Below, piece by piece: positions 1 to 64,000 of a stretch of 64,000 bases of DNA; within the stretch, counting starts at the first letter, position 1, and every line of letters begins with the position of its first letter. The translations under genes and the position numbers were made by a program. The stretch covers positions 806,001-870,000 of the forward strand of contig NZ_JBBKTU010000001.1 in the NCBI RefSeq assembly GCF_037892605.1, in the 5' to 3' direction. The notes below the pieces were generated by a model. It was not told the DNA's origin. It saw only the letters and a list, made by a program, of their open reading frames with translations, and searched no databases. Origin of the DNA: Lacibacter sp. H407. Lineage in GTDB: Bacteria; Bacteroidota; Bacteroidia; Chitinophagales; Chitinophagaceae.

Positions 1-374
1 ATTTGCGGTACAATGATCGCAGTATCCGGATGCCCGGCTGTAAATTCCTGGAACAAATGCAGCCAGCTTTGAACAGGTTCAATAGTAATATCATTATCTA
101 CGCTCAGGAGCCATGGTGCCCGGGTATGCTGTATCAGAAAATTACGACCTCCCGATACGCCGAGATTTTTACCTGCATCCAGTAGATGAACTTGCGGATT
201 GCTTGCATAAAACCGGGATAGCTTTTTAAGCTGCTGCTCATCCGAGCCATTGTTCAACACATAAATATGCTGACCAGAGGGCAAAAAACTATTGATGCAG
301 TCAATTGTCTGATCAACTTTATTATAAAATAAGATAAGAATATCTACTAAACCCCCTTGAATCGATTCTCCCAT
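1..374 (-). CDS. Glycosyltransferase family 2, 3' part outside window
   Basis: The reverse strand reads about 124 codons from an ATG at 374 to the window edge with no stop. The protein has the GT-A/GT2 pattern: an N-terminal strand ending in LILFYNK, then LNNGSDE, GKNLGVSGGRN and LLSVDNDITIEP. The last carries a D-x-D-like metal/nucleotide-sugar motif near residue 100. It would transfer a sugar from a nucleotide donor onto the growing polysaccharide on the cytoplasmic face. The ATG lies 28 bases inside the preceding GT2 gene, which suggests translational coupling. The C-terminal half is beyond position 1, so acceptor specificity cannot be judged. Confidence 0.75.
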   Translation of the reverse strand, partial: MGESIQGGLVDILILFYNKVDQTIDCINSFLPSGQHIYVLNNGSDEQQLKKLSRFYASNPQVHLLDAGKNLGVSGGRNFLIQHTRAPWLLSVDNDITIEPVQSWLHLFQEFTAGHPDTAIIVPQ

Positions 375-1282
375 TTTAATTTCTTTTTATAACTGATTCC
401 CGCAAGTGCTAATAAAACATGCAGCAGGTTCTTTCCGTTTTTTTTGATCAGGAAACGCTGCCAGAGCCAGTACAGTGGACGAAAACCGCCATGCATATAC
501 AAGCTGATACTTTTGCGGTAGATATATTCTTTGAGGTAAGTGTCTGCCTCTTGATCAAACCCAAGGTGTTTTTCAGCAGTGCGAAGTTCAGCATCCTGGT
601 AAGCAGGCGATTTTTGCTGATACATGGATGTACGGTGGATGCGGTATTGTACCACCGGCGTTGCAATGCCCTTGATCAGATATTGTTTCGACATACGCAG
701 CCACATATCCCAATCTTCAAAATGCAATTCCTCATCAAACCGTAATGCTTGCAAAACTGAAGTACGGATGAGTGTGCTTGCTGCAGGTATAAAGCAGAGT
801 TGTGCCAACTGGGCAAATAATTTACCCGATGGTACATCAGCATCAGTAAGCCAGTTCCGTTCTTCAAAAGGTGTACTGCCAAATAACTGCCCGTTTTCAT
901 CAATGGTTTCCACGTTTGCATACAGCATGGCATATTCTGCAGACAATGGATCAAGCTCCCCAACAAGTGTACTGATACAATGGGGAAGTAATCGGTCATC
1001 GCAGGCAATCACTTTTAAATAAGTTCCGCTTGCACGGTCACTCCCTTCGTTCAACGATTTTGAAACGCCGCAGTTAACAGTATGCGGAATAAATTCCCAG
1101 TTCAGTTGATGTTGCTGTAACCATTGCTGAATCACCAACACCGAATCATCGGTTGAACAATCGTCAATAATGATCACTTCAAGATTTGAGTAATCCTGCT
1201 GCCGGATGCTTTCCAGTGTTTCAGTTACATACCGGCTGTGGTTGTAACAAAGTGCTGTTACCGTTACTAAGGGAACCTGCAT
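347..1282 (-). CDS. Glycosyltransferase family 2
   Basis: A 311-residue GT2 protein that opens with VPLVTVTALCYNHSRYV. It continues with IIIDDCSTDDS (nucleotide-binding Asp), NCGVSKSLNEG and a D-x-D-like ACDDRLLP segment near residue 93, all typical of the GT-A fold. An in-frame ATG exists 23 codons upstream, but 1282 is preferred: there the ATG overlaps the TGA of the upstream aminotransferase (TGATG) and the family homology starts at once. It probably adds one sugar of the repeat unit exported by the Wzm/Wzt transporter of this operon. Donor and acceptor cannot be read from sequence. Confidence 0.85.
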   Translation of the reverse strand: MQVPLVTVTALCYNHSRYVTETLESIRQQDYSNLEVIIIDDCSTDDSVLVIQQWLQQHQLNWEFIPHTVNCGVSKSLNEGSDRASGTYLKVIACDDRLLPHCISTLVGELDPLSAEYAMLYANVETIDENGQLFGSTPFEERNWLTDADVPSGKLFAQLAQLCFIPAASTLIRTSVLQALRFDEELHFEDWDMWLRMSKQYLIKGIATPVVQYRIHRTSMYQQKSPAYQDAELRTAEKHLGFDQEADTYLKEYIYRKSISLYMHGGFRPLYWLWQRFLIKKNGKNLLHVLLALAGISYKKKLKWENRFKGV

Positions 1283-2388
1283 CAGCTTGCAAAAAATTGT
1301 TGAATGCTGGCTGCTACAAATTGCGTTTGCTCCTTCTGCATACCCGGCCATACAGGCAAGCTCAGGCAGGTATCAGCCAATTGTTCTGCTATGGGAAAGT
1401 CGCCTTTTGTATAACCAAGGCTGCTGTATGCTTCCTGTAAATGTACAGGTATGGGATAATGGATCAATGTACCGATTCCCTGTTGGTGCAGGTATTGTTG
1501 CAGTGAGTCCCGTTGTTGCGTACGTATTACATAGAGGTGATACACATGGCTTGCTCCGGTTGCCACATAAGGGGTTATAATATCACCCACTCCTGCCAGT
1601 AGTTCGTTATACCAGGAAGCGATCTCCTGCCGCTGCTTTGTCCATTGCTGCAGATACTTCAGTTTAACACTTAAAAAGGCCGCCTGCATTTCATCAAGCC
1701 TTTGGTTATAACCAATTATCTCATGTTTGTATTTCTGTACCGAACCATAATTACGAAACATGGCTGCTTTTGCAGCAAGTGCAAGATCGTTTGTAGTAAC
1801 AGCACCGGCATCACCTAATGCACCCAGGTTTTTACCAGGGTAAAAACTGGTAGCGTTGATATGCCCCCAGCTACCGGTTAGTTTCCCGTTCCACACGGCG
1901 GCATGCGCCTGCGCATTATCTTCAATTACAAACAATTTATGTTTTTCGGCTATGGTCATTATAGCCTCCATATTACATGCCTGCCCGTATAAATGCACCG
2001 GCATAATTGCTTTTGTGCGAGCGGTTACTGCTGCTTCAATTTTAGTTACGTCAATATTATATGTATGCTCATCGGGTTCTACAAACACAGGTGTTGCACC
2101 TGTATACGAAACAGCGAGTATCGTTGCAATATATGTATGTGAAGGAAGGATCACTTCATCACCCTCGCCGACCTCTAAGGTCCGGAGAGCAATATGCAAA
2201 GCGTCTAAACCATTGCTGATGCCAATTGCATGTTTAGTTTCATTAAACAACGAGTACTCTTGTTCAAATTGTTTTACCGATTCGCCCATGATATACCAAT
2301 TGCTTTTAAAAACTTTTTCAAAAGCCTGATGAATTTCGGGGCCAATTTGTTTATTCGTATTATCGAAGGATAAGAAAGGTAGTTTCAT
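1282..2388 (-). CDS. FdtB/QdtB-like dTDP-3-amino-3,6-dideoxyhexose transaminase
   Basis: A 368-residue DegT/DnrJ/EryC1 family PLP enzyme. It has [11 protein letters not shown] (phosphate-binding), [18 protein letters not shown] and the PLP lysine in [13 protein letters not shown] near residue 184, followed by FRNYGS and the [10 protein letters not shown] signature. Family members transaminate NDP-ketosugars using glutamate. A FdtA-like 3,4-ketoisomerase and a FdtC-like N-acyltransferase sit upstream in the same operon, so the 3-keto-6-deoxyhexose branch (Fuc3N or Qui3N) is the likely substrate. C4 epimer specificity is inferred only from company. The TGA overlaps the next glycosyltransferase start. 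Confidence 0.85.
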
Positions 2389-2405
2389 TCGAATTGCTTT
2401 AAATA

Positions 2406-3485
2406 TTATGCCTTTTGATATGCATCTAAAAACTGAGCTGCAATTAATTCGGGCCTATGATTCAAATCATAGTAAGAAACCCCGGATTGTTTAATCTGAT
2501 CGATTTCTTCTTGGGATTTTTTAAGAAAAGAAATCAGTGTTTCTGTGAGGTTATTGCAATTAACATTAATGACAGGAGCGTTTTCTATGTATTTGGTTCG
2601 ATTATCACTAACATAACAAAAAACTATTTTACCCATTGATAATGCCTGTTGTGCTGCCACACCATACCATCCCCAAATCAACTGATCAATTAAAATATCT
2701 GTCTTCGCCAGTTCTGAAAGGTATTCATCTACAGTTAAATCCTTCAGAAGTACAAACTCAAAATTAGTTATTCCTTGTTTTTCTAAATTTCTAATTGCCT
2801 CTATAACATAAGGAGTGCCCTTAGCAAATGGAGCTGTTGGAGCATGAGCAATTCTAATTTTTTTTTCTGACCTTTTACTTTCCTCTGAGGATTTAGATAT
2901 GGGGTTAGACGGATAATGACAGATTTTAAACTGAGGAAAATATTCAGGATTGATAAACATTTCCGTTTCTACACTGCTTATCAAATGAAAGCCAAGCTTG
3001 CTAAATGATTCCTGTAATCGATTTGATTGATTTTCTGTTTCAATATGTCCGTATTCATAATTCTTAGAATAAGCAGCATATTTATAGAATGGATTAACCT
3101 CATACTCGATTTTTGGGTTTCGAATATCAACCCCAAGAAATGTCACAAACTTTTTTCCTTTGAACACTTTTCCAAAGAAATAATTTTTAAACTGTTGACT
3201 TGAAAAAAACCTGTTGCTTACGTCAAAATCAGAGAAAACGTGAATGACATCTGCATTTTTCAAGGCTTTGTAAAGTTTAAAGTAAGCTTGAATTGTATTC
3301 AATCTTTTGCCAATCCAGGTTTTTTTGTTGTTAACAAACGGAGTTTCAATATTGTCGTATTTACGGTATTTATAAATATACGTTTCGGCTAATATTGCCC
3401 TGCAGTCAACTCCAATAGCTTTATTGCCGTCGCAAATACTGCTAATAACGCTTGCATAATTATACCCTAGAAGTAATACTTTCAT
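2406..3485 (-). CDS. GT-B-fold glycosyltransferase, divergent
   Basis: A 359-residue protein beginning [20 protein letters not shown], like GT4-type N-terminal Rossmann domains. The C-terminal half holds [40 protein letters not shown] and MGKIVFCYV, which correspond to the donor-binding region of GT-B enzymes although the usual E-x7-E is not clean. The gene is visibly more AT-rich than the neighbouring aminotransferase, suggesting separate acquisition within the cluster. It lies between the FdtC-like and FdtB-like genes with short spacers. It probably adds one residue to the polysaccharide; no specificity can be claimed. Confidence 0.7.
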
Positions 3486-3525
3486 TCAGCTTTAATATTT
3501 GAAAAATAGTCACCTGGTAGTCTGT

Positions 3526-4089
3526 CTATTGATAGGAGACTAAGCTGTTATTCTCAACTTTATACTTTGTACCATCCGCTTTTACCCACAATCCATTCTC
3601 CTTTAAAAGCTTATTCCCACTTTCATCAACCCAGCCAATAATTTTTGCCGGACTTCCATACACCAATGCAAAATCAGGAATTGATTTGGTAACCAGACTC
3701 CCCGCCCCAACTAATGCATAGGAACCAATTGAAACTCCTCCAAGAATAGTTGAATTTGCTCCAATAGACGCAAACTCTTTAACAATTGTTCGCTGAAAAG
3801 TAGATGGATAAATCTTTGAACGGGGGTATCGATCGTTTGTGAATGTAACATTGGGTCCAATAAAAACATTGTCCTCTATTGTTATTCCATCCCACAAATA
3901 AACACCACTTTTAACAGTAACGTTATTGCCAACAAAAACATCATTCTCGATAAACGTATGACAATTAATATTGCAATTATTACCGATTTTAGCACCCTTA
4001 AGTATTACGGCATATTGCCAAACATAAGTTTCATCTCCAATGTTGGAAGTTTGCACATCAGCTAAACTATGTACTTTATAATTTCCCAT
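3526..4089 (-). CDS. FdtC/QdtC/WlbB-like N-acyltransferase (left-handed beta helix)
   Basis: A 187-residue protein made of hexapeptide repeats ([LIV]-G-x-x-x-x), for example [20 protein letters not shown] and [19 protein letters not shown]. It ends in the [10 protein letters not shown] tail seen in WlbB/QdtC/FdtC-type sugar N-acetyltransferases. It would acetylate, or otherwise acylate, the 3-amino group made by the FdtB-like enzyme, using an acyl-CoA. Its start overlaps the 3' end of the FdtA-like gene by 14 bases, so the two are coupled. Substrate assignment rests on operon context; a 4-amino sugar cannot be excluded. Confidence 0.8.
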
Positions 4090-4486
4090 ATTTCAAAAAG
4101 TCGTTGTAATCACGTATGTAATCTTCAGCTGAATAAAAATTAGACGCCAATACCATCTGAACAGCATTGTGGGAATATTGCATACTATGCCAACAGAGTT
4201 TTGGAAGATACAAACCATAGTCAGGTCGGTCAAGAATAAAATCCTCTTTATACCCATCTTGCAGCTCAGTTGAAACAGTAATTGTACCCGCAACAGCAAC
4301 AAGCACCAGCTCCTTTTCTATATTTGCATGCCCTCCACGTTTTACATTTTGTGGAGTAAAATATGTCCAGTACGTACGCCTAATTATAAAAGGTATATTT
4401 CGATCTTGCTGAGCAACAGAAATATATCCAAGCTCAGCAGACCCTATTGATTCGAATTGTATCAATTCTGGAATTTTCTTGTTCAT
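4076..4486 (-). CDS. FdtA/WxcM-like dTDP-sugar 3,4-ketoisomerase (cupin)
   Basis: A 136-residue single cupin protein. The [20 protein letters not shown] segment and a C-terminal [20 protein letters not shown] segment match the FdtA/QdtA/WxcM family. These enzymes isomerise dTDP-4-keto-6-deoxyglucose to a 3-keto sugar before transamination. The family usually has R-G-x-H-A-H; here the second histidine is Asn (HAN), so the acid/base pair is altered. The gene overlaps the Wzt stop by ATGA and overlaps the FdtC-like gene downstream. Family membership is clear; activity needs caution because of the changed residue. Confidence 0.8.
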
Positions 4487-5748
4487 TCAAACGATATTTG
4501 ATAAGTGATAGCCGGTCTTACGACACCTGGTGAAGGATGGGAGTTAGTGCCAACACTCTCATTCATTACCTCAAATTGAACAAAATCTCTTTCAATGTGT
4601 AAGGGATAGCGTTGATTTTCACCAAAAATAAGATTAAAATAATACGTGCCTGCGTTTAAAAAATTCGGAGGCAACTCCCCTTTTACTTTATATTTTCCAA
4701 GTTTTGAATCTTGCTTGGTGGAAATAAGTGCACCATTATGAAAAACAATAATTTCATCGATTGTTTTCAACTCAAATGTAACATCAACATTTGTATTCGC
4801 TTTATAATTTACAAACTCGATCTCGAAATAAATACCATTTGAAATAGTAATTACATCTGCTTTAAGTGGCAGAATATTGAAAGATAAAATTCTTATGTTT
4901 TCGTTTCCAGGTGCATTTGATATATCGCCATAGTGTAAAAAACTGCTGTTTGTCTGGCTTGCATTTTGATAATTATTAACAGCTTCATACTGTGTGCCTG
5001 AAAAAACCAATTCACCGTTCCGTAATACAACACCTTTTGTACAGAGTTGTTTTACTGCTGCCATATTATGGCTTACAAATAAAACCGTACGGCCTTCCCG
5101 CTCACTTACATCTTTCATTTTCCCCAAACACTTTTTCTGAAATTCGGAATCACCTACGGCCAGCACTTCATCCACAATTAGTATTTCAGGTTCAAGGTGA
5201 GCAGCTACTGCAAAGGCCAGCCGCACATACATACCGCTGCTGTACCGTTTTACCGGTGTATCAACATAACGTTCGATTCCTGCAAAATCAACGATCTCAT
5301 CAAACTTGCGTTCAATTTCCTTTCGGGTCATACCAAGAATGGCGCCGTTCAGGAAAATATTTTCACGGCCGCTTAATTCCGGATGAAACCCTGTTCCCAC
5401 TTCCAGCAAGCTGGCTACCCGTCCTTTGATCTTGATATTGCCGATCGTTGGAGCTGTTGTTCGGCTAAGGATTTTCAGCAAAGTGCTTTTACCCGCTCCA
5501 TTACGGCCTATAATGCCCAGCACCTCTCCTTGTTGTACTTCAAAATTGATATCACGCAATGCCCACACATAATCACTGCCGCCTTTGGCAGTACGGTCGT
5601 TACTGTCTCCAATTTTCAGATAGGGATCTTCCTTTCCTCTGAGCTTGTGCCACCAGCGGTTAATATCATGGTTCAAGGTGCCGGTACTCACCTGGCCTAA
5701 CCGGTATTGTTTGGAGATATTTTCTACTTTAATTACTAAATCAGACAT
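4483..5748 (-). CDS. wzt: Polysaccharide ABC transporter ATP-binding protein, Wzt type
   Basis: A 421-residue protein. The ATPase domain (about residues 1-250) has Walker A GIIGRNGAGKST near 85, Q-loop region, signature YSSGMYVRLAFAVAAH, Walker B EILIVDEVLAVGD and the switch His in FVSHN. Residues about 270-421 form a beta-rich C-terminal extension like the carbohydrate-binding Wzt-C domain, which in O-antigen exporters recognises the modified non-reducing end of the finished chain. It pairs with the Wzm-like permease at 9142-10008. The presence of Wzt-C suggests a chain-terminating modification that licenses export. Confidence 0.9.
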   Translation of the reverse strand: MSDLVIKVENISKQYRLGQVSTGTLNHDINRWWHKLRGKEDPYLKIGDSNDRTAKGGSDYVWALRDINFEVQQGEVLGIIGRNGAGKSTLLKILSRTTAPTIGNIKIKGRVASLLEVGTGFHPELSGRENIFLNGAILGMTRKEIERKFDEIVDFAGIERYVDTPVKRYSSGMYVRLAFAVAAHLEPEILIVDEVLAVGDSEFQKKCLGKMKDVSEREGRTVLFVSHNMAAVKQLCTKGVVLRNGELVFSGTQYEAVNNYQNASQTNSSFLHYGDISNAPGNENIRILSFNILPLKADVITISNGIYFEIEFVNYKANTNVDVTFELKTIDEIIVFHNGALISTKQDSKLGKYKVKGELPPNFLNAGTYYFNLIFGENQRYPLHIERDFVQFEVMNESVGTNSHPSPGVVRPAITYQISFE

Positions 5749-5765
5749 AATATATAAATTAAACC

Positions 5766-6440
5766 CTACTTCTTTTCAAGTTTTTTCAAAGGATTTCCTA
5801 TGTAAACACCGCTCTCCGTGATATTTTTTACCACAACTCCTCCCATCCCAATCGTAACATTATCTGTAATTGTTATGCCTTGACGTACACTCGAGTTTGT
5901 TCCAAAATAGACCTGATTGCCAAATTCACAGTGTCCACTTACATTTACACCCGGGGCTGTGGTAAAGAAATCTCCCATATTGCAATCGTGTCCGATGGTT
6001 GTATTAAGATTGAGTTGTGCGTGTTTGCCAATTTTAATATTACATGTCATTATTACACCAGCAGTAATAATGCTTCCTAGTCCAATTTCCACCCAGGATG
6101 AAACGATAGCAGAAGGATGAATAATGCTTATATATTCCGTTTCAAAGGGCAAACTATCGACCATGCTTTTCCTTTGTTCAGGATCACCAATAGCAATCGA
6201 AGTAAAAAAATTAGATGGTTGAAATTCCGATTGCCTAATTACCGGTATTCCCATAATTTCTTTGTCCTCGTAGTGTTTGTCCCCAACCATAAAACAAACT
6301 CGATCTGAGATGTCTTTGCTATATGCCCTAAACACATCTGTTATGATGCAAAATACTTCTCTTCCAAAGCCGCCTGCTCCTACAATACAGATTCTTTTCT
6401 CATTGGTGTTACTTACGAATTCCAATAAATTGTTATGCAT
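5766..6440 (-). CDS. PglD/NeuD-family sugar acyltransferase
   Basis: A 224-residue protein with an N-terminal Rossmann-like domain (KRICIVGAGGFGREVFCI, residues about 15-32) and a C-terminal left-handed beta helix (IGLGSIITAGVIMTCNIKIG onward) containing LNLNTTIGHDCNMG. This His-containing loop matches the catalytic base region of PglD/NeuD. PglD acetylates the 4-amino group of UDP-4-amino sugars. Here the neighbouring VioA-like aminotransferase supplies a 4-amino-4,6-dideoxysugar as plausible acceptor. It is one of two PglD-like genes flanking that aminotransferase. Confidence 0.82.
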   Translation of the reverse strand: MHNNLLEFVSNTNEKRICIVGAGGFGREVFCIITDVFRAYSKDISDRVCFMVGDKHYEDKEIMGIPVIRQSEFQPSNFFTSIAIGDPEQRKSMVDSLPFETEYISIIHPSAIVSSWVEIGLGSIITAGVIMTCNIKIGKHAQLNLNTTIGHDCNMGDFFTTAPGVNVSGHCEFGNQVYFGTNSSVRQGITITDNVTIGMGGVVVKNITESGVYIGNPLKKLEKK

Positions 6441-6504
6441 GCGCTATTTTTAAATTATAGAATATTTAGTAATTGAACTTTCAAAATCTTTCAGGTTAAC
6501 CTTT

Positions 6505-7584
6505 TCAATTATTTTGAACCCTCAATAATACACGGGCGATCATATCGATTTCTTCGATTGAAAGATCATAATACAATGGCAGGCATAGAATCCTAGCTGC
6601 AATATTTCTTGAAACCGGGCACAACTGTTCACCCACATAATTCAGCGTGTCCAATGATGGATAAAAATAACGTCTTGGAAAAATCTGGTATTTATTTAAT
6701 TCTTCGATGCTCTTTTGCAACAGTTCCTCTGTTTCAAATACAACAGGATAGTAACTGTAATTATAGCCGGCTTCTCGCTGGATCTTTTGTTTTTTGATAC
6801 GCAGATTTTTTAACACTGCATCATAATGTACACTCAGTTCTTTTCGCTTGCGGAGGATGGCCGGCATATGCGGCAACACACTCAACCCCATAGCAGCATG
6901 CAACTCACTGTTTTTTCCATTGATACCCATCATGGCAAATTCAACGGGCGTTTCATGTCCAAAGTTGCGGAGATAAGCAAGCTTTTTTAGTAATGAAGGT
7001 TCTTGTGTAAATACGGCACCCCCCTCTCCTGTATGAAATAATTTAGTGGCATGAAAGCTTGTAGTACTGATGTCGCCGAAGTTAAAAACAGATTGACCTT
7101 TATAGGTTGTACCGAAACAATGCGCTGCATCATAAATAACAAACAGCTTGTGCTTTTTTGCAATAGCGCTGATGGCCGCAATATCACAGGAATTCCCAAA
7201 TACATGGGTGGCTAAAATAGCCGACGTGTTGGCTGTAATAGCTGCTTCAATCTTTGTAGGATCAATATTAAAACTATCGGGGTCGATATCAACAAAAACC
7301 GGCTTACAACCTTCCCACACAATGGAAGATGTTGTAGCAACGTATGAAAAGGGCGTGGTCAATACTTCGCCTTTTAACTCCAGCGCTTTAATGGCAATTT
7401 GCAATGCAACAGTTCCATTGTTGAGAAACAATAAATGAGGTGCTCCCAGAAATTCTTTCAACCGCAATTCCAGTTCATTAGCCAATGGACCATGATTCGT
7501 GATCCAATTGCGTTGCCAGATGCCTTGCAGGTATTTATCGTATTCTTCCTTGGGTGGAAGAAAAGGTTTGGTTACATTGATCAT
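6505..7584 (-). CDS. VioA/RffA-like dTDP-4-amino-4,6-dideoxyhexose transaminase
   Basis: A 359-residue DegT/DnrJ/EryC1 aminotransferase. It carries LNNGTVALQIAI (phosphate cup), TPFSYVATTSSIVWEG, IYDAAHCFGT and the PLP lysine in TSFHATKLFHTGEGGA near residue 182, then LRNFGHETP. The SFHATK-F-H-E-GG form of the lysine motif is typical of enzymes acting at C4 (VioA, RffA/WecE groups), unlike the SFYPGKN form of the FdtB-like paralogue at 1282-2388. The operon therefore likely makes two aminated deoxysugars. The 4-position assignment is inference from motif style and the flanking PglD-like genes. Confidence 0.82.
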   Translation of the reverse strand: MINVTKPFLPPKEEYDKYLQGIWQRNWITNHGPLANELELRLKEFLGAPHLLFLNNGTVALQIAIKALELKGEVLTTPFSYVATTSSIVWEGCKPVFVDIDPDSFNIDPTKIEAAITANTSAILATHVFGNSCDIAAISAIAKKHKLFVIYDAAHCFGTTYKGQSVFNFGDISTTSFHATKLFHTGEGGAVFTQEPSLLKKLAYLRNFGHETPVEFAMMGINGKNSELHAAMGLSVLPHMPAILRKRKELSVHYDAVLKNLRIKKQKIQREAGYNYSYYPVVFETEELLQKSIEELNKYQIFPRRYFYPSLDTLNYVGEQLCPVSRNIAARILCLPLYYDLSIEEIDMIARVLLRVQNN

Positions 7585-7631
7585 GGTTATGTCACTTGGT
7601 TTGAAAAAACAATTGAGGATTTGTTTCTTGC

Positions 7632-8279
7632 TCAGTTAATTGATGCTACCACTTTACAGGGGTTGCCCCACGCTTTCACACCGGCAGGGATATTTTTCGT
7701 AACCACGCTGCCGCCGCCTATCACACTTCCTTCACCAATGCTGATATGATCGAATACAGTTGCTCCGATACCTATTTGAACCCCATTACCAATTGTACAG
7801 TGCCCGGCCATATTTACACCAGGATTAATGGTTACAAAATCTCCGATCGTACAATGGTGCCCAATACTTACGTTGCGATTCACCGTTACACCAAAACCCA
7901 ATGACGTATATGAAGTGATGATGGAACCGGGCTCTACAAAAAGTCCCTTTCCGGCACTAACACTACTTGAAATAATTGCACTCGGGTGAACCAGTTTACG
8001 AAACTGTTCCGGATTAATCTTCTTTTCGTTGACAAAAAAATCAAATAAAAGTTTCTTGATGGATGGCGTTGCTACCGAAAACAGGTATTGATCCTGTTCT
8101 GATGGTTGCCAATGCGAATGCAGTATTATTTCACTACTGATGGTAGTAGGGCAATAATCCATCACTGTTTCAACAGGAATATTTTGAATGATCTGAAGAG
8201 CAATTACTTCATCAGTCGCTTGTAGCACATCAATCACCCTCGACAATACACTTTCGCTATACCCTAACAGAATGTTCAT
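7632..8279 (-). CDS. PglD/NeuD-like acyltransferase with degenerate N-terminal domain
   Basis: About 215 residues. The N-terminal 90 residues start MNILLGYSESVLSRVIDVL and lack the G-x-G-G-x-G loop of PglD, so nucleotide-sugar binding there may differ. The C-terminal half is a clear hexapeptide beta helix with VTVNRNVSIGHHCTIGDFV and VIGGGSVVTKNIPAGVKAWG, including the H-H loop of the active site. A further ATG seven codons upstream (8300) is possible. The gene starts inside the end of the BKACE-family gene, so the two are probably co-translated; this suggests it uses an acyl-CoA made by that enzyme. Confidence 0.75.
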   Translation of the reverse strand: MNILLGYSESVLSRVIDVLQATDEVIALQIIQNIPVETVMDYCPTTISSEIILHSHWQPSEQDQYLFSVATPSIKKLLFDFFVNEKKINPEQFRKLVHPSAIISSSVSAGKGLFVEPGSIITSYTSLGFGVTVNRNVSIGHHCTIGDFVTINPGVNMAGHCTIGNGVQIGIGATVFDHISIGEGSVIGGGSVVTKNIPAGVKAWGNPCKVVASIN

Positions 8280-9105
8280 TATAAAAGCCTTTTTTGCCAA
8301 ATTCTTTCGATGGCATCACTGTATACTCGTGCATCGCCATCAGTTCGTGAACCCGTGTCAATAAATCAATATTTTTGGCTAGTTGTGTTCGACCTTTATT
8401 GAACCAGATGTTGTCTTCCAATCCAACCCGCACACCATACCCTGCTGCAATGGCAATTGTATTTATTTTCAGTTGATCCTGGCCAAGACCGGCAAGGGCT
8501 ACAAAATGATGAAAAGAAGGATCCTCTTTTATCTCCCGTATCGCATTTCCGATTTGTGTAAGCTCAGCCTGCATACCGGCAATATTTCCGAATAATACAT
8601 TCCAGTAAAATGGCGGCTCAAGAACTTCTTTACGTATGAGATATTTGCCATAGTTGATCATACCCATATGAAAACATTCCAGTTCCAGCTTTACTCCGTA
8701 ATCTTTCATTTTTTCTGCTAAAGCAATGATCATGTCAGGTGAATTTACCGATACCTGGTTCATGAAGTTGAGTGAGCTCAATGTTAATGAGCACATATCC
8801 GGCTGCAGTTCGATTACTTCTGATCGTTGTTCAAAATCACCTGCAATACGTCCGGAAGTACTAAGACAAATAACCAACTCCGGGCAATACTTGCGGATAC
8901 CTTCCACAATATCTCTATACACTTCTTTTTTATGGGTAGGTGTTTCATCTGTATTTCGTGCATGCAAATGGGTAATGGTAATACCAAGTTCATAGGCTGC
9001 GTGCACCTCTTCCACAATTTGCCACACCTGTACCGGCACATAGGGAGTATGCCTTGTTGTTGGTACCATCCCCGTTGGACAGAAATTTACAATAATGTTA
9101 TTCAT
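8257..9105 (-). CDS. BKACE-family beta-keto acid cleavage enzyme (DUF849/Kce)
   Basis: A 282-residue protein of the 3-keto-5-aminohexanoate cleavage family. Seen: the zinc-binding THLHARN near residue 45, ICLSTSGR, an ELECFHMG strand, and RVGLEDNIW with the conserved Glu near 228. Characterised members react a beta-keto acid with acetyl-CoA to give acetoacetate plus a new acyl-CoA, or the lysine-degradation equivalent. A catabolic enzyme of this type is unexpected inside a polysaccharide operon. Its stop lies inside the next gene, a PglD-like acyltransferase, so it may supply an unusual acyl-CoA for sugar decoration. That role is inference. Confidence 0.82.
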   Translation of the reverse strand: MNNIIVNFCPTGMVPTTRHTPYVPVQVWQIVEEVHAAYELGITITHLHARNTDETPTHKKEVYRDIVEGIRKYCPELVICLSTSGRIAGDFEQRSEVIELQPDMCSLTLSSLNFMNQVSVNSPDMIIALAEKMKDYGVKLELECFHMGMINYGKYLIRKEVLEPPFYWNVLFGNIAGMQAELTQIGNAIREIKEDPSFHHFVALAGLGQDQLKINTIAIAAGYGVRVGLEDNIWFNKGRTQLAKNIDLLTRVHELMAMHEYTVMPSKEFGKKGFYNEHSVRV

Positions 9106-9141
9106 AGCAACTACTTACTACTTTGAACTTTCCACTTCCTT

Positions 9142-10008
9142 CTACACTGTGTCCATAAACGTCCGTTCCACCTTACTAAAATAAACAGCACCTATTACCA
9201 GCACCACAAACATAAATACCACACTATAACCCAGTGAAAAGATATCAAAACTTCCTCTTTGAAACAATGCATATCTGAACCCTTCTACAATAGGGCTTAA
9301 AGGGTTCCATTCAATTAGAGGAGCAAACGACTTATCTTTTAAGAACGATAACGGATAAGCTACCGGTGTTGCATACATCAGTAACTGTACCGCAAAACCG
9401 ATCAACACCGTAAAGTCACGATACTTGGTAGTAAGAGAAGAAATAATGATTCCCAGTCCTAAACCAATACCTGCCATAATGATCACAAGTACCGGTATTA
9501 ATAACCAGTTCACACCAAAATTGATAGGTATCCCACGAAATACCGCAAACCAAACCATTCCCAAAAACAAAATGCCAAACTGAATACCCAATTTCACAAT
9601 ATTGGAAAGTACAATTGATAACGGTAATACCAACCGTGGAAAATAAACCTTTCCAAAAATATGAGCATTCGCTACAAACGTATTGGAAGTAGCCGTTAAG
9701 CAAGTAGAGAAATAATTCCATATGGTAATGCCGCTCATGTAGAACAAAATAGGCTCGATACCATCAGTAGGGATATTGGCAATTTTACCAAACACCAGCA
9801 GAAACATAATGGTGGTAAGTACAGGCTGGATGATATGCCACAACGGACCAAGAATGGTTTGCTTATACTGCGCCACAAAATCACGCCGCACAAATAACAT
9901 CATCAGATCACGGTACCTCCACACTTCTTTTAAGTTGAGATCAAATAAAGAAGCCTTGGGTTTAATTTCCAGATCCCAATTTTCTTCTTGTATAGTTTGC
10001 TGATTCAT
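9142..10008 (-). CDS. wzm: Polysaccharide ABC transporter permease, Wzm type
   Basis: A 288-residue ABC-2 type membrane protein. A cytoplasmic N-terminus (LKEVWRYRDLMMLFVRRDFV) is followed by about six hydrophobic segments, with PLWHIIQPVLTTIMFLLVFG as the first and the typical YATPVAYPLS and WNPLSPIVEGFR motifs of O-antigen and teichoic acid exporters. It forms the membrane pore for which the Wzt-like protein at 4483-5748 is the ATPase. The start MNQQTIQEENWD is chosen over an ATG 12 codons upstream because homology begins after it and the upstream codons are lysine-rich and poorly conserved in style. Confidence 0.9.
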   Translation of the reverse strand: MNQQTIQEENWDLEIKPKASLFDLNLKEVWRYRDLMMLFVRRDFVAQYKQTILGPLWHIIQPVLTTIMFLLVFGKIANIPTDGIEPILFYMSGITIWNYFSTCLTATSNTFVANAHIFGKVYFPRLVLPLSIVLSNIVKLGIQFGILFLGMVWFAVFRGIPINFGVNWLLIPVLVIIMAGIGLGLGIIISSLTTKYRDFTVLIGFAVQLLMYATPVAYPLSFLKDKSFAPLIEWNPLSPIVEGFRYALFQRGSFDIFSLGYSVVFMFVVLVIGAVYFSKVERTFMDTV

Positions 10009-10093
10009 GTTTTTTTCTTTCACCTTATTAACTCTTGTCATCATTTCACTTTATCAACTTTTCAACCTTCTTCCTCCACTATCGGTTATTCAC

Positions 10094-10570
10094 CTACCGG
10101 CTACCGGCCTTCCCCTTCATTCTCTTCGCCGGATTGCCCACATACACACCTTTTTTTTTAATATCTTTTGTTACTACAGCACCTGCACCAATCACAACTC
10201 CATGACATATACTCACCGGCAAAATCGTTGCATTACTACCGATAGATACATTATTGCCGATGATTGTTTTCTTCCATTTGCTGTGATCACCACCGGCAGG
10301 TTTTCCATCGCTGAATGTATCGTTGATGAACATAACGCCATGCCCAATAAAACAATCATCGCCGATGGTTACCAGTTCACAAATAAAACTATGGCTTTGG
10401 ATGCGGCAGTTGTTGCCGACCACTACCCCTTTTTGTATTTCAGTAAACGGACCCACAAAACAATCATCACCCAATGTACATTCATACAAATTCGATGGTT
10501 GCATGATCACAACTCCCTTACCCGTTTTTACTTTCCGGAGACTTACTTTTTTTAATTTATAGGTTGCCAT
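10094..10570 (-). CDS. WlbB-like hexapeptide sugar N-acyltransferase
   Basis: A 158-residue left-handed beta helix protein. Hexapeptide turns run from about residue 30 (LGDDCFVGPFTEIQKGVVVG) through VTIGDDCFIGHGVMFINDTF to VVIGAGAVVTKDIKKKGVYV. The GHGVMFINDTFSDG segment aligns with the GP(S/N)VVFTND loop of WlbB/WbpD, enzymes that acetylate the 3-amino group of UDP-3-amino uronic acids. The Gfo/Idh-type dehydrogenase upstream would be the WlbA counterpart, though no matching third aminotransferase is visible in the window. Confidence 0.75.
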   Translation of the reverse strand: MATYKLKKVSLRKVKTGKGVVIMQPSNLYECTLGDDCFVGPFTEIQKGVVVGNNCRIQSHSFICELVTIGDDCFIGHGVMFINDTFSDGKPAGGDHSKWKKTIIGNNVSIGSNATILPVSICHGVVIGAGAVVTKDIKKKGVYVGNPAKRMKGKAGSR

Positions 10571-10771
10571 TTATTGGATTGGTACGGTTATATACCGTCA
10601 GACCATGATCATTTGAATTTTATTTATTGAAATAGTTTGACGGTCTAAGGGCCGCACCGACCAGCTTAACCTTTCTTTCCTTTGAGGATTTGTGTCTTAG
10701 TGGCAATATAATTTGAACGAAGTAATCTGGCAAGTCTTTTCGTATGCTAGCTTTTGTATTGGCTCGCAGAG

Positions 10772-11797
10772 CTAGAAGCTGGCAGCTCGCAGCTTTCCGC
10801 CGGCTTTATAGAACTGCTCAATCATTTTCACACTATGAATCCCCTCTTCCCCCGACACATAATTCCTCTGCTTTCCTGCGATCACCCGTATAAACGCATC
10901 ATACACCCTCGCATGATTATTCATCGATCCCTGGTACCCTTTGTATTGATTGGCATCATTACCAGCAGTAAGTTTCGCCACATCAATCAAAACCGGTTCC
11001 TGATACTCGATCGTATTCAAATATGACCCACCGATCTTGATTGTTGCTTTCTCTGCAAGGATTGTGATTGAACCTTCGTAATTTTTATTCTTTGTATTTG
11101 TGCTGTAATGGAGTGTACCCGGCACTCCGGTGTTGGTAACAAACGAAAACACACCGGTATCTTCTACCTCGATCAATAGTTGATGCGCCACGTTAGCGGT
11201 GAACCCTTTTACAGTTTTTACCTCACCAAAAAACCAATACAACAGATCAATAAAATGACTGAACTGTGTAAACAATACGCCACCATCCAAGGCTTTTGTT
11301 CCCCGCCAATCTGATTGTTGGTAGTACTTCGCACCACGTTTCCAGAAACAATTCACTTGTATACTGTAAATTTTTCCGAGTTTATTTTTAGCAAGCAGGT
11401 TCTTAACAGCAGCTACAGGTGGGTTCAAGCGATTCTGCTTTACGATCAGCAAATGTTTTTTTGCTTTAGCAGCAGCATTGATCATCCGCTTACAATCAAC
11501 CGATGAAATCGCCATTGGCTTTTCACACAACACATGCACCCCCGCTTTCAATCCGCTGATGCTATGTGTTGCATGCAAACCATTGGGTGTGCAAACAAGT
11601 AATGCTTCCGCTTCTTCGTTTTTCAACATTTCTTTTATCGATGTGTAGCCATAACAATTATATTTCGCTGAAAATGCCTTCGCCTTTGTTTCATTAATAT
11701 CACACACTGCAACGAGCACGCCCTTTTCTGCGGCCAATGCTGCATGACGCTGTCCGATGGTTCCACATCCGACCAATAAAAAACGAGTGTGCTTCAT
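10772..11797 (-). CDS. Gfo/Idh/MocA oxidoreductase, WlbA-like
   Basis: About 341 residues. The N-terminal Rossmann fold has FLLVGCGTIGQRHA at the start, a CDIN acidic tip, LVCTPNGLHA and the family signature CEKPMAIS with its Lys near residue 95; a C-terminal alpha/beta domain follows. Members oxidise a sugar hydroxyl with NAD. Together with the WlbB-like gene downstream it may oxidise C3 of a nucleotide sugar before transamination. ATG 11797 (MKHTRF) is chosen because the Rossmann strand starts there; an in-frame extension to 11875 has no family-like sequence. Substrate unknown. Confidence 0.8.
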   Translation of the reverse strand: MKHTRFLLVGCGTIGQRHAALAAEKGVLVAVCDINETKAKAFSAKYNCYGYTSIKEMLKNEEAEALLVCTPNGLHATHSISGLKAGVHVLCEKPMAISSVDCKRMINAAAKAKKHLLIVKQNRLNPPVAAVKNLLAKNKLGKIYSIQVNCFWKRGAKYYQQSDWRGTKALDGGVLFTQFSHFIDLLYWFFGEVKTVKGFTANVAHQLLIEVEDTGVFSFVTNTGVPGTLHYSTNTKNKNYEGSITILAEKATIKIGGSYLNTIEYQEPVLIDVAKLTAGNDANQYKGYQGSMNNHARVYDAFIRVIAGKQRNYVSGEEGIHSVKMIEQFYKAGGKLRAASF

Positions 11798-11911
11798 TCT
11801 TTTTTCTCTGCTCATGAATAACAATTCTGGCTCAAAAAAATCAACATAATGAACATGAGATGATCGTGAAAGCACTGCTGCTATTCACTACAGTATTACA
11901 ACTGCTAAATC

Positions 11912-11976
11912 AAGGCTTCCGCCGAAACATGGGAGTGGTAATATGTTTCGGCTTGACTTTTTGTTTCTTTTGTGTC
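11912..11976. repeat. Intergenic hairpin and poly-pyrimidine repeat
   Basis: GCCGAAACAT (11921-11930) and ATGTTTCGGC (11943-11952) form a 10-bp stem, flanked by TCAAG and CTTGA, then a T-rich stretch. On the plus strand this resembles an intrinsic terminator, but all genes here are on the minus strand. The following CTTGAC...GTGTCAAG half-sites resemble a dispersed intergenic repeat I recall from other Bacteroidota genomes. Function unknown. Confidence 0.4.
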
Positions 11977-12008
11977 AAGACAAAAGAAAGATGAATGTGC
12001 AGGGCACA

Positions 12009-13115
12009 TCATGATTCCAAAATACGCTTCAAGCGTTCTTTAAATTTCTCAAATGAAAAATACGTTAGCATGTTTTGCTGTACTTCTCTTGAATGATGTT
12101 CTGTTGTTAAAACGTTCACTAACGCCGCAGTCAATTCATCGGAACTATCCGGATCAATCAACGTCCCCAATTTCCCAAACTGCAACGCCTCCGTACTCCC
12201 ATCCTTATTCCCTGCAATCACAGACAATCCACACCCCATGGCTTCTAAATACACAATTCCAAACCCTTCGCCTTTACTGGGCATCACAAATACATCAGCC
12301 AATAAATAATGATCGGTCACTTCTACATCAGCAATAAACCCCGGCATGATCACCTTGTCCGCTAATCCAAGTGATGTAATCAATGTTTGCATACGTTGCA
12401 ATTCGGCTGCATCAGCCTTCCCTGCAAGAATATATTTGAACCGAATGTTTTTTTGAATCAGTTGAGGTAATACACTGATTAATGTATCATACCCCTTATA
12501 CCCTTCGCTGCTGTTGAGCCGGGTTAATGTAAAAATGATTTTCTCATCTGCGCTTAGCCCATACCGTTGTTGCAGGTAATTAGGCTTAATAAATTGAGAT
12601 GGCAGTTGAAAATAAGGATCGATCGTATTTGGGAATACGGTGATCTTCTCTGCATCTAATTGTTGTTGTTCGATCAACTGTTGTTTGGTGAATGTGCTCA
12701 CAGCCAGAATCTGATCTGCGTGCTCCAATACTTTTTTCTTTAATCCGCTCACCGGTTCAAACACTTCAATGCCATGACAAATCACAATGATTTTTTTATT
12801 TGGTGCCAACAGTTTGATCAATACCCCGATCAAAGCAAGATTCAAATGACCCAGAACGATAACATCCTGCTTGAATGCCTGCATCACTGCAGAAAAAACA
12901 AAACTTATTTTTTGTCCGTTGAAAACATGGTACCGTGCACCTTGCGTGTACTGCGCATCGAACCGGTCATCATACATCCCTGCAAAACTGTTGCGGAGAG
13001 AAAGGGTAGGTGACAGATCCATCAGTGCTTTGATCAAAGCACGGTTGAACTTTTCAATCCCACCCATATGAGAAAAAGCAGTCAAAACAAGAAATAAGAT
13101 CCGTTTCTCCTTCAT
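12009..13115 (-). CDS. Glycosyltransferase family 4
   Basis: A 368-residue GT-B enzyme. The N-terminal domain has the SHMGGIEKFNRALIKAL loop typical of GT4 acceptor domains and VICHGIEVFEP. The C-terminal domain has IFTLTRLNSSEGYKGYDTLI and the E-x7-E donor signature in PSKGEGFGIVYLEAMGCG near residue 285. It is likely a retaining transferase, probably acting early because it is the first glycosyltransferase gene of the operon. Donor unknown. Confidence 0.85.
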   Translation of the reverse strand: MKEKRILFLVLTAFSHMGGIEKFNRALIKALMDLSPTLSLRNSFAGMYDDRFDAQYTQGARYHVFNGQKISFVFSAVMQAFKQDVIVLGHLNLALIGVLIKLLAPNKKIIVICHGIEVFEPVSGLKKKVLEHADQILAVSTFTKQQLIEQQQLDAEKITVFPNTIDPYFQLPSQFIKPNYLQQRYGLSADEKIIFTLTRLNSSEGYKGYDTLISVLPQLIQKNIRFKYILAGKADAAELQRMQTLITSLGLADKVIMPGFIADVEVTDHYLLADVFVMPSKGEGFGIVYLEAMGCGLSVIAGNKDGSTEALQFGKLGTLIDPDSSDELTAALVNVLTTEHHSREVQQNMLTYFSFEKFKERLKRILES

Positions 13116-13204
13116 ATTAAACCGTATCCCAGAAACGTTTCACCAACATGTAAACATGTATTTATACTTTGTCAAATTCATCCTTAAAAATATTCATCTC
13201 TTCG

Positions 13205-13270
13205 CTTGAACGATGTCACTCCTCCCCTTTAAGGGGGACCCTTAAGGAAGGAACGAAGTTCGGGGTGGCG
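13205..13270. repeat. Palindromic intergenic repeat of the TCCCCCTTAAGGGGGA type
   Basis: The spacer between the GT4 gene and the asparagine-synthase gene contains CCCCTTTAAGGGGG and the flanking sequence GTTCGGGGTGGCGGA. It is similar in style to dispersed palindromic intergenic units found in several Bacteroidota. It may act as an RNA hairpin between the two cistrons. Only one copy lies in this window. Confidence 0.35.
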
Positions 13271-13272
13271 GA

Positions 13273-15048
13273 TCACATCTTCTCCTGAAACCGATTCATC
13301 AATAACGCACACCAATACCTCCCCCACGATAATTTCTTTTTTTGAAAGTCTTTGTATAAACCTTCTTCCGCCCTATTGGAAGGCTTGATATATTCATTCG
13401 ATTTTAACCATCCTTCAAATGGAAACGTAAACCCTTGTTTTTTCCGCTTCCAGATTGCCTCCGGTAATTCATCTGCAAAGGATTTCACCAATACATATTT
13501 AGGTGGAACGGTTTTAAACTTTATTGCCGCATCAATCGCCCCCGCCATCAGCATCACTTCCTTATCTAAAAACGGAACACGTATTTCAATACCATGCCAC
13601 ATACTCATGAAGTCAGAATCCTTGAGCAACTGGTTCTGCATATAAAAATTCGTCTCTAACCAGCTGACCCGGTTCCCGTTGCTCAATTCACCCACCGGGT
13701 AATGATCACTGATCGAAAGAAGATCTTTTTCAATTTCCGCTTGTGTTGTGCCGAGTAAGGATGCAACTGAAACAGGTGTAAAAATGCCTCGGTAGCTCAG
13801 GTATTCAGACGCCACATTGGGCATACCGGCATAACTGAGTTTACGCATCCGGTGATCAGGAAAGTTTTGCAGGCTACGCAAAAAACCTGCTGGCATTTTT
13901 TGCACATACTTCATGATCTTCTGCTGTTGAAATGAGGGGTAGCCGCCAAACAATTCATCGGCACCAAGGCCAGATAACACAGCTTTCAAGCCATATGCCT
14001 TCGCATACATCGAAATAAAATACGTATTAATGCCATCCAATGTTGGTTGGTCCATCGCCTCCATGGCATCATCCAACTGCTGGTTGAAAATATCTTTCGT
14101 AACCAAAAAGCTCTGATGCCTGGCGCCTGTTTTATCAATGATCAGCTGTTGATACTTTTCTTCAGAATAAGCTTTCTCATTAAAGATTATTGATAATGTA
14201 TGCAAATCATCTGTTCGGGTATGGCTGGCGATCAACGTCAGCAGGCTCGAATCAATACCGCCACTAAGGAACAATCCGATCGGAGCATCAGCGATCAGAT
14301 GACGGCCCACAGCTTGTTCCAGCGTTTCACGCATCAGCGCCAATGCTTCGTCTTCATTCTTCAACTGCTGGGTAAACGTCCAACGGAAAAAACGATGTAC
14401 TTTCCGTTTCAGCGAAGGCAGATCAATAACCACCGCCGTTCCCTTTTCCAGAGGGATCACATTTTTTAAAGTAGTGACAGGTTCAGGTAAATGACCAAAG
14501 GTTAAAAAAGCAGAACGCCATTGGGGATTCTCTTCAAAATGCTTTCCTGATGCAGAAAAAGCACGTATCTCCGATGCAAAATACAGGCACTCCCGGTCAA
14601 TAAAGTAATACAATGGCTTAATGCCAGCATGGTCTCTTGCTAATATCAATTGTCGTCTCTTCTCATCCCAAATAGCAAGGGCAAACATCCCATTAAAAAA
14701 CTCGAAGGCATCCAAACCCCATTGACGATAGGCTTTTAAGATTACCTCAGTATCACTTTCCGTACGGAACTGATGTCCGTACTGTTGCAACGTGGCACGC
14801 AGTTCCAGATAATTATATATTTCGCCGTTGAAAATAATTGTTAGCTCTTCATCAATCATCGGCTGATGTCCTGCTTCACTCAGATCGATCAACGACAACC
14901 TTCGGTGACCAAACGCCAATGGCAACAATGGGTGAATAAACAGCCCCGCATCATCCGGTCCGCCCCGGTGCATCGTATCACGCATCTGCAAAATACGCTG
15001 GGGCAGGTTACCTGCCAAAGGATCAAATATTCCCGCTATTCGACACAT
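13273..15048 (-). CDS. asnB: Asparagine synthase (glutamine-hydrolysing)-like amidotransferase
   Basis: A 591-residue protein. An N-terminal Ntn glutaminase domain begins MCRIAGIF, with Cys2 as nucleophile, RGPDD-like GGPDDAG and FNGEIYNY. The synthetase domain has the PP-loop LFLSGGIDSSLL near residue 260 and SGLGADELFGGY. Free asparagine synthesis is possible, but in polysaccharide operons such proteins usually amidate a sugar carboxylate (WbpS type) or an attached amino acid. Its position directly after wzc and before the first glycosyltransferase supports the modification role; that is inference. Confidence 0.85.
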   Translation of the reverse strand: MCRIAGIFDPLAGNLPQRILQMRDTMHRGGPDDAGLFIHPLLPLAFGHRRLSLIDLSEAGHQPMIDEELTIIFNGEIYNYLELRATLQQYGHQFRTESDTEVILKAYRQWGLDAFEFFNGMFALAIWDEKRRQLILARDHAGIKPLYYFIDRECLYFASEIRAFSASGKHFEENPQWRSAFLTFGHLPEPVTTLKNVIPLEKGTAVVIDLPSLKRKVHRFFRWTFTQQLKNEDEALALMRETLEQAVGRHLIADAPIGLFLSGGIDSSLLTLIASHTRTDDLHTLSIIFNEKAYSEEKYQQLIIDKTGARHQSFLVTKDIFNQQLDDAMEAMDQPTLDGINTYFISMYAKAYGLKAVLSGLGADELFGGYPSFQQQKIMKYVQKMPAGFLRSLQNFPDHRMRKLSYAGMPNVASEYLSYRGIFTPVSVASLLGTTQAEIEKDLLSISDHYPVGELSNGNRVSWLETNFYMQNQLLKDSDFMSMWHGIEIRVPFLDKEVMLMAGAIDAAIKFKTVPPKYVLVKSFADELPEAIWKRKKQGFTFPFEGWLKSNEYIKPSNRAEEGLYKDFQKKKLSWGRYWCALLMNRFQEKM

Positions 15049-15601
15049 AGAGTATGGACTTGCACATGTTTTGAAAAATAATTAGTACTCCCATTTCGAA
15101 GCAAAGCTCTCGTTTGGAGTGTCGGGACATACTAGCCAGCGTAGCTTTGGACCTATAATGAGAAATCAATTCTTTATTCTTTAGTCTACTAAACTCAAAC
15201 CTGCTTATCTGCGTTCTTCTGCGTTTGTCGGTGGTCTACAAAACCTTTCCCGAAATCCCGTTCTTACCACCCTTTCATCTTTTTTCAAACTATATATTTT
15301 TCACTCGGGCGGGACCGCCTGGGCAACTTCCCGTTAACAAGTTCCTGCTGTTAATAATCAGTTCATCTATGAACCACAACATTGTAACTGTTCAAAAAAG
15401 TCGGAGGGGCCACATAAGAGATTGTATCACAAGCATTTTCATTCACTAGTTCAATGTTCGATTATGGCCTTATCTGAAAACCAAGTTGTTGGAGATCCTG
15501 GCAAAAATGCTGGGTCTGCACAGTATTTAAATCAACGACTATCTTTCCAATCAGTATCATCTGGATTCTATTCACATTGCAAGTGTAGCGCCGCAATCGA
15601 T
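15049..15601. other. Non-coding gap between wzc-like and asnB-like genes
   Basis: About 550 bases with no convincing gene on either strand. Open frames of 70-130 codons on the plus strand have no family features and partly overlap the Wzc 3' end. No tRNA-like or strong terminator structure was recognised. The length is unusual for this otherwise compact operon, so an internal promoter or a lost gene is possible. Confidence 0.4.
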
Positions 15602-17992
15602 CTACTTAATCCCAATAAACTGCAACACCTTATTATACCACTTATTCCTCGAGGGGTCATTATCGTAATACCCATAACCATATCCATATCCATATCCGTA
15701 GCCATAACCATATCCACCATAACCATAATAACTGTTATAGCCTTCCACTTTAATATCATTCACCAACATACTGGTTGCAGGGAATTTCTTTTGCTGATAA
15801 AGATCTTCCAGCATTTGTAGTTGCTTTTTGAAAGTATAGCGCTGGCGTATCACAAAAAGCGTGGCATCGGCAAACTGGGCAAGTGTCATCGCATCACTCA
15901 CAAGCCCAACTGGTGCCGTATCAATCACCACTGCATCAAAATGATCACGGCAAAACTCAAACAATTCCTTGATCTTTGGTTCCAGCAACATTTCCGATGG
16001 ATTCGGCGGAGTAGGTCCGCAGGCGATGACGTACAGGTTATCAATATCAGGCACTTTCATCGGCAATTCATCGAGCCCGATCTTACCGATCACATAATGG
16101 GTAATACCAAAAGCACGTTGCAAACCCAAACCACTCACCACTTTCGGTTTTCGTAGATCAAATTCAAGAATCACAGTGCGCTTACCGGTCAATGCAATAG
16201 ATGCAGCCAGATTGGTGGCAGCAAACGACTTACCCTCACCGCTGAAAGAGGAGGTAACCAGTATCACTGGTGTACGGTCTTTCTTTAATACCGGCTGCAG
16301 GTTAGAACGGATGATCCTGAACTGCTCTGCTAAAATGGTTCGGCTGTTTTTCACAACAACCAGCGTTTGGGCTTTGTCGTTATGACCTAGCTCCCCTATC
16401 ACCGGCATTTTGGTAAACTTTACAATATCAGCCTTTGTGGTTACCCGGTCATTCATCAGATCACGGATCAACACAATAATAACAGGCACCAAAATTCCGA
16501 AGAAAATAGCAAGCATATAAGCATTTCTGCGTTTAGGGAAAATAGGCATCCCGCCACCTTCCGCCTCAGAAAAAATCTTCGAATTCGATAAAGTAGAGGC
16601 AAGTTGGATACCCGTTTCTTCCCTTTTTTGTAACAGGAACGTATATAATTCATTCTTAATTAGTTGCTGACGTTTGATCTCCCGAATCTGGCTTTCCTTT
16701 GCAGGTAAGGCAAACATTTCAGTACGCATCAAATTGTTTCGCTTCAATAGTTCTGTTTTGGAAAGCATGTAGGCCTCACGGATATTCTTCAGATTTTCGA
16801 TCATAGATGTGCGGGTCTTTTCGATGCTTTGCTCAATTTCTCTGATCACTGGGCTGCCTTCACGGCTTACCCGTAATTCATTCTCACGACGGAGAAGAAG
16901 TTGGTTATACTCCGAAATTAGGGCACCCAATGTTGGGTCTTGAATACCCAAAGTAGTAGGTGTAAGATTATATACGTTTTGCTTGTCTTTAATGTAATTA
17001 TCTAACAGATCTAGCACCATTATCTGCATTTCCTGTGTGCGTAATTCCACTTCCGTTTGACTTAGATTATCTAAGTACATTTGCGACTGGTTTTCCAGAT
17101 CTAGAAATTGATTCCGCTTTTTGAAATCCTGAAGGTTAGCTTCCACAATACCAAGATCATTTTCCAGGCTTGAAAGTCGGTCAGAAATAAATCTTAAAGA
17201 GTTTTCAGATATCCGGCTTTTATCTTGAACATTGTACGATCCATATTCTTTCATCACCTGATTGAGGATATCAAGCCCTTTTTCCACATTCAGGGTATTC
17301 AGACTTAAATTCAACACACTTGAGCTTCGGCTCTTAGGTGAAATATTCAAACGACCTGAAATCGAACCAGCCACAGATTTGGAAGGACTCCAGCTATAAG
17401 TGAATTTTCTTCCACTGACCTCCTCCATACTGCCACTGGGAACAATACGAAAAATGGCATTCCCGATTTCAAAATTGCTGAAAAATTGCCGTGGTTTGGT
17501 CTCCTTATTAATGAGAAAACTGTTTGCGGTTAAAAGTTCTAAATTGAAAGAATATACTCTCGTACTATCCACAATACTAACTGGCTCGACAACGAAAGGA
17601 GCACGGTTATAAATTTCACTGCTACGCACCTTTCCATGTTCAATATAGGTACTGTTCAAGTGAAGGCTGTCTACTACACGTTTTAAAAACTCTTTCGAAC
17701 GCATCAAGTCAATTTCATCTTCTGTATTGATCTTATCGGTCGGGTTAAAAATACTGCTGAACTTGTCGTTCCCTTTGATATTGGTGGCATTCTCCACTTT
17801 CACGATCATGCTGCTGCTAACCGTATAAACAGGGGTTGCCCAACGGAGGTAAGCCCATGAAACGATCAGGGCAATACCAAGAGAAAAGAAAAACAACGGC
17901 AGGTTGGAGATATACTTAAACAGAATCTCCTTAAAGGTCATTAATCTGCTTTCGGCTTCTGCCTGAGGCAAATGTTCAAATTCGTTGGCCAT
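15602..17992 (-). CDS. wzc: Wzc-like polysaccharide co-polymerase / tyrosine kinase
   Basis: A 796-residue protein. The N-terminal chain-length-determinant domain has a first membrane helix (YISNLPLFFFSLGIALIVSW, about residues 28-47), a long coiled coil (about 280-480) and a second helix (AYMLAIFFGILVPVIIVLI). The C-terminal BY-kinase has Walker A SSFSGEGKSFAATN near 590, Walker A' VILEFDLRKP and Walker B FDAVVIDTAPVG. The tail is a glycine-tyrosine cluster (about 755-780) instead of the mixed Tyr cluster of E. coli Wzc, presumably autophosphorylated. It controls chain length with the Wza-like protein immediately upstream. Confidence 0.92.
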   Translation of the reverse strand: MANEFEHLPQAEAESRLMTFKEILFKYISNLPLFFFSLGIALIVSWAYLRWATPVYTVSSSMIVKVENATNIKGNDKFSSIFNPTDKINTEDEIDLMRSKEFLKRVVDSLHLNSTYIEHGKVRSSEIYNRAPFVVEPVSIVDSTRVYSFNLELLTANSFLINKETKPRQFFSNFEIGNAIFRIVPSGSMEEVSGRKFTYSWSPSKSVAGSISGRLNISPKSRSSSVLNLSLNTLNVEKGLDILNQVMKEYGSYNVQDKSRISENSLRFISDRLSSLENDLGIVEANLQDFKKRNQFLDLENQSQMYLDNLSQTEVELRTQEMQIMVLDLLDNYIKDKQNVYNLTPTTLGIQDPTLGALISEYNQLLLRRENELRVSREGSPVIREIEQSIEKTRTSMIENLKNIREAYMLSKTELLKRNNLMRTEMFALPAKESQIREIKRQQLIKNELYTFLLQKREETGIQLASTLSNSKIFSEAEGGGMPIFPKRRNAYMLAIFFGILVPVIIVLIRDLMNDRVTTKADIVKFTKMPVIGELGHNDKAQTLVVVKNSRTILAEQFRIIRSNLQPVLKKDRTPVILVTSSFSGEGKSFAATNLAASIALTGKRTVILEFDLRKPKVVSGLGLQRAFGITHYVIGKIGLDELPMKVPDIDNLYVIACGPTPPNPSEMLLEPKIKELFEFCRDHFDAVVIDTAPVGLVSDAMTLAQFADATLFVIRQRYTFKKQLQMLEDLYQQKKFPATSMLVNDIKVEGYNSYYGYGGYGYGYGYGYGYGYGYYDNDPSRNKWYNKVLQFIGIK

Positions 17993-18004
17993 TCTATATA
18001 AAAA

Positions 18005-18880
18005 TTAGCGGAATAAATTAGTAAGAATAATAATGAAATTGATAAGTGAGAACCCTAAACTGACAAATTGAAACCTTCTTTGAAAAGTCTGATCAGTAGA
18101 TACTAACCGCCTGTCAGTCGGTGCCACATATACCATATCATTTTGCTTCAGGTAATAATTAGGGGAATTGAAAAAATCTCCCTTCGTGAGGTCAACCGTA
18201 TGCATAGTCCGAATTCCATTTTGCTCTCGAATGATCAGGATGTTTTTTAAGTTCCCTCCCTCCTCAATACCGCCAGCCATCCCAAGCGCTTCCAGAAAAG
18301 TAACACGTTCAGAGGGGAAGATAATAGAACCTGGCGACCCAACCAGCCCGTGAAACGTTACCCGGAAATTTTGGTAACGGATATTTACAATCGGATCTTC
18401 TTTGAGATATTCACTTGCACGTTTTACAATTTCCTTTTCCAATGCAGATTTTGTCATCCCGTCGGCCTTTATAACTCCAAGCAAGGGCAATTTGATTTCA
18501 CCGGTAATAATATCAACCAAATAGTTGTTAGAGGCCCCGCCAGTTCCTCCGCCTGATCCGGAACTTGCTCCGGCACCTGCCGCACCTTCCGCACCGGCAC
18601 CCACGGTTCCCTGTGAATAATTCTGGCTGAACAATTGATTGGTTGCGGAGCTTCTTGATGAAATATTTACCTGCAGCAAATCACCCTTTTGAATAATTGG
18701 CTCCACCAGCTGGTACTGACCAAGTTTGGACGTATCCAAACCTTCATTAAAATACACAGTTTCTTTCCGCAATTTTTCAGGCGATACACAGGCCGATAAA
18801 AACAGCGCCATACTCACAGCCATCAGGCCCAGAAATCGCATCATACTATAAGTTTGATCAGTCGATTGATGTTTATCCAT
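18005..18880 (-). CDS. wza: Wza-like polysaccharide export lipoprotein
   Basis: About 292 residues from the ATG at 18880, with a signal peptide MMRFLGLMAVSMALFLSAC whose LSAC lipobox predicts lipidation. It then has the poly_export (SBB/PES) domain: YQLVEPIIQKGDLLQVNISS and DIITGEIKLPLLGVIKADGM. A SLBB domain follows (FHGLVGSPGSIIFPSERVTF), and the protein ends in a single hydrophobic helix (SLGFSLINFIIILTNLF). A gly/ala/ser-rich linker (about residues 105-125) is unusual. An in-frame extension to 18958 lacks a signal peptide and is rejected. It forms the outer-membrane end of the export machine. Confidence 0.9.
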   Translation of the reverse strand: MDKHQSTDQTYSMMRFLGLMAVSMALFLSACVSPEKLRKETVYFNEGLDTSKLGQYQLVEPIIQKGDLLQVNISSRSSATNQLFSQNYSQGTVGAGAEGAAGAGASSGSGGGTGGASNNYLVDIITGEIKLPLLGVIKADGMTKSALEKEIVKRASEYLKEDPIVNIRYQNFRVTFHGLVGSPGSIIFPSERVTFLEALGMAGGIEEGGNLKNILIIREQNGIRTMHTVDLTKGDFFNSPNYYLKQNDMVYVAPTDRRLVSTDQTFQRRFQFVSLGFSLINFIIILTNLFR

Positions 18881-19015
18881 GAACGTTACAATAAATGATT
18901 TATTTGAACTCGATCTTTTTGAACTTTTTCTTCCCGTCTTACAACGCACAACTAACAACTGCTGTCTTCCTCACTAATGACTATCCACTATCTGCTTCTG
19001 TCTTCCAACTATGGT

Positions 19016-19525
19016 CTATGAACTATTGACTACCACCTCCAGATTACTCTTCTCAAACTGCGCCGTCAATTCATAACCCAAACTCTCCAGCACCACGAAA
19101 GCACGGTTGTTCAACACTTTGATCACAATACCTTCTTTATCCATCAACAGCCCCGTCTTCACACGCACCTTTTCGCCAGCTGCCAAACTGATGGGCCTAA
19201 CTTCCACCTGCTCATACTCATTCAAAAATTTTCGGATCACCTCAATTTCCTCATCTTTAATGATGCCCGGCTTCCCGTTCCAGTACAAAAAATTCACCAC
19301 CCCATCTGTTAACCGCACCCTTGTCTTCTCCTCTTCAGAAACCTGCACAAACACATAGCTTTTAAACAATGGCTCTTCAATTATTTTATATCGGTCGCTC
19401 CATTTGCGCCGCACCTTATTCATCGGGCAGTAATAAACCAACCCTTTTTTTTCTAATTGCGCACAGATCTTCTTCTCCCACCTGGGCTTTGTATAAACAG
19501 CGTACCAATGTTTGCTTTCATTCAT
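19016..19525 (-). CDS. UpxY-type NusG-like transcription antiterminator
   Basis: About 169 residues. The N-terminal NGN domain starts KHWYAVYTKPRWEKKICAQL, with CPMNKVRRKWSDRYKIIEEP and LFKSYVFVQV. The C-terminal KOW-like domain has AAGEKVRVKTGLLMDKEGIV. This matches the UpxY/LoaP group of specialised NusG paralogues that bind RNA polymerase in a capsule operon leader and stop premature termination. It is the first gene of the polysaccharide operon and sits about 210 bases after an intrinsic terminator in the leader, which fits that job. The ATG at 19525 begins the domain. Confidence 0.88.
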   Translation of the reverse strand: MNESKHWYAVYTKPRWEKKICAQLEKKGLVYYCPMNKVRRKWSDRYKIIEEPLFKSYVFVQVSEEEKTRVRLTDGVVNFLYWNGKPGIIKDEEIEVIRKFLNEYEQVEVRPISLAAGEKVRVKTGLLMDKEGIVIKVLNNRAFVVLESLGYELTAQFEKSNLEVVVNSS

Positions 19526-19738
19526 GTTTTCCTTCAAACTATATCGACTGTCAGGTCCCAACTTTTGCCTATTGAAGCCCGACTACCCACTAACGACAGT
19601 TCACTACCGGCTATCGGCTTTCCAAACCATCGACTATCACCCCTCCTCCAACCACAATTTACTACAAAGCTTCGCCCCCTCAGTCACATCCACAAAAAAA
19701 GACTAAGTACTTACTAATAAAAATCCTGCAATAATAAA

Positions 19739-19773
19739 AAGGGCAAACAAGCCTGTTAGGCTTATTTACCCTT
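19739..19773 (-). terminator. Intrinsic terminator in the leader of the polysaccharide operon
   Basis: On the minus strand AAGGGTAAATAAGCCT, loop AAC, AGGCTTGTTTGCCCTT form a 16-bp stem with only two G-U pairs, followed directly by TTTATTATT. It lies between the predicted promoter and the UpxY-like gene, with no coding gene between, so it would end transcription early unless overridden. This is the arrangement expected for processive antitermination control of the operon. Confidence 0.75.
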
Positions 19774-19871
19774 CCAATAATGTTATAAACACTGCCGTAG
19801 CAGGTATGTGTTTGTTGTTATTCCGTTTCACGTTACAATTCACAGGTGCGCCGGCACCGATTCCATTGTTG

Positions 19872-19904
19872 CAAATTTATGTCGTTTAGACACTTACACA
19901 TCAA
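19872..19904 (-). promoter_or_regulatory. Putative Bacteroidota sigma-ABfr promoter
   Basis: The minus strand has TAAATTTG (19879-19872), an exact TAnnTTTG -7 element. TTG lies at 19904-19902, 22 bases upstream, slightly longer than the usual spacing. Transcription would start near 19865 and run through two small hairpins (GGTGC/GCACC and CTGC/GCAG), an 8-codon ATG...TGA frame and then the terminator at 19739-19773. Confidence 0.45.
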
Positions 19905-20383
19905 TCCATCCACCCCGGAGCAACGATGTTTTTCATTCAGTTGATCTGAGCGCAAGATAACGGTTGAGCCTCAATCGTAAAAAAATAATATTTAACATCA
20001 ACTGCATATCCAACTGACAAACAATATCTCATTTGTTGAAAAAATCAACTTACTGAATGATACACTTAGTCCTCATTTGAAAAAAGATGCAGCTTCGTTG
20101 CTAAAGGCAGGACACTCCCACCTTACGCCCATGATGAAGCGTATATAAGGCGTAGCAGACGTAAAAAAGCGACACAAAGAAAGTAAGCCATTCCTATGTA
20201 CAATCGTGCCTGAAATCAAGCAGAAACCGAAAATTCTGACCTTATTGTCAAAACAGCTTCACAATTACAAGCAAAGCTTTTGACCAGTCTTCAATCCTTA
20301 CCCGTAACATTCAACATACAAATCCCTCATCCTATCCTACATCGAAAAACCTTCCTATTTTCATCACCACAAAACCCACTGCT
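19905..20383. other. Divergent intergenic region, no gene seen
   Basis: About 480 bases between the polysaccharide leader and the plus-strand acyltransferase gene. Contains a weak inverted pair TTACGCC / GGCGTAG near 20130-20158 and AT-rich stretches, but no ORF, RNA gene or promoter that I can support. Confidence 0.4.
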
Positions 20384-21535
20384 TTGAATCAACGCTTTTA
20401 CTCACTCGATGTATTTCGTGGTGCCACCGTTGCACTCATGATCCTGGTGAACAACCCCGGCTCCTGGTCGCATATCTATGCCCCGTTAAAACACGCTCCG
20501 TGGCATGGTTGTACACCTACCGATCTGGTGTTTCCATTTTTCCTCTTTGCTGTGGGAAATGCAATGGCGTTTGTGATGCCCAAACTGCAACAGGGAGGCG
20601 ATGGCATGTTCTGGAAAAAAGTGCTCAAACGTACAGCGCTTATTTTTCTCATTGGTCTATTGCTCAACTTAAGTCCTTTCGTGAAATGGAGCAACAATGC
20701 ATTAGTACTGAAAACACTGGATTCGATTCGCATCATGGGTGTATTGCAACGTATTGCTCTTTGCTACTTTTTTGCATCGGTAATTGTGTATTACTTCAAA
20801 CAACGGGGTGCGTTTGTTACAGCAGCCATCTTGCTGTTATTGTATTGGTTGCTGTCGCTCTTTCTTGGTACTCCCGGTACTCCTTACAGTTTAGAAGGCT
20901 GGTTTGGCACTAATATCGACAAAGCCATTCTCGGTGAAGCGCATATGTACAAAGGCGAAGGCATTGCATTTGATCCTGAAGGATTGATGAGCACCTTCGC
21001 TGCCATTGTGCAGGTGATCTTTGGTTATTTAGTGGGTGATTATATTCAGAAAAAGGGCAAGACCTTTGAAATGGTTAGTGGACTTTTTGTTATTGCAACC
21101 ATACTTACTGTAAGCGGACTTGCATGGGACATGGTATTCCCCATCAACAAAAAGATCTGGACCAGTTCATACACACTCTACACAACAGGGCTCGCCATCT
21201 ATACCATTGCAACGATGATCTATTTTATCGAATTCAAACAGGCAAAAGGGTTTCTGCTGAAATTCTTTGATGTGTTTGGCAAAAATCCCTTGTTCATTTT
21301 TGTATTAAGTGGTTTCTTACCAAGAGCATTGGGTTTGATCCGTATTCACAATGGTCTCAATGCGGAAGGCTTACCCAAATACCTTTCGCCATTTGGATGG
21401 TTTTATGAAAAGGTGTGCAAACTCGTTCCCGGCATTCCTGAAAACGGCTCACTCGTTTATGCCATCAGCATGATCATCATGTACTGGGCAATTTGTTATT
21501 GGTTAGATAAGAGGAAGATTTATATTAAAGTGTAA
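20384..21535 (+). CDS. HGSNAT/NagX-like transmembrane acyltransferase (DUF5009)
   Basis: A 383-residue integral membrane protein starting at a TTG codon, with the SLDVFRGATVALMILVNNPG motif near the N-terminus. HAPWHGCTPTDLVFPFFLF includes the conserved His and Asp region of heparan-alpha-glucosaminide N-acetyltransferases, and about ten hydrophobic segments follow. Eukaryotic HGSNAT moves acetyl groups across a membrane onto glucosamine; bacterial relatives (NagX) are linked to chitosugar or amino sugar use. The MurU/AmgK-like amino sugar genes lie close by on the other strand. No ATG fits the homologous start; substrate is inferred. Confidence 0.8.
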   Translation: MNQRFYSLDVFRGATVALMILVNNPGSWSHIYAPLKHAPWHGCTPTDLVFPFFLFAVGNAMAFVMPKLQQGGDGMFWKKVLKRTALIFLIGLLLNLSPFVKWSNNALVLKTLDSIRIMGVLQRIALCYFFASVIVYYFKQRGAFVTAAILLLLYWLLSLFLGTPGTPYSLEGWFGTNIDKAILGEAHMYKGEGIAFDPEGLMSTFAAIVQVIFGYLVGDYIQKKGKTFEMVSGLFVIATILTVSGLAWDMVFPINKKIWTSSYTLYTTGLAIYTIATMIYFIEFKQAKGFLLKFFDVFGKNPLFIFVLSGFLPRALGLIRIHNGLNAEGLPKYLSPFGWFYEKVCKLVPGIPENGSLVYAISMIIMYWAICYWLDKRKIYIKV

Positions 21536-21536
21536 A

Positions 21537-21598
21537 CATCCTGAGCGCAGTCGAAGGGTGTTTGTGCAACCCTGAGAACCAGTCGAAGGATCAAAAAA
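21537..21598. repeat. Tandem imperfect CCTGAGnnCAGTCGAAGG intergenic repeat
   Basis: Two imperfect copies, CATCCTGAGCGCAGTCGAAG and CAACCCTGAGAACCAGTCGA, lie directly after the acyltransferase stop. Related TCCTGAG...GTCGAAGGA units are scattered between genes in many bacterial genomes. They are placed between two convergent genes and could form a weak terminator; no coding function. Confidence 0.55.
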
Positions 21599-21602
21599 TA
21601 TC

Positions 21603-22055
21603 TTATTTCTCAAACGTTTCTAAAATCTTCTTTTCTTTTTTTGCTATATCAGAACGAAACCTCTTCTCCTTTTTGGTATATTTACTATCCCTGTAAAAAT
21701 AAAGCTCATTAATACTTGGATTATAGGTCTGTATATTTCTTTTAATCTCAAGTTTAATTAATGAATTTTCATGAAAGAAAAAGTTGCTTTCCGAGAAAAG
21801 CGTCAACTTTCCGAATTTTATTTTGCCAGAAAATTTACTAGTAAAGAGCACTAAATTACCGTTACTATCAGAATAATAAATATCAATAAAGAAATCCTTG
21901 TCTTCTGTACTATCAGATGTGATCGTCTTGCTAATTTGTAGTTTTTGTTTATTTATATAATTCACGATACTGTCAATGTTCTTTTCATTGACATTTTCCT
22001 GAGCATAAGAATCATAGGAAGTAAAAAGTATAAGTAAATAAACAAATCTCCTCAT
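21603..22055 (-). CDS. Hypothetical secreted protein
   Basis: A 150-residue protein with a signal peptide (MRRFVYLLILFTSYDSYAQ, cleavage after AQ). The mature region is rich in Lys, Ser, Asp and Phe, with predicted beta strands (FFIDIYYSDSNGNLVLFTS) and a basic C-terminus (KKEKRFRSDIAKKEKKILE). No family recognised. The gene is AT-rich compared with its neighbours. It is convergent with the membrane acyltransferase and stands alone. Confidence 0.6.
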   Translation of the reverse strand: MRRFVYLLILFTSYDSYAQENVNEKNIDSIVNYINKQKLQISKTITSDSTEDKDFFIDIYYSDSNGNLVLFTSKFSGKIKFGKLTLFSESNFFFHENSLIKLEIKRNIQTYNPSINELYFYRDSKYTKKEKRFRSDIAKKEKKILETFEK

Positions 22056-22097
22056 AAAAATAAATGACTTTGTAGCTTAGATTCATTTATTAAAAAA

Positions 22098-22832
22098 TTA
22101 CATAAAATAATTCTCCGCCACCGCCACACTCTCCTGCTTCCCCACATCAACCAACACATCACCACTGTGATCATAACCTAAAATCGTATGCTCTGCTGCA
22201 AGATCAAGATAAGGTTCGGTCAAAGAGAACTTACCGCTTTGTTTTACCAATGAAAAAAAGCGTGGTTCAAACACAACTACACAACTATATGCTTTTTCAA
22301 TAAGCTTCTTCTTTTCATCTTCTGTATACGTAAGCACCGGACCTTTCTCTTCGCCCGTTGTTACATTACGCCAACCGCATAATTTATTTGCATCATCAAA
22401 TAAAAAATTACGGGCCGTTTTTCGATTGGTAACAGCAAACGAAATCAAGGGTTTGTGTTGATAATGATAAGCAAGCAGATCATGAAGATTTAAGTTTGTA
22501 AGAATATCCACATTGATCGTAACAAACGGCTCATCGCCTTCCAGCAATGGTCTTGCTTTCAATAAACCACCGCCTGTTTCCAGCACTTGATCCCGTTCAT
22601 CACTGATAACAATATTGCTACCCCAACCTTTATTTTTTTCTATTGCTTCGATGATCTGGTCAGCAAAATGATGCACATTCACCACCACATCTGTAATACC
22701 ATATTGCTGCAGGTATTCAATGTTTCGTTGCAACAAACTCTTGCCGTTTACCAATGCCAACGCTTTGGGATGATGATCAGTCCATGGTTTAAAACGTGAA
22801 CCCAAACCCGCTGCAAAAATCATTGCTTTCAT
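22098..22832 (-). CDS. MurU-like nucleotidyltransferase (sugar-1-phosphate uridylyltransferase)
   Basis: About 245 residues with the GT-A nucleotidyltransferase pattern: MKAMIFAAGLGSRFKPWTDH (G-x-G-x-R signature), HHPKALALVNGK, ETGGGLLKA and the metal Asp in VTINVDILTN near residue 107. P. putida MurU makes UDP-MurNAc from MurNAc-1-phosphate made by AmgK. The next gene downstream in sequence (upstream in transcription) encodes an AmgK-like kinase, so a peptidoglycan-recycling role is likely. The start at 22832 is chosen because the signature begins there; a longer frame to 22958 is unlike any family. Confidence 0.82.
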   Translation of the reverse strand: MKAMIFAAGLGSRFKPWTDHHPKALALVNGKSLLQRNIEYLQQYGITDVVVNVHHFADQIIEAIEKNKGWGSNIVISDERDQVLETGGGLLKARPLLEGDEPFVTINVDILTNLNLHDLLAYHYQHKPLISFAVTNRKTARNFLFDDANKLCGWRNVTTGEEKGPVLTYTEDEKKKLIEKAYSCVVVFEPRFFSLVKQSGKFSLTEPYLDLAAEHTILGYDHSGDVLVDVGKQESVAVAENYFM

Positions 22833-22972
22833 ACTCGCTGTAATTACTTTTAGTTTTCTCTGCGTTAAACTCTTTCTCTCCCTTCTCTGCGTCGAAGTAA
22901 GAAACAACTCACAACCTGCAAACCCGTAACCTATAACTTGCAACCTTCCACTCACCATTCACCACTCACCTT

Positions 22973-24436
22973 TTAATACGTTTTATTGATCCAGTTTTTT
23001 GCATCCTGCACCACATGTTTCAATTCGATCTTCACGCCATATTTATTCTTTAAATGACGGGCCAATGCATCAGCAGCATACACACTGCGGTGCTGTCCAC
23101 CCGTGCATCCAAAACTGATCTGCAGATTGGCAAAGTTGCGTTGCATATAATCTTCCACAGCAATGTCAACAATGTTATACACGCTGTTTAAAAACTGCGG
23201 CATCTTTGTTTGCTGTTCCAGAAAATCTTTTACGCCTTTATCTCGTCCGGTTTGTGTTTTAAATTCTTCGATCCTGCCGGGATTTAAAATACCTCTGCAA
23301 TCAAACACAAAACCACCGCCATTGTCTGTTTCATCAACAGGTATTCCGGTTGATTTATAAGAGAAGCTGCTGATACGAACCAGCAACGGTGTTTCATCGG
23401 TTGCCTTTGGCGGTTCAAAACGATGGATCACTTCATCCTGTACCATCAAGCCCAGCAACCGTTCAAATTCAGGTAATACAATCCCTACATTGCGGTTACT
23501 TAAAAACCAACGGATGTTTCGCAACGCCAATGGAATACTTGTTAAGAAATGTGCTTTGCGTTCAAACAAACCACGGAAACCATACGCACCCAGCACCTGC
23601 AACAAACGGATCAACACATAACCGTTGTACTGACTTACAAATCGGGTACGGTCAATTTCTTTCTGCAATACATTTTCTACACAATCCATATAATAATCCA
23701 GCAAGCTGTCTTTCCATTCATCCGATAACTCTGCTTTTGCCTGCCATAGCAAAGAAGCAACATCGTATTGCACCGCACCTTTCATACCACCCTGGTAATC
23801 GATGAAATGAACGTTGCCATCTTTCACTTGTATATTCCGGCTTTGAAAATCACGGAACATAAAATATTTATGATCAACTCGGGTGAGATAGATACTCAGG
23901 TCTTCAAAATCTTCGATCAGTTTTTCTTTATCGTATGGGATCTTCAACGTATCCAGAAAATAATAACGGAAGTACAACAGATCAGAAACGATTGCTTGTC
24001 GGCCAAACTCTCTGGATGTAATACACCAGTCGTAATTAAATTCTTCATGCCCCTTGATCTGCATATGTGCCAGTTGCTGCAAACTTTGTTGGAACAACCG
24101 ATACGTATGATCAGTATAACCATGTTGCTCCAGTTCATTCAGCAACGATACATCACCAAAATCTTCCTGCAGATAAATCATTTCATCAACCGATACTGCA
24201 TAGATGGTTGGTACCGGACATTTCGCTTGTTTAAAATGTTTACTGAATTTTAAGAAGGTTTGTGTTTCCTTAATATTCTTACTCCAGGTGGCAATACAGG
24301 TTGGCTCGCCTGTTACACGGTAATAAACACGGTCGCTTCCGCTTTGTGGCACTTTTTCAATCAATACAGGCAGTGTGCCAAAACAACCTTGATATAGCAG
24401 CGCTATCTGTTCATGTATTTCTTGCATAACAATCAA
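22973..24436 (-). CDS. AmgK-like sugar kinase fused to RapZ C-terminal domain
   Basis: A 487-residue two-domain protein. Residues 1 to about 335 are an aminoglycoside-phosphotransferase-fold kinase like AmgK: IYLQEDFGDVSLLNEL, catalytic FRDFQSRNIQVKDG (H-x-D-x-x-x-x-N variant, HxD being RDF) and metal Asp in HFIDYQGG. Residues about 350-487 match the RapZ C-terminal domain: VRISSFSYKSTGIP, FDCRGILNPG and the hallmark FGCTGGQHRSVYAADALARH. AmgK phosphorylates MurNAc/GlcNAc at C1; the RapZ C-domain of E. coli senses glucosamine-6-phosphate. The fusion sits beside a MurU-like gene. A second ATG (24427) is possible. Confidence 0.88.
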   Translation of the reverse strand: MIVMQEIHEQIALLYQGCFGTLPVLIEKVPQSGSDRVYYRVTGEPTCIATWSKNIKETQTFLKFSKHFKQAKCPVPTIYAVSVDEMIYLQEDFGDVSLLNELEQHGYTDHTYRLFQQSLQQLAHMQIKGHEEFNYDWCITSREFGRQAIVSDLLYFRYYFLDTLKIPYDKEKLIEDFEDLSIYLTRVDHKYFMFRDFQSRNIQVKDGNVHFIDYQGGMKGAVQYDVASLLWQAKAELSDEWKDSLLDYYMDCVENVLQKEIDRTRFVSQYNGYVLIRLLQVLGAYGFRGLFERKAHFLTSIPLALRNIRWFLSNRNVGIVLPEFERLLGLMVQDEVIHRFEPPKATDETPLLVRISSFSYKSTGIPVDETDNGGGFVFDCRGILNPGRIEEFKTQTGRDKGVKDFLEQQTKMPQFLNSVYNIVDIAVEDYMQRNFANLQISFGCTGGQHRSVYAADALARHLKNKYGVKIELKHVVQDAKNWINKTY

Positions 24437-24476
24437 AGGAACGAAAAATAGCTATTTTAGCAATAAGTAAATATGT

Positions 24477-25565
24477 ATGCGTAAGTTTTTGCAATCGATT
24501 CTCACCAAACCCGTTGCCGCAATGGCCAAACGCTATTCCAGCAAACCTAACCTGCAACGAGTACACGAGGCATTAAGTAAATTGTATGCACACACGTTAG
24601 AACATCCGGGAAAGAAAGGATTGCTGTTACCGATGAATGCAGCAACAGATCGGTTCATCATTTTCAGCGATCAACACAAAGGCGCCAAAAATGGCAGTGA
24701 TGATTTTATGTGGGCCGAACCAAACTATCTCGCCGCTCTGGCTCATTATTACAATGAAGGCTATCATTTTATTTCATTAGGCGATAGTGAAGAACTCTGG
24801 GAAAATACAGTGTGGCCGGTAAAATCAAAAAATAAAATAACAACAGAAGCAGAGAAAAAATTTCTGACTGAAAAACGATTTACCAAAGTATTCGGCAATC
24901 ACGATCTGTTTTGGAACAACGATCCGTTTGCAGGCTTGCAACTGTTCAGCATGTATGGCGAAACGGTGAAGATCTATGAAGCGGTTGTATTACAAACAAG
25001 CATCAGCAATACGGCACTTGATTTTTTTCTTACACATGGGCATCAGGGCGATGGACAAAGCGATGGCAATCCGTTCAGTGCATGGTTTGTATCACGCATC
25101 TGGGGACCGCTGCAGAGTTATCTCAACCTCAATCCCAATACACCGGCCACCATCAAAGAATTAAAAACAGCACATAACCGTTTTATGTATGAGTGGAGCA
25201 AGCAGGAAAAAAATCCTGTGCTGATCACAGGTCATACCCATCAACCCGTGTTTGCATCATTAACACATCTGGAGCGTTTGTACAAACAACTGATTCATGC
25301 ACGTGAAAAAGCAGATGAACCCACCGCACAGCAACTGAATAAAGAGATCCGTTTCCGGCAGGACGAATATGATTATGTAAACAGTAATTATATTAAAATG
25401 AAGCCATTTTATTTTAATACGGGTTGCTGCTGTTACAGCGATGGAGATATTACCGGTATTGAAATAGCTGAAGGAATGATACGACTGATCAAATGGAAAA
25501 AGAAAGACAATGTTTCCATTCGTGAAATACTGGAAGAAATGAAGTTGATCGATCTGCTCATTTGA
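24477..25565 (+). CDS. Calcineurin-like metallophosphoesterase
   Basis: A 362-residue protein with the metallophosphoesterase motif set: IIFSDQHKGAKNG (D-x-H), ISLGDSEELWE (GD), VFGNHDLFW (GNHD), a single His in FLTHGHQGD, and ITGHTHQPV (GHTH). It likely hydrolyses a phosphomonoester or diester with two metal ions in the cytoplasm; no signal peptide. It is divergent from the kinase/RapZ gene with about 40 bases between starts, so the two may share a control region. Substrate unknown. Confidence 0.85.
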   Translation: MRKFLQSILTKPVAAMAKRYSSKPNLQRVHEALSKLYAHTLEHPGKKGLLLPMNAATDRFIIFSDQHKGAKNGSDDFMWAEPNYLAALAHYYNEGYHFISLGDSEELWENTVWPVKSKNKITTEAEKKFLTEKRFTKVFGNHDLFWNNDPFAGLQLFSMYGETVKIYEAVVLQTSISNTALDFFLTHGHQGDGQSDGNPFSAWFVSRIWGPLQSYLNLNPNTPATIKELKTAHNRFMYEWSKQEKNPVLITGHTHQPVFASLTHLERLYKQLIHAREKADEPTAQQLNKEIRFRQDEYDYVNSNYIKMKPFYFNTGCCCYSDGDITGIEIAEGMIRLIKWKKKDNVSIREILEEMKLIDLLI

Positions 25566-25590
25566 TCGTTTGCCATTAACTTTGCGGGCC

Positions 25591-26361
25591 ATGAAACAAT
25601 TGACCCATCTTTTTGCAGTAGTATTTTTTTTGTTTATTGCAACAACAGGCACTGCACAAAATACAAGAATCAGAGATAACAATAATATTGGCTGGTTCTC
25701 CGGCACCGGCACATTTGCTTTCAACAAAAAATGGAGTGGGCATTTAGAATATCAATGGCGGAGAGATAACTACATCACCAACTGGCAGCAAAGTTTGTTA
25801 CGTACCGGCATTAACTACCATGCAAACAGCAACACAACATTCCGGTTGGGTTATGCCTGGGCTGAAACCTATGCCTATGGTGATAATCCGCTCAATGCGT
25901 TTGGCAAAACATTTACAGAACATCGCATGTACCAAATGGCTACACTTACACAACGTAGCGGTAGTATTGATATCAGTCATCGTATGATCTTAGAGCAACG
26001 TTGGTTACCACGTTACAACTCTGCAGCATCAGTAAAGCCGGATAATTGGTTATTTATGAACCGTGCCCGTTACATGTTGCGTTTACAACAATCATTAAAA
26101 GGAAAAACATTGGAAGATAAAGAACCCTATGTTGCTGCGTACGATGAAATACTTGTTGGCTTTGGAAAAAATGTAAATGAAAATATCTTCGATCAGAACA
26201 GGTTTGGCTTATTACTTGGCTACCGTTTCTCACCTAAATTCAGACTGGAAGCAGGTTACATCAGCCAGATTGCGCAACTTGCAAGAGAAATTGGCGGACG
26301 AAATGTATTTCAACACAACAATGGTTTTATCATCAATACATTCTTCAACGTGAACTTATAA
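25591..26361 (+). CDS. DUF2490 outer-membrane protein
   Basis: About 256 residues. A signal peptide (MKQLTHLFAVVFFLFIATTG, ending TAQ) precedes a beta-strand-rich mature protein with alternating aromatic residues (WSGHLEYQWRRDNYITNW, FRLGYAWAETYAYG, GLLLGYRFSPKFRLEAGY). This is typical of DUF2490 porin-like or beta-barrel proteins of Bacteroidota. ATG 25591 starts the signal peptide; an upstream ATG at 25570 would add a non-signal extension. It starts 25 bases after the metallophosphoesterase and is probably cotranscribed. Confidence 0.78.
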   Translation: MKQLTHLFAVVFFLFIATTGTAQNTRIRDNNNIGWFSGTGTFAFNKKWSGHLEYQWRRDNYITNWQQSLLRTGINYHANSNTTFRLGYAWAETYAYGDNPLNAFGKTFTEHRMYQMATLTQRSGSIDISHRMILEQRWLPRYNSAASVKPDNWLFMNRARYMLRLQQSLKGKTLEDKEPYVAAYDEILVGFGKNVNENIFDQNRFGLLLGYRFSPKFRLEAGYISQIAQLAREIGGRNVFQHNNGFIINTFFNVNL

Positions 26362-26378
26362 ACACAGTTCATTTCAAT

Positions 26379-26410
26379 AAAAAAGTCACGCTGAACAGCG
26401 TGACTTTTTT
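26379..26410. terminator. Bidirectional intrinsic terminator
   Basis: AAAAAAGTCACGCT, loop GAAC, AGCGTGACTTTTTT: a 14-bp perfect stem with A and T tails, between the convergent DUF2490 and M1 peptidase genes. Confidence 0.9.
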
Positions 26411-26427
26411 ATTGTTGCTCAAGTTTA

Positions 26428-28356
26428 TTATTTCTTCCAACTGTTGTTACCGGTATTCATATCAGGTAAACGCTGTTCGGGATCAGCTACCACTTCCTTG
26501 ATGGCTGCTTTTGTTTGCACCGGGAAAGTCCAGGTATCACCACGCTGCCACACTTCTACCGGCAACCGGATCAATTGCTCATCGCCATTTACATCTACCA
26601 CTTTTACAGTAAGTGGCATCGGCATTTTTTCCAACAGTTGCAACGTGATCATTGCGCCATTTTTTATTGGATCTACTTCTTTTACGGCTACATCAAACTT
26701 CCATGTATTCAAAGCCCAACTCCGCCAGAACCAATTGAGATCTTCACCGGCTACATTTTCAATGGTATGAAAGAAATCCCAAGGCGTTGGATGTTTAAAA
26801 GCCCAACGACGTACATATTCTTTCAATGCACGATCGAAACGCTCGGCACCCAATACTTCATTCCGTAACACATATAACATAATGCCCGGTTTATAATACG
26901 CTGCTATTCCAAGGTTTTGTTGTTGCACTACGTCAGCACCGTTGAGCATTCCATCCATTCGATCGTTAAACATTGCGTTAGATATGCTGCCAACATCCGG
27001 TACATCTTTATATTCACCTTTATTGAATGCTTCGCTGGAAAGAATATTGATGAATGTATTAAAGCCTTCATCCATCCATGCAAATTTGCGTTCGTTACTA
27101 CCAACGATCATGGGAAACCATGTATGGCCAAACTCATGATCTGTTACACCAAATAAACCTGATTCCATTGCAGAAGCACTGCAAAACACAATACCGGGAT
27201 ATTCCATACCACCTACAATACCTGCCACATTTGTTGCAACCGGGTAAGGAAACTCATATAAATAGTTACTGTAAAACTCAATACTTGCTTTTGTATATTC
27301 TGTTGAACGACGCCAATCGTTCCCATCTTTTTTTGATGCACTTTCTTTCGGATACACACTCACTGCCATTGCCGTTTTTTCACTCGGCAAATTCATACGT
27401 GCTGCATCCATGATGAATGCAGTACTGGCGGCCCAAGCAACATCTCTTGTATTTTCACATTTGAATTTCCAGGTTGTAAATGGATTACCGGGACGTGAAG
27501 AAGCTTTGTTCACTTCATCAGCCGAACGGATCACCACTGTTTTATCGCTGTTCATTGCTTCACCCCAACGTTTGATCTGCTCTGCCGTAAAACATTCTTC
27601 TGCATTCATCAAACCACCACTTCCTACAACGATCATATTCGATGGTGCTGTAACGCTGTATTCAATTATTCCATATTCCAGGTAAAACTCACCCTGACCG
27701 AGATAAGGATTTACATTCCATCCGTTGATATCATCGTACACACAAGCACGTGGAAACCATTGTGCTACTTCATAGATCCAGCCATCTTTTTGTTTGAGGC
27801 GGCCCATACGATCAGTTCCATATTCAGGAACCGAAAACTTATATTCAATCACCACTTTTGCTGATGCACCTGCATTCTTTAATACTTCCGGCAACCATAC
27901 CTGCATGCGTGTATCGGTTACATGGTATTTGGCATCCACCAGTTTGCCGTTCTGTTCAATTTTTACGGATTGGATCATGTGACCATCCGTAAACTCACCG
28001 TTGGCCCAACGTCCACCCAACGTGGTGGTGGTTGCAGAACCACGTGAATCTTTGCGATAAATATTCTGATCGAGTTGTAACCAGAGAAAACTTAACGCAT
28101 CGGGACTGTTGTTTACATATTGCAACGCAACGGTGCCGCCTACTGTATGTTTATCCGGATCGATGGTTGCCTGTATGTTATAATTGGCCTGGTTCTGCCA
28201 ATACTTTGGCCCCGGCTGACCGCTTGCACTCCTGTATTCATTACCAAAGTTTGGATAGAAGAACGGATGAAATGCTTCACGATGGTCGTACTTACTCTGT
28301 GCAAGCAATACAGTGGTAAAACACACACTCACTGCCAGGAAAAATAATCTCTTCAT
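26428..28356 (-). CDS. M1 family zinc metallopeptidase, secreted
   Basis: About 642 residues from ATG 28356, with signal peptide [20 protein letters not shown]. An N-terminal aminopeptidase-N-like beta domain is followed by the substrate motif VGGMEYPG and the zinc site [13 protein letters not shown] with the third ligand Glu in WMDEGFNTF, 18 residues on. It would trim peptides from the N-terminus in the periplasm or at the cell surface. The C-terminal ARM-like domain is short compared with aminopeptidase N. The longer frame to 28455 lacks a signal peptide and is not used. Confidence 0.9.
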
Positions 28357-28582
28357 AGTTGTGATTAATAGTAGCGCTAAAGAAACGAAGCTTTGCCTAT
28401 ATGGGAAAGAATATTTTGTTAAAAGGTAAGCCCAGTAAGACTTTATGCATTTCAAATGTTGTGGTTGGCGGATCGATCACCCTCCCCAAAAAAAATATTT
28501 TTCTTTTTCTGTAATAATCCGTTCAGCCCTGCATCAAATAGCTGTAAACCACAAAAAATAAACATTTATAAAATATATCATC

Positions 28583-29428
28583 ATGAAAAAAATCATCAGC
28601 CTCCTAATCATTAGCCTTATCATCTTTCAAGCAAATGCCCAAACCAATGCCTTTAAAGTAGAAGTAAGTGGGAAAGGCCAACCCATCATTCTTATTCCTG
28701 GTTACAGTTGCAGTGGTGAGGTGTGGAACGAAACCGTTGCTCACCTGAAAGACCGTTACGAATGTCACGTGATCACTATTGCAGGTTATGCTGGTGTACC
28801 GAAACTGGATACACCTATCCTCAAAACCGTTCGCAACGAACTCATCAACTATGTAAAAACAAAAAAGCTAAACAAGCCGATGTTGATCGGTCATAGTTTG
28901 GGTGCATTTATGAGTCTGTGGGTGAGCAGCGTGGAGCCCGATCTGTTTGGAAAGATCATTTGCGTGGATGGGTTACCGTTTGTATCGGCGGTTTCAGATA
29001 CCACTACCAACGCAGAAGTATTGAAAAAGAATCCACAGTTCAATCCGGAAGCTGTAGCAAAAAATTTTGAAATGATCCCGAATGAAAATTATGTAAAAAA
29101 TATGACGGGTGCAATGTTGTACCAGGTAAATGATACAGCCCGTGCAATACAGATCGCAACGTGGAGTTCGCAGTGCGATCGTCGCACATTGGGTTATACC
29201 ATTGTGGAGATATCAACTACCGATTTGCGTGAAGACATTGCAAAGATCAAACAACCGGTATTGGTACTCGGTAGTATTTATGGTACAGAAGCAAACAGTC
29301 ATGTAATGTTGAATCACCAGTTCAGAAACGTGCCCAACAAAACCATTGAAGTCGCCAACAGCAAACATTTTATTATGTATGATGTGCCTGAATGGTTCTA
29401 TGCAAAAGTGGATGCATTCTTACAATAA
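28583..29428 (+). CDS. Secreted alpha/beta hydrolase
   Basis: A 281-residue protein with signal peptide MKKIISLLIISLIIFQANAQ. The alpha/beta-hydrolase core shows the oxyanion strand IILIPGYSCSGEVW, the nucleophile elbow LIGHSLGAFMS with Ser near 108, VLVLGSIYG before the acid position, and catalytic His in VANSKHFIMYD near the C-terminus. It could act as an esterase or lipase in the periplasm; substrate unknown. The ECF sigma factor gene follows within 40 bases, so the two may be cotranscribed. Confidence 0.82.
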   Translation: MKKIISLLIISLIIFQANAQTNAFKVEVSGKGQPIILIPGYSCSGEVWNETVAHLKDRYECHVITIAGYAGVPKLDTPILKTVRNELINYVKTKKLNKPMLIGHSLGAFMSLWVSSVEPDLFGKIICVDGLPFVSAVSDTTTNAEVLKKNPQFNPEAVAKNFEMIPNENYVKNMTGAMLYQVNDTARAIQIATWSSQCDRRTLGYTIVEISTTDLREDIAKIKQPVLVLGSIYGTEANSHVMLNHQFRNVPNKTIEVANSKHFIMYDVPEWFYAKVDAFLQ

Positions 29429-29467
29429 ATTTTGCAAGACCAAATTCAACATTATCTTACCGCTGCA

Positions 29468-29959
29468 ATGAGACAAGAAGAACAGTTTACAGAGTTATAC
29501 AACCAGTATGCTTCAGGCATCCGCAAGCTGTGTCTTGGTTACACAGGTGATGCAATGCTGGCCGAAGATCTGTTGCAGGAGAGCTTTGTGAAAGTGTGGA
29601 AGAATATGGACAAGTTTCGAGGCGATGCTGCATGGAGTACCTGGATCTATCGGATTGCGGCCAACACCTGTTTAACACACCTCCGAAAAAAGAACGAACA
29701 ATTTGTAGATGCCGATGAAGAACGCTTAGCAATGATACCGGATGATGAACGCAACAAAGAACAGGAAGTGCAGTTGTTGTATAAATGCATCAGCAAGTTA
29801 GCAGAAACAGACAGGCTGATCATTACACTGGTACTCGAAGACAAACCCTATGAAGAGATTGCCGAGATCACCGGTATTACTGAAAATAACCTGCGTGTAA
29901 AAATTCACCGTATTAAAAAACAGCTCAGCGAAATTTACAACAGTTATGAAAGACTTTGA
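29468..29959 (+). CDS. ECF-family RNA polymerase sigma factor
   Basis: About 163 residues. Region 2 (residues about 5-75: FTELYNQYASGIRKLCLGYT, LAEDLLQESFVKVWKNMDKF) and region 4 (LAETDRLIITLVLEDKPYEE, IAEITGITENNLRVKIHRIK) are both complete, with the acidic spacer NEQFVDADEERLAMI between. A TTG at 29432 could add 12 residues, but the ATG at 29468 starts the domain. The next gene overlaps by 14 bases and encodes a membrane protein, as expected of a sigma/anti-sigma pair. Confidence 0.88.
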   Translation: MRQEEQFTELYNQYASGIRKLCLGYTGDAMLAEDLLQESFVKVWKNMDKFRGDAAWSTWIYRIAANTCLTHLRKKNEQFVDADEERLAMIPDDERNKEQEVQLLYKCISKLAETDRLIITLVLEDKPYEEIAEITGITENNLRVKIHRIKKQLSEIYNSYERL

Positions 29960-30554
29960 TGCAATAAAAGATTTGTGGCAACAGTCGAAACCGGCTGAAC
30001 AAAAAGCAGTGGACATGCAGGCCATTACCCGTCAATCGAAAGATACGAGGACGAAGCTATTCCGTCAGCTGTTGTTTGGAGGTATCATTCTATTTTTTAC
30101 CGTTGTCTTCATTACTTGGATGATGTATTTCAGTACTATGAAACTCACTTGGTTCGTTACACATATTGCCATATGGATTATTAACACGACCGTTCTGTTG
30201 CAATCGATCCTTACACTTTTTACAGCTTACAAAGTGAGTTTGGTTGATGATACGTTGCCACCTGCACAACATTTGCAGCAATGGGAGGAATATTATGCAT
30301 TTCGTAAAAAACAAATTCAATGGAATAAACCACTTTACTTTTTCTTTTTGAATTTAGGAATGGGTTTATATTTTCTTGAAGTGGTGCATGGCCGACCGAT
30401 CGGTTATATTATTACACTTATTGTTGTGTATTGTGGCTGGATGTTGTATGCGTATTTCATTCTCGGCAGACGCATTTTAGCAAAAGAAGAAAAAAGACTG
30501 AAAGGAATTATGGATGAGTTGAAGGGGATTGAAGAGCAGTTGAAGACAGAATGA
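29946..30554 (+). CDS. Four-helix membrane protein, probable anti-sigma partner
   Basis: A 202-residue protein. The cytoplasmic N-terminus begins MKDFDAIKDLWQQSKPAEQK. Four hydrophobic segments follow in two pairs (FGGIILFFTVVFITWMMYF, IAIWIINTTVLLQSILTLF, YFFFLNLGMGLYFLEVV, IITLIVVYCGWMLYAYFIL), with a charged coiled tail (EEKRLKGIMDELKGIEEQLK). No zinc-binding anti-sigma domain is visible. The 14-base overlap with the sigma gene and the Bacteroidota habit of pairing ECF sigmas with short-tailed membrane proteins suggest an anti-sigma role. No family recognised. Confidence 0.7.
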   Translation: MKDFDAIKDLWQQSKPAEQKAVDMQAITRQSKDTRTKLFRQLLFGGIILFFTVVFITWMMYFSTMKLTWFVTHIAIWIINTTVLLQSILTLFTAYKVSLVDDTLPPAQHLQQWEEYYAFRKKQIQWNKPLYFFFLNLGMGLYFLEVVHGRPIGYIITLIVVYCGWMLYAYFILGRRILAKEEKRLKGIMDELKGIEEQLKTE

Positions 30555-31172
30555 TTAAACAGTAGGCGTTCGGTTCCCGGTTTTTATTTTCCAGTATTCG
30601 ATGTAGTAGCAAAGCATAGCGTCATTCATTTCAAGGTCATCATTAAGTTTCATTGTTGTCTCATATATGGTGTCGGAATACCTATCGTAGTGAAACAGGA
30701 TGAGTGACCTCGTGACTGAATCGCTTGAATGATCTTCTTCGATATAACTGGCCATAAAATCTTCCCAGGCTATTTCCATTTCTAACTTTTGAAACCAAAT
30801 ACTTTTGGAACTAATGATAATTTTCGGTTTTCGGTCAACGATCGATCGAAGTTCAAGCATTACAAAAATCATCAGCATTGTCATTGATATGTAGGGATTG
30901 CCTGAATCCTGGCTCCATGATTGATAAAAAAATAAAAACATAAACAAATGCAAAGCGGCGATTCTGTAAATCGCCGCTTTTAAATTGTATCTGATAGTTA
31001 TTTCTTCTGATGGAACCTGGTAATCTTCGTATGTATTACCGACATCCCATGTTGTTTTGTAGGTTTTCTCTTTCTGTTGCCACCATCTTCGTGGCTGTTC
31101 TCTAAATCGTTCTTTCAGTGCTTGTAGTAATTCTATTTGTCTTTTTTCAAGGGTTTCATTCATCTTACACAA
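30555..31172 (-). CDS. Hypothetical membrane protein
   Basis: A 205-residue protein. The charged N-terminal helix (ETLEKRQIELLQALKERFRE) is followed by an EEITIRYNLKAAIYRIAALH region, two hydrophobic segments (LHLFMFLFFYQSWS and ISMTMLMIFVMLELRSIV) and a beta-rich C-terminal part (KIIISSKSIWFQKLEMEIAW). The last part resembles YcxB-like PH-fold domains in style, but I cannot assign it. The stop abuts the stop of the convergent gene at 30554, with no spacer, so transcripts must overlap. Confidence 0.65.
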   Translation of the reverse strand: MCKMNETLEKRQIELLQALKERFREQPRRWWQQKEKTYKTTWDVGNTYEDYQVPSEEITIRYNLKAAIYRIAALHLFMFLFFYQSWSQDSGNPYISMTMLMIFVMLELRSIVDRKPKIIISSKSIWFQKLEMEIAWEDFMASYIEEDHSSDSVTRSLILFHYDRYSDTIYETTMKLNDDLEMNDAMLCYYIEYWKIKTGNRTPTV

Positions 31173-31210
31173 AACTATAAAGCCAATATTACCACAATGT
31201 TAAATTCAGT

Positions 31211-31248
31211 AAAAACAAAACTCCTGCTACATTACTGCAACAGGAGTT
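31211..31248 (-). terminator. Intrinsic terminator after rtcB
   Basis: On the minus strand AACTCCTG (31248-31241) and CAGGAGTT (31226-31219) pair across a 14-base loop, followed by TTGTTTTTACTG. It lies 50 bases after the rtcB stop and would end the RNA-repair operon transcript. Confidence 0.75.
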
Positions 31249-31296
31249 GAAACGGTTTTTGATTTACCAATTATTCATTATCAATTATCCATTCAT

Positions 31297-32742
31297 CTAC
31301 TCTCCTTCCACCTCTCTCGTCTTCTGCCAAGGCTTAATACTCGGTCCATCCATTTTCACGATCTTCGGTGTAAACTTTCCAACAACATCAACTAATGATT
31401 GCTGACTCTGCATCACCAGTTCAATATCCTTGTAAGCAAATGGTGCTTCGTCTAATCCGCCGCCCATTAACTTCACGCCATGCTTTTTCAATTCATCTTT
31501 CAATGCATTATGCGTAATGCTTTGCATAGCTCTTGAACGACTCATTAAACGTCCGGCTCCATGTGAAGCTGAATTAACAGATGCTGTTTCTCCTTTACCT
31601 TTTACAATAAAGCCAGCGGCTGTCATGCTTCCCGGAATAATACCCAGTACATCTTTACCTGCTGGTGTTGCACCCTTACGATGAACGATCACATCTTTTC
31701 CTTCCCACTTTTCTTTCCACGCAAAGTTGTGATGATTCTCCACCATCTTTATTGGTCTTCGTCCAAGTTGTTTGGCGATCTTTTGATGAATTACATGATG
31801 ACAGGCACTTGCATAATCACCGGCTAAATTCATCGCTAACCAATATTCCATTCCTTCTTCTTCATCGAGGTTTAACCAGGCAAGATTTTTTGCATCCTGC
31901 GGCAAACGTCTTTTACTGATAGCGATCTTGGTATAATGGTTCGCAATGTTTGCACCCAATGCTCTTGAACCGGAGTGACTCAACAGCCCAACATACTTCC
32001 CTGCTTCCACACCCAACACTTCATCTTTCTCTGCAATTTCCACCACACCAAATTCAACAAAGTGATTTCCGCTTCCGCTGCTACCTAATTGTTTCCATGC
32101 ACGACCGTGCAGGTTTTTCAGCAACGGCAATTCGAAAAACAATTCGTTATCCATCACTTCATGATTGGCACTTTGTTTAAACTGTGCGCCGCTTCCAAAT
32201 AAAGTAGCTTCGCCAATCTCTCTTGCAAAGAATGCTTCTCGTTGTACCAGATCTTTCGGATCGATATCAAAAATGCTCAAACACATTCTGCAACCAATAT
32301 CTACACCAACACCATAAGGTATCACTGCATTCTCAGTTGCCAATACACCACCGATCGGCAAACCATAACCATGATGTGCATCGGGCATTAATGCGCCGGC
32401 TACTGCCACAGGTAATTTTGCTGCGGTGTACATCTGGTGCATGGCGCTTTGTTCAATATGCTCGCTTCCGAACACATTAAATTGAATTCCGTTTTGATTC
32501 AACGACAACTCTCCTTCACTTTCTTTTTCATCCGGCATCAATTGTTTTGCGATCAATGCCAGCACAGCATCATCTAAATAATTTGCAGGTGATGCCAACA
32601 CTGCTTTCAACAGTTCCATAACTTCCTCCTTTGTGTGATGCTTGTATTTTTTTTGCATCACATTCATGGCGACGCTGATCACCGGTCCTTCCGGATAGCC
32701 AATCGCTCTTAATTCTTTTCCTGATATTTTTAACTTGCTCAT
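31297..32742 (-). CDS. rtcB: RtcB family RNA ligase
   Basis: A 481-residue RNA-splicing ligase. Motifs in order: PDAHHGYGLPIGGV, VGVDIGCRM (metal Cys), SSGSGNHFVEF, LLSHSGSRALG, VENHHNFAW, VHRKGATPAGK and SASHGAGRLMSRSRA, which carries the His that is guanylylated. RtcB joins RNA 2',3'-cyclic phosphate or 3'-phosphate to 5'-OH ends using GTP and Mn. It seals tRNA exon halves in archaea and animals and repairs nicked RNA in bacteria. Here it closes an operon-like run containing 15 tRNAs and permuted tRNA genes. The N-terminal 80 residues are an extension relative to E. coli RtcB. Confidence 0.95.
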   Translation of the reverse strand: MSKLKISGKELRAIGYPEGPVISVAMNVMQKKYKHHTKEEVMELLKAVLASPANYLDDAVLALIAKQLMPDEKESEGELSLNQNGIQFNVFGSEHIEQSAMHQMYTAAKLPVAVAGALMPDAHHGYGLPIGGVLATENAVIPYGVGVDIGCRMCLSIFDIDPKDLVQREAFFAREIGEATLFGSGAQFKQSANHEVMDNELFFELPLLKNLHGRAWKQLGSSGSGNHFVEFGVVEIAEKDEVLGVEAGKYVGLLSHSGSRALGANIANHYTKIAISKRRLPQDAKNLAWLNLDEEEGMEYWLAMNLAGDYASACHHVIHQKIAKQLGRRPIKMVENHHNFAWKEKWEGKDVIVHRKGATPAGKDVLGIIPGSMTAAGFIVKGKGETASVNSASHGAGRLMSRSRAMQSITHNALKDELKKHGVKLMGGGLDEAPFAYKDIELVMQSQQSLVDVVGKFTPKIVKMDGPSIKPWQKTREVEGE

Positions 32743-32747
32743 TGTTT

Positions 32748-33305
32748 TTAGTTTTTAAATTCTCTACGCACTTTTTCCATTTGCATAAGGTGCCTATTTA
32801 TGTGCTGCACTAAAAAATAGATATAGTGATACATATCAATCTTTCCGAGATCATTAACACTCATCATTGTTTTGTAAAGCACTCCTTCTCCCTTAGGCAT
32901 TTGATCAAGATATAACAGACATTCCAGCATTTGTTCGTTCAAAGTTGATTTGATTTCATTTAATGACAAGGTGCCTTTTGGCTCCATATGCTCAGGCCTG
33001 CTCCATTTAAAAGAATTGTGTTCGCCAATCATTTTCAATTTCTCCCAATCTAAGTCATAGTTAAGAAGCAAATCATCATAGTTTTTATCTTTTGCTATTT
33101 CAACAGCTTTAGCAGTTCCTTTTCTGACAAGAATTAGCAAGTAATGATTAGTCAGAGAAATATGTTCCAACACTTCTCTGATACTCCACCCGCCTTTTAC
33201 CGGTCGATAATCTAATAGTTCATCATTCGCTTCAAAACACAAAAACAAATGAGCAAATGCTTTTGATAGATCTTCCCTAATCCTAGTAATTACATTTTGT
33301 ATCAT
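32748..33305 (-). CDS. DinB-like four-helix bundle protein
   Basis: A 185-residue protein of the DinB/YfiT-like putative metalloenzyme fold. An N-terminal helix precedes the KGGWSIREVLEHISLTNHYL segment, whose His matches the first metal ligand. The C-terminal YHYIYFLVQHINRHLMQMEK carries two further His (H-x3-H), as in DinB_2 proteins. Function of the fold is varied (thiol transfer, detoxification). It ends 5 bases before rtcB, so it is translated in the same operon; its link to RNA repair is unknown. Confidence 0.78.
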   Translation of the reverse strand: MIQNVITRIREDLSKAFAHLFLCFEANDELLDYRPVKGGWSIREVLEHISLTNHYLLILVRKGTAKAVEIAKDKNYDDLLLNYDLDWEKLKMIGEHNSFKWSRPEHMEPKGTLSLNEIKSTLNEQMLECLLYLDQMPKGEGVLYKTMMSVNDLGKIDMYHYIYFLVQHINRHLMQMEKVRREFKN

Positions 33306-33350
33306 AATTTGATTAAAGCTAAATAGGTTTATTCAATAGAATTCCCAACC

Positions 33351-33370
33351 GTACAAGTGTGCGACGCAAC
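33351..33370 (+). repeat. Dispersed repeat GTACAAG(T/A)GTGCGACGCAAC, copy 1
   Basis: A 20-base core shared with copies at 37223-37242 (minus, one mismatch) and near 40831-40854. An AATAGAATT block precedes it at 33335-33343, as it does in copy 3. It lies between the DinB-like and slipin genes. Confidence 0.6.
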
Positions 33371-33434
33371 AAAAACTCAATAGTAGCAGTGGCGGCGACA
33401 ACAAAATAATCATCGCTCACCACTACTTCCCATT

Positions 33435-34532
33435 TTATTTCTGTGGTACGAAAATCTGCTTCAACTGTTCAATCAACACACCGTTACCACTTACACTGAT
33501 GTTGCTGATCTTGTCGGCGATCTTTTCTACATATTCCATTTCCTTCAGTTTCCACAACATCGCATTTTCTTCCATCAGCTTGGCAGTGTTCAGCAAGCTA
33601 CGGGTGCTGGCAGTTTCTTCACGACGCATGATGCTGTTGGCCTGCGCTTTCTTCTCGGCGATCAACACCTGGTTCATGATCTCTTTTACATCGCCCGGCA
33701 AAATGATATCACGGATACCAAAACCAAGCACTTCAATACCCAACGCTTCCGCTTTCTCTTTTACCTGCGCCAGAATGTAAGGAGCAACTGCCTCTTTTTT
33801 CTCCAGCAATTCATCGAATCCATAACCGGCAATGTATTCACGCAGCACCAATTGAAAAGCTACGTACAATTGTTTATCGTACTCTTTGTTTTGCAACAAT
33901 GCTTTTTCAATATCGGCCACTTTGTATTGTGCCCATGCATTCAAACGCAAAGCCGCTTTGTCTTTGGTTAGAATTTCCTGGCCGTTGATCTCCAGTTGTT
34001 GCTGACGTTTATCTACTTTACCCACCAACACACTAATGCTGTTCTTCCACCAGTAGTACACACCGCTCTGCAAACGTTTTTGGAATTTACCATCAACAAA
34101 CAGCAAAGCCTCTTCGTAGTTTTCTACACTGTAGTTACGCACATACGGAGCCAGCAACCTGTTTTGCAAAACAGCACGATCAATGTTTTCATCGATCTCC
34201 ACTTTGCTGATGTCTGCCTTTACAAACGCATACTCAACAGCACTTTTCCAGTAAGTGTAACGACCGGCAGTCAACACCTGATCCAACAAACCATTTTCAT
34301 ATTTCAACACAATTTCATTGTCTTTTACATCTACCACATGCAAGGCTTCTGCTAATGCAGCGTCCTGCAACAGGATGTTCAATTCAATTGGCGCTACAAA
34401 TCGTTTATTAAGATCATAAAACTGCACTTCTTTGTTGCACAACCAGTAGTTACCTTCTTTCAGCATTTGCTGATATACACCATTCTTAAATACCAATGCC
34501 ACATGGTAGGCATTTACTTTTACACGTTTCAT
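33435..34532 (-). CDS. SPFH/Band-7 slipin-like protein
   Basis: About 365 residues from MKRVKVNAYH. The N-terminal half has three repeats of a short beta motif (HVALVFKNGVYQQMLKEGNY, NEIVLKYENGLLDQVLTAGR, EALLFVDGKFQKRLQSGVYY). The SPFH domain follows (TKDKAALRLNAWAQYKVADI through LGIEVLGFGIRDIILPGDVK), then an alanine/glutamate-rich coiled coil (VLIAEKKAQANSIMRREETA). No membrane helix is obvious. Slipin-like proteins are known neighbours of RtcB in bacterial RNA-repair clusters, where a scaffold role is suspected. A start at 34562 is possible. Confidence 0.85.
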   Translation of the reverse strand: MKRVKVNAYHVALVFKNGVYQQMLKEGNYWLCNKEVQFYDLNKRFVAPIELNILLQDAALAEALHVVDVKDNEIVLKYENGLLDQVLTAGRYTYWKSAVEYAFVKADISKVEIDENIDRAVLQNRLLAPYVRNYSVENYEEALLFVDGKFQKRLQSGVYYWWKNSISVLVGKVDKRQQQLEINGQEILTKDKAALRLNAWAQYKVADIEKALLQNKEYDKQLYVAFQLVLREYIAGYGFDELLEKKEAVAPYILAQVKEKAEALGIEVLGFGIRDIILPGDVKEIMNQVLIAEKKAQANSIMRREETASTRSLLNTAKLMEENAMLWKLKEMEYVEKIADKISNISVSGNGVLIEQLKQIFVPQK

Positions 34533-34562
34533 TTTATTTGTTTTGTTGCGCATTGCATACAT

Positions 34563-34843
34563 GCAATTTGCAGTTGTTTAAAAAGAATAAAGCCGGTTGG
34601 TTGATCATCCTGTTGTTACGGAGATGAATGTTCAATTGCGTTAGTTCAAGCGGTTCATCAAACGCCTGTTGATGATAGGTATCATCAATTCTGAGTGATG
34701 GAGCGAATGCTTTTGCACAACTTCTTTTTCACCTGCGGGTAATTACCTGATTGCAGCATCAATCAACTGATCGTTAACGATTCATCTTTTGATACCGCCG
34801 GCCAATCACCCGGCTTTATTTGTTGGTCAGCATTTGAGAAGCG
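34563..34843 (-). pseudogene. Coding-like remnant between permuted tRNAs and slipin gene
   Basis: No intact gene. On the minus strand one frame continues out of the tRNA-like unit as DEVQRFSNADQQIKPGDWPA and stops at 34763. Another frame gives SLRIDDTYHQQAFDEPLELT up to the slipin start. Both have protein-like composition but are broken by stops and a frame change. A GCCGG/CCGGC inverted pair lies near 34800-34814. It may be a decayed gene, a long leader or further tRNA-like material; I cannot decide. Confidence 0.35.
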
Positions 34844-34930
34844 CTGTACTTCGTCTGCTACATTATCAGTGTAGTGTTCTACCATTGAACTATTCACCCT
34901 TGAGATGAAACAGGATTCGAACCTGTACTT
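34844..34930 (-). tRNA. Circularly permuted tRNA-like gene, anticodon GAT (Ile)
   Basis: On the minus strand the order is T-arm ACAGG-TTCGAAT-CCTGT (34926-34910), 3' acceptor strand TTCATCT (34909-34903), linker CAA, 5' acceptor strand GGGTGAA (34899-34893), TA, D-arm GTTC-AATGGTA-GAAC, A, and a complete anticodon arm CTACA-CTGATAA-TGTAG (34874-34858). The two acceptor strands pair over 7 bp with two G-U. In linear order no 3' partner for GGGTGAA exists. AAGTACAG is repeated at both ends (34930-34923 and 34851-34844), 79 bases apart, one tRNA length plus linker. Joining the ends would give a 76-nt tRNA with U33 and anticodon GAU. Confidence 0.75.
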
Positions 34931-35012
34931 GGGAGCTGACACTCTAGCCACTTGAGTTACCCCGTTTTTACGGGAGAAGGATTCGAACCTTCGTCCTTCA
35001 GCGTATTGGCAG
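34929..35012 (-). tRNA. Circularly permuted tRNA-like gene, anticodon loop split (Gly-like NCC)
   Basis: On the minus strand: loop-like CTGCCAA (35012-35006), TAC, anticodon 3' strand GCTGA (35002-34998), variable AGGAC, T-arm GAAGG-TTCGAAT-CCTTC (34992-34976), 3' acceptor TCCCGT, linker AAAA, 5' acceptor ACGGGG (34965-34960), TA, D-arm ACTC-AAGTGGCTA-GAGT, G, anticodon 5' strand TCAGC (34939-34935), then CCC within CTCCCAA. TCAGC pairs with GCTGA, and ACGGGG with TCCCGT, only if the order is circular. Read linearly, only 14 bases separate D- and T-stems, too few for an anticodon arm. Gly is inferred from the CTNCCAA loop sequences. Confidence 0.7.
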
Positions 35013-35095
35013 GCATAGCACAACTGCAACAACAGCATACAACAGGTTACTACCGTTGCACTATCGTGCTTCTTTGAAACACAGATCCGGTTTGC
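35013..35095 (-). ncRNA. Degenerate tRNA-like half, possible third permuted unit
   Basis: On the minus strand GTGTTTC (35082-35076), AAA, GAAGCAC (35072-35066) form a 7-bp acceptor-like hairpin with one G-U. This is the same layout as the two permuted tRNAs that follow. A D-arm-like GTGCAACGGTAGTAAC comes next. The upstream T-arm is not canonical (a CAGAT/ATCTG stem with a 14-base loop), and the stretch after the D-arm is long and TG-rich. Either a decayed unit or one with an intron-like insert. Confidence 0.4.
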
Positions 35096-35140
35096 TGTCA
35101 ATCTGCATATACCTGTCTTGCCGTTAAGCAAGCTTTTATT

Positions 35141-35228
35141 GTCTGAACCATGATTTGGGGAGATGAAACAGATTCATAAGATTATTCTCTTCATAATCCA
35201 TTAAATCCACCCAAATCCCGGTTCAGAC
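35141..35228. repeat. Large inverted repeat TGTCTGAACC...GGTTCAGACA, copy A
   Basis: GTCTGAACC (35141-35149) pairs with GGTTCAGAC (35220-35228), and GATTTGGG (35152-35159) with CCCAAATC (35210-35217). This gives a long hairpin enclosing about 50 AT-rich bases. It sits immediately after the AAA ATPase gene. Similar TCTGAACC palindromes are scattered in many Bacteroidota genomes. A related copy precedes the same gene. Confidence 0.8.
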
Positions 35229-35231
35229 ATT

Positions 35232-36308
35232 TTAATTCATTAATTCCACCTGTCTGCGAAAACCAATCACTTCAACTTTTTCAACCTGTTGTGTTTTTTC
35301 ATGCGGGTTGGCAATCTCTGCAATGGTCATCGGTTGATCAATCAGCTTATCGAAACCAAAATGATTTGATAAACGATTGGCTTTCTCCACACCCAATTTT
35401 CCAAACTCATACTTTGCGATCAGTCTTCCTTTGCGCATTAACGCACTATCCACCATCGTAAGCGAATTGTTGAAGGTGCAGATCAATTGCACATTCAGGA
35501 AATCAGCCAGTAACCCATCTGAAATATTCAACAGGTTCGATACAGATGAACTGCTGCTATACTTTCTGTCCATGATAATATTCTCTGCATCTTCAATGAT
35601 CAATACCGTGTTAGGATTATCAATCAGCAGTTCAATAAAATCAGGATTCATCAAATTACCTGCAACAGAAGGCGACAGGAACAATACACGTTTCTTGATT
35701 TTTCCAACCAGGTAACGCAGGTAGGTTGTTTTGCCCGTGCCGGGTAAACCATGCAGCAGTACAATTCCTTTGTCGTTCTTTTGACTCAATCTTTTTCTGA
35801 TCACTTCATCTATTTCCTTAAAATCATCTTCATAAAAAAGATTCAAGTCAAGCTTTGTACGTTTGATCTCCATTGCTTTTAAATCAAGATGATTTCTGTT
35901 CTGCACGATCAGGTTTATTTCTAATGGCTGGCGACGTTGCCGTTCCTTAAACTGATTGACCATGATGCTGAGTTCCTGCACAAACGCATCATTTTTTCCG
36001 TTGTGCAATACTTCGCAATAGTCATCATCAAATTCAAGTATGCAATTATTGATTAAAATCACCACTGTTTTATCGAACTGGAATTTCTTTTTCTTTTGCT
36101 TGTACCAGCGTGTCTGATGAATATCCTTTATCATTTCAGCATAACGCTCCTTAAATACTCCAAATGCTTTTTCACCATCGATATAATTCATGAAATGAAT
36201 ACTCGGCAAGCTGTTGAAGCAATACAGGTATAAAATTTTCGTATCCAAAAAATTATCAGAGAACACATTGTTAGCACTGATCACTTTTTGATTAAATAAA
36301 CTGTCCAT
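35232..36308 (-). CDS. BCS1-like AAA+ ATPase
   Basis: A 358-residue protein. The N-terminal 180 residues have no recognised domain but include KKKKFQFDKTVVILINNCIL. The AAA core has Walker A LLHGLPGTGKTTYLRYL near 190, Walker B NTVLIIEDAENIIMD, sensor 1 QLICTFNNS and the arginine region ALMRKGRLIAKYEF, the order typical of BCS1-type AAA proteins. Likely remodels a protein or RNP using ATP. It lies between the YkuK-like gene and the permuted tRNAs, framed by two inverted repeats, on the same strand as rtcB. The specific client is unknown. Confidence 0.82.
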   Translation of the reverse strand: MDSLFNQKVISANNVFSDNFLDTKILYLYCFNSLPSIHFMNYIDGEKAFGVFKERYAEMIKDIHQTRWYKQKKKKFQFDKTVVILINNCILEFDDDYCEVLHNGKNDAFVQELSIMVNQFKERQRRQPLEINLIVQNRNHLDLKAMEIKRTKLDLNLFYEDDFKEIDEVIRKRLSQKNDKGIVLLHGLPGTGKTTYLRYLVGKIKKRVLFLSPSVAGNLMNPDFIELLIDNPNTVLIIEDAENIIMDRKYSSSSSVSNLLNISDGLLADFLNVQLICTFNNSLTMVDSALMRKGRLIAKYEFGKLGVEKANRLSNHFGFDKLIDQPMTIAEIANPHEKTQQVEKVEVIGFRRQVELMN

Positions 36309-36326
36309 TGTTTTTAATTTTTAATT

Positions 36327-36416
36327 GTCTGAACCTTGATGTTTAGGATGACTGGGATTTACAGGATTAAATACATTTCCTATTTGTCCCAATCATCTCA
36401 TATATCCCGGTTCTGA
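36327..36416. repeat. Large inverted repeat TGTCTGAACC...GGTTCTGA, copy B
   Basis: TCTGAACC (36328-36335) opposes GGTTCTGA (36409-36416), and GATGACTGGGA opposes TCCCAATCATC with one mismatch. It is less regular than copy A but has the same ends and length. It fills the whole gap between the YkuK-like and AAA genes. Confidence 0.7.
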
Positions 36417-36417
36417 T

Positions 36418-36900
36418 TTATTGTACTACTTTATTTGCACAACTGGAACTGGCGAAAGCTTCCGGTTTTGCTTTGAACGCAAAGCCCATCCCCATGATAT
36501 AACCCATTGCTTCTTTCAATGCATCATTGCTTTTAAAAGAAGGGTTGGTGTTAATATCAGCATGCACTTCCATATCCACATCATACAACGTAAACAACCT
36601 GCACAATCCGTACGCCACATCAATACTCATGGCAACTTCCGTTAACATCCGTTGCTTAATGTTCATCTTTTGTTTTGTTGTTTCATTGTGGATGTACATG
36701 AAACCGCCTTTTCCTTTCCGGATGAAAACGATCACGGTTGCAAATTCAGTTTCCTTTCCTTTCACCTGGCTATCGGTACCAATGCACACTTTTAATTTGT
36801 GTCCCATTTCTTTTTCACGTACCAACACAGCTTTTACTTCGTCCTCAATAGGCCGCCGAATTTTTTCTCCGTTCAATTTTCTCCATTGCCGCTGTTCCAT
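36418..36900 (-). CDS. YkuK/DUF458 family RNase H-like protein
   Basis: A 160-residue protein. KVCIGTDSQVKGKETEFATV gives the first RNase H-fold strand with its Asp near residue 42. A strand pair (GKGGFMYIHNETTKQKM), an amphipathic helix (QRMLTEVAMSIDVAYGLCRL), and VDMEVHADINTNPSFKSNDA with acidic residues follow. This matches the YkuK (DUF458) family, predicted RNase H-like nucleases of unknown substrate. It starts 45 bases after the last tRNA of the array, on the same strand, so it may act on those RNAs. Catalytic competence is not proven from sequence. Confidence 0.82.
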   Translation of the reverse strand: MEQRQWRKLNGEKIRRPIEDEVKAVLVREKEMGHKLKVCIGTDSQVKGKETEFATVIVFIRKGKGGFMYIHNETTKQKMNIKQRMLTEVAMSIDVAYGLCRLFTLYDVDMEVHADINTNPSFKSNDALKEAMGYIMGMGFAFKAKPEAFASSSCANKVVQ

Positions 36901-36945
36901 TGTTTTACATTTTTTAATTTTTCATTCTTCCTTTCTAATTTTAAG

Positions 36946-37018
36946 TGGTGCCCCGTGGAATTGAACCACGATGTCCGGGATTTCACTCCGGTGCATATAT
37001 CCATTCTGCCAAAGCACC
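36946..37018 (-). tRNA. tRNA-Phe(GAA)
   Basis: 73 nt. Acceptor GGTGCTT/GGGCACC (two G-U), T-arm CGTGG-TTCAATT-CCACG, anticodon loop GTGAAAT. The anticodon stem has an A31-C39 mismatch. CCA not encoded. Last tRNA of the 15-gene array, 45 bases before the YkuK-like gene. Confidence 0.85.
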
Positions 37019-37020
37019 AT

Positions 37021-37085
37021 TTGTTTGTTACAGTTACTGACTGATATCTTATTTCCTCATCATCGAACTAAACTGTTCCAAACAA
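37021..37085. repeat. Inverted repeat in tRNA spacer
   Basis: TTGTTTGTTACAGTT (37021-37035) opposes AACTGTTCCAAACAA (37071-37085) with two mismatches. A 15-bp stem fills the spacer between tRNA-Phe and tRNA-Ser(GCT). Possible RNase processing signal. Confidence 0.55.
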
Positions 37086-37088
37086 TTG

Positions 37089-37178
37089 CGGAGAGTAAAG
37101 GAATCGAACCTTTGTATCCGCCTGCGGCGGACAGCCCAAGCTTAGCAGGCTGGCACATTACCACTCTGTCAACTCTCC
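37089..37178 (-). tRNA. tRNA-Ser(GCT)
   Basis: 90 nt, class II with a long variable arm (GTCCGCC...GGCGGAT). Acceptor GGAGAGT/ACTCTCC, discriminator G, T-arm AAAGG-TTCGATT-CCTTT, loop CTGCTAA. One mismatch in the anticodon stem (CCAGC/GCTTG). CCA not encoded. Confidence 0.88.
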
Positions 37179-37222
37179 TTTTTATTTTTTGTTACCGGTA
37201 ACAAAAACTCCAATCATCCTCG

Positions 37223-37242
37223 TTGCGTCGCACTCTTGTACT
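37223..37242 (-). repeat. Dispersed repeat GTACAAGAGTGCGACGCAAC, copy 2
   Basis: Reverse-strand copy of the element at 33351-33370 with a single change, in the spacer between the two tRNA-Ser genes. The same spacer has the perfect palindrome GTTACCGGTAAC (37191-37202). Confidence 0.6.
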
Positions 37243-37274
37243 GCATATCGCAAATCATGTTTTCAAATACACAG

Positions 37275-37358
37275 CGGAGAGAAAGAGATTCGAACTCTTG
37301 AGGCTTTTACACCCAGTCTGTTTTCAAGACAGCATCCATGACCAGCCGGACTCTCTCC
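37275..37358 (-). tRNA. tRNA-Ser(TGA)
   Basis: 84 nt, class II. Acceptor GGAGAGA/TCTCTCC, discriminator G, T-arm AAGAG-TTCGAAT-CTCTT, anticodon arm CTGT-CTTGAAA-ACAG with a mismatched outer pair. CCA not encoded. Confidence 0.88.
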
Positions 37359-37405
37359 ATAAGTGTGAGTGGTACGACTCTCCAACTTCGTTGCACTCAC
37401 AATTG

Positions 37406-37477
37406 CGGATGAAGAAAGATTCGAACTTTCAACCTACGGTCTAACAAACCGCTGCTCTGCCGTTGAGCTATTCATCC
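37406..37477 (-). tRNA. tRNA-Asn(GTT)
   Basis: 72 nt. Acceptor GGATGAA/TTCATCC, discriminator G, D-arm GCTC-AACGGCA-GAGC, anticodon arm GCGGT-TTGTTAG-ACCGT, T-arm GAAAG-TTCGAAT-CTTTC. Well formed. CCA not encoded. Confidence 0.92.
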
Positions 37478-37481
37478 ATTG

Positions 37482-37556
37482 TTGGCCCGGTGAGATTCGA
37501 ACTCACAACCTCCCGGTTAAAAGCCGGGAACATCTATCCAGTTGAGCTACGAGCCA
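37482..37556 (-). tRNA. tRNA-Lys(TTT) with weakened D-stem
   Basis: 75 nt. Acceptor TGGCTCG/CGGGCCA, anticodon arm CCCGG-CTTTTAA-CCGGG, T-arm GTGAG-TTCGAAT-CTCAC. The D-stem GCTC/GATG keeps only two of four pairs. CCA not encoded. Confidence 0.88.
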
Positions 37557-37561
37557 ATTTG

Positions 37562-37633
37562 TTGCGACTGAAAGATTCGAACTTTCAACTATCACCTTGT
37601 AACGATGATCTTCTTCCATTGAATTAAGTCGCA
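37562..37633 (-). tRNA. tRNA-Val(TAC)
   Basis: 72 nt. Perfect acceptor TGCGACT/AGTCGCA, anticodon arm TCATC-GTTACAA-GGTGA, T-arm GAAAG-TTCGAAT-CTTTC. The D-arm ATTC/GAAG has a short 7-base loop and one mismatch. CCA not encoded. Confidence 0.88.
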
Positions 37634-37640
37634 TTGTTTG

Positions 37641-37715
37641 TGATGACTGAAAGACTCGAACTTTCAACCTTTACCGTATCAGGGTAACGCTCTCAACCAA
37701 TTGAGCTAAGTCATC
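37641..37715 (-). tRNA. tRNA-Ile(GAT)
   Basis: 75 nt. Acceptor GATGACT/AGTCATC, anticodon arm TTACC-CTGATAC-GGTAA, T-arm GAAAG-TTCGAGT-CTTTC, D-arm GCTC-AATTGGTT-GAGAGC region normal. CCA not encoded. Confidence 0.92.
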
Positions 37716-37723
37716 TTGCTATG

Positions 37724-37796
37724 TTGACCCAATCAGATTTGAACTGATAACCTTGAACGTATAAGGTTCCTGCTCTCACCATTGAGCTATGGGTCA
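37724..37796 (-). tRNA. tRNA-Ile(TAT)
   Basis: 73 nt. Perfect acceptor TGACCCA/TGGGTCA, D-arm GCTC-AATGGTGA-GAGC, loop CTTATAC giving anticodon UAU, T-arm ATCAG-TTCAAAT-CTGAT. The outermost anticodon-stem pair (G-A) is open. UAU is rare in bacteria, which normally read AUA with lysidine-modified CAU. CCA not encoded. Confidence 0.85.
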
Positions 37797-37803
37797 ATGA
37801 TTG

Positions 37804-37875
37804 TTGCGGTTACAGGAGTTGAACCTGTATCTGAAGCTTATGAGACTTCCGAATTAACCATTACTCTAAACCGCA
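37804..37875 (-). tRNA. tRNA with CAT anticodon (Met or Ile2)
   Basis: 72 nt. Acceptor TGCGGTT/AACCGCA, anticodon arm GAAGT-CTCATAA-GCTTC, T-arm ACAGG-TTCAACT-CCTGT. Whether this is elongator Met or lysidine-type Ile2 cannot be decided; the array already has an Ile(UAU). No initiator features (no C1-A72 mismatch or triple GC). CCA not encoded. Confidence 0.88.
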
Positions 37876-37883
37876 ATCTGTTG

Positions 37884-37956
37884 TTGACTTAACAAGAGTC
37901 GAACTTGTATCTCTGCGTTCGTAGCGCAGTATTCTCATCCATTGAACTATAAGTCA
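37884..37956 (-). tRNA. tRNA-Arg(ACG)
   Basis: 73 nt. Perfect acceptor TGACTTA/TAAGTCA, anticodon arm CTGCG-CTACGAA-CGCAG, T-arm ACAAG-TTCGACT-CTTGT. Well formed. A34 would need editing to inosine by TadA. CCA not encoded. Confidence 0.9.
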
Positions 37957-37961
37957 AATTT

Positions 37962-38055
37962 GTACGGCTTCCGGATTTGAACCGAATACAATCATCTGCT
38001 ACTTGCCTCTCAGAAAGAGAGGGAGACAATCATGTTACCATTACACCAAACCGTA
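37962..38055 (-). tRNA. Aberrant 94-nt tRNA, Glu(TTC)-like
   Basis: Acceptor TACGGTT/AGCCGTA, T-arm TTCGG-TTCAAAT-CCGGA and D-arm GTGT-AATGGTA-ACAT are normal. The middle is about 20 bases too long. CCTCT-CTTTCTG-AGAGG forms a five-pair arm with TTC in the anticodon place, but T at position 37 is abnormal. Outside it TTGTC could pair with GGCAA, and TGATTGT occurs on both sides. May be an intron-like insert or a decayed gene. Isotype uncertain. Confidence 0.6.
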
Positions 38056-38057
38056 TT

Positions 38058-38130
38058 GGTTGACTCCGGGACTCGAACCCTGTTCTTCACATTCACAGTG
38101 TGATGCTTTACCAGATAAGCGAAAGCCAAC
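38058..38130 (-). tRNA. tRNA-His(GTG)
   Basis: 73 nt. Acceptor GTTGGCT/AGTCAAC, discriminator C as expected for His, anticodon arm TCACA-CTGTGAA-TGTGA, T-arm CAGGG-TTCGAGT-CCCGG with one A-G mismatch. The base at -1 is T in this fold, so the usual encoded G-1 is not evident. CCA not encoded. Confidence 0.87.
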
Positions 38131-38143
38131 ATTTTAGTTTACG

Positions 38144-38215
38144 TCACGGGACTCAGAGTCGAACTGAGAACATCACAGTCAAAGTGTGATATGTTAACCA
38201 TTACACTACCCGGCA
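38144..38215 (-). tRNA. tRNA-Gln(TTG) with acceptor mismatch
   Basis: 72 nt. Anticodon arm TCACA-CTTTGAC-TGTGA, T-arm CTCAG-TTCGACT-CTGAG, D-arm GTGT/ACAT. The acceptor TGCCGGG/TCCCGTG has a C4-C69 mismatch and three G-U pairs, so it is weak. CCA not encoded. Confidence 0.85.
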
Positions 38216-38221
38216 ATAAAG

Positions 38222-38293
38222 CGGTTCGTACGGGAATCGAACCCGTTGCAACAGATCGACAATCTGTGATGTTAGCCGTTACACCAACGAACC
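38222..38293 (-). tRNA. tRNA-Asp(GTC)
   Basis: 72 nt. Perfect acceptor GGTTCGT/ACGAACC, discriminator G, anticodon arm ACAGA-TTGTCGA-TCTGT, T-arm ACGGG-TTCGATT-CCCGT. Well formed. CCA not encoded. Confidence 0.93.
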
Positions 38294-38300
38294 AATTTTG

Positions 38301-38373
38301 TATAGCAGACAGGACTCGAACCTGTAGCCTCTCCGTTCCAGGCGGAGTATCCAACCAATTGGAATGCTGCTAT
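38301..38373 (-). tRNA. tRNA-Pro(TGG) with C at position 33
   Basis: 73 nt and first tRNA of the array. Perfect acceptor ATAGCAG/CTGCTAT, T-arm ACAGG-TTCGAGT-CCTGT, anticodon arm CTCCG-CCTGGAA-CGGAG. The near-universal U33 before the anticodon is C. The D-stem TTCC/GGAT keeps three pairs. CCA not encoded. Confidence 0.85.
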
Positions 38374-38400
38374 GTACTTTATGCAAAACAGTTTTGGAAA

Positions 38401-38430
38401 AGCGCCCCGTTGCATCTCACGGGGTACGCT
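38401..38430 (-). other. Strong hairpin just before the tRNA array
   Basis: On the minus strand AGCG-TA-CCCCGT, an 8-base loop, ACGGGG-CGCT, then TTTTCC: a 10-bp stem with a two-base bulge, 27 bases before tRNA-Pro. The T-run is short, so a processing site is as likely as a terminator. Confidence 0.5.
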
Positions 38431-38455
38431 TATTTCCCTCCTCTGCACTATAATA

Positions 38456-38593
38456 TTATCTCAACTGATATGCTGCAGGGTGTAATACATTCTCCTGCAC
38501 ATTCGCATCGTTGTTGTTATCCTCTCCATCATTTTTGTTGCTGATCATTTCTAAAAAGAAACGAACGATCAACACAACAGCAATCAGTTTCAT
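38456..38593 (-). CDS. Small hydrophobic protein (45 aa) at head of tRNA operon
   Basis: ATG at 38593 preceded by AGGAGG with a 5-base spacer, an unusually perfect Shine-Dalgarno for this phylum. The peptide starts MKLIAVVLIVRFFLEMISNK, probably one membrane helix, followed by an acidic, Asn-rich tail (NDGEDNNNDANVQE). No family recognised. An in-frame extension upstream would run through a terminator hairpin and is rejected. It is the last protein gene before the 15 tRNAs and may be a leader peptide or a small membrane protein. Confidence 0.5.
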   Translation of the reverse strand: MKLIAVVLIVRFFLEMISNKNDGEDNNNDANVQENVLHPAAYQLR

Positions 38594-38621
38594 TATATCC
38601 TCCTTTTTTTCATCGAACAAA

Positions 38622-38652
38622 AAAGCCCGGTCGTTTTTTACGACCGGGCTTT
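38622..38652 (-). terminator. Intrinsic terminator upstream of the small ORF
   Basis: On the minus strand AAAGCCCGGTCGT, a 5-base A loop, ACGACCGGGCTTT, then TTTG: a 13-bp perfect stem ending 29 bases before the 45-aa ORF start. Termination here would stop any transcript coming from further upstream before it reaches the tRNAs. Confidence 0.8.
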
Positions 38653-38673
38653 GCTCTTCCTCTACATAAGTAT

Positions 38674-38829
38674 TTATGTATGGATACAATCCGGTCGCTT
38701 ATGAATAAAATCAATCACATAACTATTGGGCATACCATTCCTGTTTGGTTGCAGTAACCAACTATGCATTGATGATTTCATTGCATGTGTTAAACTCAAT
38801 CGTATGTCTTCTCTTTTTGTTCTGATCAT
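38674..38829 (-). CDS. Small hypothetical ORF (51 aa)
   Basis: A 51-codon frame with an in-frame TAA directly before its ATG and ending just before the 38622-38652 terminator. The sequence begins MIRTKREDIRLSLTHAMKSS and contains WLLQPNRNGMPNSYVIDFIH. Composition is protein-like, but there is no family match and no Shine-Dalgarno. It lies between two intrinsic terminators, so it would be expressed from its own short transcript or by read-through. Confidence 0.35.
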   Translation of the reverse strand: MIRTKREDIRLSLTHAMKSSMHSWLLQPNRNGMPNSYVIDFIHKRPDCIHT

Positions 38830-38912
38830 TTATTCATTGTTTTTAAATAGTGTTTTTCATTTCATAGCAACGGCCTTTGTTATGTTTTCGCAAAAACCAT
38901 GTAAAACAAAAA

Positions 38913-38992
38913 GCCCCGCAATCTCTTGCGGGGCCTGTGTTATAGCGAATTCGTTTCTTCAACTTTATTCAACAGCAGTACTTGCCCCGCAA
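38913..38992 (-). promoter_or_regulatory. Candidate terminator/antiterminator switch upstream of the tRNA operon
   Basis: In minus-strand order: TTGCGGGGC (38992-38984), then GCCCCGCAA (38934-38926), loop GAGA, TTGCGGGGC (38921-38913), then TTTTTGTTTTAC. The last two form a 9-bp intrinsic terminator. The first is an exact copy of the third, so it can pair with the second and block the terminator. The layout is that of an attenuator; the signal is unknown. Confidence 0.6.
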
Positions 38993-39155
38993 ACAGTATA
39001 GTCACTCATGGGACTAAACTTATTCACTCGTTCGATATGTGATTGTATGCGTAGCATTTATTGTTGTTTATAATTTTTGTGAGTGCAAAGATGAATTTAT
39101 TTTTTTGATGTTGCCAACTTTTTGAACAAAAATTTTTAAAATATTTTTTTGAACA

Positions 39156-39560
39156 TCAAACATCAACAGAATCATACACGATCACTTTGCTCCATACATG
39201 CGAGCACTCTTCTATAAATTTCAAATGGATGGGATCGGTCTGATAGCTGGCCTGATCAGCACCGTTAGTAAACTGTACGAACCATGAAACAGCATAACCC
39301 GTTTCAATTACTTCACGATTGGTATCGGCCGGCTTGCCGATGTGAAAGTTTTGAATGGTTTTTACTTTCGCCAGTTTGGTTAAACCTTCTACAAGTTTAT
39401 CCCTGTCGGTTTTACTGTCTGCATTCTTCAACCAGAAGTACACATGGTGAATGAAGATGTTCTTTAATTCTTTGTCCATTGGTTTTTGTTTGAACGAAGA
39501 TAAGCCGGCAATAGCAGCCGTGGCTGCAGAAAGTTTTGCGATGAATGATTTGCGTTGCAT
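39156..39560 (-). CDS. Dabb (stress-responsive A/B barrel) domain protein, exported
   Basis: A 134-residue protein. An N-terminal signal (RKSFIAKLSAATAAIAGLSS, with a leading Arg-Lys reminiscent of a weak Tat motif) precedes a Dabb domain. The domain starts KNIFIHHVYFWLKNADSKTD, with the conserved His pair, and runs to VSWFVQFTNGADQASYQTDP and HLKFIEECSHVWSKVIVYDS. Dabb proteins are small dimeric barrels of varied, mostly unknown function. It stands alone, 160 bases upstream of the switch region described above, and could share that transcript. Confidence 0.82.
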   Translation of the reverse strand: MQRKSFIAKLSAATAAIAGLSSFKQKPMDKELKNIFIHHVYFWLKNADSKTDRDKLVEGLTKLAKVKTIQNFHIGKPADTNREVIETGYAVSWFVQFTNGADQASYQTDPIHLKFIEECSHVWSKVIVYDSVDV

Positions 39561-39595
39561 AAGGATTGTTTGATGCGTTAAGTTACATTACAAAT

Positions 39596-40705
39596 CTAAA
39601 ATAAACTCGTCTGCATACCCGGTCTTCTGAATTTTGTTCTGTCTAAACTCCATTCTTCTGCATTCATGCCGTACAGCTTGCCATATTTTTTATACTGTTG
39701 TGCCACCAGTTGTGCAATGGCTCCTTCGCCACGCATGCGCACACCAAAACGTGTATCATTTACTTTTCCATCATGACTATGTTCAATGTGGTGCCACACT
39801 TTATCAGCACGGTCGGGGAAATTTTTATACAACCAATCATGAAATAAAAATTTGATGGCTCCATTCAACCGAATAAATGTGTAAGCCGTAAACGTAGCAC
39901 CGTTATCTCTTGCTGCTTTCATGATGCGTTGCATTTCGTGTTCGTTTAATCCGGGTATCATCGGCCCCATCATAATACCCATACGTACACCTGCACTGCT
40001 GAGTTCGTTGATTACTTTCAGTTTTGCTTTGGCGGTAACGGTGCGTGGCTCCATCACTCTTCTCAGATCTTCGTTGAACGATGTGATAGAAACCATCGCC
40101 GATACAATATTCTTCTTACCCATTTCCTGCAGCACATCTTTGTCTTTGAGTATCCATGCATTTTTGGTGAGGATGCCCACAGGTTGATTAAACTCGTTGC
40201 AAACTTCCAGCAGGCCTCTTGTTAAGCGATAAGTTTGTTCGGCGGGTTGATAGCAATCGGTATTGCCACTGAGCATGATGGGTGTAGCATCCCACTTGGG
40301 GTGCATTAAAAATTTACGCAGCAGCTCCGGTGCATTTTTTTTGATGAGGATCTTTTGTTCAAAATCCATTCCCGCACTGTAACCCCAGTACTCATGCACA
40401 TTGCGTGCATAACAGTAAATGCAACCATGTTCACAACCGGCGTAAGGGTTCATACTGTAGCTCATCCCTACATCGGGACTTTCCACTTTGTTTACAATTG
40501 TTTTGGGATGCACTTCAATGTATTGTGTTTTGAGATTGGTTTCTTGCCAATCATCAATGCCTTCGATGTGTTCTTTGGTGACTTCGTTTTTTAAAAAGCG
40601 GTTCTTGGTGTTGAACTGTGCGCCACGGCCGGCATGGTACGGCTGTGTTTCATCGGCATCTTTGGGTTTTACTTTATAATGATCCTGTTGTAATTTTTCT
40701 GACAT
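39596..40705 (-). CDS. PA0069/SplB-like radical SAM protein
   Basis: About 369 residues from the ATG at 40705. The radical SAM cluster motif is NPYAGCEHGCIYCYARNVHE (C-x3-C-x2-C), near residue 85. LSGNTDCYQPAEQTYRLTRG and GILTKNAWILKD follow, as in the SPL/Rv2578c-like group. The reaction is unknown; the group is distantly related to spore photoproduct lyase, which repairs DNA. The longer frame to 40750 adds non-conserved residues. No obvious operon partners; the Dabb gene lies 35 bases downstream. Confidence 0.85.
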   Translation of the reverse strand: MSEKLQQDHYKVKPKDADETQPYHAGRGAQFNTKNRFLKNEVTKEHIEGIDDWQETNLKTQYIEVHPKTIVNKVESPDVGMSYSMNPYAGCEHGCIYCYARNVHEYWGYSAGMDFEQKILIKKNAPELLRKFLMHPKWDATPIMLSGNTDCYQPAEQTYRLTRGLLEVCNEFNQPVGILTKNAWILKDKDVLQEMGKKNIVSAMVSITSFNEDLRRVMEPRTVTAKAKLKVINELSSAGVRMGIMMGPMIPGLNEHEMQRIMKAARDNGATFTAYTFIRLNGAIKFLFHDWLYKNFPDRADKVWHHIEHSHDGKVNDTRFGVRMRGEGAIAQLVAQQYKKYGKLYGMNAEEWSLDRTKFRRPGMQTSLF

Positions 40706-40719
40706 GAATTGTGTAGCAC

Positions 40720-40800
40720 AGAGGACACGAAGTTTTTTCACGGAGTGCACAAAGAGTCCTCTGTGCTCTTTGTGTTATGCTTTGTGCACTTTGTGTAACC
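40720..40800. repeat. Intergenic CACAGAG/CTTTGTG repeat tract
   Basis: The region upstream of the radical SAM gene contains repeated CACAGAGGAC, CACAAAGAG, CTCTTTGTG and CACTTTGTG words in both orientations, able to form imperfect hairpins. Similar tracts occur between genes in many Bacteroidota. No coding capacity. Confidence 0.5.
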
Positions 40801-40830
40801 AATAAGATGAATAGAATTACTATACGATGC

Positions 40831-40854
40831 AGTGTGCGACGCAACGAAAGTTTA
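40831..40854 (+). repeat. Dispersed repeat AGTGTGCGACGCAACGAAAG, copy 3
   Basis: Shares GTGTGCGACGCAAC with the element at 33351-33370 and a preceding AATAGAATT block (near 40810). It lies after the 2H phosphoesterase stop. Confidence 0.6.
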
Positions 40855-40873
40855 ATTGTAATACAGTTGCTGA

Positions 40874-41497
40874 TTACCCAAATAATTCTCCCTGTTTTGT
40901 TGTAACAGCGAGGTTTTGAAATGAAAGCCTTCGAACGATCTGGTAGGCTTTTTCATGAAGTGGCCGCTTTAACAACAACATTCCATCGGCAATAAAACGT
41001 CCAGTGAAATGCTTGTGCGAATATTCGAGCCAACCTTTTTCAAATTGCCAGGGTTGCAGTTTGCGTGCAATGTTGATAGTGGGTTCGAGAATAAAATGCG
41101 GCTTATTCTCATCGTTGAGTTTCATGAGTCGTTGTGCATCAGTACGAATTGTTTTCACCAATGATTGTATCGGCAACTTGCTCACCACGTTGATGTAAAT
41201 AGTGTGCGAAGGAAAACTTCCGTAATCACGCAGTTCTACTTTAATGGGATGAAAGCCCATTGCAATCATATTGAGTCGATTCACCAATCGTTCTTCCATT
41301 AATTCGTACTGCAGAAAATTTGCCAATGTAATATGTGGCTTGCCCCATTTTGCATGTTCAGACTTGTACTTTTCTGAAAATTCTGTTTTCACTTTTACAA
41401 TACGGTTCCATAATTCTTCATGCGGACTTAATACCAGCAGGTATTCGTACACCCTGTAACCGGGAATGGTTGTTGTTGTGATTGATTGTAATTGCAT
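40874..41497 (-). CDS. 2H phosphoesterase / 2'-5' RNA ligase-like protein
   Basis: A 207-residue protein with two H-x-T motifs of the 2H superfamily: KPHITLANF near residue 55 and KHFTGRFIADGMLLLKR near 165. Intervening beta strands include VELRDYGSFPSHTIYINVVS. Family members (LigT, ThpR, CPDase) act on 2',3'-cyclic phosphates or 2'-5' bonds in RNA. Because RtcB uses 2',3'-cyclic phosphate ends, a link with the nearby RNA-repair locus is conceivable, but the gene is separated by two unrelated genes. Substrate unknown. Confidence 0.8.
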   Translation of the reverse strand: MQLQSITTTTIPGYRVYEYLLVLSPHEELWNRIVKVKTEFSEKYKSEHAKWGKPHITLANFLQYELMEERLVNRLNMIAMGFHPIKVELRDYGSFPSHTIYINVVSKLPIQSLVKTIRTDAQRLMKLNDENKPHFILEPTINIARKLQPWQFEKGWLEYSHKHFTGRFIADGMLLLKRPLHEKAYQIVRRLSFQNLAVTTKQGELFG

Positions 41498-41789
41498 GAC
41501 CCATCATTTAAGCCTCACCCTCGTTCCCTCTCCAATGGAGAGGGAGGCCAGGCAAGTAGTTATTAATTGAAATACTGTTGTACACTTCTGCTGATTGCAC
41601 AATCATCTTTTTGCTGAGAGATAATTGACAGCAGGATGGGGTTTGCTGAAGTAGCAGTTTCAAAAAAATATTTCCTGAAACCGCACTACTAAATTACTAA
41701 AAGTTTTAGCTTTACCAAACTTTCTTACAAACCCAGACATACTTTTTTTATCACCACTCTTTGCATTACAGGAGTTAAATTATTTTTTT
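41498..41789. promoter_or_regulatory. Control region of umuDC-like operon, with repeat
   Basis: About 290 bases between divergent genes. CCTCTCCAATGGAGAGG (41527-41545) is a palindrome of the common CCTCACCCTC-TTCCCTCTCC intergenic repeat type. Further on AAAGTTTTAGCTTTACCAAACTTT (41698-41723 region) is a partial inverted repeat that could be an operator for an SOS-like repressor. No known LexA box can be claimed. Confidence 0.35.
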
Positions 41790-42233
41790 ATGGATGGGGA
41801 AGATTTTTTTGGCGCTGCTTATAAAGGCAGCAAACAGTTTACACAACAGCAGGTGAAAACAGCCAACGCCACGGGCTTTGGTGCTGCGGCCGATGACTAT
41901 GCTGAACGGGGTATTGATTTAAATGAACAGCTGATTAAAAACAAACCGGCAACGTTCTTTTTTAAAATGAAAGGCGATGCGATGCAGCAGGCAGGCATTT
42001 TTGATGGCGATATTTTAATTGTGGACCGTTCGTTGAAACTAGTGAATGGAAAAATTATTGTTGCAGTGTTGAATGGCGAATTGTTGGTGCGGCGGTTTCA
42101 TAAAAACTTTTCATCGGCGTTTTTAATACCGGAGAATACAAGATACAAACCCGTGAACCTGGCGGAGTTTAGTGATTTTAAAGTGTGGGGGGTGGTAATT
42201 CATAGTATTCATTCGTTTGAAAAATTAATGTAG
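41790..42233 (+). CDS. UmuD-like S24 protein lacking both catalytic residues
   Basis: A 147-residue protein with the LexA/UmuD fold: TGFGAAADDYAERGIDLNEQ, TFFFKMKGDAMQQAGIFDGD, ILIVDRSLKLVNGKIIVAVL and NGELLVRRF. In active UmuD the motif is G-D-S-M and the base is a Lys in V-K-K. Here the Ser is Ala64 (GCG codon, 41979-41981) and the Lys is Arg101. Self-cleavage by the Ser-Lys dyad should be impossible. The UmuC gene follows after 39 bases. It may act as a permanently uncleaved or already UmuD'-like accessory subunit. Confidence 0.85.
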   Translation: MDGEDFFGAAYKGSKQFTQQQVKTANATGFGAAADDYAERGIDLNEQLIKNKPATFFFKMKGDAMQQAGIFDGDILIVDRSLKLVNGKIIVAVLNGELLVRRFHKNFSSAFLIPENTRYKPVNLAEFSDFKVWGVVIHSIHSFEKLM

Positions 42234-42272
42234 ACCTGACGGCGGTTCAATGAACAACGAACTGAAAAAATT

Positions 42273-43628
42273 ATGGCAACAACAGTACAATCCATACAAA
42301 CCGATCTGTTTGCACAACACGCAGTGAATGGAACCTTCCGTAGTATCTATGCCATCGTAGATTGTAATAATTTCTATTGTTCCTGCGAGCGTTTATTCAA
42401 ACCACACCTGGATAGCAAACCTGTTGTGGTACTCAGCAATAACGATGGCTGTATTATCAGCCGCAGCGATGAAGCGAAGTTGTTGGGTGTGGATATGGCA
42501 GGGCCTTACTTCATGGCGAAGCCATTAATTAAAAAACATGATGTGGCGGTATTCAGCAGCAACTATAATCTCTATGGCGATTTGAGTATGCGGGTGATGG
42601 ATACGCTGCGGGCCATCATTGGTGAAGAGAAAGTTGAAGTGTATTCCGTTGATGAAGCATTTGTAGACCTGAGCATGTTCCCGACAGAAGACCTGGATCG
42701 TATTGCACGTGATATGAAAGCGACCGTTGAACAATGGACCGGCATTAAAGTATCCATCGGTGTTGCGCCAACCAAAGTATTATCCAAGCTGGCGAATCGC
42801 CTATCAAAAAAGAACAAAGAAAAATCGGGTGGTGTAATTGTGCTGGATACAATAGAGAAAATAAAAAAAGCATTAGCAATTACACCTGTTGGTGATATCT
42901 GGGGTGTGGGTGGCCAGTATGCAAAGAAATTAAAGGAACAATGGTTTATTGATGATGCGTTGCAGTTAAGCAAAATGAGCGAAGAGTTTGGTCGTTTGCA
43001 CTTAGGTGGCGTAGTTGGTATGCGGCTGATACGTGAACTGAACGGTATTGCATCGAAAGACATGGAAGATGAACTCGTAACAAAAAAAATGATCGCTACC
43101 ACACGCATGTTCGGCAGCCCTGTTGATAACATTAACGATATTAAAGAGGCCGTTGCTACCTATACTTCAAGGGCTGCCGAAAAATTAAGACGACAATACA
43201 GCGCTGCCAGCATCATCAGTGTGTTTGTGGTAGCGAAAGGCGAAAATCATAATGTAACATTTAACCGGGGTATTACGCACAGCAGGTACACAACGTTGCC
43301 TGTTGCAACATCCTTCACCAATGAGTTAATTAAACCTGCAGTTGCATTGGTTGACAGTTTGTATGAAAAAGGTACGTTGTATAAAAAAGCAGGCGTCATG
43401 TTGAGTGGACTTGTTCCCGATGCATCAATCCAGGGAAATCTATTTCTTCCTGAAACAAAAAACAATGGTCGTTTGCTGATGGATATGATTGATAATATCA
43501 ATTTCAGTCAACGGGATGATGTGTTGAAGTTTGCGGCCAGCGGCACTACCAGAGACTGGAAGATGCGACAGGAGTTACGAAGCCCACGTTATACAACACG
43601 ATGGGAAGAGTTGTATGAGGTACGGTAA
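42273..43628 (+). CDS. umuC: Y-family DNA polymerase, UmuC type
   Basis: A 451-residue protein. Palm motif IYAIVDCNNFYCSCERLFKP and catalytic VEVYSVDEAFVDLSM are intact; VSIGVAPTKVLSKLANRLSK and the helix-hairpin region (ITPVGDIWGVGGQYAKKLKE) follow, with a UmuC-type C-terminal domain (ASIISVFVVAKGENHNVTFN). It extends primers across damaged template, with low fidelity. A partner UmuD-like protein is encoded just upstream. Start 42273 (MATTVQSIQTDLF) gives a short leader before the palm domain. Confidence 0.93.
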   Translation: MATTVQSIQTDLFAQHAVNGTFRSIYAIVDCNNFYCSCERLFKPHLDSKPVVVLSNNDGCIISRSDEAKLLGVDMAGPYFMAKPLIKKHDVAVFSSNYNLYGDLSMRVMDTLRAIIGEEKVEVYSVDEAFVDLSMFPTEDLDRIARDMKATVEQWTGIKVSIGVAPTKVLSKLANRLSKKNKEKSGGVIVLDTIEKIKKALAITPVGDIWGVGGQYAKKLKEQWFIDDALQLSKMSEEFGRLHLGGVVGMRLIRELNGIASKDMEDELVTKKMIATTRMFGSPVDNINDIKEAVATYTSRAAEKLRRQYSAASIISVFVVAKGENHNVTFNRGITHSRYTTLPVATSFTNELIKPAVALVDSLYEKGTLYKKAGVMLSGLVPDASIQGNLFLPETKNNGRLLMDMIDNINFSQRDDVLKFAASGTTRDWKMRQELRSPRYTTRWEELYEVR

Positions 43629-43647
43629 GCTGAACCATTGATCCCTT

Positions 43648-43669
43648 TTACTGTTATGGATAACAGTAA
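43648..43669. terminator. Palindrome after umuC
   Basis: TTACTGTTAT, GG, ATAACAGTAA: a perfect 10-bp inverted repeat 20 bases after the umuC stop and 30 before the next start. It lacks a T-run and is AT-rich, so it could equally be an operator for the following gene. Confidence 0.4.
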
Positions 43670-43700
43670 TTCTGTACATTCATTTTCCTAAACCAAATAC

Positions 43701-44993
43701 ATGAGAAAAATTATTTCCCTGCTTCTGCTGCAGGCAGTTGTTCTGTTTTCGTTCGCACAACAAAAAACGATCACTATTCAGTGTGGTAAGATACTCGATG
43801 TACGCACAGGTAAAATTCTGGCCAACCAGGTAATTCTTGTAAAAGGAAACAAGATCGAATCAATTACCGATGCTGCCAACTTCAAACAAAAAACAGATTC
43901 GGTGATTGATCTGAAAGATTATTTTATTTTGCCCGGACTGATCGATTGTCACACACATGTATTATTGCAGGGCGATATTACTACCGAAGATTATGATGTA
44001 CAGGTGTTAAAAGAATCCATTCCTTACCGTACACTGCGTGCATCAAAAAGTGCATATCAATCTTTACTGAATGGATTTACTACAATTCGTGATCTTGGAA
44101 CTGAAGGCGCAGGCTATGCGGATGTAGATATTAAGAAAGCGATCAACAAAAATGTAATTCCCGGTCCAAGAATGTTTGTATCAACCTTGGCGATCAACAC
44201 AACGGGGCATTATTTAATTGCGGAGAAAGATTATGCATGGGAATTGAAATTACCCAAAGGCTTGCAGGAAATTACCGGTGCCGATGAAGGACGCAAGGCG
44301 GTTCGTACACAAATTGCCTATGGTGCCGATTGGATAAAAATTTATGCTGATCGTGGCTATGTGCGTTTACCAAACGGTGGGTACAAAAGTATCCCCAATT
44401 TTACCAAAGAAGAAATTGAAGCCATTGCCGATGAAACACTCAAGAGCAGAAAAAAATTAGCAGCACATGCCGTTACACCCGATGGTATTATTTATTCCAT
44501 CAACGCAGGAGCAAGCAGTATTGAACATGGCTTCGGTATGAATGAAGAATGTATGCAGCTGATGGCAAAGAAAAATGTATTCTGGTGCCCTACTATTTAT
44601 GTAAATGATTTTGTGGCAGAAGGACGAGCAAAAGCAGGAAGCCCCATCAATAAATATTTCGCACAATCAGAACCGGAAATTTTTAAAAAGGCGATGAGCT
44701 TTGGTGTGAAGATCGCTTACGGCACCGATATTGGTGGCTACGATTGGAACGAACCGCAAAGTAAAGATTTCGAATACTTCATTCAATACGGTATGCAACC
44801 TTTGCAGGCTATACAAACTGCAACTATCAATGCAGCTGAGTTACTGGAGCAAACAGGTTTGATCGGTGAAATTATTCCCGGTGCATTTGCTGATATCATC
44901 GCAGTAAAAGAAAACCCAATCACGAATATTAAAGTATTAGGTGATGTGAAGTGGGTGATGAAAGACGGAAAAGTTTATAAGCAGAGTAAATAA
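43701..44993 (+). CDS. Secreted amidohydrolase (imidazolonepropionase/prolidase-like)
   Basis: A 430-residue protein with signal peptide MRKIISLLLLQAVVLFSFAQ. The metal-dependent amidohydrolase motifs are LPGLIDCHTHVLLQ (H-x-H), the bridging Lys region ADWIKIYADRG, KLAAHAVTPDG (His), SIEHGFGMNEE (His) and the final Asp in IAYGTDIGGYD. Relatives hydrolyse peptides ending in proline or other amides in the periplasm. No operon partner; expected to be monocistronic with the hairpin at 45008-45050 downstream. Confidence 0.88.
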   Translation: MRKIISLLLLQAVVLFSFAQQKTITIQCGKILDVRTGKILANQVILVKGNKIESITDAANFKQKTDSVIDLKDYFILPGLIDCHTHVLLQGDITTEDYDVQVLKESIPYRTLRASKSAYQSLLNGFTTIRDLGTEGAGYADVDIKKAINKNVIPGPRMFVSTLAINTTGHYLIAEKDYAWELKLPKGLQEITGADEGRKAVRTQIAYGADWIKIYADRGYVRLPNGGYKSIPNFTKEEIEAIADETLKSRKKLAAHAVTPDGIIYSINAGASSIEHGFGMNEECMQLMAKKNVFWCPTIYVNDFVAEGRAKAGSPINKYFAQSEPEIFKKAMSFGVKIAYGTDIGGYDWNEPQSKDFEYFIQYGMQPLQAIQTATINAAELLEQTGLIGEIIPGAFADIIAVKENPITNIKVLGDVKWVMKDGKVYKQSK

Positions 44994-45007
44994 AAAACAA
45001 CTCTTTT

Positions 45008-45050
45008 TTTAACAAACAAGGGAGGCGCTTCGCCTCCCTTGTTTGTTAAA
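45008..45050. terminator. 20-bp perfect hairpin between convergent genes
   Basis: TTTAACAAACAAGGGAGGCG, loop CTT, CGCCTCCCTTGTTTGTTAAA. It separates the amidohydrolase and DUF72 genes and probably ends transcription in both directions, although U-runs are poor. Confidence 0.8.
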
Positions 45051-45060
45051 ATATAATTCA

Positions 45061-45999
45061 TCAATCAAATAAACCACGTTGCTTCGGCTTTGGTTTTTCA
45101 CTCACACCGCCTTCAATAAACTTCGGCTTAATTAAATTCAGCCCCATTTCTTTATTCATTTTATCAACCAGATAAACCGTCAGCTCCGGTGATGTTGCTT
45201 CATCATGCATATGCATAAAGAAATAAGTTTCTTCGATACCTTGTTTCATCCAATGCTTCATACGTTCAACCCATACATCGCAACGGGCATAATCTGATTT
45301 GTGCAAACTGTTTCCCACATAACGGATGAATATTTTCGGAACAGTAAGATGCATGTGTGCACAATCTCTTCGTCCTGCAGTATCGGTGATCACTGCACCA
45401 ATGTTCAGTTGTTTTAGTGTGCTGAACAATTCATTTCGTATTTCTTCTTTACCAAACCAATCGGGATGACGGACTTCTAAAAAGAACTGTAGGTCTTTTG
45501 GTAACGATGCCATGTAATCAAACAACTCTGTTTTTCTTTTGGGCGAAAATGCATCACTCACCTGCACGAAGATGGGGCCGAGATGTTCTTCAAACCCTAC
45601 AATACCACGAAAGAATTCATTGGTAATAAAATCTTTCCCTTTCAAACTTCCACGATGGGTAACGCCCTGGTACATCTTTGGACAAAACTTAAAATCCATC
45701 CCCTTCGCTTTCTCTGCCCATTTACGTGTACCCACTTCGCCATACACTTTGTAATGCGTCGCATTCAATTCAATGCTGTTATAATGATGCACATAGTGCT
45801 GCAGAAAATCTTTCTCTTTTGTTTTAGGCGGATAGATCTTGCCGACCCATTCTGTTCGTCCCCATTTAGCACAACCCAGATATACTTTCGCATCTTTCAC
45901 TGGCTTACCACTGAGCACTGTTTTATTAAATGCAGGTTCTGCAGGTAAAGAAAAATCGATCGTATCTAACAGCTGTTCATCAACCCGTCCAAATTCCAT
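45061..45999 (-). CDS. DUF72 (YecE-like) family protein
   Basis: A 312-residue protein with a TIM-barrel-like DUF72 domain. It shows VYLGCAKWGRTEWVGKIYPP, the YNSIELNATHYKVYGEVGTR motif, KFCPKMYQGVTH, FFLEVRHPDWF and a C-terminal YFFMHMHDEATSP (His-Asn/Asp motif). The function of the family is unknown; structural resemblance to endonuclease IV-like barrels has been noted. Residues 1-35 form an extension before the domain. Stands alone on the minus strand. Confidence 0.82.
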   Translation of the reverse strand: MEFGRVDEQLLDTIDFSLPAEPAFNKTVLSGKPVKDAKVYLGCAKWGRTEWVGKIYPPKTKEKDFLQHYVHHYNSIELNATHYKVYGEVGTRKWAEKAKGMDFKFCPKMYQGVTHRGSLKGKDFITNEFFRGIVGFEEHLGPIFVQVSDAFSPKRKTELFDYMASLPKDLQFFLEVRHPDWFGKEEIRNELFSTLKQLNIGAVITDTAGRRDCAHMHLTVPKIFIRYVGNSLHKSDYARCDVWVERMKHWMKQGIEETYFFMHMHDEATSPELTVYLVDKMNKEMGLNLIKPKFIEGGVSEKPKPKQRGLFD

Positions 46000-46052
46000 G
46001 GTTCAATCTTTTTTCAAATCTACATATCCTGCAACTATTGTAACTTTCGGCT

Positions 46053-47594
46053 ATGCGATTTTTCTTCTTTTTCCTGCTTTGCTGCCATAGTGCTCTTGCA
46101 CAACAGCCCAACATCATTTACATCATGAGTGATGATCATGATAACGATGCCATCAGCGCATACAATAAACAATTTATTCAAACGCCCAATATTGATCGTC
46201 TTGCAAAAGAAGGTGTTCGTTTCAACAGGGCGTTTGTAGGAAATTCCATTTGTGCACCTGCACGTGCAACATTACTGACAGGACAGCATTCGCATAAAAA
46301 CGGAGTGAAAGATAATCGCACTCCCTTTGACACAACGAAGACTACCATCGGTCATCATTTGCGCAATGCCGGTTATCAAACTGCATTGATCGGTAAATGG
46401 CATTTGCATTCACGGCCACAGGGTTTTGATCATTGGAGAATATTACCTGGCATGGGTCAGTATCATGATACAAGAATGATCTTAATGAGTGGTGATACCA
46501 TTACAACAAAAGGTTATTCGGCTGATGTGATTACGGATGATGCATTGAACTGGTTAAACAATCGTAACAAGAATAAACCTTTTGCATTGTTCTTTCACCA
46601 CAAAGCACCGCACCGCAATTTTGTTCCCGATCTGAAACATTTAGAACAATTTATTAAACGCATCTATCCCGAACCCTCTACGCTTTATACCGATACAACA
46701 GGAAGAGGAACGGCCTGGTACAAACAAACGATGAGTATTTTGCTGGATATGCGCTTGAGTGCAGATCTGAAAGTTGATCCTGCTTACTTAATGGATATTC
46801 CAGATCTCAAGCCTGATGCAGAAGATATCGCCACCTACAATGCCATCATCAAACGAATGCCGGAAGCGCAACGTAACCGCTACAAAAAAATTTATGCAGA
46901 ACGTGGCAAACTGATACAGGAAAAGAAATTACGTGGAAAGGAATTGCTCAAATACAAATACCAGTGGTACATGCAGGATTACCTTGCCTGTATTGCATCT
47001 ATTGATGAAAGTGTGGGACGAATTTTGAATTACTTAGATGAAAACAAACTCAGCAACAATACAGCTGTGATATACACCAGCGATCAGGGATTTTACCTGG
47101 GCGAAAATGGTTGGTTCGACAAACGTTTTGCATATGATGTAAGTATGCAAACACCGTTGCTTGTTCGCTGGCCCGGCCATATCAAAGCAAATACGGTGAG
47201 TAACACGATGGTGCAGAATATTGATTTTGCGCCAACGATCCTTGATCTTGCCAATGCAAAAATTCCTGCTTCGATGCACGGTATCAGTCTGAAGCCTTTA
47301 CTTACAGGCAAACAAAAAACGATCGACCGGAAATATCTTTACTATCATTACTATGAGTTTGTAAAAGATCATACAGTTATTCCGCATCTTGCTGTTCGTG
47401 GTGAACAGTATAAGCTCATTTATTTCTACACGGCTAATGAATGGCAGTTGTATGATCTGAAAAAAGATGCTGGAGAACAAACCAATCTCATCAACTCTAC
47501 AGCACATCAATCCGTCATCAAACAATTGAAAGCTGAATTGATGAAGTTGCGGGATCAATACGATGATCATGAACCAGCTGGCGAACTGAACTGA
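46053..47594 (+). CDS. Secreted sulfatase, formylglycine type
   Basis: A 513-residue protein with a phenylalanine-rich signal peptide (MRFFFFFLLCCHSALA). The alkaline-phosphatase-fold sulfatase has metal site IIYIMSDDHDND and the maturation motif GNSICAPARATLLTGQ (C-x-P-x-R, Cys converted to formylglycine). ALIGKWHLHS and TSDQGFYLGENGWFDKRFAY supply further active-site residues. It would desulfate a carbohydrate or other ester outside the cytoplasm. No sulfatase-maturase or polysaccharide-utilisation genes adjoin it. Confidence 0.9.
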   Translation: MRFFFFFLLCCHSALAQQPNIIYIMSDDHDNDAISAYNKQFIQTPNIDRLAKEGVRFNRAFVGNSICAPARATLLTGQHSHKNGVKDNRTPFDTTKTTIGHHLRNAGYQTALIGKWHLHSRPQGFDHWRILPGMGQYHDTRMILMSGDTITTKGYSADVITDDALNWLNNRNKNKPFALFFHHKAPHRNFVPDLKHLEQFIKRIYPEPSTLYTDTTGRGTAWYKQTMSILLDMRLSADLKVDPAYLMDIPDLKPDAEDIATYNAIIKRMPEAQRNRYKKIYAERGKLIQEKKLRGKELLKYKYQWYMQDYLACIASIDESVGRILNYLDENKLSNNTAVIYTSDQGFYLGENGWFDKRFAYDVSMQTPLLVRWPGHIKANTVSNTMVQNIDFAPTILDLANAKIPASMHGISLKPLLTGKQKTIDRKYLYYHYYEFVKDHTVIPHLAVRGEQYKLIYFYTANEWQLYDLKKDAGEQTNLINSTAHQSVIKQLKAELMKLRDQYDDHEPAGELN

Positions 47595-47616
47595 ATCTTT
47601 TTTCGATTAAAGCATT

Positions 47617-50241
47617 TTACTTCCCGCTAAATTCATACATGAGTTCAGCCACCAATGCCGTCCATCCTGTTTGATGGTTTGCGCCTAAGCCTTTGCCACT
47701 GTCGCCATGAAAATATTCATAAAACAAAACAAGATGTTCGTTGCCCGGTTGTTTGTAAAACCAGTTGTAATCTTCATAACAACGACGGTCGCCCTTTTCA
47801 TCTCTTGTAAACAAAGAAAGAATACGTTTGGAAAGTTGATGTGCTACTTCCTGCAAGGTAAGCTGCTTGCCCGAACCAACAGGATATTCAACGGTAACCG
47901 AATCACCATAAAATTCACCGAAGCGTTGAATTGCCTGAATGGTCAAAAAGTTCAACGGCATCCACACAGGGCCACGCCAGTTGCTGTTACCGCCAAACAT
48001 ATCGCTGGTGCTATCGCCGGGATCATACTGGATCGAATAAGTTTGTCCATCGATTTCTACTGAATACGGATTTGCTTCATGATCTTTCGATAATGCCCTG
48101 ATTCCACCCGGAGATAAAAACTCATCTTCATCCAACAGACGTTGCAGAATAGCAACTAATTTTTCCCGTGGTACAAGTGAAATCAGAATTTCTTCACTAT
48201 CACTTTTCTCTTCGTTGGGCCAGAATCGATTTTTTGATTTCCGGTAATTCTCAAACCATGAAATACGTTTCTTAAAATCACGAAGCCTTGACAAATTACC
48301 TCTGTGAATAGTGGACACTGCAAATAAACTCGTAAGTCCTACTGCTGATTTTATGCGCAAAGGAAGATGACTTCCATCGTGCATCACCAATACATCGTAA
48401 TAAAATTTATCTTCTTCGTTCCATGTATGATGTTCGTTCAATGCTTCGGCAATCAATACAAAATGTTCAAAGAAACGTGTAGCAGTATCTTCAAACGCAT
48501 CATCATACATGGCGATCTCTACTGCAATATCCATCATGTTCAATGCATACATGCCCATCCAGGCAGTACCATCGGCCTGTTCCAGTTGATGATTACCGGG
48601 AATATGATGAGAGCGATTGAATACGCCGATATTATCAAGACCTAAGAAGCCACCCTGAAATAAATTGTTTCCGTTTTCATCTTTCCGGTTGATCCACCAG
48701 GTAAAATTGATAATGAGTTTTTGAAAGATGCGTTTCAGAAATTGAACATCACCTTTTCCTGTTCGTTTCTTTTCAATATTATATACATACCACGCAGCCG
48801 TTGCATGCACCGGTGGATTTACATCACCAAAATTCCATTCATAAGCAGGTAACTGTCCGTCAGGTTTCATGTACCACTCCCGCATGATCAATAACAGCTG
48901 ATGCTTTGCAAACACCGGATCAACTGCTGCCATGGCTATACATTGAAATGCCAGATCCCATGCCGCATACCAAGGATATTCCCATTTATCCGGCATCGAA
49001 ATAACGTCTGCATTTTTTAAATGCGTCCAATCGCTGTTACGTCCATTTTTCTTTCCATGATTCACAGCAGTAATACCATCACTTTCATTGATCCATTGCT
49101 CTACATCAAATGAATAGTATTGTTTACTCCACAATAAACCGGCATACGCCTGACGGGAAACACGTTTTTCGTCCTCCGTTAATGAATGAGCAATTACAGT
49201 ATTATAAAATTCATTGGCTTCCTGTTTACGTTGCGTAAATACAGATTGAAACCCTTCCGGGAAAGCCTGGTCAAGATAACCATCTACCAATCGGCAATAA
49301 ATTGTTTTTGTTTCGTGTGCCTTCACATGCAATTCGTACACAGGCGAACATTTGGTGCCGGTCTTTTTCTCCCGTAACTTTTTCTTATTCTTATTATTTA
49401 CAACTGCGTCATTGAATGCATCTTTTACAAAAATGGATTCATTAACTGATCCGTTTAATTTTTCTTTATTGGTTTCGTTTTCAGTAAACCAGAGATCGTC
49501 GCTTTGGGAAAAATAAAAATAATAATCGCCTAAACGGTTGTGCCATGCATGTACACAGGATTCATTTACAAATTCCAACACCGGTTTCATTTCCTTTCCG
49601 TTCTGCTTCCATTTATTCGCAAACCAAAGTGTTGGTAACACCGAAATAGTTGACGCTTTGTGATATCGATTCGTAATATCGATTTTGATGAACATGTCGG
49701 TTGCATGTTGCTTGGCATAACTAACCTGTACATCAAAATAGTGATTGTTCTTAAATGCACCTGTATCAAGTATTTCAAATTCCGGCTCGTTTCGATTTCT
49801 GTTTTTGTTTTCTTCGTACAATTTTTTATACGGAAATAAACTCTGCGGATATTTATACAGGTATTCCATGTAATAATGTGAAGGCACATTATCAAGATAG
49901 TAGTACAATTCTTTTACATCTTCGCCATGGTTACCGCTGTAGTTGCCCAATCCAAACAGACGCTCCTTTAAAATAGGATCTTTGCCATTCCACAACGCTA
50001 CACTAAAACAGAGATTTTGAAAATAATCGGAGATGCCTGCAATTCCATCTTCGCCCCAGAGATAAGAACGGAAATGCGAATGTTCAAATGGGAAATAACC
50101 CCATGCATCACCATACTCGCCATAGTCTTCCCGTACTGTTCCCCATTGGCGTTCGCTCAGGTAAGGACCCCAGCGTTCAAGTGGAACGGTTTTATTTGCA
50201 TTTTCTAAAAGTCGTTGTTGTTCTGCTGTCATACGTTTCAA
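47617..50241 (-). CDS. GH63-like (MGH1-type) alpha-glucosidase family protein
   Basis: An 874-residue protein without signal peptide. The N-terminal part has WGPYLSERQWGTVREDYGEY and GEDGIAGISDYFQNLCFSVA, as in bacterial GH63-like glucosidases. The (alpha/alpha)6 barrel follows, with YPWYAAWDLAFQCIAMAAVD, AYEWNFGDVNPPVHATAAWY, GGNSNWRGPVWMPLNFLTIQ and a C-terminal EYFHGDSGKGLGANHQTGWT. These hold the expected catalytic acid/base positions (Asp in AAWDLAF, Glu in EYFHGD region). It probably hydrolyses alpha-glucosyl or mannosyl-glycerate type sugars in the cytoplasm. Start could be MTAEQQ nine bases in. Confidence 0.85.
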   Translation of the reverse strand: MKRMTAEQQRLLENANKTVPLERWGPYLSERQWGTVREDYGEYGDAWGYFPFEHSHFRSYLWGEDGIAGISDYFQNLCFSVALWNGKDPILKERLFGLGNYSGNHGEDVKELYYYLDNVPSHYYMEYLYKYPQSLFPYKKLYEENKNRNRNEPEFEILDTGAFKNNHYFDVQVSYAKQHATDMFIKIDITNRYHKASTISVLPTLWFANKWKQNGKEMKPVLEFVNESCVHAWHNRLGDYYFYFSQSDDLWFTENETNKEKLNGSVNESIFVKDAFNDAVVNNKNKKKLREKKTGTKCSPVYELHVKAHETKTIYCRLVDGYLDQAFPEGFQSVFTQRKQEANEFYNTVIAHSLTEDEKRVSRQAYAGLLWSKQYYSFDVEQWINESDGITAVNHGKKNGRNSDWTHLKNADVISMPDKWEYPWYAAWDLAFQCIAMAAVDPVFAKHQLLLIMREWYMKPDGQLPAYEWNFGDVNPPVHATAAWYVYNIEKKRTGKGDVQFLKRIFQKLIINFTWWINRKDENGNNLFQGGFLGLDNIGVFNRSHHIPGNHQLEQADGTAWMGMYALNMMDIAVEIAMYDDAFEDTATRFFEHFVLIAEALNEHHTWNEEDKFYYDVLVMHDGSHLPLRIKSAVGLTSLFAVSTIHRGNLSRLRDFKKRISWFENYRKSKNRFWPNEEKSDSEEILISLVPREKLVAILQRLLDEDEFLSPGGIRALSKDHEANPYSVEIDGQTYSIQYDPGDSTSDMFGGNSNWRGPVWMPLNFLTIQAIQRFGEFYGDSVTVEYPVGSGKQLTLQEVAHQLSKRILSLFTRDEKGDRRCYEDYNWFYKQPGNEHLVLFYEYFHGDSGKGLGANHQTGWTALVAELMYEFSGK

Positions 50242-50420
50242 TTTAATACCGGCTTCATCGTTATCATCCTTTCAATAAACCCACACCCGTCGGCAATATA
50301 TTCTATCCCATGCTTTCTTACAAACAGCACAGTATTGCAAACGATTTCGGTTGTCATCTTTTCTGAATGGAAGCAATCGCAGAATGATCGTTCTCTTGAA
50401 ACAATCGGAGATCAATAAAG

Positions 50421-51233
50421 TTACAGGTATTTTTTGTGGAGCTGAAATAGCACTTTGGAAGCTTCGGGGGTCATCCCTTTGGTAGTATCCATCATAAAAT
50501 GTCGCTTAAATCCAAGTATGGCTGCGGCTGTATCTTTTATATCATAGCCTACTATCCGAATAGCCGTTAATGGATCAAAGCCCGCAGGCACCTGAACATT
50601 TGTTGTATCGCCCCACCACAACCCAAATCCTTTCTCACTTAATGTTTGCCAGGGGAAACGCCAGTTCGGATCATTTTTACGAGTGGGTGCAATATCACCA
50701 TGTCCAATAAAATTTGCTGCCGGTATATTGAACGATTTTTTTAACCGATCTAATAAGAGATGCAAACTGCTGAGCTGTCGTTCATCAAATGATTCAAATC
50801 CATTATTGTCTAACTCAATGCCAATGCTGTTTGAATTGATGTCTGTTGCATTACCCCACCTGCTTACACCTGCATGATGGGCACGCAAATAATCGTTCAA
50901 CATATGATGCACTGTACCGTCTTTACAAATCACATAATGAGCACTTACCTGTGTACGTGGCAACGTAAATGTTTTTAATGTTTGTTCGCAACTGTTTTGC
51001 GCCGTATGATGAATGATGACAAAGTTTGGGCGACGCATGGAAAAATTTGTGGTTCCAACAAACGAAGCTGTTTCCACCGAATCCTTTAATGGATATTGAC
51101 GAAGCAGGTTGGCAAATTGTTTCGCCTGTTTTTTATATGCTTTGTTGGTTGCTGCGTATGGGTTGTTTGCACAACCCCCAACTGTAAATAACAAACTGAT
51201 TAACAGCAACGATGGAAGAAAAAACTGTTTCAT
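50421..51233 (-). CDS. N-acetylmuramoyl-L-alanine amidase lipoprotein (Amidase_2)
   Basis: A 270-residue protein with signal and lipobox (LLFTVGGC). Amidase_2 zinc site: VIIHHTAQNSC (first His), AHHAGVSRWG (second His) and GHGDIAPTRKNDPNWRFPWQ (third His plus the Lys/Asp and aromatic residues). It cleaves the MurNAc-L-Ala bond of peptidoglycan fragments, like AmiD. As a lipoprotein it would face the periplasm and could feed the MurU/AmgK-like recycling genes at 22-24 kb. Monocistronic by spacing. Confidence 0.9.
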   Translation of the reverse strand: MKQFFLPSLLLISLLFTVGGCANNPYAATNKAYKKQAKQFANLLRQYPLKDSVETASFVGTTNFSMRRPNFVIIHHTAQNSCEQTLKTFTLPRTQVSAHYVICKDGTVHHMLNDYLRAHHAGVSRWGNATDINSNSIGIELDNNGFESFDERQLSSLHLLLDRLKKSFNIPAANFIGHGDIAPTRKNDPNWRFPWQTLSEKGFGLWWGDTTNVQVPAGFDPLTAIRIVGYDIKDTAAAILGFKRHFMMDTTKGMTPEASKVLFQLHKKYL

Positions 51234-51390
51234 AGCTGAAAGTTAAATGATTTATGAGAAAAGCAGGCAGCGTAATAGATGCGCCCGCTTTCTGCTTACG
51301 ATCACTTTTCATTCTGCCTGCGATCATAGAAATTGAACAATACCATTTCTACCTTACCTATTATTATTCACCATCTTAAAAATATGAACT

Positions 51391-51981
51391 ATGAAAAAGT
51401 ATATATTCTTATTCATGCTGTTCATTGCGACAGATGCAACTGCACAAAGCTGGACCAAATTATATGACTATGTGGATGAATTTGCTTTTGGCCTTGCCAA
51501 AGTAACAAAAGGAGATAAAGCAGGATTTGTTAATGCAAAAGGCGAAGTAATTGTGCCATTGATCTACGATGAAGCAATGACTTTCCGGGAAGGAAAAGCA
51601 ACCGTTCGGATCGATAAAAAATGGGGTTATCTTGATTCAACCGGTAAGCTGATCGAAGAACTGAAATATGAAGAAGCCGGTTGTTTCAGAGACAGCCTGG
51701 CTGTTGTACGGTTACATAATAAATTCGGATATGTGAACCATTCATTTAAAACTATCATCCCTTTTCAATATGAAGGAGCCCGTGGATTTTCGGAAGGATT
51801 AGCACCAGTATCAAACAGCAATGGACTGTGGGGCTATATCAATAAAAAAGGACAGATCGTTTTCGATTATCAATACAACTTCGCAGATTTTTTTGTGGAA
51901 GGTATTGCCCGTGTAATGAAAAACGGAAACATGATCATGATCGATAAGAAAGGAAAAGAAGTAAAAGAAAATAATGATTGA
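51391..51981 (+). CDS. WG-repeat secreted protein
   Basis: A 196-residue protein with signal peptide (MKKYIFLFMLFIATDATAQS) and about five WG-type repeats. Examples are FAFGLAKVTKGDKAGFVNAK, KATVRIDKKWGYLDSTGKLI, SLAVVRLHNKFGYVNHSFKT, GLAPVSNSNGLWGYINKKGQ and GIARVMKNGNMIMIDKKGKE. The repeats form a beta sheet surface used for binding in other proteins; the ligand here is unknown. Convergent with icmF and separated from it by a terminator. Confidence 0.85.
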   Translation: MKKYIFLFMLFIATDATAQSWTKLYDYVDEFAFGLAKVTKGDKAGFVNAKGEVIVPLIYDEAMTFREGKATVRIDKKWGYLDSTGKLIEELKYEEAGCFRDSLAVVRLHNKFGYVNHSFKTIIPFQYEGARGFSEGLAPVSNSNGLWGYINKKGQIVFDYQYNFADFFVEGIARVMKNGNMIMIDKKGKEVKENND

Positions 51982-52002
51982 TGATGATGACAGGTTAAAA
52001 AG

Positions 52003-52026
52003 AAGGGCGCCATCAAGAGCGCCCTT
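52003..52026. terminator. Bidirectional intrinsic terminator
   Basis: AAGGGCGC, 8-base loop, GCGCCCTT between the convergent WG-repeat and icmF genes. The minus strand continues CTTTTTAACC, giving the U-run for icmF. Confidence 0.8.
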
Positions 52027-52038
52027 TCGTTATTTGAG

Positions 52039-55000
52039 TTACATATTTCTTCGGTACTGGCCACCCACTTCATACAGTGCATGTGTAATTTGACCCAATG
52101 AACAATACTTCGCAGTGTGCATCAGTTGGGCAAAAATATTTCCGTTGTTCACAGCCACTTCCTTCAGCTTCTTTAACTCTTCTGCACTTCGGTCTTCATT
52201 TCGCTTCCAGAAATTTTGCAGGTTTGTGATTTGCTGCTCCTTCTCTTCGGTAGTGCTGCGAATTACTTCCTGCGGTAAAATAGTGGGGCTTCCATTTTTG
52301 CTTAAGAACGTGTTGACACCAATCAACGGCAATTCACCTGTATGTTTTTGATGTTCGTAATACAAACTCTCCTCTTGTATTTTATTACGCTGGTACATCC
52401 GCTCCATTGAGCCCAACACACCGCCACGTTCTGTGATGCGGTTAAATTCAGTCATCACTGCATCTTCTACTAAATCGGTTAACTCTTCAATTAAGAATGC
52501 CCCTTGGTTTGGATTTTCATTTTTCGCCGTACCAAGTTCTCTATTAATGATCAATTGAATGGCCATTGCACGACGCACACTTTCTTCTGTAGGAGTTGTA
52601 ATGGCTTCATCATATGCATTCGTGTGAAGTGAATTACAATTATCATAGATCGCATACAAGGCTTGCAACGTTGTACGGATATCGTTGAAATCAATTTCCT
52701 GTGCATGCAAACTTCTTCCTGATGTTTGAATGTGATACTTTAACATCTGGCTGCGTTTATTGGCTTTGTATTTATACTTCATCGCCTTCGCCCAGATCTT
52801 TCTTGCTACACGACCAATGACGCTGTACTCCGGATCCATTCCATTGCTGAAGAAGAAGGAAAGATTCGGCGCAAAGTCATCAATATTCATTCCACGACTT
52901 AAGTAATACTCAACATACGTAAAGCCATTCGCCAATGTAAAGGCCAATTGCGTAATAGGGTTTGCACCTGCTTCTGCAATATGATAACCACTGATGCTTA
53001 CACTGTAAAAATTGCGGATGTTTTGCTGAATAAAATATTCCTGCACATCACCCATCAACTTCAATGCAAACTCTGTTGAGAAGATACAAGTGTTTTGTGC
53101 CTGATCTTCTTTTAAGATATCAGCCTGCACTGTTCCTCTTACTTGTTGCAATGCAGCTTGGCGGCATTGTTCATAAACATCTGCTGGTAATACTTCATCA
53201 CCACTTAAACCAAGCAAACGCAAACCAAGTCCGTTGTTACCCGATGGTAATTCATTGGGCGAAGAGGTATTGTTGTAAACTGGTTTTGTTCCTTTGCCGA
53301 ATTTCTTTTCAAATGCCGCATCAACTAATTGCTGCTGACCATTCGCTTCGATCCACTTTTCGCATTGCTGATCTATCGCTGCATTCATAAAGAACGCTAA
53401 GAGCATAGGTGCAGGACCATTAATGGTCATACTTACACTTGTCTTTGGATCGCAGAGATCAAAACCGCTGTATAATTTCTTCGCATCATCAACCGTTGCA
53501 ATACTTACTCCGCTATTTCCAACCTTCCCATAAATGTCAGGACGATGCGCAGGATCTTCTCCGTATAATGTTACACTATCAAATGCAGTCGATAATCGTT
53601 TGGCTGGTTGATCGAGTGATACATAATGAAAACGTTTATTGGTACGCTCTGGCCCACCTTCACCGGCAAACATTCTTGTTGGATCTTCACCTTCACGTTT
53701 CAACGGAAACACACCCGATGTAAATGGAAAACTGCCGGGCACATTTTCCTGCGCCTGCCATTTTAATAGATCTCCCCAATCTTTATATTTTGGTAAAACA
53801 ACTTTAGGAATCCGTGTGCCACTTAAGCTTGTACTGTACAACGGTTGTTTGATGATTTTATCACGCACCTTGTATTCATAGTTGTCTTTCTGATACGCTT
53901 GTACCTTTTCCGGCCAATGTGTAATCAGTTTTTTGGCAACCGGTGTTTGCTGATCTGTATAAAGTTGAATTTGTTGTTTGATGGTTTCCAGGAGAGCAAG
54001 ATCTGCTTTGTCTTTAATGATCTCTAACGCACCATGTAATTGATAAAGTTTCGATGCGATCGCTGCCTGATCAACTACGAGTTGATTATAATCTTTTATT
54101 GTATCTGCAATTTCGCTGAGATAACGAACACGTGCCGGAGGAATAATGAGTGATTTACTCACGGTATCCCGATGAACGAAATGTTCAACACTCCCAAAAT
54201 TTACTTCTGTTTTTTTAACGATCGAATGAATAATTTTTTCAAACAATTCATTTACGCCTGCATCATTAAATTGCGATGCAATGGTGCCAACAATCGGCAA
54301 CTCATCATCCTTGGCCATAAACAGTTGGTGATTGCGTTTGTATTGCTTGCGCACATCGGCCAATGCATCCAATGCACCTGCTTTATCAAATTTGTTGATC
54401 GCAATTACATCGGCATAATCAAGCATATTGATCTTTTCAAGTTGCGATGCCGCACCATATTCCGGTGTCATCACGTACAAACTCACATTGCAGTAATCTA
54501 GAATAGATGCATCACTTTGTCCAACACCTGCGCTTTCGAGAATAATAAAATCAAAATTTGCTTCTTTACAAATGTCGATCGCTTCCTGTACATGTACACT
54601 CAATGCTTTATCGCTTTCTCTTGTAGCAAGGCTACGCATGTAAGCTCGTGGACTTGAAATCGAATTCATACGAATACGATCCCCCAACAATGCACCACCT
54701 GTTTTTTTCTTTGATGGATCAACAGAAATAACAGCAATTGTTTTATCGGCAAACGCATTGAGATATCGACGAACAATTTCATCCGTTACAGACGACTTGC
54801 CTGCACCGCCTGTTCCGGTGATACCGAGCACAGGAATAGTGGACTTGGGAGTTTGGCTTTGGGAATTGAGAATACCATTTTCGGCATTTGTAATTTTCCG
54901 TGCAATCGTCCGCACATCTTTCAACTCACCCAATGTCATCGGAGTTTTATAATCACCGCTTCCATTCAATGAAACGTCGCATTGTTTGATCACATCTTCA

Positions 55001-55395
55001 ATCATGCCTTCAAGCCCCATGTGTCTTCCATCATCCGGAGAATAAATACGGGTGATACCATATTGATGCAGCTCTTCAATTTCTGCAGGCAGAATTGTTC
55101 CGCCACCACCGCCGAAAATTTTGATATGTCCACAACCATTCTCTTCCAGCAAATCTTTCATGTATTTGAAAAACTCCACATGGCCACCTTGGTAACTGGT
55201 AATCGCAATCCCCTGTGCATCTTCTTCAATGGCGCATTCTACAATTTCCAACACACTTCGGTTATGCCCAAGGTGAATAATCTCTGCGCCTTTGCTTTGC
55301 ATAATACGGCGCATAATGTTGATCGCAGCATCATGTCCATCAAAAAGGGAAGCGGCTGTAACAATTCGGACTTTATTGGAAGGGGAATAGCTCAT
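52039..55395 (-). CDS. icmF: Fused isobutyryl-CoA mutase IcmF
   Basis: An 1118-residue protein with three parts. The B12-binding domain (about 8-140) has [15 protein letters not shown] with the cobalt His, and SYQGGH. The MeaI-type P-loop GTPase chaperone (about 190-400) has [18 protein letters not shown] and [20 protein letters not shown]. The large mutase TIM barrel (about 560-1100) has [20 protein letters not shown] and [20 protein letters not shown]. IcmF interconverts isobutyryl-CoA and n-butyryl-CoA, and sometimes pivalyl- or isovaleryl-CoA, with adenosylcobalamin. The fusion order is complete. Single gene. Confidence 0.94.
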
Positions 55396-55462
55396 ATGGC
55401 TTTACTTAAATAAAGGGCAAAGGTAAAGGTTGCAGACAAAACTAATTTACGTTAGCAAATAA

Positions 55463-55488
55463 AAAGGCCCTGAAGTTTCAGGGCCTTT
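55463..55488 (-). terminator. Intrinsic terminator after the SusCD pair
   Basis: AAAGGCCCTGA, AGTT, TCAGGGCCTTT: an 11-bp stem. The minus strand continues TTATTTGC, giving a T-rich tail 20 bases after the SusD-like stop. Confidence 0.88.
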
Positions 55489-55508
55489 GCTATTCAGAAG
55501 AAATACGA

Positions 55509-56873
55509 TTAAAAATAACCTTCGTTTTGCGTAAGATTTTTGTTTACATCAATTTCACGCTGTGGAATAGGAAGTATTAATTTAGGAGAGTTCCAGGCAG
55601 TTCCTGACTGTGTGCCTCGTGTACGTTTAATATCATGGAGTCGTTGACCTTCAAACGCAAGTTCTAAATAACGCTCATTTAAAACTGCATTCAAATCAAC
55701 TGTAACCAAATCAGCAAGATTCGATCTGTTGCGAATTGTGTTCACATCATTTAATGGTGTATCACCAATGTTGGTTCCTAACCGCAGGTTTGCCTCTGCT
55801 CTTGTTAGATACATTTCACCAAGACGTACAATACAAACATTGCCAAAACGATCCAGATGCTTACGGGTATAGTTATTACCACCAACAACTACAAAGTTTG
55901 CTAAGCGATCATCCCCTGCTTCATATTTTGCAAGATGAGCCGGGAAAATTTTGCAATCACTACGTCCAGCAGTACCAGCTCCTGCATTCGTTCCAAAAAA
56001 AGTATTCATGCCGTTTGCACCATCTTGCGCAGTAACCTTCATTGAAAAGATGTACTCAGCGGGGCTGTTACCTGCATTGTTAATGAACGTAAACCATAAG
56101 CTGGCAAAAGTTGTAGAGAGTGTTTGCCTGTTTGATGTGATGACACGATTCGCTGCGTCTCTTGCTTTTGCATAATCAGCCTGCATCAGAAAAACTCTTG
56201 AAAGGATAGCTGCAGCTGCATTTTTGGTTGCATAAATGCCATTGGTATTTGGCAGCAGCGATTCTGCTCTTTCAAGATCAGTAATTACTTTTTGATAAAC
56301 ATCGGCAACACTGCTTCTGCTGAGATAATCAGCATCAGTTATGGATGTAGTGGGTGTTAATACCAATGGAACTCCAAGATTGGTTGCATTGTTACCATCA
56401 CCCCATGCTTTCGCAAACAGGTTTACAAGATCGAAATATAAAGAAGCTCTGATGAACAATGCTTCTCCTTCTACTCTGTTTTTTGTTGTTGCTGATGAAG
56501 TGATCTTATCAATTGCTGATAACACGTTGTTACAACGATTGATCGTATTATACGATTGATTCCAGATACCCAATGCGTAGGTATTATTTGCAGTCATTTC
56601 GAGCTTATAAGCATCCGACAATCCTGCAAACGTACCCGTAAAACGTATATCGGCCGAGTTACCCGTAAGCTCATTCATGAGATGGATGTCGCCGCCCCAG
56701 GCAGCGGTGCTTTGTAAGCCATCGTAGGCGCCAATGAGTGTTACAATTACATCCTTTTCCTGTAACAAAGCCTGATCTTGCCCGATGCTTTGCGTAGGAA
56801 CTACATCGAGGCGCTTATTACATGCTGCCAGGGTAGTAGTTAGTAAACAAACACCAATTATATATTTTTTCAT
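55509..56873 (-). CDS. SusD/RagB-like nutrient-binding outer membrane lipoprotein
   Basis: About 454 residues from MKKYIIGVCLLTTTLAAC, whose LAAC lipobox gives Cys lipidation. TPR-like helices follow: NQSYNTINRCNNVLSAIDKI, GEALFIRASLYFDLVNLFAK and the typical LGEMYLTRAEANLRLG near the end. The C-terminal ERYLELAFEGQRLHDIKRTR and LPIPQREIDVNKNLTQNEGY motifs are characteristic of SusD proteins. With the SusC-like receptor upstream it captures a glycan or other nutrient at the cell surface. Upstream in-frame ATGs (to 56897) are possible but do not fit the signal. Confidence 0.92.
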   Translation of the reverse strand: MKKYIIGVCLLTTTLAACNKRLDVVPTQSIGQDQALLQEKDVIVTLIGAYDGLQSTAAWGGDIHLMNELTGNSADIRFTGTFAGLSDAYKLEMTANNTYALGIWNQSYNTINRCNNVLSAIDKITSSATTKNRVEGEALFIRASLYFDLVNLFAKAWGDGNNATNLGVPLVLTPTTSITDADYLSRSSVADVYQKVITDLERAESLLPNTNGIYATKNAAAAILSRVFLMQADYAKARDAANRVITSNRQTLSTTFASLWFTFINNAGNSPAEYIFSMKVTAQDGANGMNTFFGTNAGAGTAGRSDCKIFPAHLAKYEAGDDRLANFVVVGGNNYTRKHLDRFGNVCIVRLGEMYLTRAEANLRLGTNIGDTPLNDVNTIRNRSNLADLVTVDLNAVLNERYLELAFEGQRLHDIKRTRGTQSGTAWNSPKLILPIPQREIDVNKNLTQNEGYF

Positions 56874-56911
56874 AAAATTCATTTTTGTTGTTTTCAATTC
56901 TTTAAATAATT

Positions 56912-59900
56912 CTAGAAGCCAACATTAATACCAAACATGATGGTTTTGGGTTGAGGTGGCGTGTAGAAATCGTTACCCTTAGCAATGTTCGAATCAAAGC
57001 TGTCAGCATTTACTTCAGGATCCCAATATGGATACTTCGTAAACGTGAACAGATTCAATGCTGAGGCATAAAGACGGATACGATCTACTTTATACTTACG
57101 AAGGAATTGAGTTGGCAAATTATAGCCGAGTGTAATTGTGCGTACACGTAAAAATGAACCATCAACAATATAACGGCTGCTTACCTGTGCTCCATTGTTA
57201 AAATAAAATCTTGCCTGTGGAATATCAGTAACATCTCCCGGTTTTGTCCATGCTCTTAACTGATCAACCGTTTGGTTATCCTCAAAACGGAAGCTGGCTG
57301 AAGAGTATCTACCCATACCATAAATGTTGATCTGGTTTCCAGCTACGCCATTCAAGAAAACAGACAAGTCGAATCCTTTATAAGAGAAATTGTTTGTGAT
57401 CCCATAGATATAATCAGGGTTTGGATCACCTGCAACTATACGCTGCGCCTGGTTGTATTGACCCGGTGCGAGTTTTGTTTTATCTAAATCTCCATTTGAC
57501 CCAACTGTATTTTTATAAAATTGCGCATCTCCGTTTGCAGGATTAACACCCGCCCACTCAACAGTATAAAAAACACCTACCGGTTGTCCTTCCATTACAC
57601 GATTCATTGAAGAGATTCCGCCTTCAATTACCTGACCGAGGATATCCACTACACGTCCTTTGTTAAATGCAATATTAAAGCTTGTACTCCACTTGAATTT
57701 GCCAACCAGATTTTGTGTATTCAGTACAAATTCAAATCCTTTATTTTCTAATGTACCCACATTTTTAGTTTGAGTTGTAAAGCCCGACGTAGAAGGGATA
57801 TTTACATTCAGTAACAATCCGGTTGTTTTTTTATAATAGTAGTCGATCTCACCACTTATGCGGTTATCGAAAAGACCAAAATCGATCCCAACATCTGTTT
57901 GTGTTGTTGTTTCCCATCTCAGATCAGGATTTGCAATTTGTGATGGTCGCTGACCTGCAGCACCTGCATAACCTGCATCACCTGAAAACAGGCCAAGCTG
58001 CGGGAAGTTGCCAATTTCAGCATTTCCAACCTGACCCAAACTTGCTCTGAGTTTAAGGAAGCTGATAAATTTAATTGAACTGATAAATTTCTCTTCAGAC
58101 ATTACCCAGCCAATTGAACCGGCAGGAAAATATCCGTAACGTGAATTTTTACCAAAACGTGAAGAACCATCACGACGAATGCTGAATGTTGCAAGATACC
58201 TGTCGTTGAATTTATAGTTTGCACGCAAGAAATAAGATAAGAAACGATAGTCTGACTGACTTGAACTACCGCCGGATTTCGTTGCAGCACTTGCAATTTT
58301 TTGATACGAGTCAGATGGGAAATCTAAGCCCTCAATAAAATTATACTTAGAACTGGATTGTTGATATTGCATACCCAGCGTTGCATCGATTGAATGTTTA
58401 CCAAATTCCTTTACATAATTGAAATAGTTGTTGGTATTATAATTCAGAACAAATGCAGCACGATTGCTTCCCACACCATTAGTAGCACGGGTTTGGTTAC
58501 GAATCGTTTGTGACTGAAAATATCCTTCTTCGTTCTGACTTAATAAGTCAACACCAAACTCTGATTGGAAACTTAGATCAGGTGTAAATTTAATGGTTGC
58601 ATAGGCATTGCTGAAATTACGAAACACCTCTTGTGTATACTTTGCATAATCAACAGTAATGCGGGGGTTATAATACAATCCTACATTCACATCACCTGGA
58701 GGTGTGCCTGATGGGAGTCCAGTATTAGGATCGGTAAATGGAGACATTGGCAACAATGCAGACGACTGTAATGGGTTTGAAAACGCATTATCATCCGGCA
58801 ACCTGCGGTTCAATGTTCTTGCCAAGCTCATATTAAATCCTAGGTTTAACCAATTGCTGGCTTTATGATCCAAATTGATACGTCCGGTAACTCTGTCAAG
58901 ATTATTTCCTACAACGATTCCCGTTTGGTTTAACAGTTGTAATGAAGCATAAAATTTAGTTTTATCATTACCGCCATTAATTTGAATATCGCCTTGGCGA
59001 TACAGGCCCTGCTGAAAGGCCTGATCTTGCCAATCATATGTTTTCGTTTTGTCTGTGTCCCATTGGCCATAACTATGATACGACATCAGATCCGTTAAGT
59101 AGCGTGTATCGCTGGAAGGAGAAGTAGTAGGGGTTCCGTAAAAATTATCTGAATATTGCGTTGCCTGGTATCCCAGTTGGGCATATTGTTCAGCATTCAA
59201 AAACTTCACTCTTCTTGTTTCTCTTGAAAAACCGGATTGAAAATTTACACTCACATTGGTTTTTCCTGCCTTACCACGTTTTGTTGTGATCAAGACCACA
59301 CCGTTTGCAGCACGTGAACCATAAATGGCTCCGGCAGATGCATCCTTCAAAACCTCCACAGATTCAATATCGTTTGGATTTAAATCGGTAAGCGGGTTCA
59401 TGTCTCCGCCATACGAACTTTGATCATCGGTTGTAATGGGTACTCCATCCACAACGTAAAGAGGTTGACTATTTGCACTGATAGATGAATTACCACGGAT
59501 GCGGACAGTAACTGATTGACCTAATTTACCTGACTGGCTGTTTACAAACACACCAGCTGCTTTTCCTTGCAAAGCAGCATCTACGCTGGGTAAAGGCATA
59601 TTTTCAATATCCTTTCCTTTTACACGGGCAATGTTACCGGTTAATTCACGCTTGATCTGTGAACCATAACCGGTAATAACAACTTCGTTTAAGGTTTTTG
59701 ATTCGCCCTGTGTCATGGAAACCGACAGAGAGCCAGTACCGATCGTTACTTCAATATCACTATAGCCTATTGAAGAAAAAATAAGTTTTTTAGTTGCTGA
59801 AGAAACTTTTACCGAGAATTCGCCTGTAGGAGATGTTATTCCAACAGATCTGCCATTAGCTGTAATCGTGGCTCCGGATACAGGCGTACCGTCTTTGCCA

Positions 59901-59992
59901 TCAATCACCTTTCCTGATACTTCTTTGGTTTGTGCCCAAACCTGCGTTAACGACAATAGGAAGACTATTGTCAATCCAATCAATTTTCTCAT
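56912..59992 (-). CDS. SusC/RagA-like TonB-dependent transporter
   Basis: A 1026-residue protein. Signal peptide (MRKLIGLTIVFLLSLTQVWA), carboxypeptidase-like regulatory domain (VSGKVIDGKDGTPVSGATIT), then the plug: LNEVVITGYGSQIKRELTGN, SVTVRIRGNSSISANSQPLY and SVEVLKDASAGAIYGSRAAN. A beta barrel ends in GINVGF with a terminal Phe. There is no anti-sigma-sensing N-terminal extension. It forms a lidded importer with the SusD-like protein 15 bases downstream. No glycoside hydrolase or regulator adjoins, so the substrate is unknown. Confidence 0.94.
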   Translation of the reverse strand: MRKLIGLTIVFLLSLTQVWAQTKEVSGKVIDGKDGTPVSGATITANGRSVGITSPTGEFSVKVSSATKKLIFSSIGYSDIEVTIGTGSLSVSMTQGESKTLNEVVITGYGSQIKRELTGNIARVKGKDIENMPLPSVDAALQGKAAGVFVNSQSGKLGQSVTVRIRGNSSISANSQPLYVVDGVPITTDDQSSYGGDMNPLTDLNPNDIESVEVLKDASAGAIYGSRAANGVVLITTKRGKAGKTNVSVNFQSGFSRETRRVKFLNAEQYAQLGYQATQYSDNFYGTPTTSPSSDTRYLTDLMSYHSYGQWDTDKTKTYDWQDQAFQQGLYRQGDIQINGGNDKTKFYASLQLLNQTGIVVGNNLDRVTGRINLDHKASNWLNLGFNMSLARTLNRRLPDDNAFSNPLQSSALLPMSPFTDPNTGLPSGTPPGDVNVGLYYNPRITVDYAKYTQEVFRNFSNAYATIKFTPDLSFQSEFGVDLLSQNEEGYFQSQTIRNQTRATNGVGSNRAAFVLNYNTNNYFNYVKEFGKHSIDATLGMQYQQSSSKYNFIEGLDFPSDSYQKIASAATKSGGSSSQSDYRFLSYFLRANYKFNDRYLATFSIRRDGSSRFGKNSRYGYFPAGSIGWVMSEEKFISSIKFISFLKLRASLGQVGNAEIGNFPQLGLFSGDAGYAGAAGQRPSQIANPDLRWETTTQTDVGIDFGLFDNRISGEIDYYYKKTTGLLLNVNIPSTSGFTTQTKNVGTLENKGFEFVLNTQNLVGKFKWSTSFNIAFNKGRVVDILGQVIEGGISSMNRVMEGQPVGVFYTVEWAGVNPANGDAQFYKNTVGSNGDLDKTKLAPGQYNQAQRIVAGDPNPDYIYGITNNFSYKGFDLSVFLNGVAGNQINIYGMGRYSSASFRFEDNQTVDQLRAWTKPGDVTDIPQARFYFNNGAQVSSRYIVDGSFLRVRTITLGYNLPTQFLRKYKVDRIRLYASALNLFTFTKYPYWDPEVNADSFDSNIAKGNDFYTPPQPKTIMFGINVGF

Positions 59993-60130
59993 GTGATAGT
60001 TAGTTTTGGTTTTCGAAAATAAGGAAAAAGATTTAACATTTCCTTGTCACCTCAACCAGACAAGTAAAATTCAGAGACTGCTGCTTCGGTCAAAATTAGT
60101 TTTATGATGAAAAAACATATTTGATCAAAA

Positions 60131-60166
60131 TACAAAAACTCAAAGCAATTGCTTTGAGTTTTTGTA
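60131..60166. terminator. Perfect palindromic terminator
   Basis: TACAAAAACTCAAAGC, AATT, GCTTTGAGTTTTTGTA: a 16-bp stem with A/T tails, 26 bases after the minus-strand metallopeptidase stop. Confidence 0.9.
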
Positions 60167-60191
60167 TTTATTTTAAACATTAAATTTATTT

Positions 60192-60884
60192 TTAATTTCT
60201 TCGACTCATATAGATCAAAATGTACTGTACTAATGTAACTATTGAAGCAATGGCGGCTACTACATAGGTTGTGGCGGCCCATTTTAAAGCGTCTTTTGCA
60301 CCGGGGTGCTCCTCTGGACTTGTTGCATTGGTACGCTCCAACCAAGCCAATGCCCGGTTGCTGGCATCAAACTCAACCGGAAGTGTGATCAGCGAAAAAA
60401 CGGTTGTTGCTGCGAATAACAGAATACCCACCAGCAAAATTGTGGGGTTGCCACCGCCGAAACCAAGGATACCCACCCCAATTGCCAAGATCCACTGCGA
60501 AAGAGTAGTGCTCACCTGTACAACAGGAACCAACCTAGACCGGAGCATAAGCCACTGATAAGCCGTTGCATGCTGTACAGCATGGCCAACCTCATGAGCT
60601 GAAACAGCAGCCGCAGCAATTGACCGTCCGTTGAACACATCCGGGCTGAGGTTTACCGTTTTATTGGTTGGGTTATAATGATCGCTCAGGTAGCCGTCGA
60701 CAGACACAACCTGCACGTCGTAAATGCCGTTTTCCCGGAGCATTTTTTCAGCTACTTCTTTGCCGCTTAAGCCGCTGGATAAAGGCTGCTGACTGTAGTG
60801 TTTGAACTTCGATTTTAACCGCATTTGTACCAAAAAACCGATGCCCATAAAGAGCAGGGAAATAATAAGAATTCCAGGTGTCAT
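60192..60884 (-). CDS. YugP-like membrane zinc metallopeptidase
   Basis: A 230-residue protein. An N-terminal membrane helix (GILIISLLFMGIGFLVQM) precedes the zinc site AAVSAHEVGHAVQHATAY (H-E-x-x-H) near residue 88, with upstream NLSPDVFNGRSIAAAA. Further hydrophobic segments (WILAIGVGILGFGGGNPTIL, ILLFAATTVFSLITLPVEFD, ATTYVVAAIASIVTLVQYIL) follow. This matches the neutral zinc metallopeptidase family (YugP). The substrate is unknown; such proteins are thought to act on membrane or envelope proteins. Monocistronic. Confidence 0.88.
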   Translation of the reverse strand: MTPGILIISLLFMGIGFLVQMRLKSKFKHYSQQPLSSGLSGKEVAEKMLRENGIYDVQVVSVDGYLSDHYNPTNKTVNLSPDVFNGRSIAAAAVSAHEVGHAVQHATAYQWLMLRSRLVPVVQVSTTLSQWILAIGVGILGFGGGNPTILLVGILLFAATTVFSLITLPVEFDASNRALAWLERTNATSPEEHPGAKDALKWAATTYVVAAIASIVTLVQYILIYMSRRN

Positions 60885-61391
60885 AATTATTTATTTGTTA
60901 GCAAAGGTCACATCAAATTGGTTTCCAAAATTTATTTTTTGCCAAATTTCCGCCAATTAAAAAAAGCCTAAGTCGTTTTGGCAGAACCAGTTACGTCTAA
61001 TGGTTGCCGTAAGAAAACAGAAGAGTGAAATAAAAAACAAACCAAATCACAACTTGTTGAAATTCAGCTGATTGAAAGCATTTCTAGTGTCCGTGTTAGG
61101 GGCATATTCAATAAGCACATGTCCACTTAATTTATGCACATCGTCCAAAAATAATTTTGTAATGTGGCAGCAATTTGTAATTTAGCAACAGAATTTAATG
61201 GGTTAGTAAGTACAAAGGGTTGGAAGAAATTCCAGCCCTTTTACTTTTCAGGAACCACTGATTTTTACTGCATTCATTTCTCATTTTTCTTCACGTTTTA
61301 TTTTTCATTTTCAACTACCGCATTGATTGAAATAATTTTTGCAGCATTAATTTTTTTTGATGGACTTTTATGCGCTTGAGCAAATCAATAT
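60885..61391. other. Intergenic region upstream of radA, possible short RNA
   Basis: About 500 AT-rich bases with no convincing protein gene; a 71-codon frame at 61164-61379 is very Phe-rich and unlike protein. TAATTTTG at 61152-61159 is an exact TAnnTTTG element, but without a clear -33 TTG. It is followed about 55 bases later by a 12-bp hairpin (AAAGGGTTGGAA, GAAA, TTCCAGCCCTTT, 61214-61241) and a T-rich run, as for a roughly 75-nt RNA or a radA leader. Confidence 0.35.
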
Positions 61392-62786
61392 ATGAGTAAA
61401 ATCAAAACATCTTTTTTTTGTCAGAATTGCGGTTACGAATCTGCGAAGTGGTTAGGTAAATGTCCATCGTGTAATGAATGGAATACGTTTGCTGAAGAAC
61501 TTGTAACGAAAGAAAAAAACAATCCTCAAAAACAAAGCTGGAAGGAATCTGCTGGTAACGGCGAAATGAAAACCATTTCGTTGAGCGATGTAAAAAGCAG
61601 CGAAGAAAAAAGAATCGTTACACAGGATAGTGAATTGAATCGTGTGTTGGGTGGTGGTATTGTGCCGGGAAGTATTGTATTGATTGCAGGTGAACCGGGT
61701 ATTGGAAAGTCAACCTTGTTTTTACAAATCGGTTTGCATTTAAAAAATGTAACCACGTTGTATGTAAGTGGTGAAGAAAGTGAACAGCAAATTAAAATGC
61801 GGGCCGATCGTTTGCAGATGAGTAACGAAGATTTTTATCTACTCACCGAAACATCTACACAAACAATTTTCCAGGAAATAAAAAAACTAAAACCGCAACT
61901 CGTTATCATCGATTCGATCCAGACATTACAAACACCGTACATTGAAAGCGGACCGGGAAGCATTTCACAAATACGTGAAACAGCAGCAGAGTTGCAACGT
62001 TTTGCAAAAGAAACAAACACACCTGTTTTTCTGATTGGTCATATAACAAAAGACGGAACCATAGCAGGACCAAAAATCCTGGAACACATGGTGGACACGG
62101 TTTTGCAGTTCGAAGGCGATCGTCATTATGCATACAGAATTTTGCGAACCATGAAGAATCGTTTTGGTTCAACATCTGAATTAGGCATTTATGAAATGAG
62201 TGATACAGGTATGCGACCTGTACTAAATCCAAGTGAAATTCTGATCACACAAAAAGAAGATCAACTGAGTGGCATTGCCATTGCAGCTACCATGGAAGGT
62301 ATGCGTCCGTTGTTACTCGAAGTACAGGCATTGGTAACACAAAGTGTATACGGAACACCACAACGAACTGTTACAGGTTTTGATCTGCGACGTTTGCAAT
62401 TGTTATTAGCAGTGTTGGAAAAACGTGGTGGCTTCCATTTTGGAATGAAGGATGTATTTCTAAATATTGCTGGTGGAATAAAAGTTGAAGATCCATCCAT
62501 TGACCTCGCTGTACTTTGTGCGTTGTTATCGAGTTATGAAGATGTACCGCTCAATCCACATATTTGTTTTGCAGGCGAAGTAGGCTTAAGTGGAGAGATC
62601 CGTGCAGTGAACAGAATTGACCAACGCATTGCCGAAGCTGAAAAATTAGGCTTTGAAAAAATCATCATCAGTCGTTACAATCTTGGTCACAGAAAAGAAA
62701 CAGATAAGAAGATGATGCAGAAATACAATATTGAAATTATTACGATGGGGAAAGTAGAAGAACTGTATCAATATTTATTTCAATAA
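61392..62786 (+). CDS. radA: DNA repair protein RadA
   Basis: A 464-residue protein. N-terminal C4 zinc finger (FFCQNCGYESAKWLGKCPSC), Walker A VLIAGEPGIGKSTLFLQIG near residue 100, Walker B QLVIIDSIQT, the RadA-specific KNRFGST motif near 255, and a C-terminal Lon-like domain (LDLAVLCALLSS and FAGEVGLSGEIRAV regions). It drives branch migration of recombination intermediates as a RecA-like ring helicase. Length is normal. The ComF gene follows after about 120 bases. Confidence 0.95.
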   Translation: MSKIKTSFFCQNCGYESAKWLGKCPSCNEWNTFAEELVTKEKNNPQKQSWKESAGNGEMKTISLSDVKSSEEKRIVTQDSELNRVLGGGIVPGSIVLIAGEPGIGKSTLFLQIGLHLKNVTTLYVSGEESEQQIKMRADRLQMSNEDFYLLTETSTQTIFQEIKKLKPQLVIIDSIQTLQTPYIESGPGSISQIRETAAELQRFAKETNTPVFLIGHITKDGTIAGPKILEHMVDTVLQFEGDRHYAYRILRTMKNRFGSTSELGIYEMSDTGMRPVLNPSEILITQKEDQLSGIAIAATMEGMRPLLLEVQALVTQSVYGTPQRTVTGFDLRRLQLLLAVLEKRGGFHFGMKDVFLNIAGGIKVEDPSIDLAVLCALLSSYEDVPLNPHICFAGEVGLSGEIRAVNRIDQRIAEAEKLGFEKIIISRYNLGHRKETDKKMMQKYNIEIITMGKVEELYQYLFQ

Positions 62787-62909
62787 CACTGCAGAAAAAA
62801 CGTAACTACACTTGTTATTATAAGTAAGATGCTTGATGCATCATGTAATTGTATGGTTGATCAAAATGCAGCCATTGCATTTTTTATATTCGTTCCGTAT
62901 CTTACTTTT

Positions 62910-63614
62910 ATGATTAACACCCGCAAATTACTCAACGATTTTGCACATCTTTTTTACCCCCATACCTGTGCCGGATGCGGCAGCGATTTGCTGGAACAGG
63001 ACCAGTCCATCTGCCTCCATTGCTACAGTATTTTGCCCGAAACGGGCTTTTTTGGCCTTCCCGGCAACCCCATCGAAAAAATATTTTATGGGCGGTTACC
63101 TGTTAAAAAGGCAGCCACCGGATACTACTTTTCGAAAAGCTCGGTGCTCCAGCGGCTCACCCATCAGCTGAAATACAGCGGAAACCGGGAAGTTGGTCGC
63201 CAACTCGGCCGTTGGATGGGGCTGCAACTGCAAAACAGCGGTCGATTTACCGATGTTGAGGCACTGGTACCTTTGCCGCTTTTTCCCGAAAAGGAAAAAA
63301 AGCGGGGGTATAACCAGGCTACCTTATTATGTGAGGGCATTGCTGACATCTGCAACCTGCCCGTATTGAACGATGCCGTTCGCCGGAAACGCTACACCGA
63401 TACCCAAACAAAAAAGGGCAGAACCGAACGCTTGAAAAATGTAGAAGGTAGTTTTGAATTAGGCGATGCTCAACTGATGAAGCAGAAACATGTGTTGCTG
63501 GTAGATGATGTTATTACAACCGGCGCCACGCTGGAAGCTTGTGGCTTCGCCATCACGCAAGCTGAAAATACAGAACTCAGCATTGCCACACTTGCCTGGT
63601 CGAGTAACGAATAA
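62910..63614 (+). CDS. ComF family phosphoribosyltransferase-like protein
   Basis: About 234 residues from MINTRKLLNDFAHLFYP. The N-terminal zinc ribbon HTCAGCGSDLLEQDQSICLH CYS has C-x2-C pairs. LVPLPLFPEKEKKRGYNQAT and the PRPP-binding loop HVLLVDDVITTGATLEACG near 200 follow. ComF-type proteins help ssDNA uptake and priming in competent bacteria, with PRT fold but unclear catalysis. The in-frame extension to 62829 has no ribbon-like sequence, so the later ATG is used. Placed after radA, fitting a recombination/competence role. Confidence 0.9.
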   Translation: MINTRKLLNDFAHLFYPHTCAGCGSDLLEQDQSICLHCYSILPETGFFGLPGNPIEKIFYGRLPVKKAATGYYFSKSSVLQRLTHQLKYSGNREVGRQLGRWMGLQLQNSGRFTDVEALVPLPLFPEKEKKRGYNQATLLCEGIADICNLPVLNDAVRRKRYTDTQTKKGRTERLKNVEGSFELGDAQLMKQKHVLLVDDVITTGATLEACGFAITQAENTELSIATLAWSSNE

Positions 63615-63670
63615 AGTTTAACAGCTATAAAAACAAACGATTCCGATCTTCATTCCTATTTTTACAACTT

Positions 63671-64000
63671 GTGAGAACCTATTTACCCATACTGCTGATC
63701 CTTGCCCTTATGTTTGCTGGCTCCTGCCGCAAAGACAATTTACTTACCAGCAAAGAAGCCCGACTTTCAATTGATGCCGACAGTTTAAAATTTGACACGG
63801 TGTTTACCACAGCCGGATCGGTCACTCAATTCTTTCTGATTAAGAACGATAACAAACAAAAGATCAACATCAATAATCTGCAGCTGATGGGTGGCAGCAG
63901 TTCTGCCTTTAAAATAAATGTAGATGGAAGTCAGGGTACACAGTTCAACGGTATTGAAATAGCTGCCAACGACAGTATTTATGTTTTTGTTCGGGTAAAC
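63671..64000 (+). CDS. Putative lipoprotein, 3' part outside window
   Basis: A GTG at 63671 opens a frame with no stop to the window end (110 codons). The signal MRTYLPILLILALMFAGSC has a lipobox-like AGSC. The mature part (SIDADSLKFDTVFTTAGSVT, KINIDNL-like strands, FNGIEIAANDSIYVFVRVN) looks like an immunoglobulin-like or choice-of-anchor beta domain common in Bacteroidota surface lipoproteins. Family not identified. It follows ComF by 56 bases and may be cotranscribed. Confidence 0.65.
   Translation, partial: MRTYLPILLILALMFAGSCRKDNLLTSKEARLSIDADSLKFDTVFTTAGSVTQFFLIKNDNKQKININNLQLMGGSSSAFKINVDGSQGTQFNGIEIAANDSIYVFVRVN

Follow-up and report, generated by a model that had tools for sequence, protein, structure and literature searches.

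In some algae and archaea, tRNA genes are circularly permuted: the 3' half comes first, a short stretch intervenes before the 5' half, and mature tRNAs are produced. Among bacterial RNAs, the permuted (two-piece) form of tmRNA is a permuted tRNA-like RNA. Burroughs and Aravind are also said to have reported, in the abstract of a 2016 paper, SPFH/Band-7 repair modules with 'a novel tRNA-like molecule'. When compared with tRNA, the bacterial Y RNA of PDB entry 6CU1 is reported to superpose in circularly permuted order (PMC11472068), and the view of a preliminary description of the present DNA, that bacteria have permuted tRNA-like RNA only as tmRNA, was thus too narrow. According to the sections of the reports used here, YrlA is 90-150 nt long with a Ro60-binding stem (PMC8394870) and sits in the RtcB operon of Salmonella (PMC7790460). 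A protein-centred parallel is found in Anabaena, where, in the part of the study used here, an operon of 26 tRNAs, rtcB, a slipin operon and a gene for an AAA ATPase are all under the control of the repressor TrcR; its deletion raises rtcB 77-fold, and repression is relieved under translational stress (PMC10272220).

The window analysed here is a stretch of 64,000 nucleotides from the 4.9 Mb genome of Lacibacter sp. H407 (Chitinophagaceae; contig NZ_JBBKTU010000001.1). Its minus strand carries, in 5' to 3' order, a tRNA array, a PF04308 gene, an AAA ATPase gene, a structured RNA region and the genes for a slipin, a DinB_2 protein and RtcB (Table 1); the slipin start, judged from relatives, is likely at 34532. 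Twelve of the 13 anticodons called by ARAGORN in the array are also present elsewhere in the genome, with 52-76% identity between copies, and the array tRNAs are, to judge from their sequences, divergent spare copies. Outside the array, ARAGORN called 36 other tRNAs, Ile(GAT) among them, and neither Rfam nor ARAGORN called a tmRNA in the window. The locus is made of the same kinds of parts as the Anabaena TrcR regulon, but they are dispersed there and adjacent here, and the sections of that study used here name no tRNA-like RNA (PMC10272220). Two permuted tRNA-like units in the window are domains of one long structured RNA upstream of slipin, which is a variant of the permuted tRNA-mimic RNAs linked to RNA repair and not a pair of odd tRNA genes. 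A protein-coding reading of the region was rejected, the 122-aa ORF that overlaps the RNA (34763-35131) having no Pfam match at E 0.001.

Table 1. Features of the RNA and of its neighbourhood, in positions of the window
Feature	Position	Strand	Basis or remark
Conserved structured noncoding RNA, about 540 nt	34589..35132	-	outer estimate of limits
5' hairpin CTTGC-TTAACG-GCAAG	35117..35132	-	conservation judged by eye in family alignment
5' domain	35010..35115	-	closed by helix CAGGTATA (35108-35115) / TATGCCTG (35010-35017)
Permuted tRNA-like unit 1	34935..35002	-	covariation; model R2, 60.5 bits
Unit 1 T-arm	34976-34992	-	
Unit 1 acceptor: 3' strand TCCCGT, AAAA loop, 5' strand ACGGGG	34970-34975 (3' strand); 34960-34965 (5' strand)	-	
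Unit 1 D-arm	34941-34957	-	
Unit 1 split anticodon stem GCTGA / TCAGC	34998-35002 / 34935-34939	-	
Permuted tRNA-like unit 2	34858..34926	-	covariation; model R2, 61.7 bits
Unit 2 T-arm	34910-34926	-	
Unit 2 acceptor: 3' strand TTCATCT, CAA loop, 5' strand GGGTGAA	34903-34909 (3' strand); 34893-34899 (5' strand)	-	
Unit 2 D-arm	34876-34890	-	
Unit 2 complete anticodon-like hairpin CTACA-CTGATAA-TGTAG	34858-34874	-	
Hairpin GAAG-TACAGCG-CTTC after unit 2	34828..34852	-	pattern in 37/47 loci
3' domain, two covarying helices	34598..34808	-	
3'-domain helix AGGTGA / TTCATCT	34729-34734 / 34622-34628	-	passed covariation screen
3'-domain helix TGATTGG / GATCAACCA	from 34808 / 34598-34606	-	passed covariation screen
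Slipin, SPFH/Band_7 protein	33435..34562	-	Pfam PF01145, 99.8 bits (cut-off 23.6)
RtcB RNA ligase	31297..32742	-	Pfam PF01139, E 2.8e-81
AAA ATPase	35232..36308	-	Pfam PF00004
PF04308 RNaseH_like protein	36418..36900	-	Pfam
tRNA array: 13 ARAGORN tRNAs and one further Rfam tRNA	36945..38373	-	

In both units, the order along the minus strand is T-arm, 3' acceptor strand, short loop, 5' acceptor strand and D-arm, and every piece of the permuted order that had been proposed for two adjacent units was located. As in the permuted tRNA genes of algae and archaea, the 3' half stands before the 5' half and the acceptor pairs within the permuted unit; in contrast to those genes, the units here are embedded as domains in a longer RNA, and the triplet drifts. 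The acceptor ends of both are closed by loops of 3-4 nt. Unit 1 begins with the 3' strand of an anticodon stem and ends with its 5' strand, confirming the split stem already noted in one unit, and it has no anticodon loop. Unit 2 continues beyond its D-arm into a complete anticodon-like hairpin, which had gone unlisted in the preliminary description. Over 60 units, the T-loop pattern GGTTC-A-TCC is invariant and the D-loop GG nearly so; these conserved bases are residues of the tRNA elbow. At the Rfam gathering threshold, the region is matched only by a partial tRNA (34837-34893, 32.8 bits). Among the tRNAs of the same genome, from which the units may or may not have been copied, the best raw local score was that of tRNA-Ile(GAT) with the 5' half of unit 2 (24 over 42 nt). 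The 8-base direct repeat AAGTACAG, previously interpreted as the trace of a permutation, does exist, at 34930 and 34851, 79 apart; that interpretation did not hold, since both copies occur in only 2 of the 42 loci aligned below and the repeat is therefore incidental.

A slipin protein search matched 64 of 294 family genomes, the source genome included. Leaving out the slipin genomes G036, G187 and G071, we compared 61 loci, that is, the window and 60 fetched regions. By pattern, two T-arms lie 50-75 nt apart upstream of slipin in 47 of them and 14 lack this arrangement. Five of the 47 (L069, L084, L085, L086 and L089) were left out of the alignment, in which 41 pairs in eight helices were counted over 42 relatives. 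The permuted structure is paired in 93.2% of cells and 35 of the 41 pairs show double-sided changes, so that the compensatory changes whose search in relatives had been proposed were indeed found; the acceptor pairs have changes on both sides at 13 of 13 positions (6/6 in unit 1, 7/7 in unit 2). The covariation score is 0.659, compared with 0.222 for shuffles, a control inflated by the kinship of the loci, and 0.09-0.16 for slid controls, which preserve that kinship. Covariation is present in all eight helices of both modules. The linear alternative, a single helix of six pairs between the 5' acceptor strand of unit 1 and the 3' strand of unit 2, is paired in 48.8% of cells and scores 0.164, less than the average of 0.227 obtained when it was shuffled, which agrees with the earlier observation that the acceptors pair only in the permuted reading. 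The permuted layout is thus real and conserved.

Rotated and linear readings, a comparison also proposed in the preliminary description, were set against each other using ARAGORN, with the loop of unit 1 joined from flanking bases of our choosing. A tRNA was called in 33 of 42 rotated units 1, in 39 of 42 rotated units 2 and in none of the 42 native, unrotated segments. The expected difference was therefore obtained, but mismatched halves were called as well (62 of 412 for unit 1 and 217 of 412 for unit 2); because of the latter count the test is weak for unit 2, and it supports unit 1 more than unit 2. With the loop bases we had chosen, rotated unit 1 was read as Pyl, Sec or stop in 6 of the 42 loci. 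Two models were also built, a single-unit model from 60 units of 30 loci (R2) and a tandem model from 35 loci (R1). R2 gave 60.5 bits to unit 1 and 61.7 bits to unit 2, and at most 36 bits to junctions of ordinary tRNAs in the window.

The anticodon-like loop of unit 2 was tabulated for 51 loci (39 from the family and 12 from the class), after dropping the aligned loci L048, L059 and L074, the class loci L130 and L142, and L134, in which the hairpin had been mispicked. The triplet at positions 34-36 is of 25 kinds, and the surrounding positions are T33 in 39 loci, a purine at 37 in 50 and A38 in 46. Among distinct loops, G36 is followed by G37 in 15 of 16, and other bases at 36 are followed by G37 in 1 of 21 (P 2.6e-8, to be taken as a guide only since the loci are related). 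Real tRNAs follow a 36-37 rule, which the pattern of the unit 2 loop matches; the loop would therefore either carry tRNA-like modification or be copied afresh from tRNAs. From its sequences, the loop appears to keep a generic anticodon-loop frame without lasting anticodon meaning.

Beyond the two units, covarying helices span 34598-35115. The outer limits of the RNA were set by the conserved 5' hairpin and by the complementarity between AAAGCCGG (34810-34817) and CCGGCTTT (34589-34596). The latter pair was rejected as a covarying outer stem, as the alignment gives it no support (8 to 27 of 43 paired at the six best-filled pairs), perhaps through misalignment. Because a MAFFT alignment of the entire RNA contained too many gaps (1234 columns), separate alignments were made of its 5' and 3' parts. 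The helix CAGGTATA/TATGCCTG was the only one in the 5' part to pass the covariation screen, and two helices passed in the 3' part; in each case, 10 column-order shuffles yielded none. The hairpin that follows unit 2 could form a loop-to-tail pseudoknot (CAGCG/TGCTG). Loop-tail complementarity of at least 5 nt is found in 32 of the 37 loci with the hairpin, compared with a mean of 11.9 and a maximum of 17 when tails were dealt anew 200 times, and complementarity of at least 4 nt in 37 of 37, compared with 18.3. In five relatives (L034, L040, L053, L086 and L089), a TTCTTTA-like motif, which we take to resemble the boxA antitermination element, lies upstream of the first hairpin; it was not seen in the window.

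The five two-T-arm loci outside the alignment scored 73.1-92.4 bits with R1, other places reaching at most 52 bits. Twelve of the remaining 14 family loci have an R2 match of at least 47.5 bits upstream of slipin. The other two, L075 (36.2 bits) and L090 (30.4 bits), do not rise above the noise of the R2 search, which reaches 42 bits, although a T-arm and then a capped acceptor of seven pairs can be made out by eye in both. Taking the 42 aligned, the five and the 12 loci together, a unit above tRNA-junction noise is therefore present in 59 of the 61 slipin loci of the family. In the class, R1 matched something in 389 of 395 genomes because neighbouring tRNAs mimic the tandem model; R1 was thus discarded as a stand-alone detector, and slipin linkage was used instead. 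Among the 20 best class-wide R1 matches outside the source genome and G029, slipin lies just downstream in 14 and RtcB in one (L129), and five are ordinary tandem tRNAs (L132, L135, L136, L141 and L143; 74.7-100.8 bits). At one class locus, L133, slipin is preceded by three successive R2 matches (5868-6146, 44.7-55.4 bits).

More distant forms were sought by way of the slipin. The search of plasmid records found nine slipins, of which five were inspected; that of phage records found none. The E. coli and Citrobacter forms comprise a T-arm and a capped acceptor hairpin, with no D-arm seen by eye, and the Subdoligranulum form a T-arm, a capped acceptor and a possible D-arm; no anticodon arm was seen by eye in any of the three. 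At the same place, Photobacterium and Burkholderia have linear, unpermuted tRNA-like units (L148, 4632-4769, and L147, 4193-4292), and therefore the permuted order is not needed everywhere. R2 gave these five forms 18.3-37.9 bits, no better than ordinary tRNA junctions, so their membership rests on reading by eye and on position. The shortened E. coli form (L144, 4690-5000), upstream of slipin, was found in 1624 of 5426 complete genomes (about 30%), once each and on the chromosome; among the 30 E. coli matches listed, slipin was the only feature named in 28 and none was named in two. By eye, the RNA of E. coli, Citrobacter and Burkholderia is preceded by a site that we take to be sigma54-like; Citrobacter also has an annotated rtcR gene in divergent orientation.

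We also searched 84,980 species, each represented by one genome, with six slipins and took the best 80 of the loci listed, mostly from Bacillota and including three spirochaete assemblies. Three had too little upstream DNA, leaving 77 usable. A capped acceptor of at least 5 bp directly after a T-arm was found in 49 of these 77 further loci, compared with 13 of 266 T-arms of ordinary tRNAs; another 16 show a T-arm but lack the strict capped acceptor, and in the last 12 the strict pattern detects no T-arm. As regards the neighbouring genes, tblastn found homologues of RtcB in 38, of the PF04308 protein in 42, of the AAA ATPase in 25 and of DinB in six of the 61 family loci, within fetched DNA of about 12 kb or less, and RtcB was seen in 33 of 63 further loci with enough downstream DNA. 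From the counts for RtcB (38/61 and 33/63) and the AAA ATPase (25/61), the slipin tie is firm and the RtcB tie looser. Slipin is the constant partner of the RNA, bearing in mind that it also served as the search query.

The RNA resembles YrlA in having a circularly permuted tRNA-like domain and in its association with RtcB, since YrlA lies within the RtcB repair operon in some bacteria according to the sections of the reports used here (PMC11472068, PMC8394870, PMC7790460). It differs from YrlA in its two tandem modules and its length of more than 500 nt, in the full anticodon-like hairpin of the second module, in its slipin neighbour and in the lack of Ro60. In a 781-base stretch, the Rfam YrlA model (RF02553) matched unit 1 from end to end with 32.6 bits (gathering score 69; E 4.2e-5), its outer (terminal) stem aligning poorly. 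TROVE (Ro60/Rsr) had no match in the source genome and is present in 7 of the 64 slipin genomes; in one of the seven (G225), the TROVE gene lies about 3 kb from slipin. An identity as a Y RNA proper was rejected, given the missing Ro60, the RF02553 score below threshold and a length beyond 90-150 nt. In 10 family loci scanned at the Rfam gathering score, only tRNA was matched, with matches on the RNA itself in L055 (29.7 bits) and L077 (34.1 bits); in the loci scanned, no Rfam 15 family recognises the RNA beyond such marginal tRNA matches. The molecule of Burroughs and Aravind, reportedly a tRNA-like RNA beside the SPFH/Band-7 gene of an RtcB system, is very probably of the same family as ours. 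Priority for the linkage between Band-7 and a tRNA-like RNA is probably theirs, and they may or may not already have described the permutation. Among the literature matches listed, we recognised no publication describing this RNA.

We propose, tentatively and with somewhat less than even confidence, that the RNA is a tandem YrlA-like tRNA mimic that does without Ro60 and, when translation is under stress, acts as the scaffold of a repair or quality-control particle built on slipin. Its modules would mimic tRNA, retaining the elbow bases in T-arm and D-arm and an acceptor helix closed by a loop; with these features, they would be able to bind proteins that recognise tRNA, but not to accept an amino acid. 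In analogy to the jointly controlled Anabaena genes, the RNA may scaffold a slipin assembly and bring tRNA-handling enzymes (RtcB, perhaps a nuclease) to damaged tRNA. The Anabaena regulon, the adjacency of the parts here, the spare tRNAs and the sigma54-like sites with rtcR are the reasons for reading the RNA as part of a response to translational damage. By the tests made it is not a Y RNA, yet we infer that it would work like the tRNA-like part of YrlA. A more far-reaching version seems improbable to us: a single RNA family across phyla, whose tandem mimics would form the core of a slipin tRNA-repair particle and whose unit 2 loop would be a sacrificial damage sensor that RtcB can reseal. 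The permuted tRNA-like topology known from Y RNAs recurs, mostly without Ro60, beside slipin in several lineages. Bacterial slipins, which are poorly understood, would gain an RNA as candidate partner, and it becomes possible to test directly what is repaired by slipin/RtcB systems and how they locate it.

Other roles were weighed against the proposed scaffold. The RNA might be a damage sensor in the slipin leader, in which nucleases cut the unit 2 loop, RtcB reseals it and the cut state alters the fold of the RNA and switches the expression of slipin and of its neighbours. This is unlikely, though credible: a place upstream of slipin also fits a regulatory 5' leader, the loop keeps its frame and the 36-37 rule while the triplet drifts, and the presumed sigma54-like sites in E. 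coli, Citrobacter and Burkholderia, together with the divergent rtcR of Citrobacter, are consistent with it. However, given the forms from E. coli, Citrobacter and Subdoligranulum in which no anticodon arm was seen, loop cutting cannot be general. A decoy, in which the units compete against tRNA as targets of anticodon nucleases or of other attackers that bind tRNA, was suggested for YrlA by Hughes et al. in the section of their report used here (PMC7790460), and the conserved elbow bases and loop frame would suit it. We consider it distinctly doubtful for this RNA, as unit 1 lacks an anticodon loop, the triplet is unconserved and the 5' and 3' domains would be superfluous.

It is highly improbable that the units are true permuted tRNA genes, as the preliminary description held, from which cleavage and RtcB ligation would release functional tRNAs as in some algae and archaea. 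Rotation does give tRNAs that ARAGORN can call in most loci, and RtcB belongs to the cluster in the window. Against this, both units form part of a longer RNA, their acceptors are looped shut by as few as 3 nt, and there is no anticodon loop in unit 1, the rotated form of which is in some loci read as Pyl, Sec or stop (with loop bases of our choosing); moreover, the unit 2 triplet is of 25 kinds in 51 loci, and the genome has 36 other tRNAs, Ile(GAT) among them. The release of mature tRNAs is unlikely. A decayed tandem tRNA array, in which a 3' half and the 5' half of the next copy mimic permutation, can be dismissed despite the array nearby and the high scores of some ordinary tandem tRNAs with the permuted model (the five class matches above), because compensatory changes fall on permuted pairs, flanking non-tRNA helices covary, ARAGORN finds no tRNA in any of the 42 native segments and the junctions of the window's own array score far below both units.

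Some minor features of the array may be recorded. Its content resembles that of the stress-induced trn operon of Anabaena, as far as the sections used here describe it (PMC10272220). The array tRNA called as Ile(TAT) is unmatched among the 36 tRNAs called elsewhere in the genome. At 37963-38054, a tRNA-like stretch has matching acceptor ends, a D-arm and a T-arm, and its enlarged middle holds additional bases and a hairpin with a TCT-like loop; the stretch is absent from the calls of both ARAGORN and Rfam. Between tRNA-Asn and tRNA-Ser, an inverted repeat (GTGAGTG...CACTCAC, 37362-37405) is possibly another degenerate tRNA-like element.
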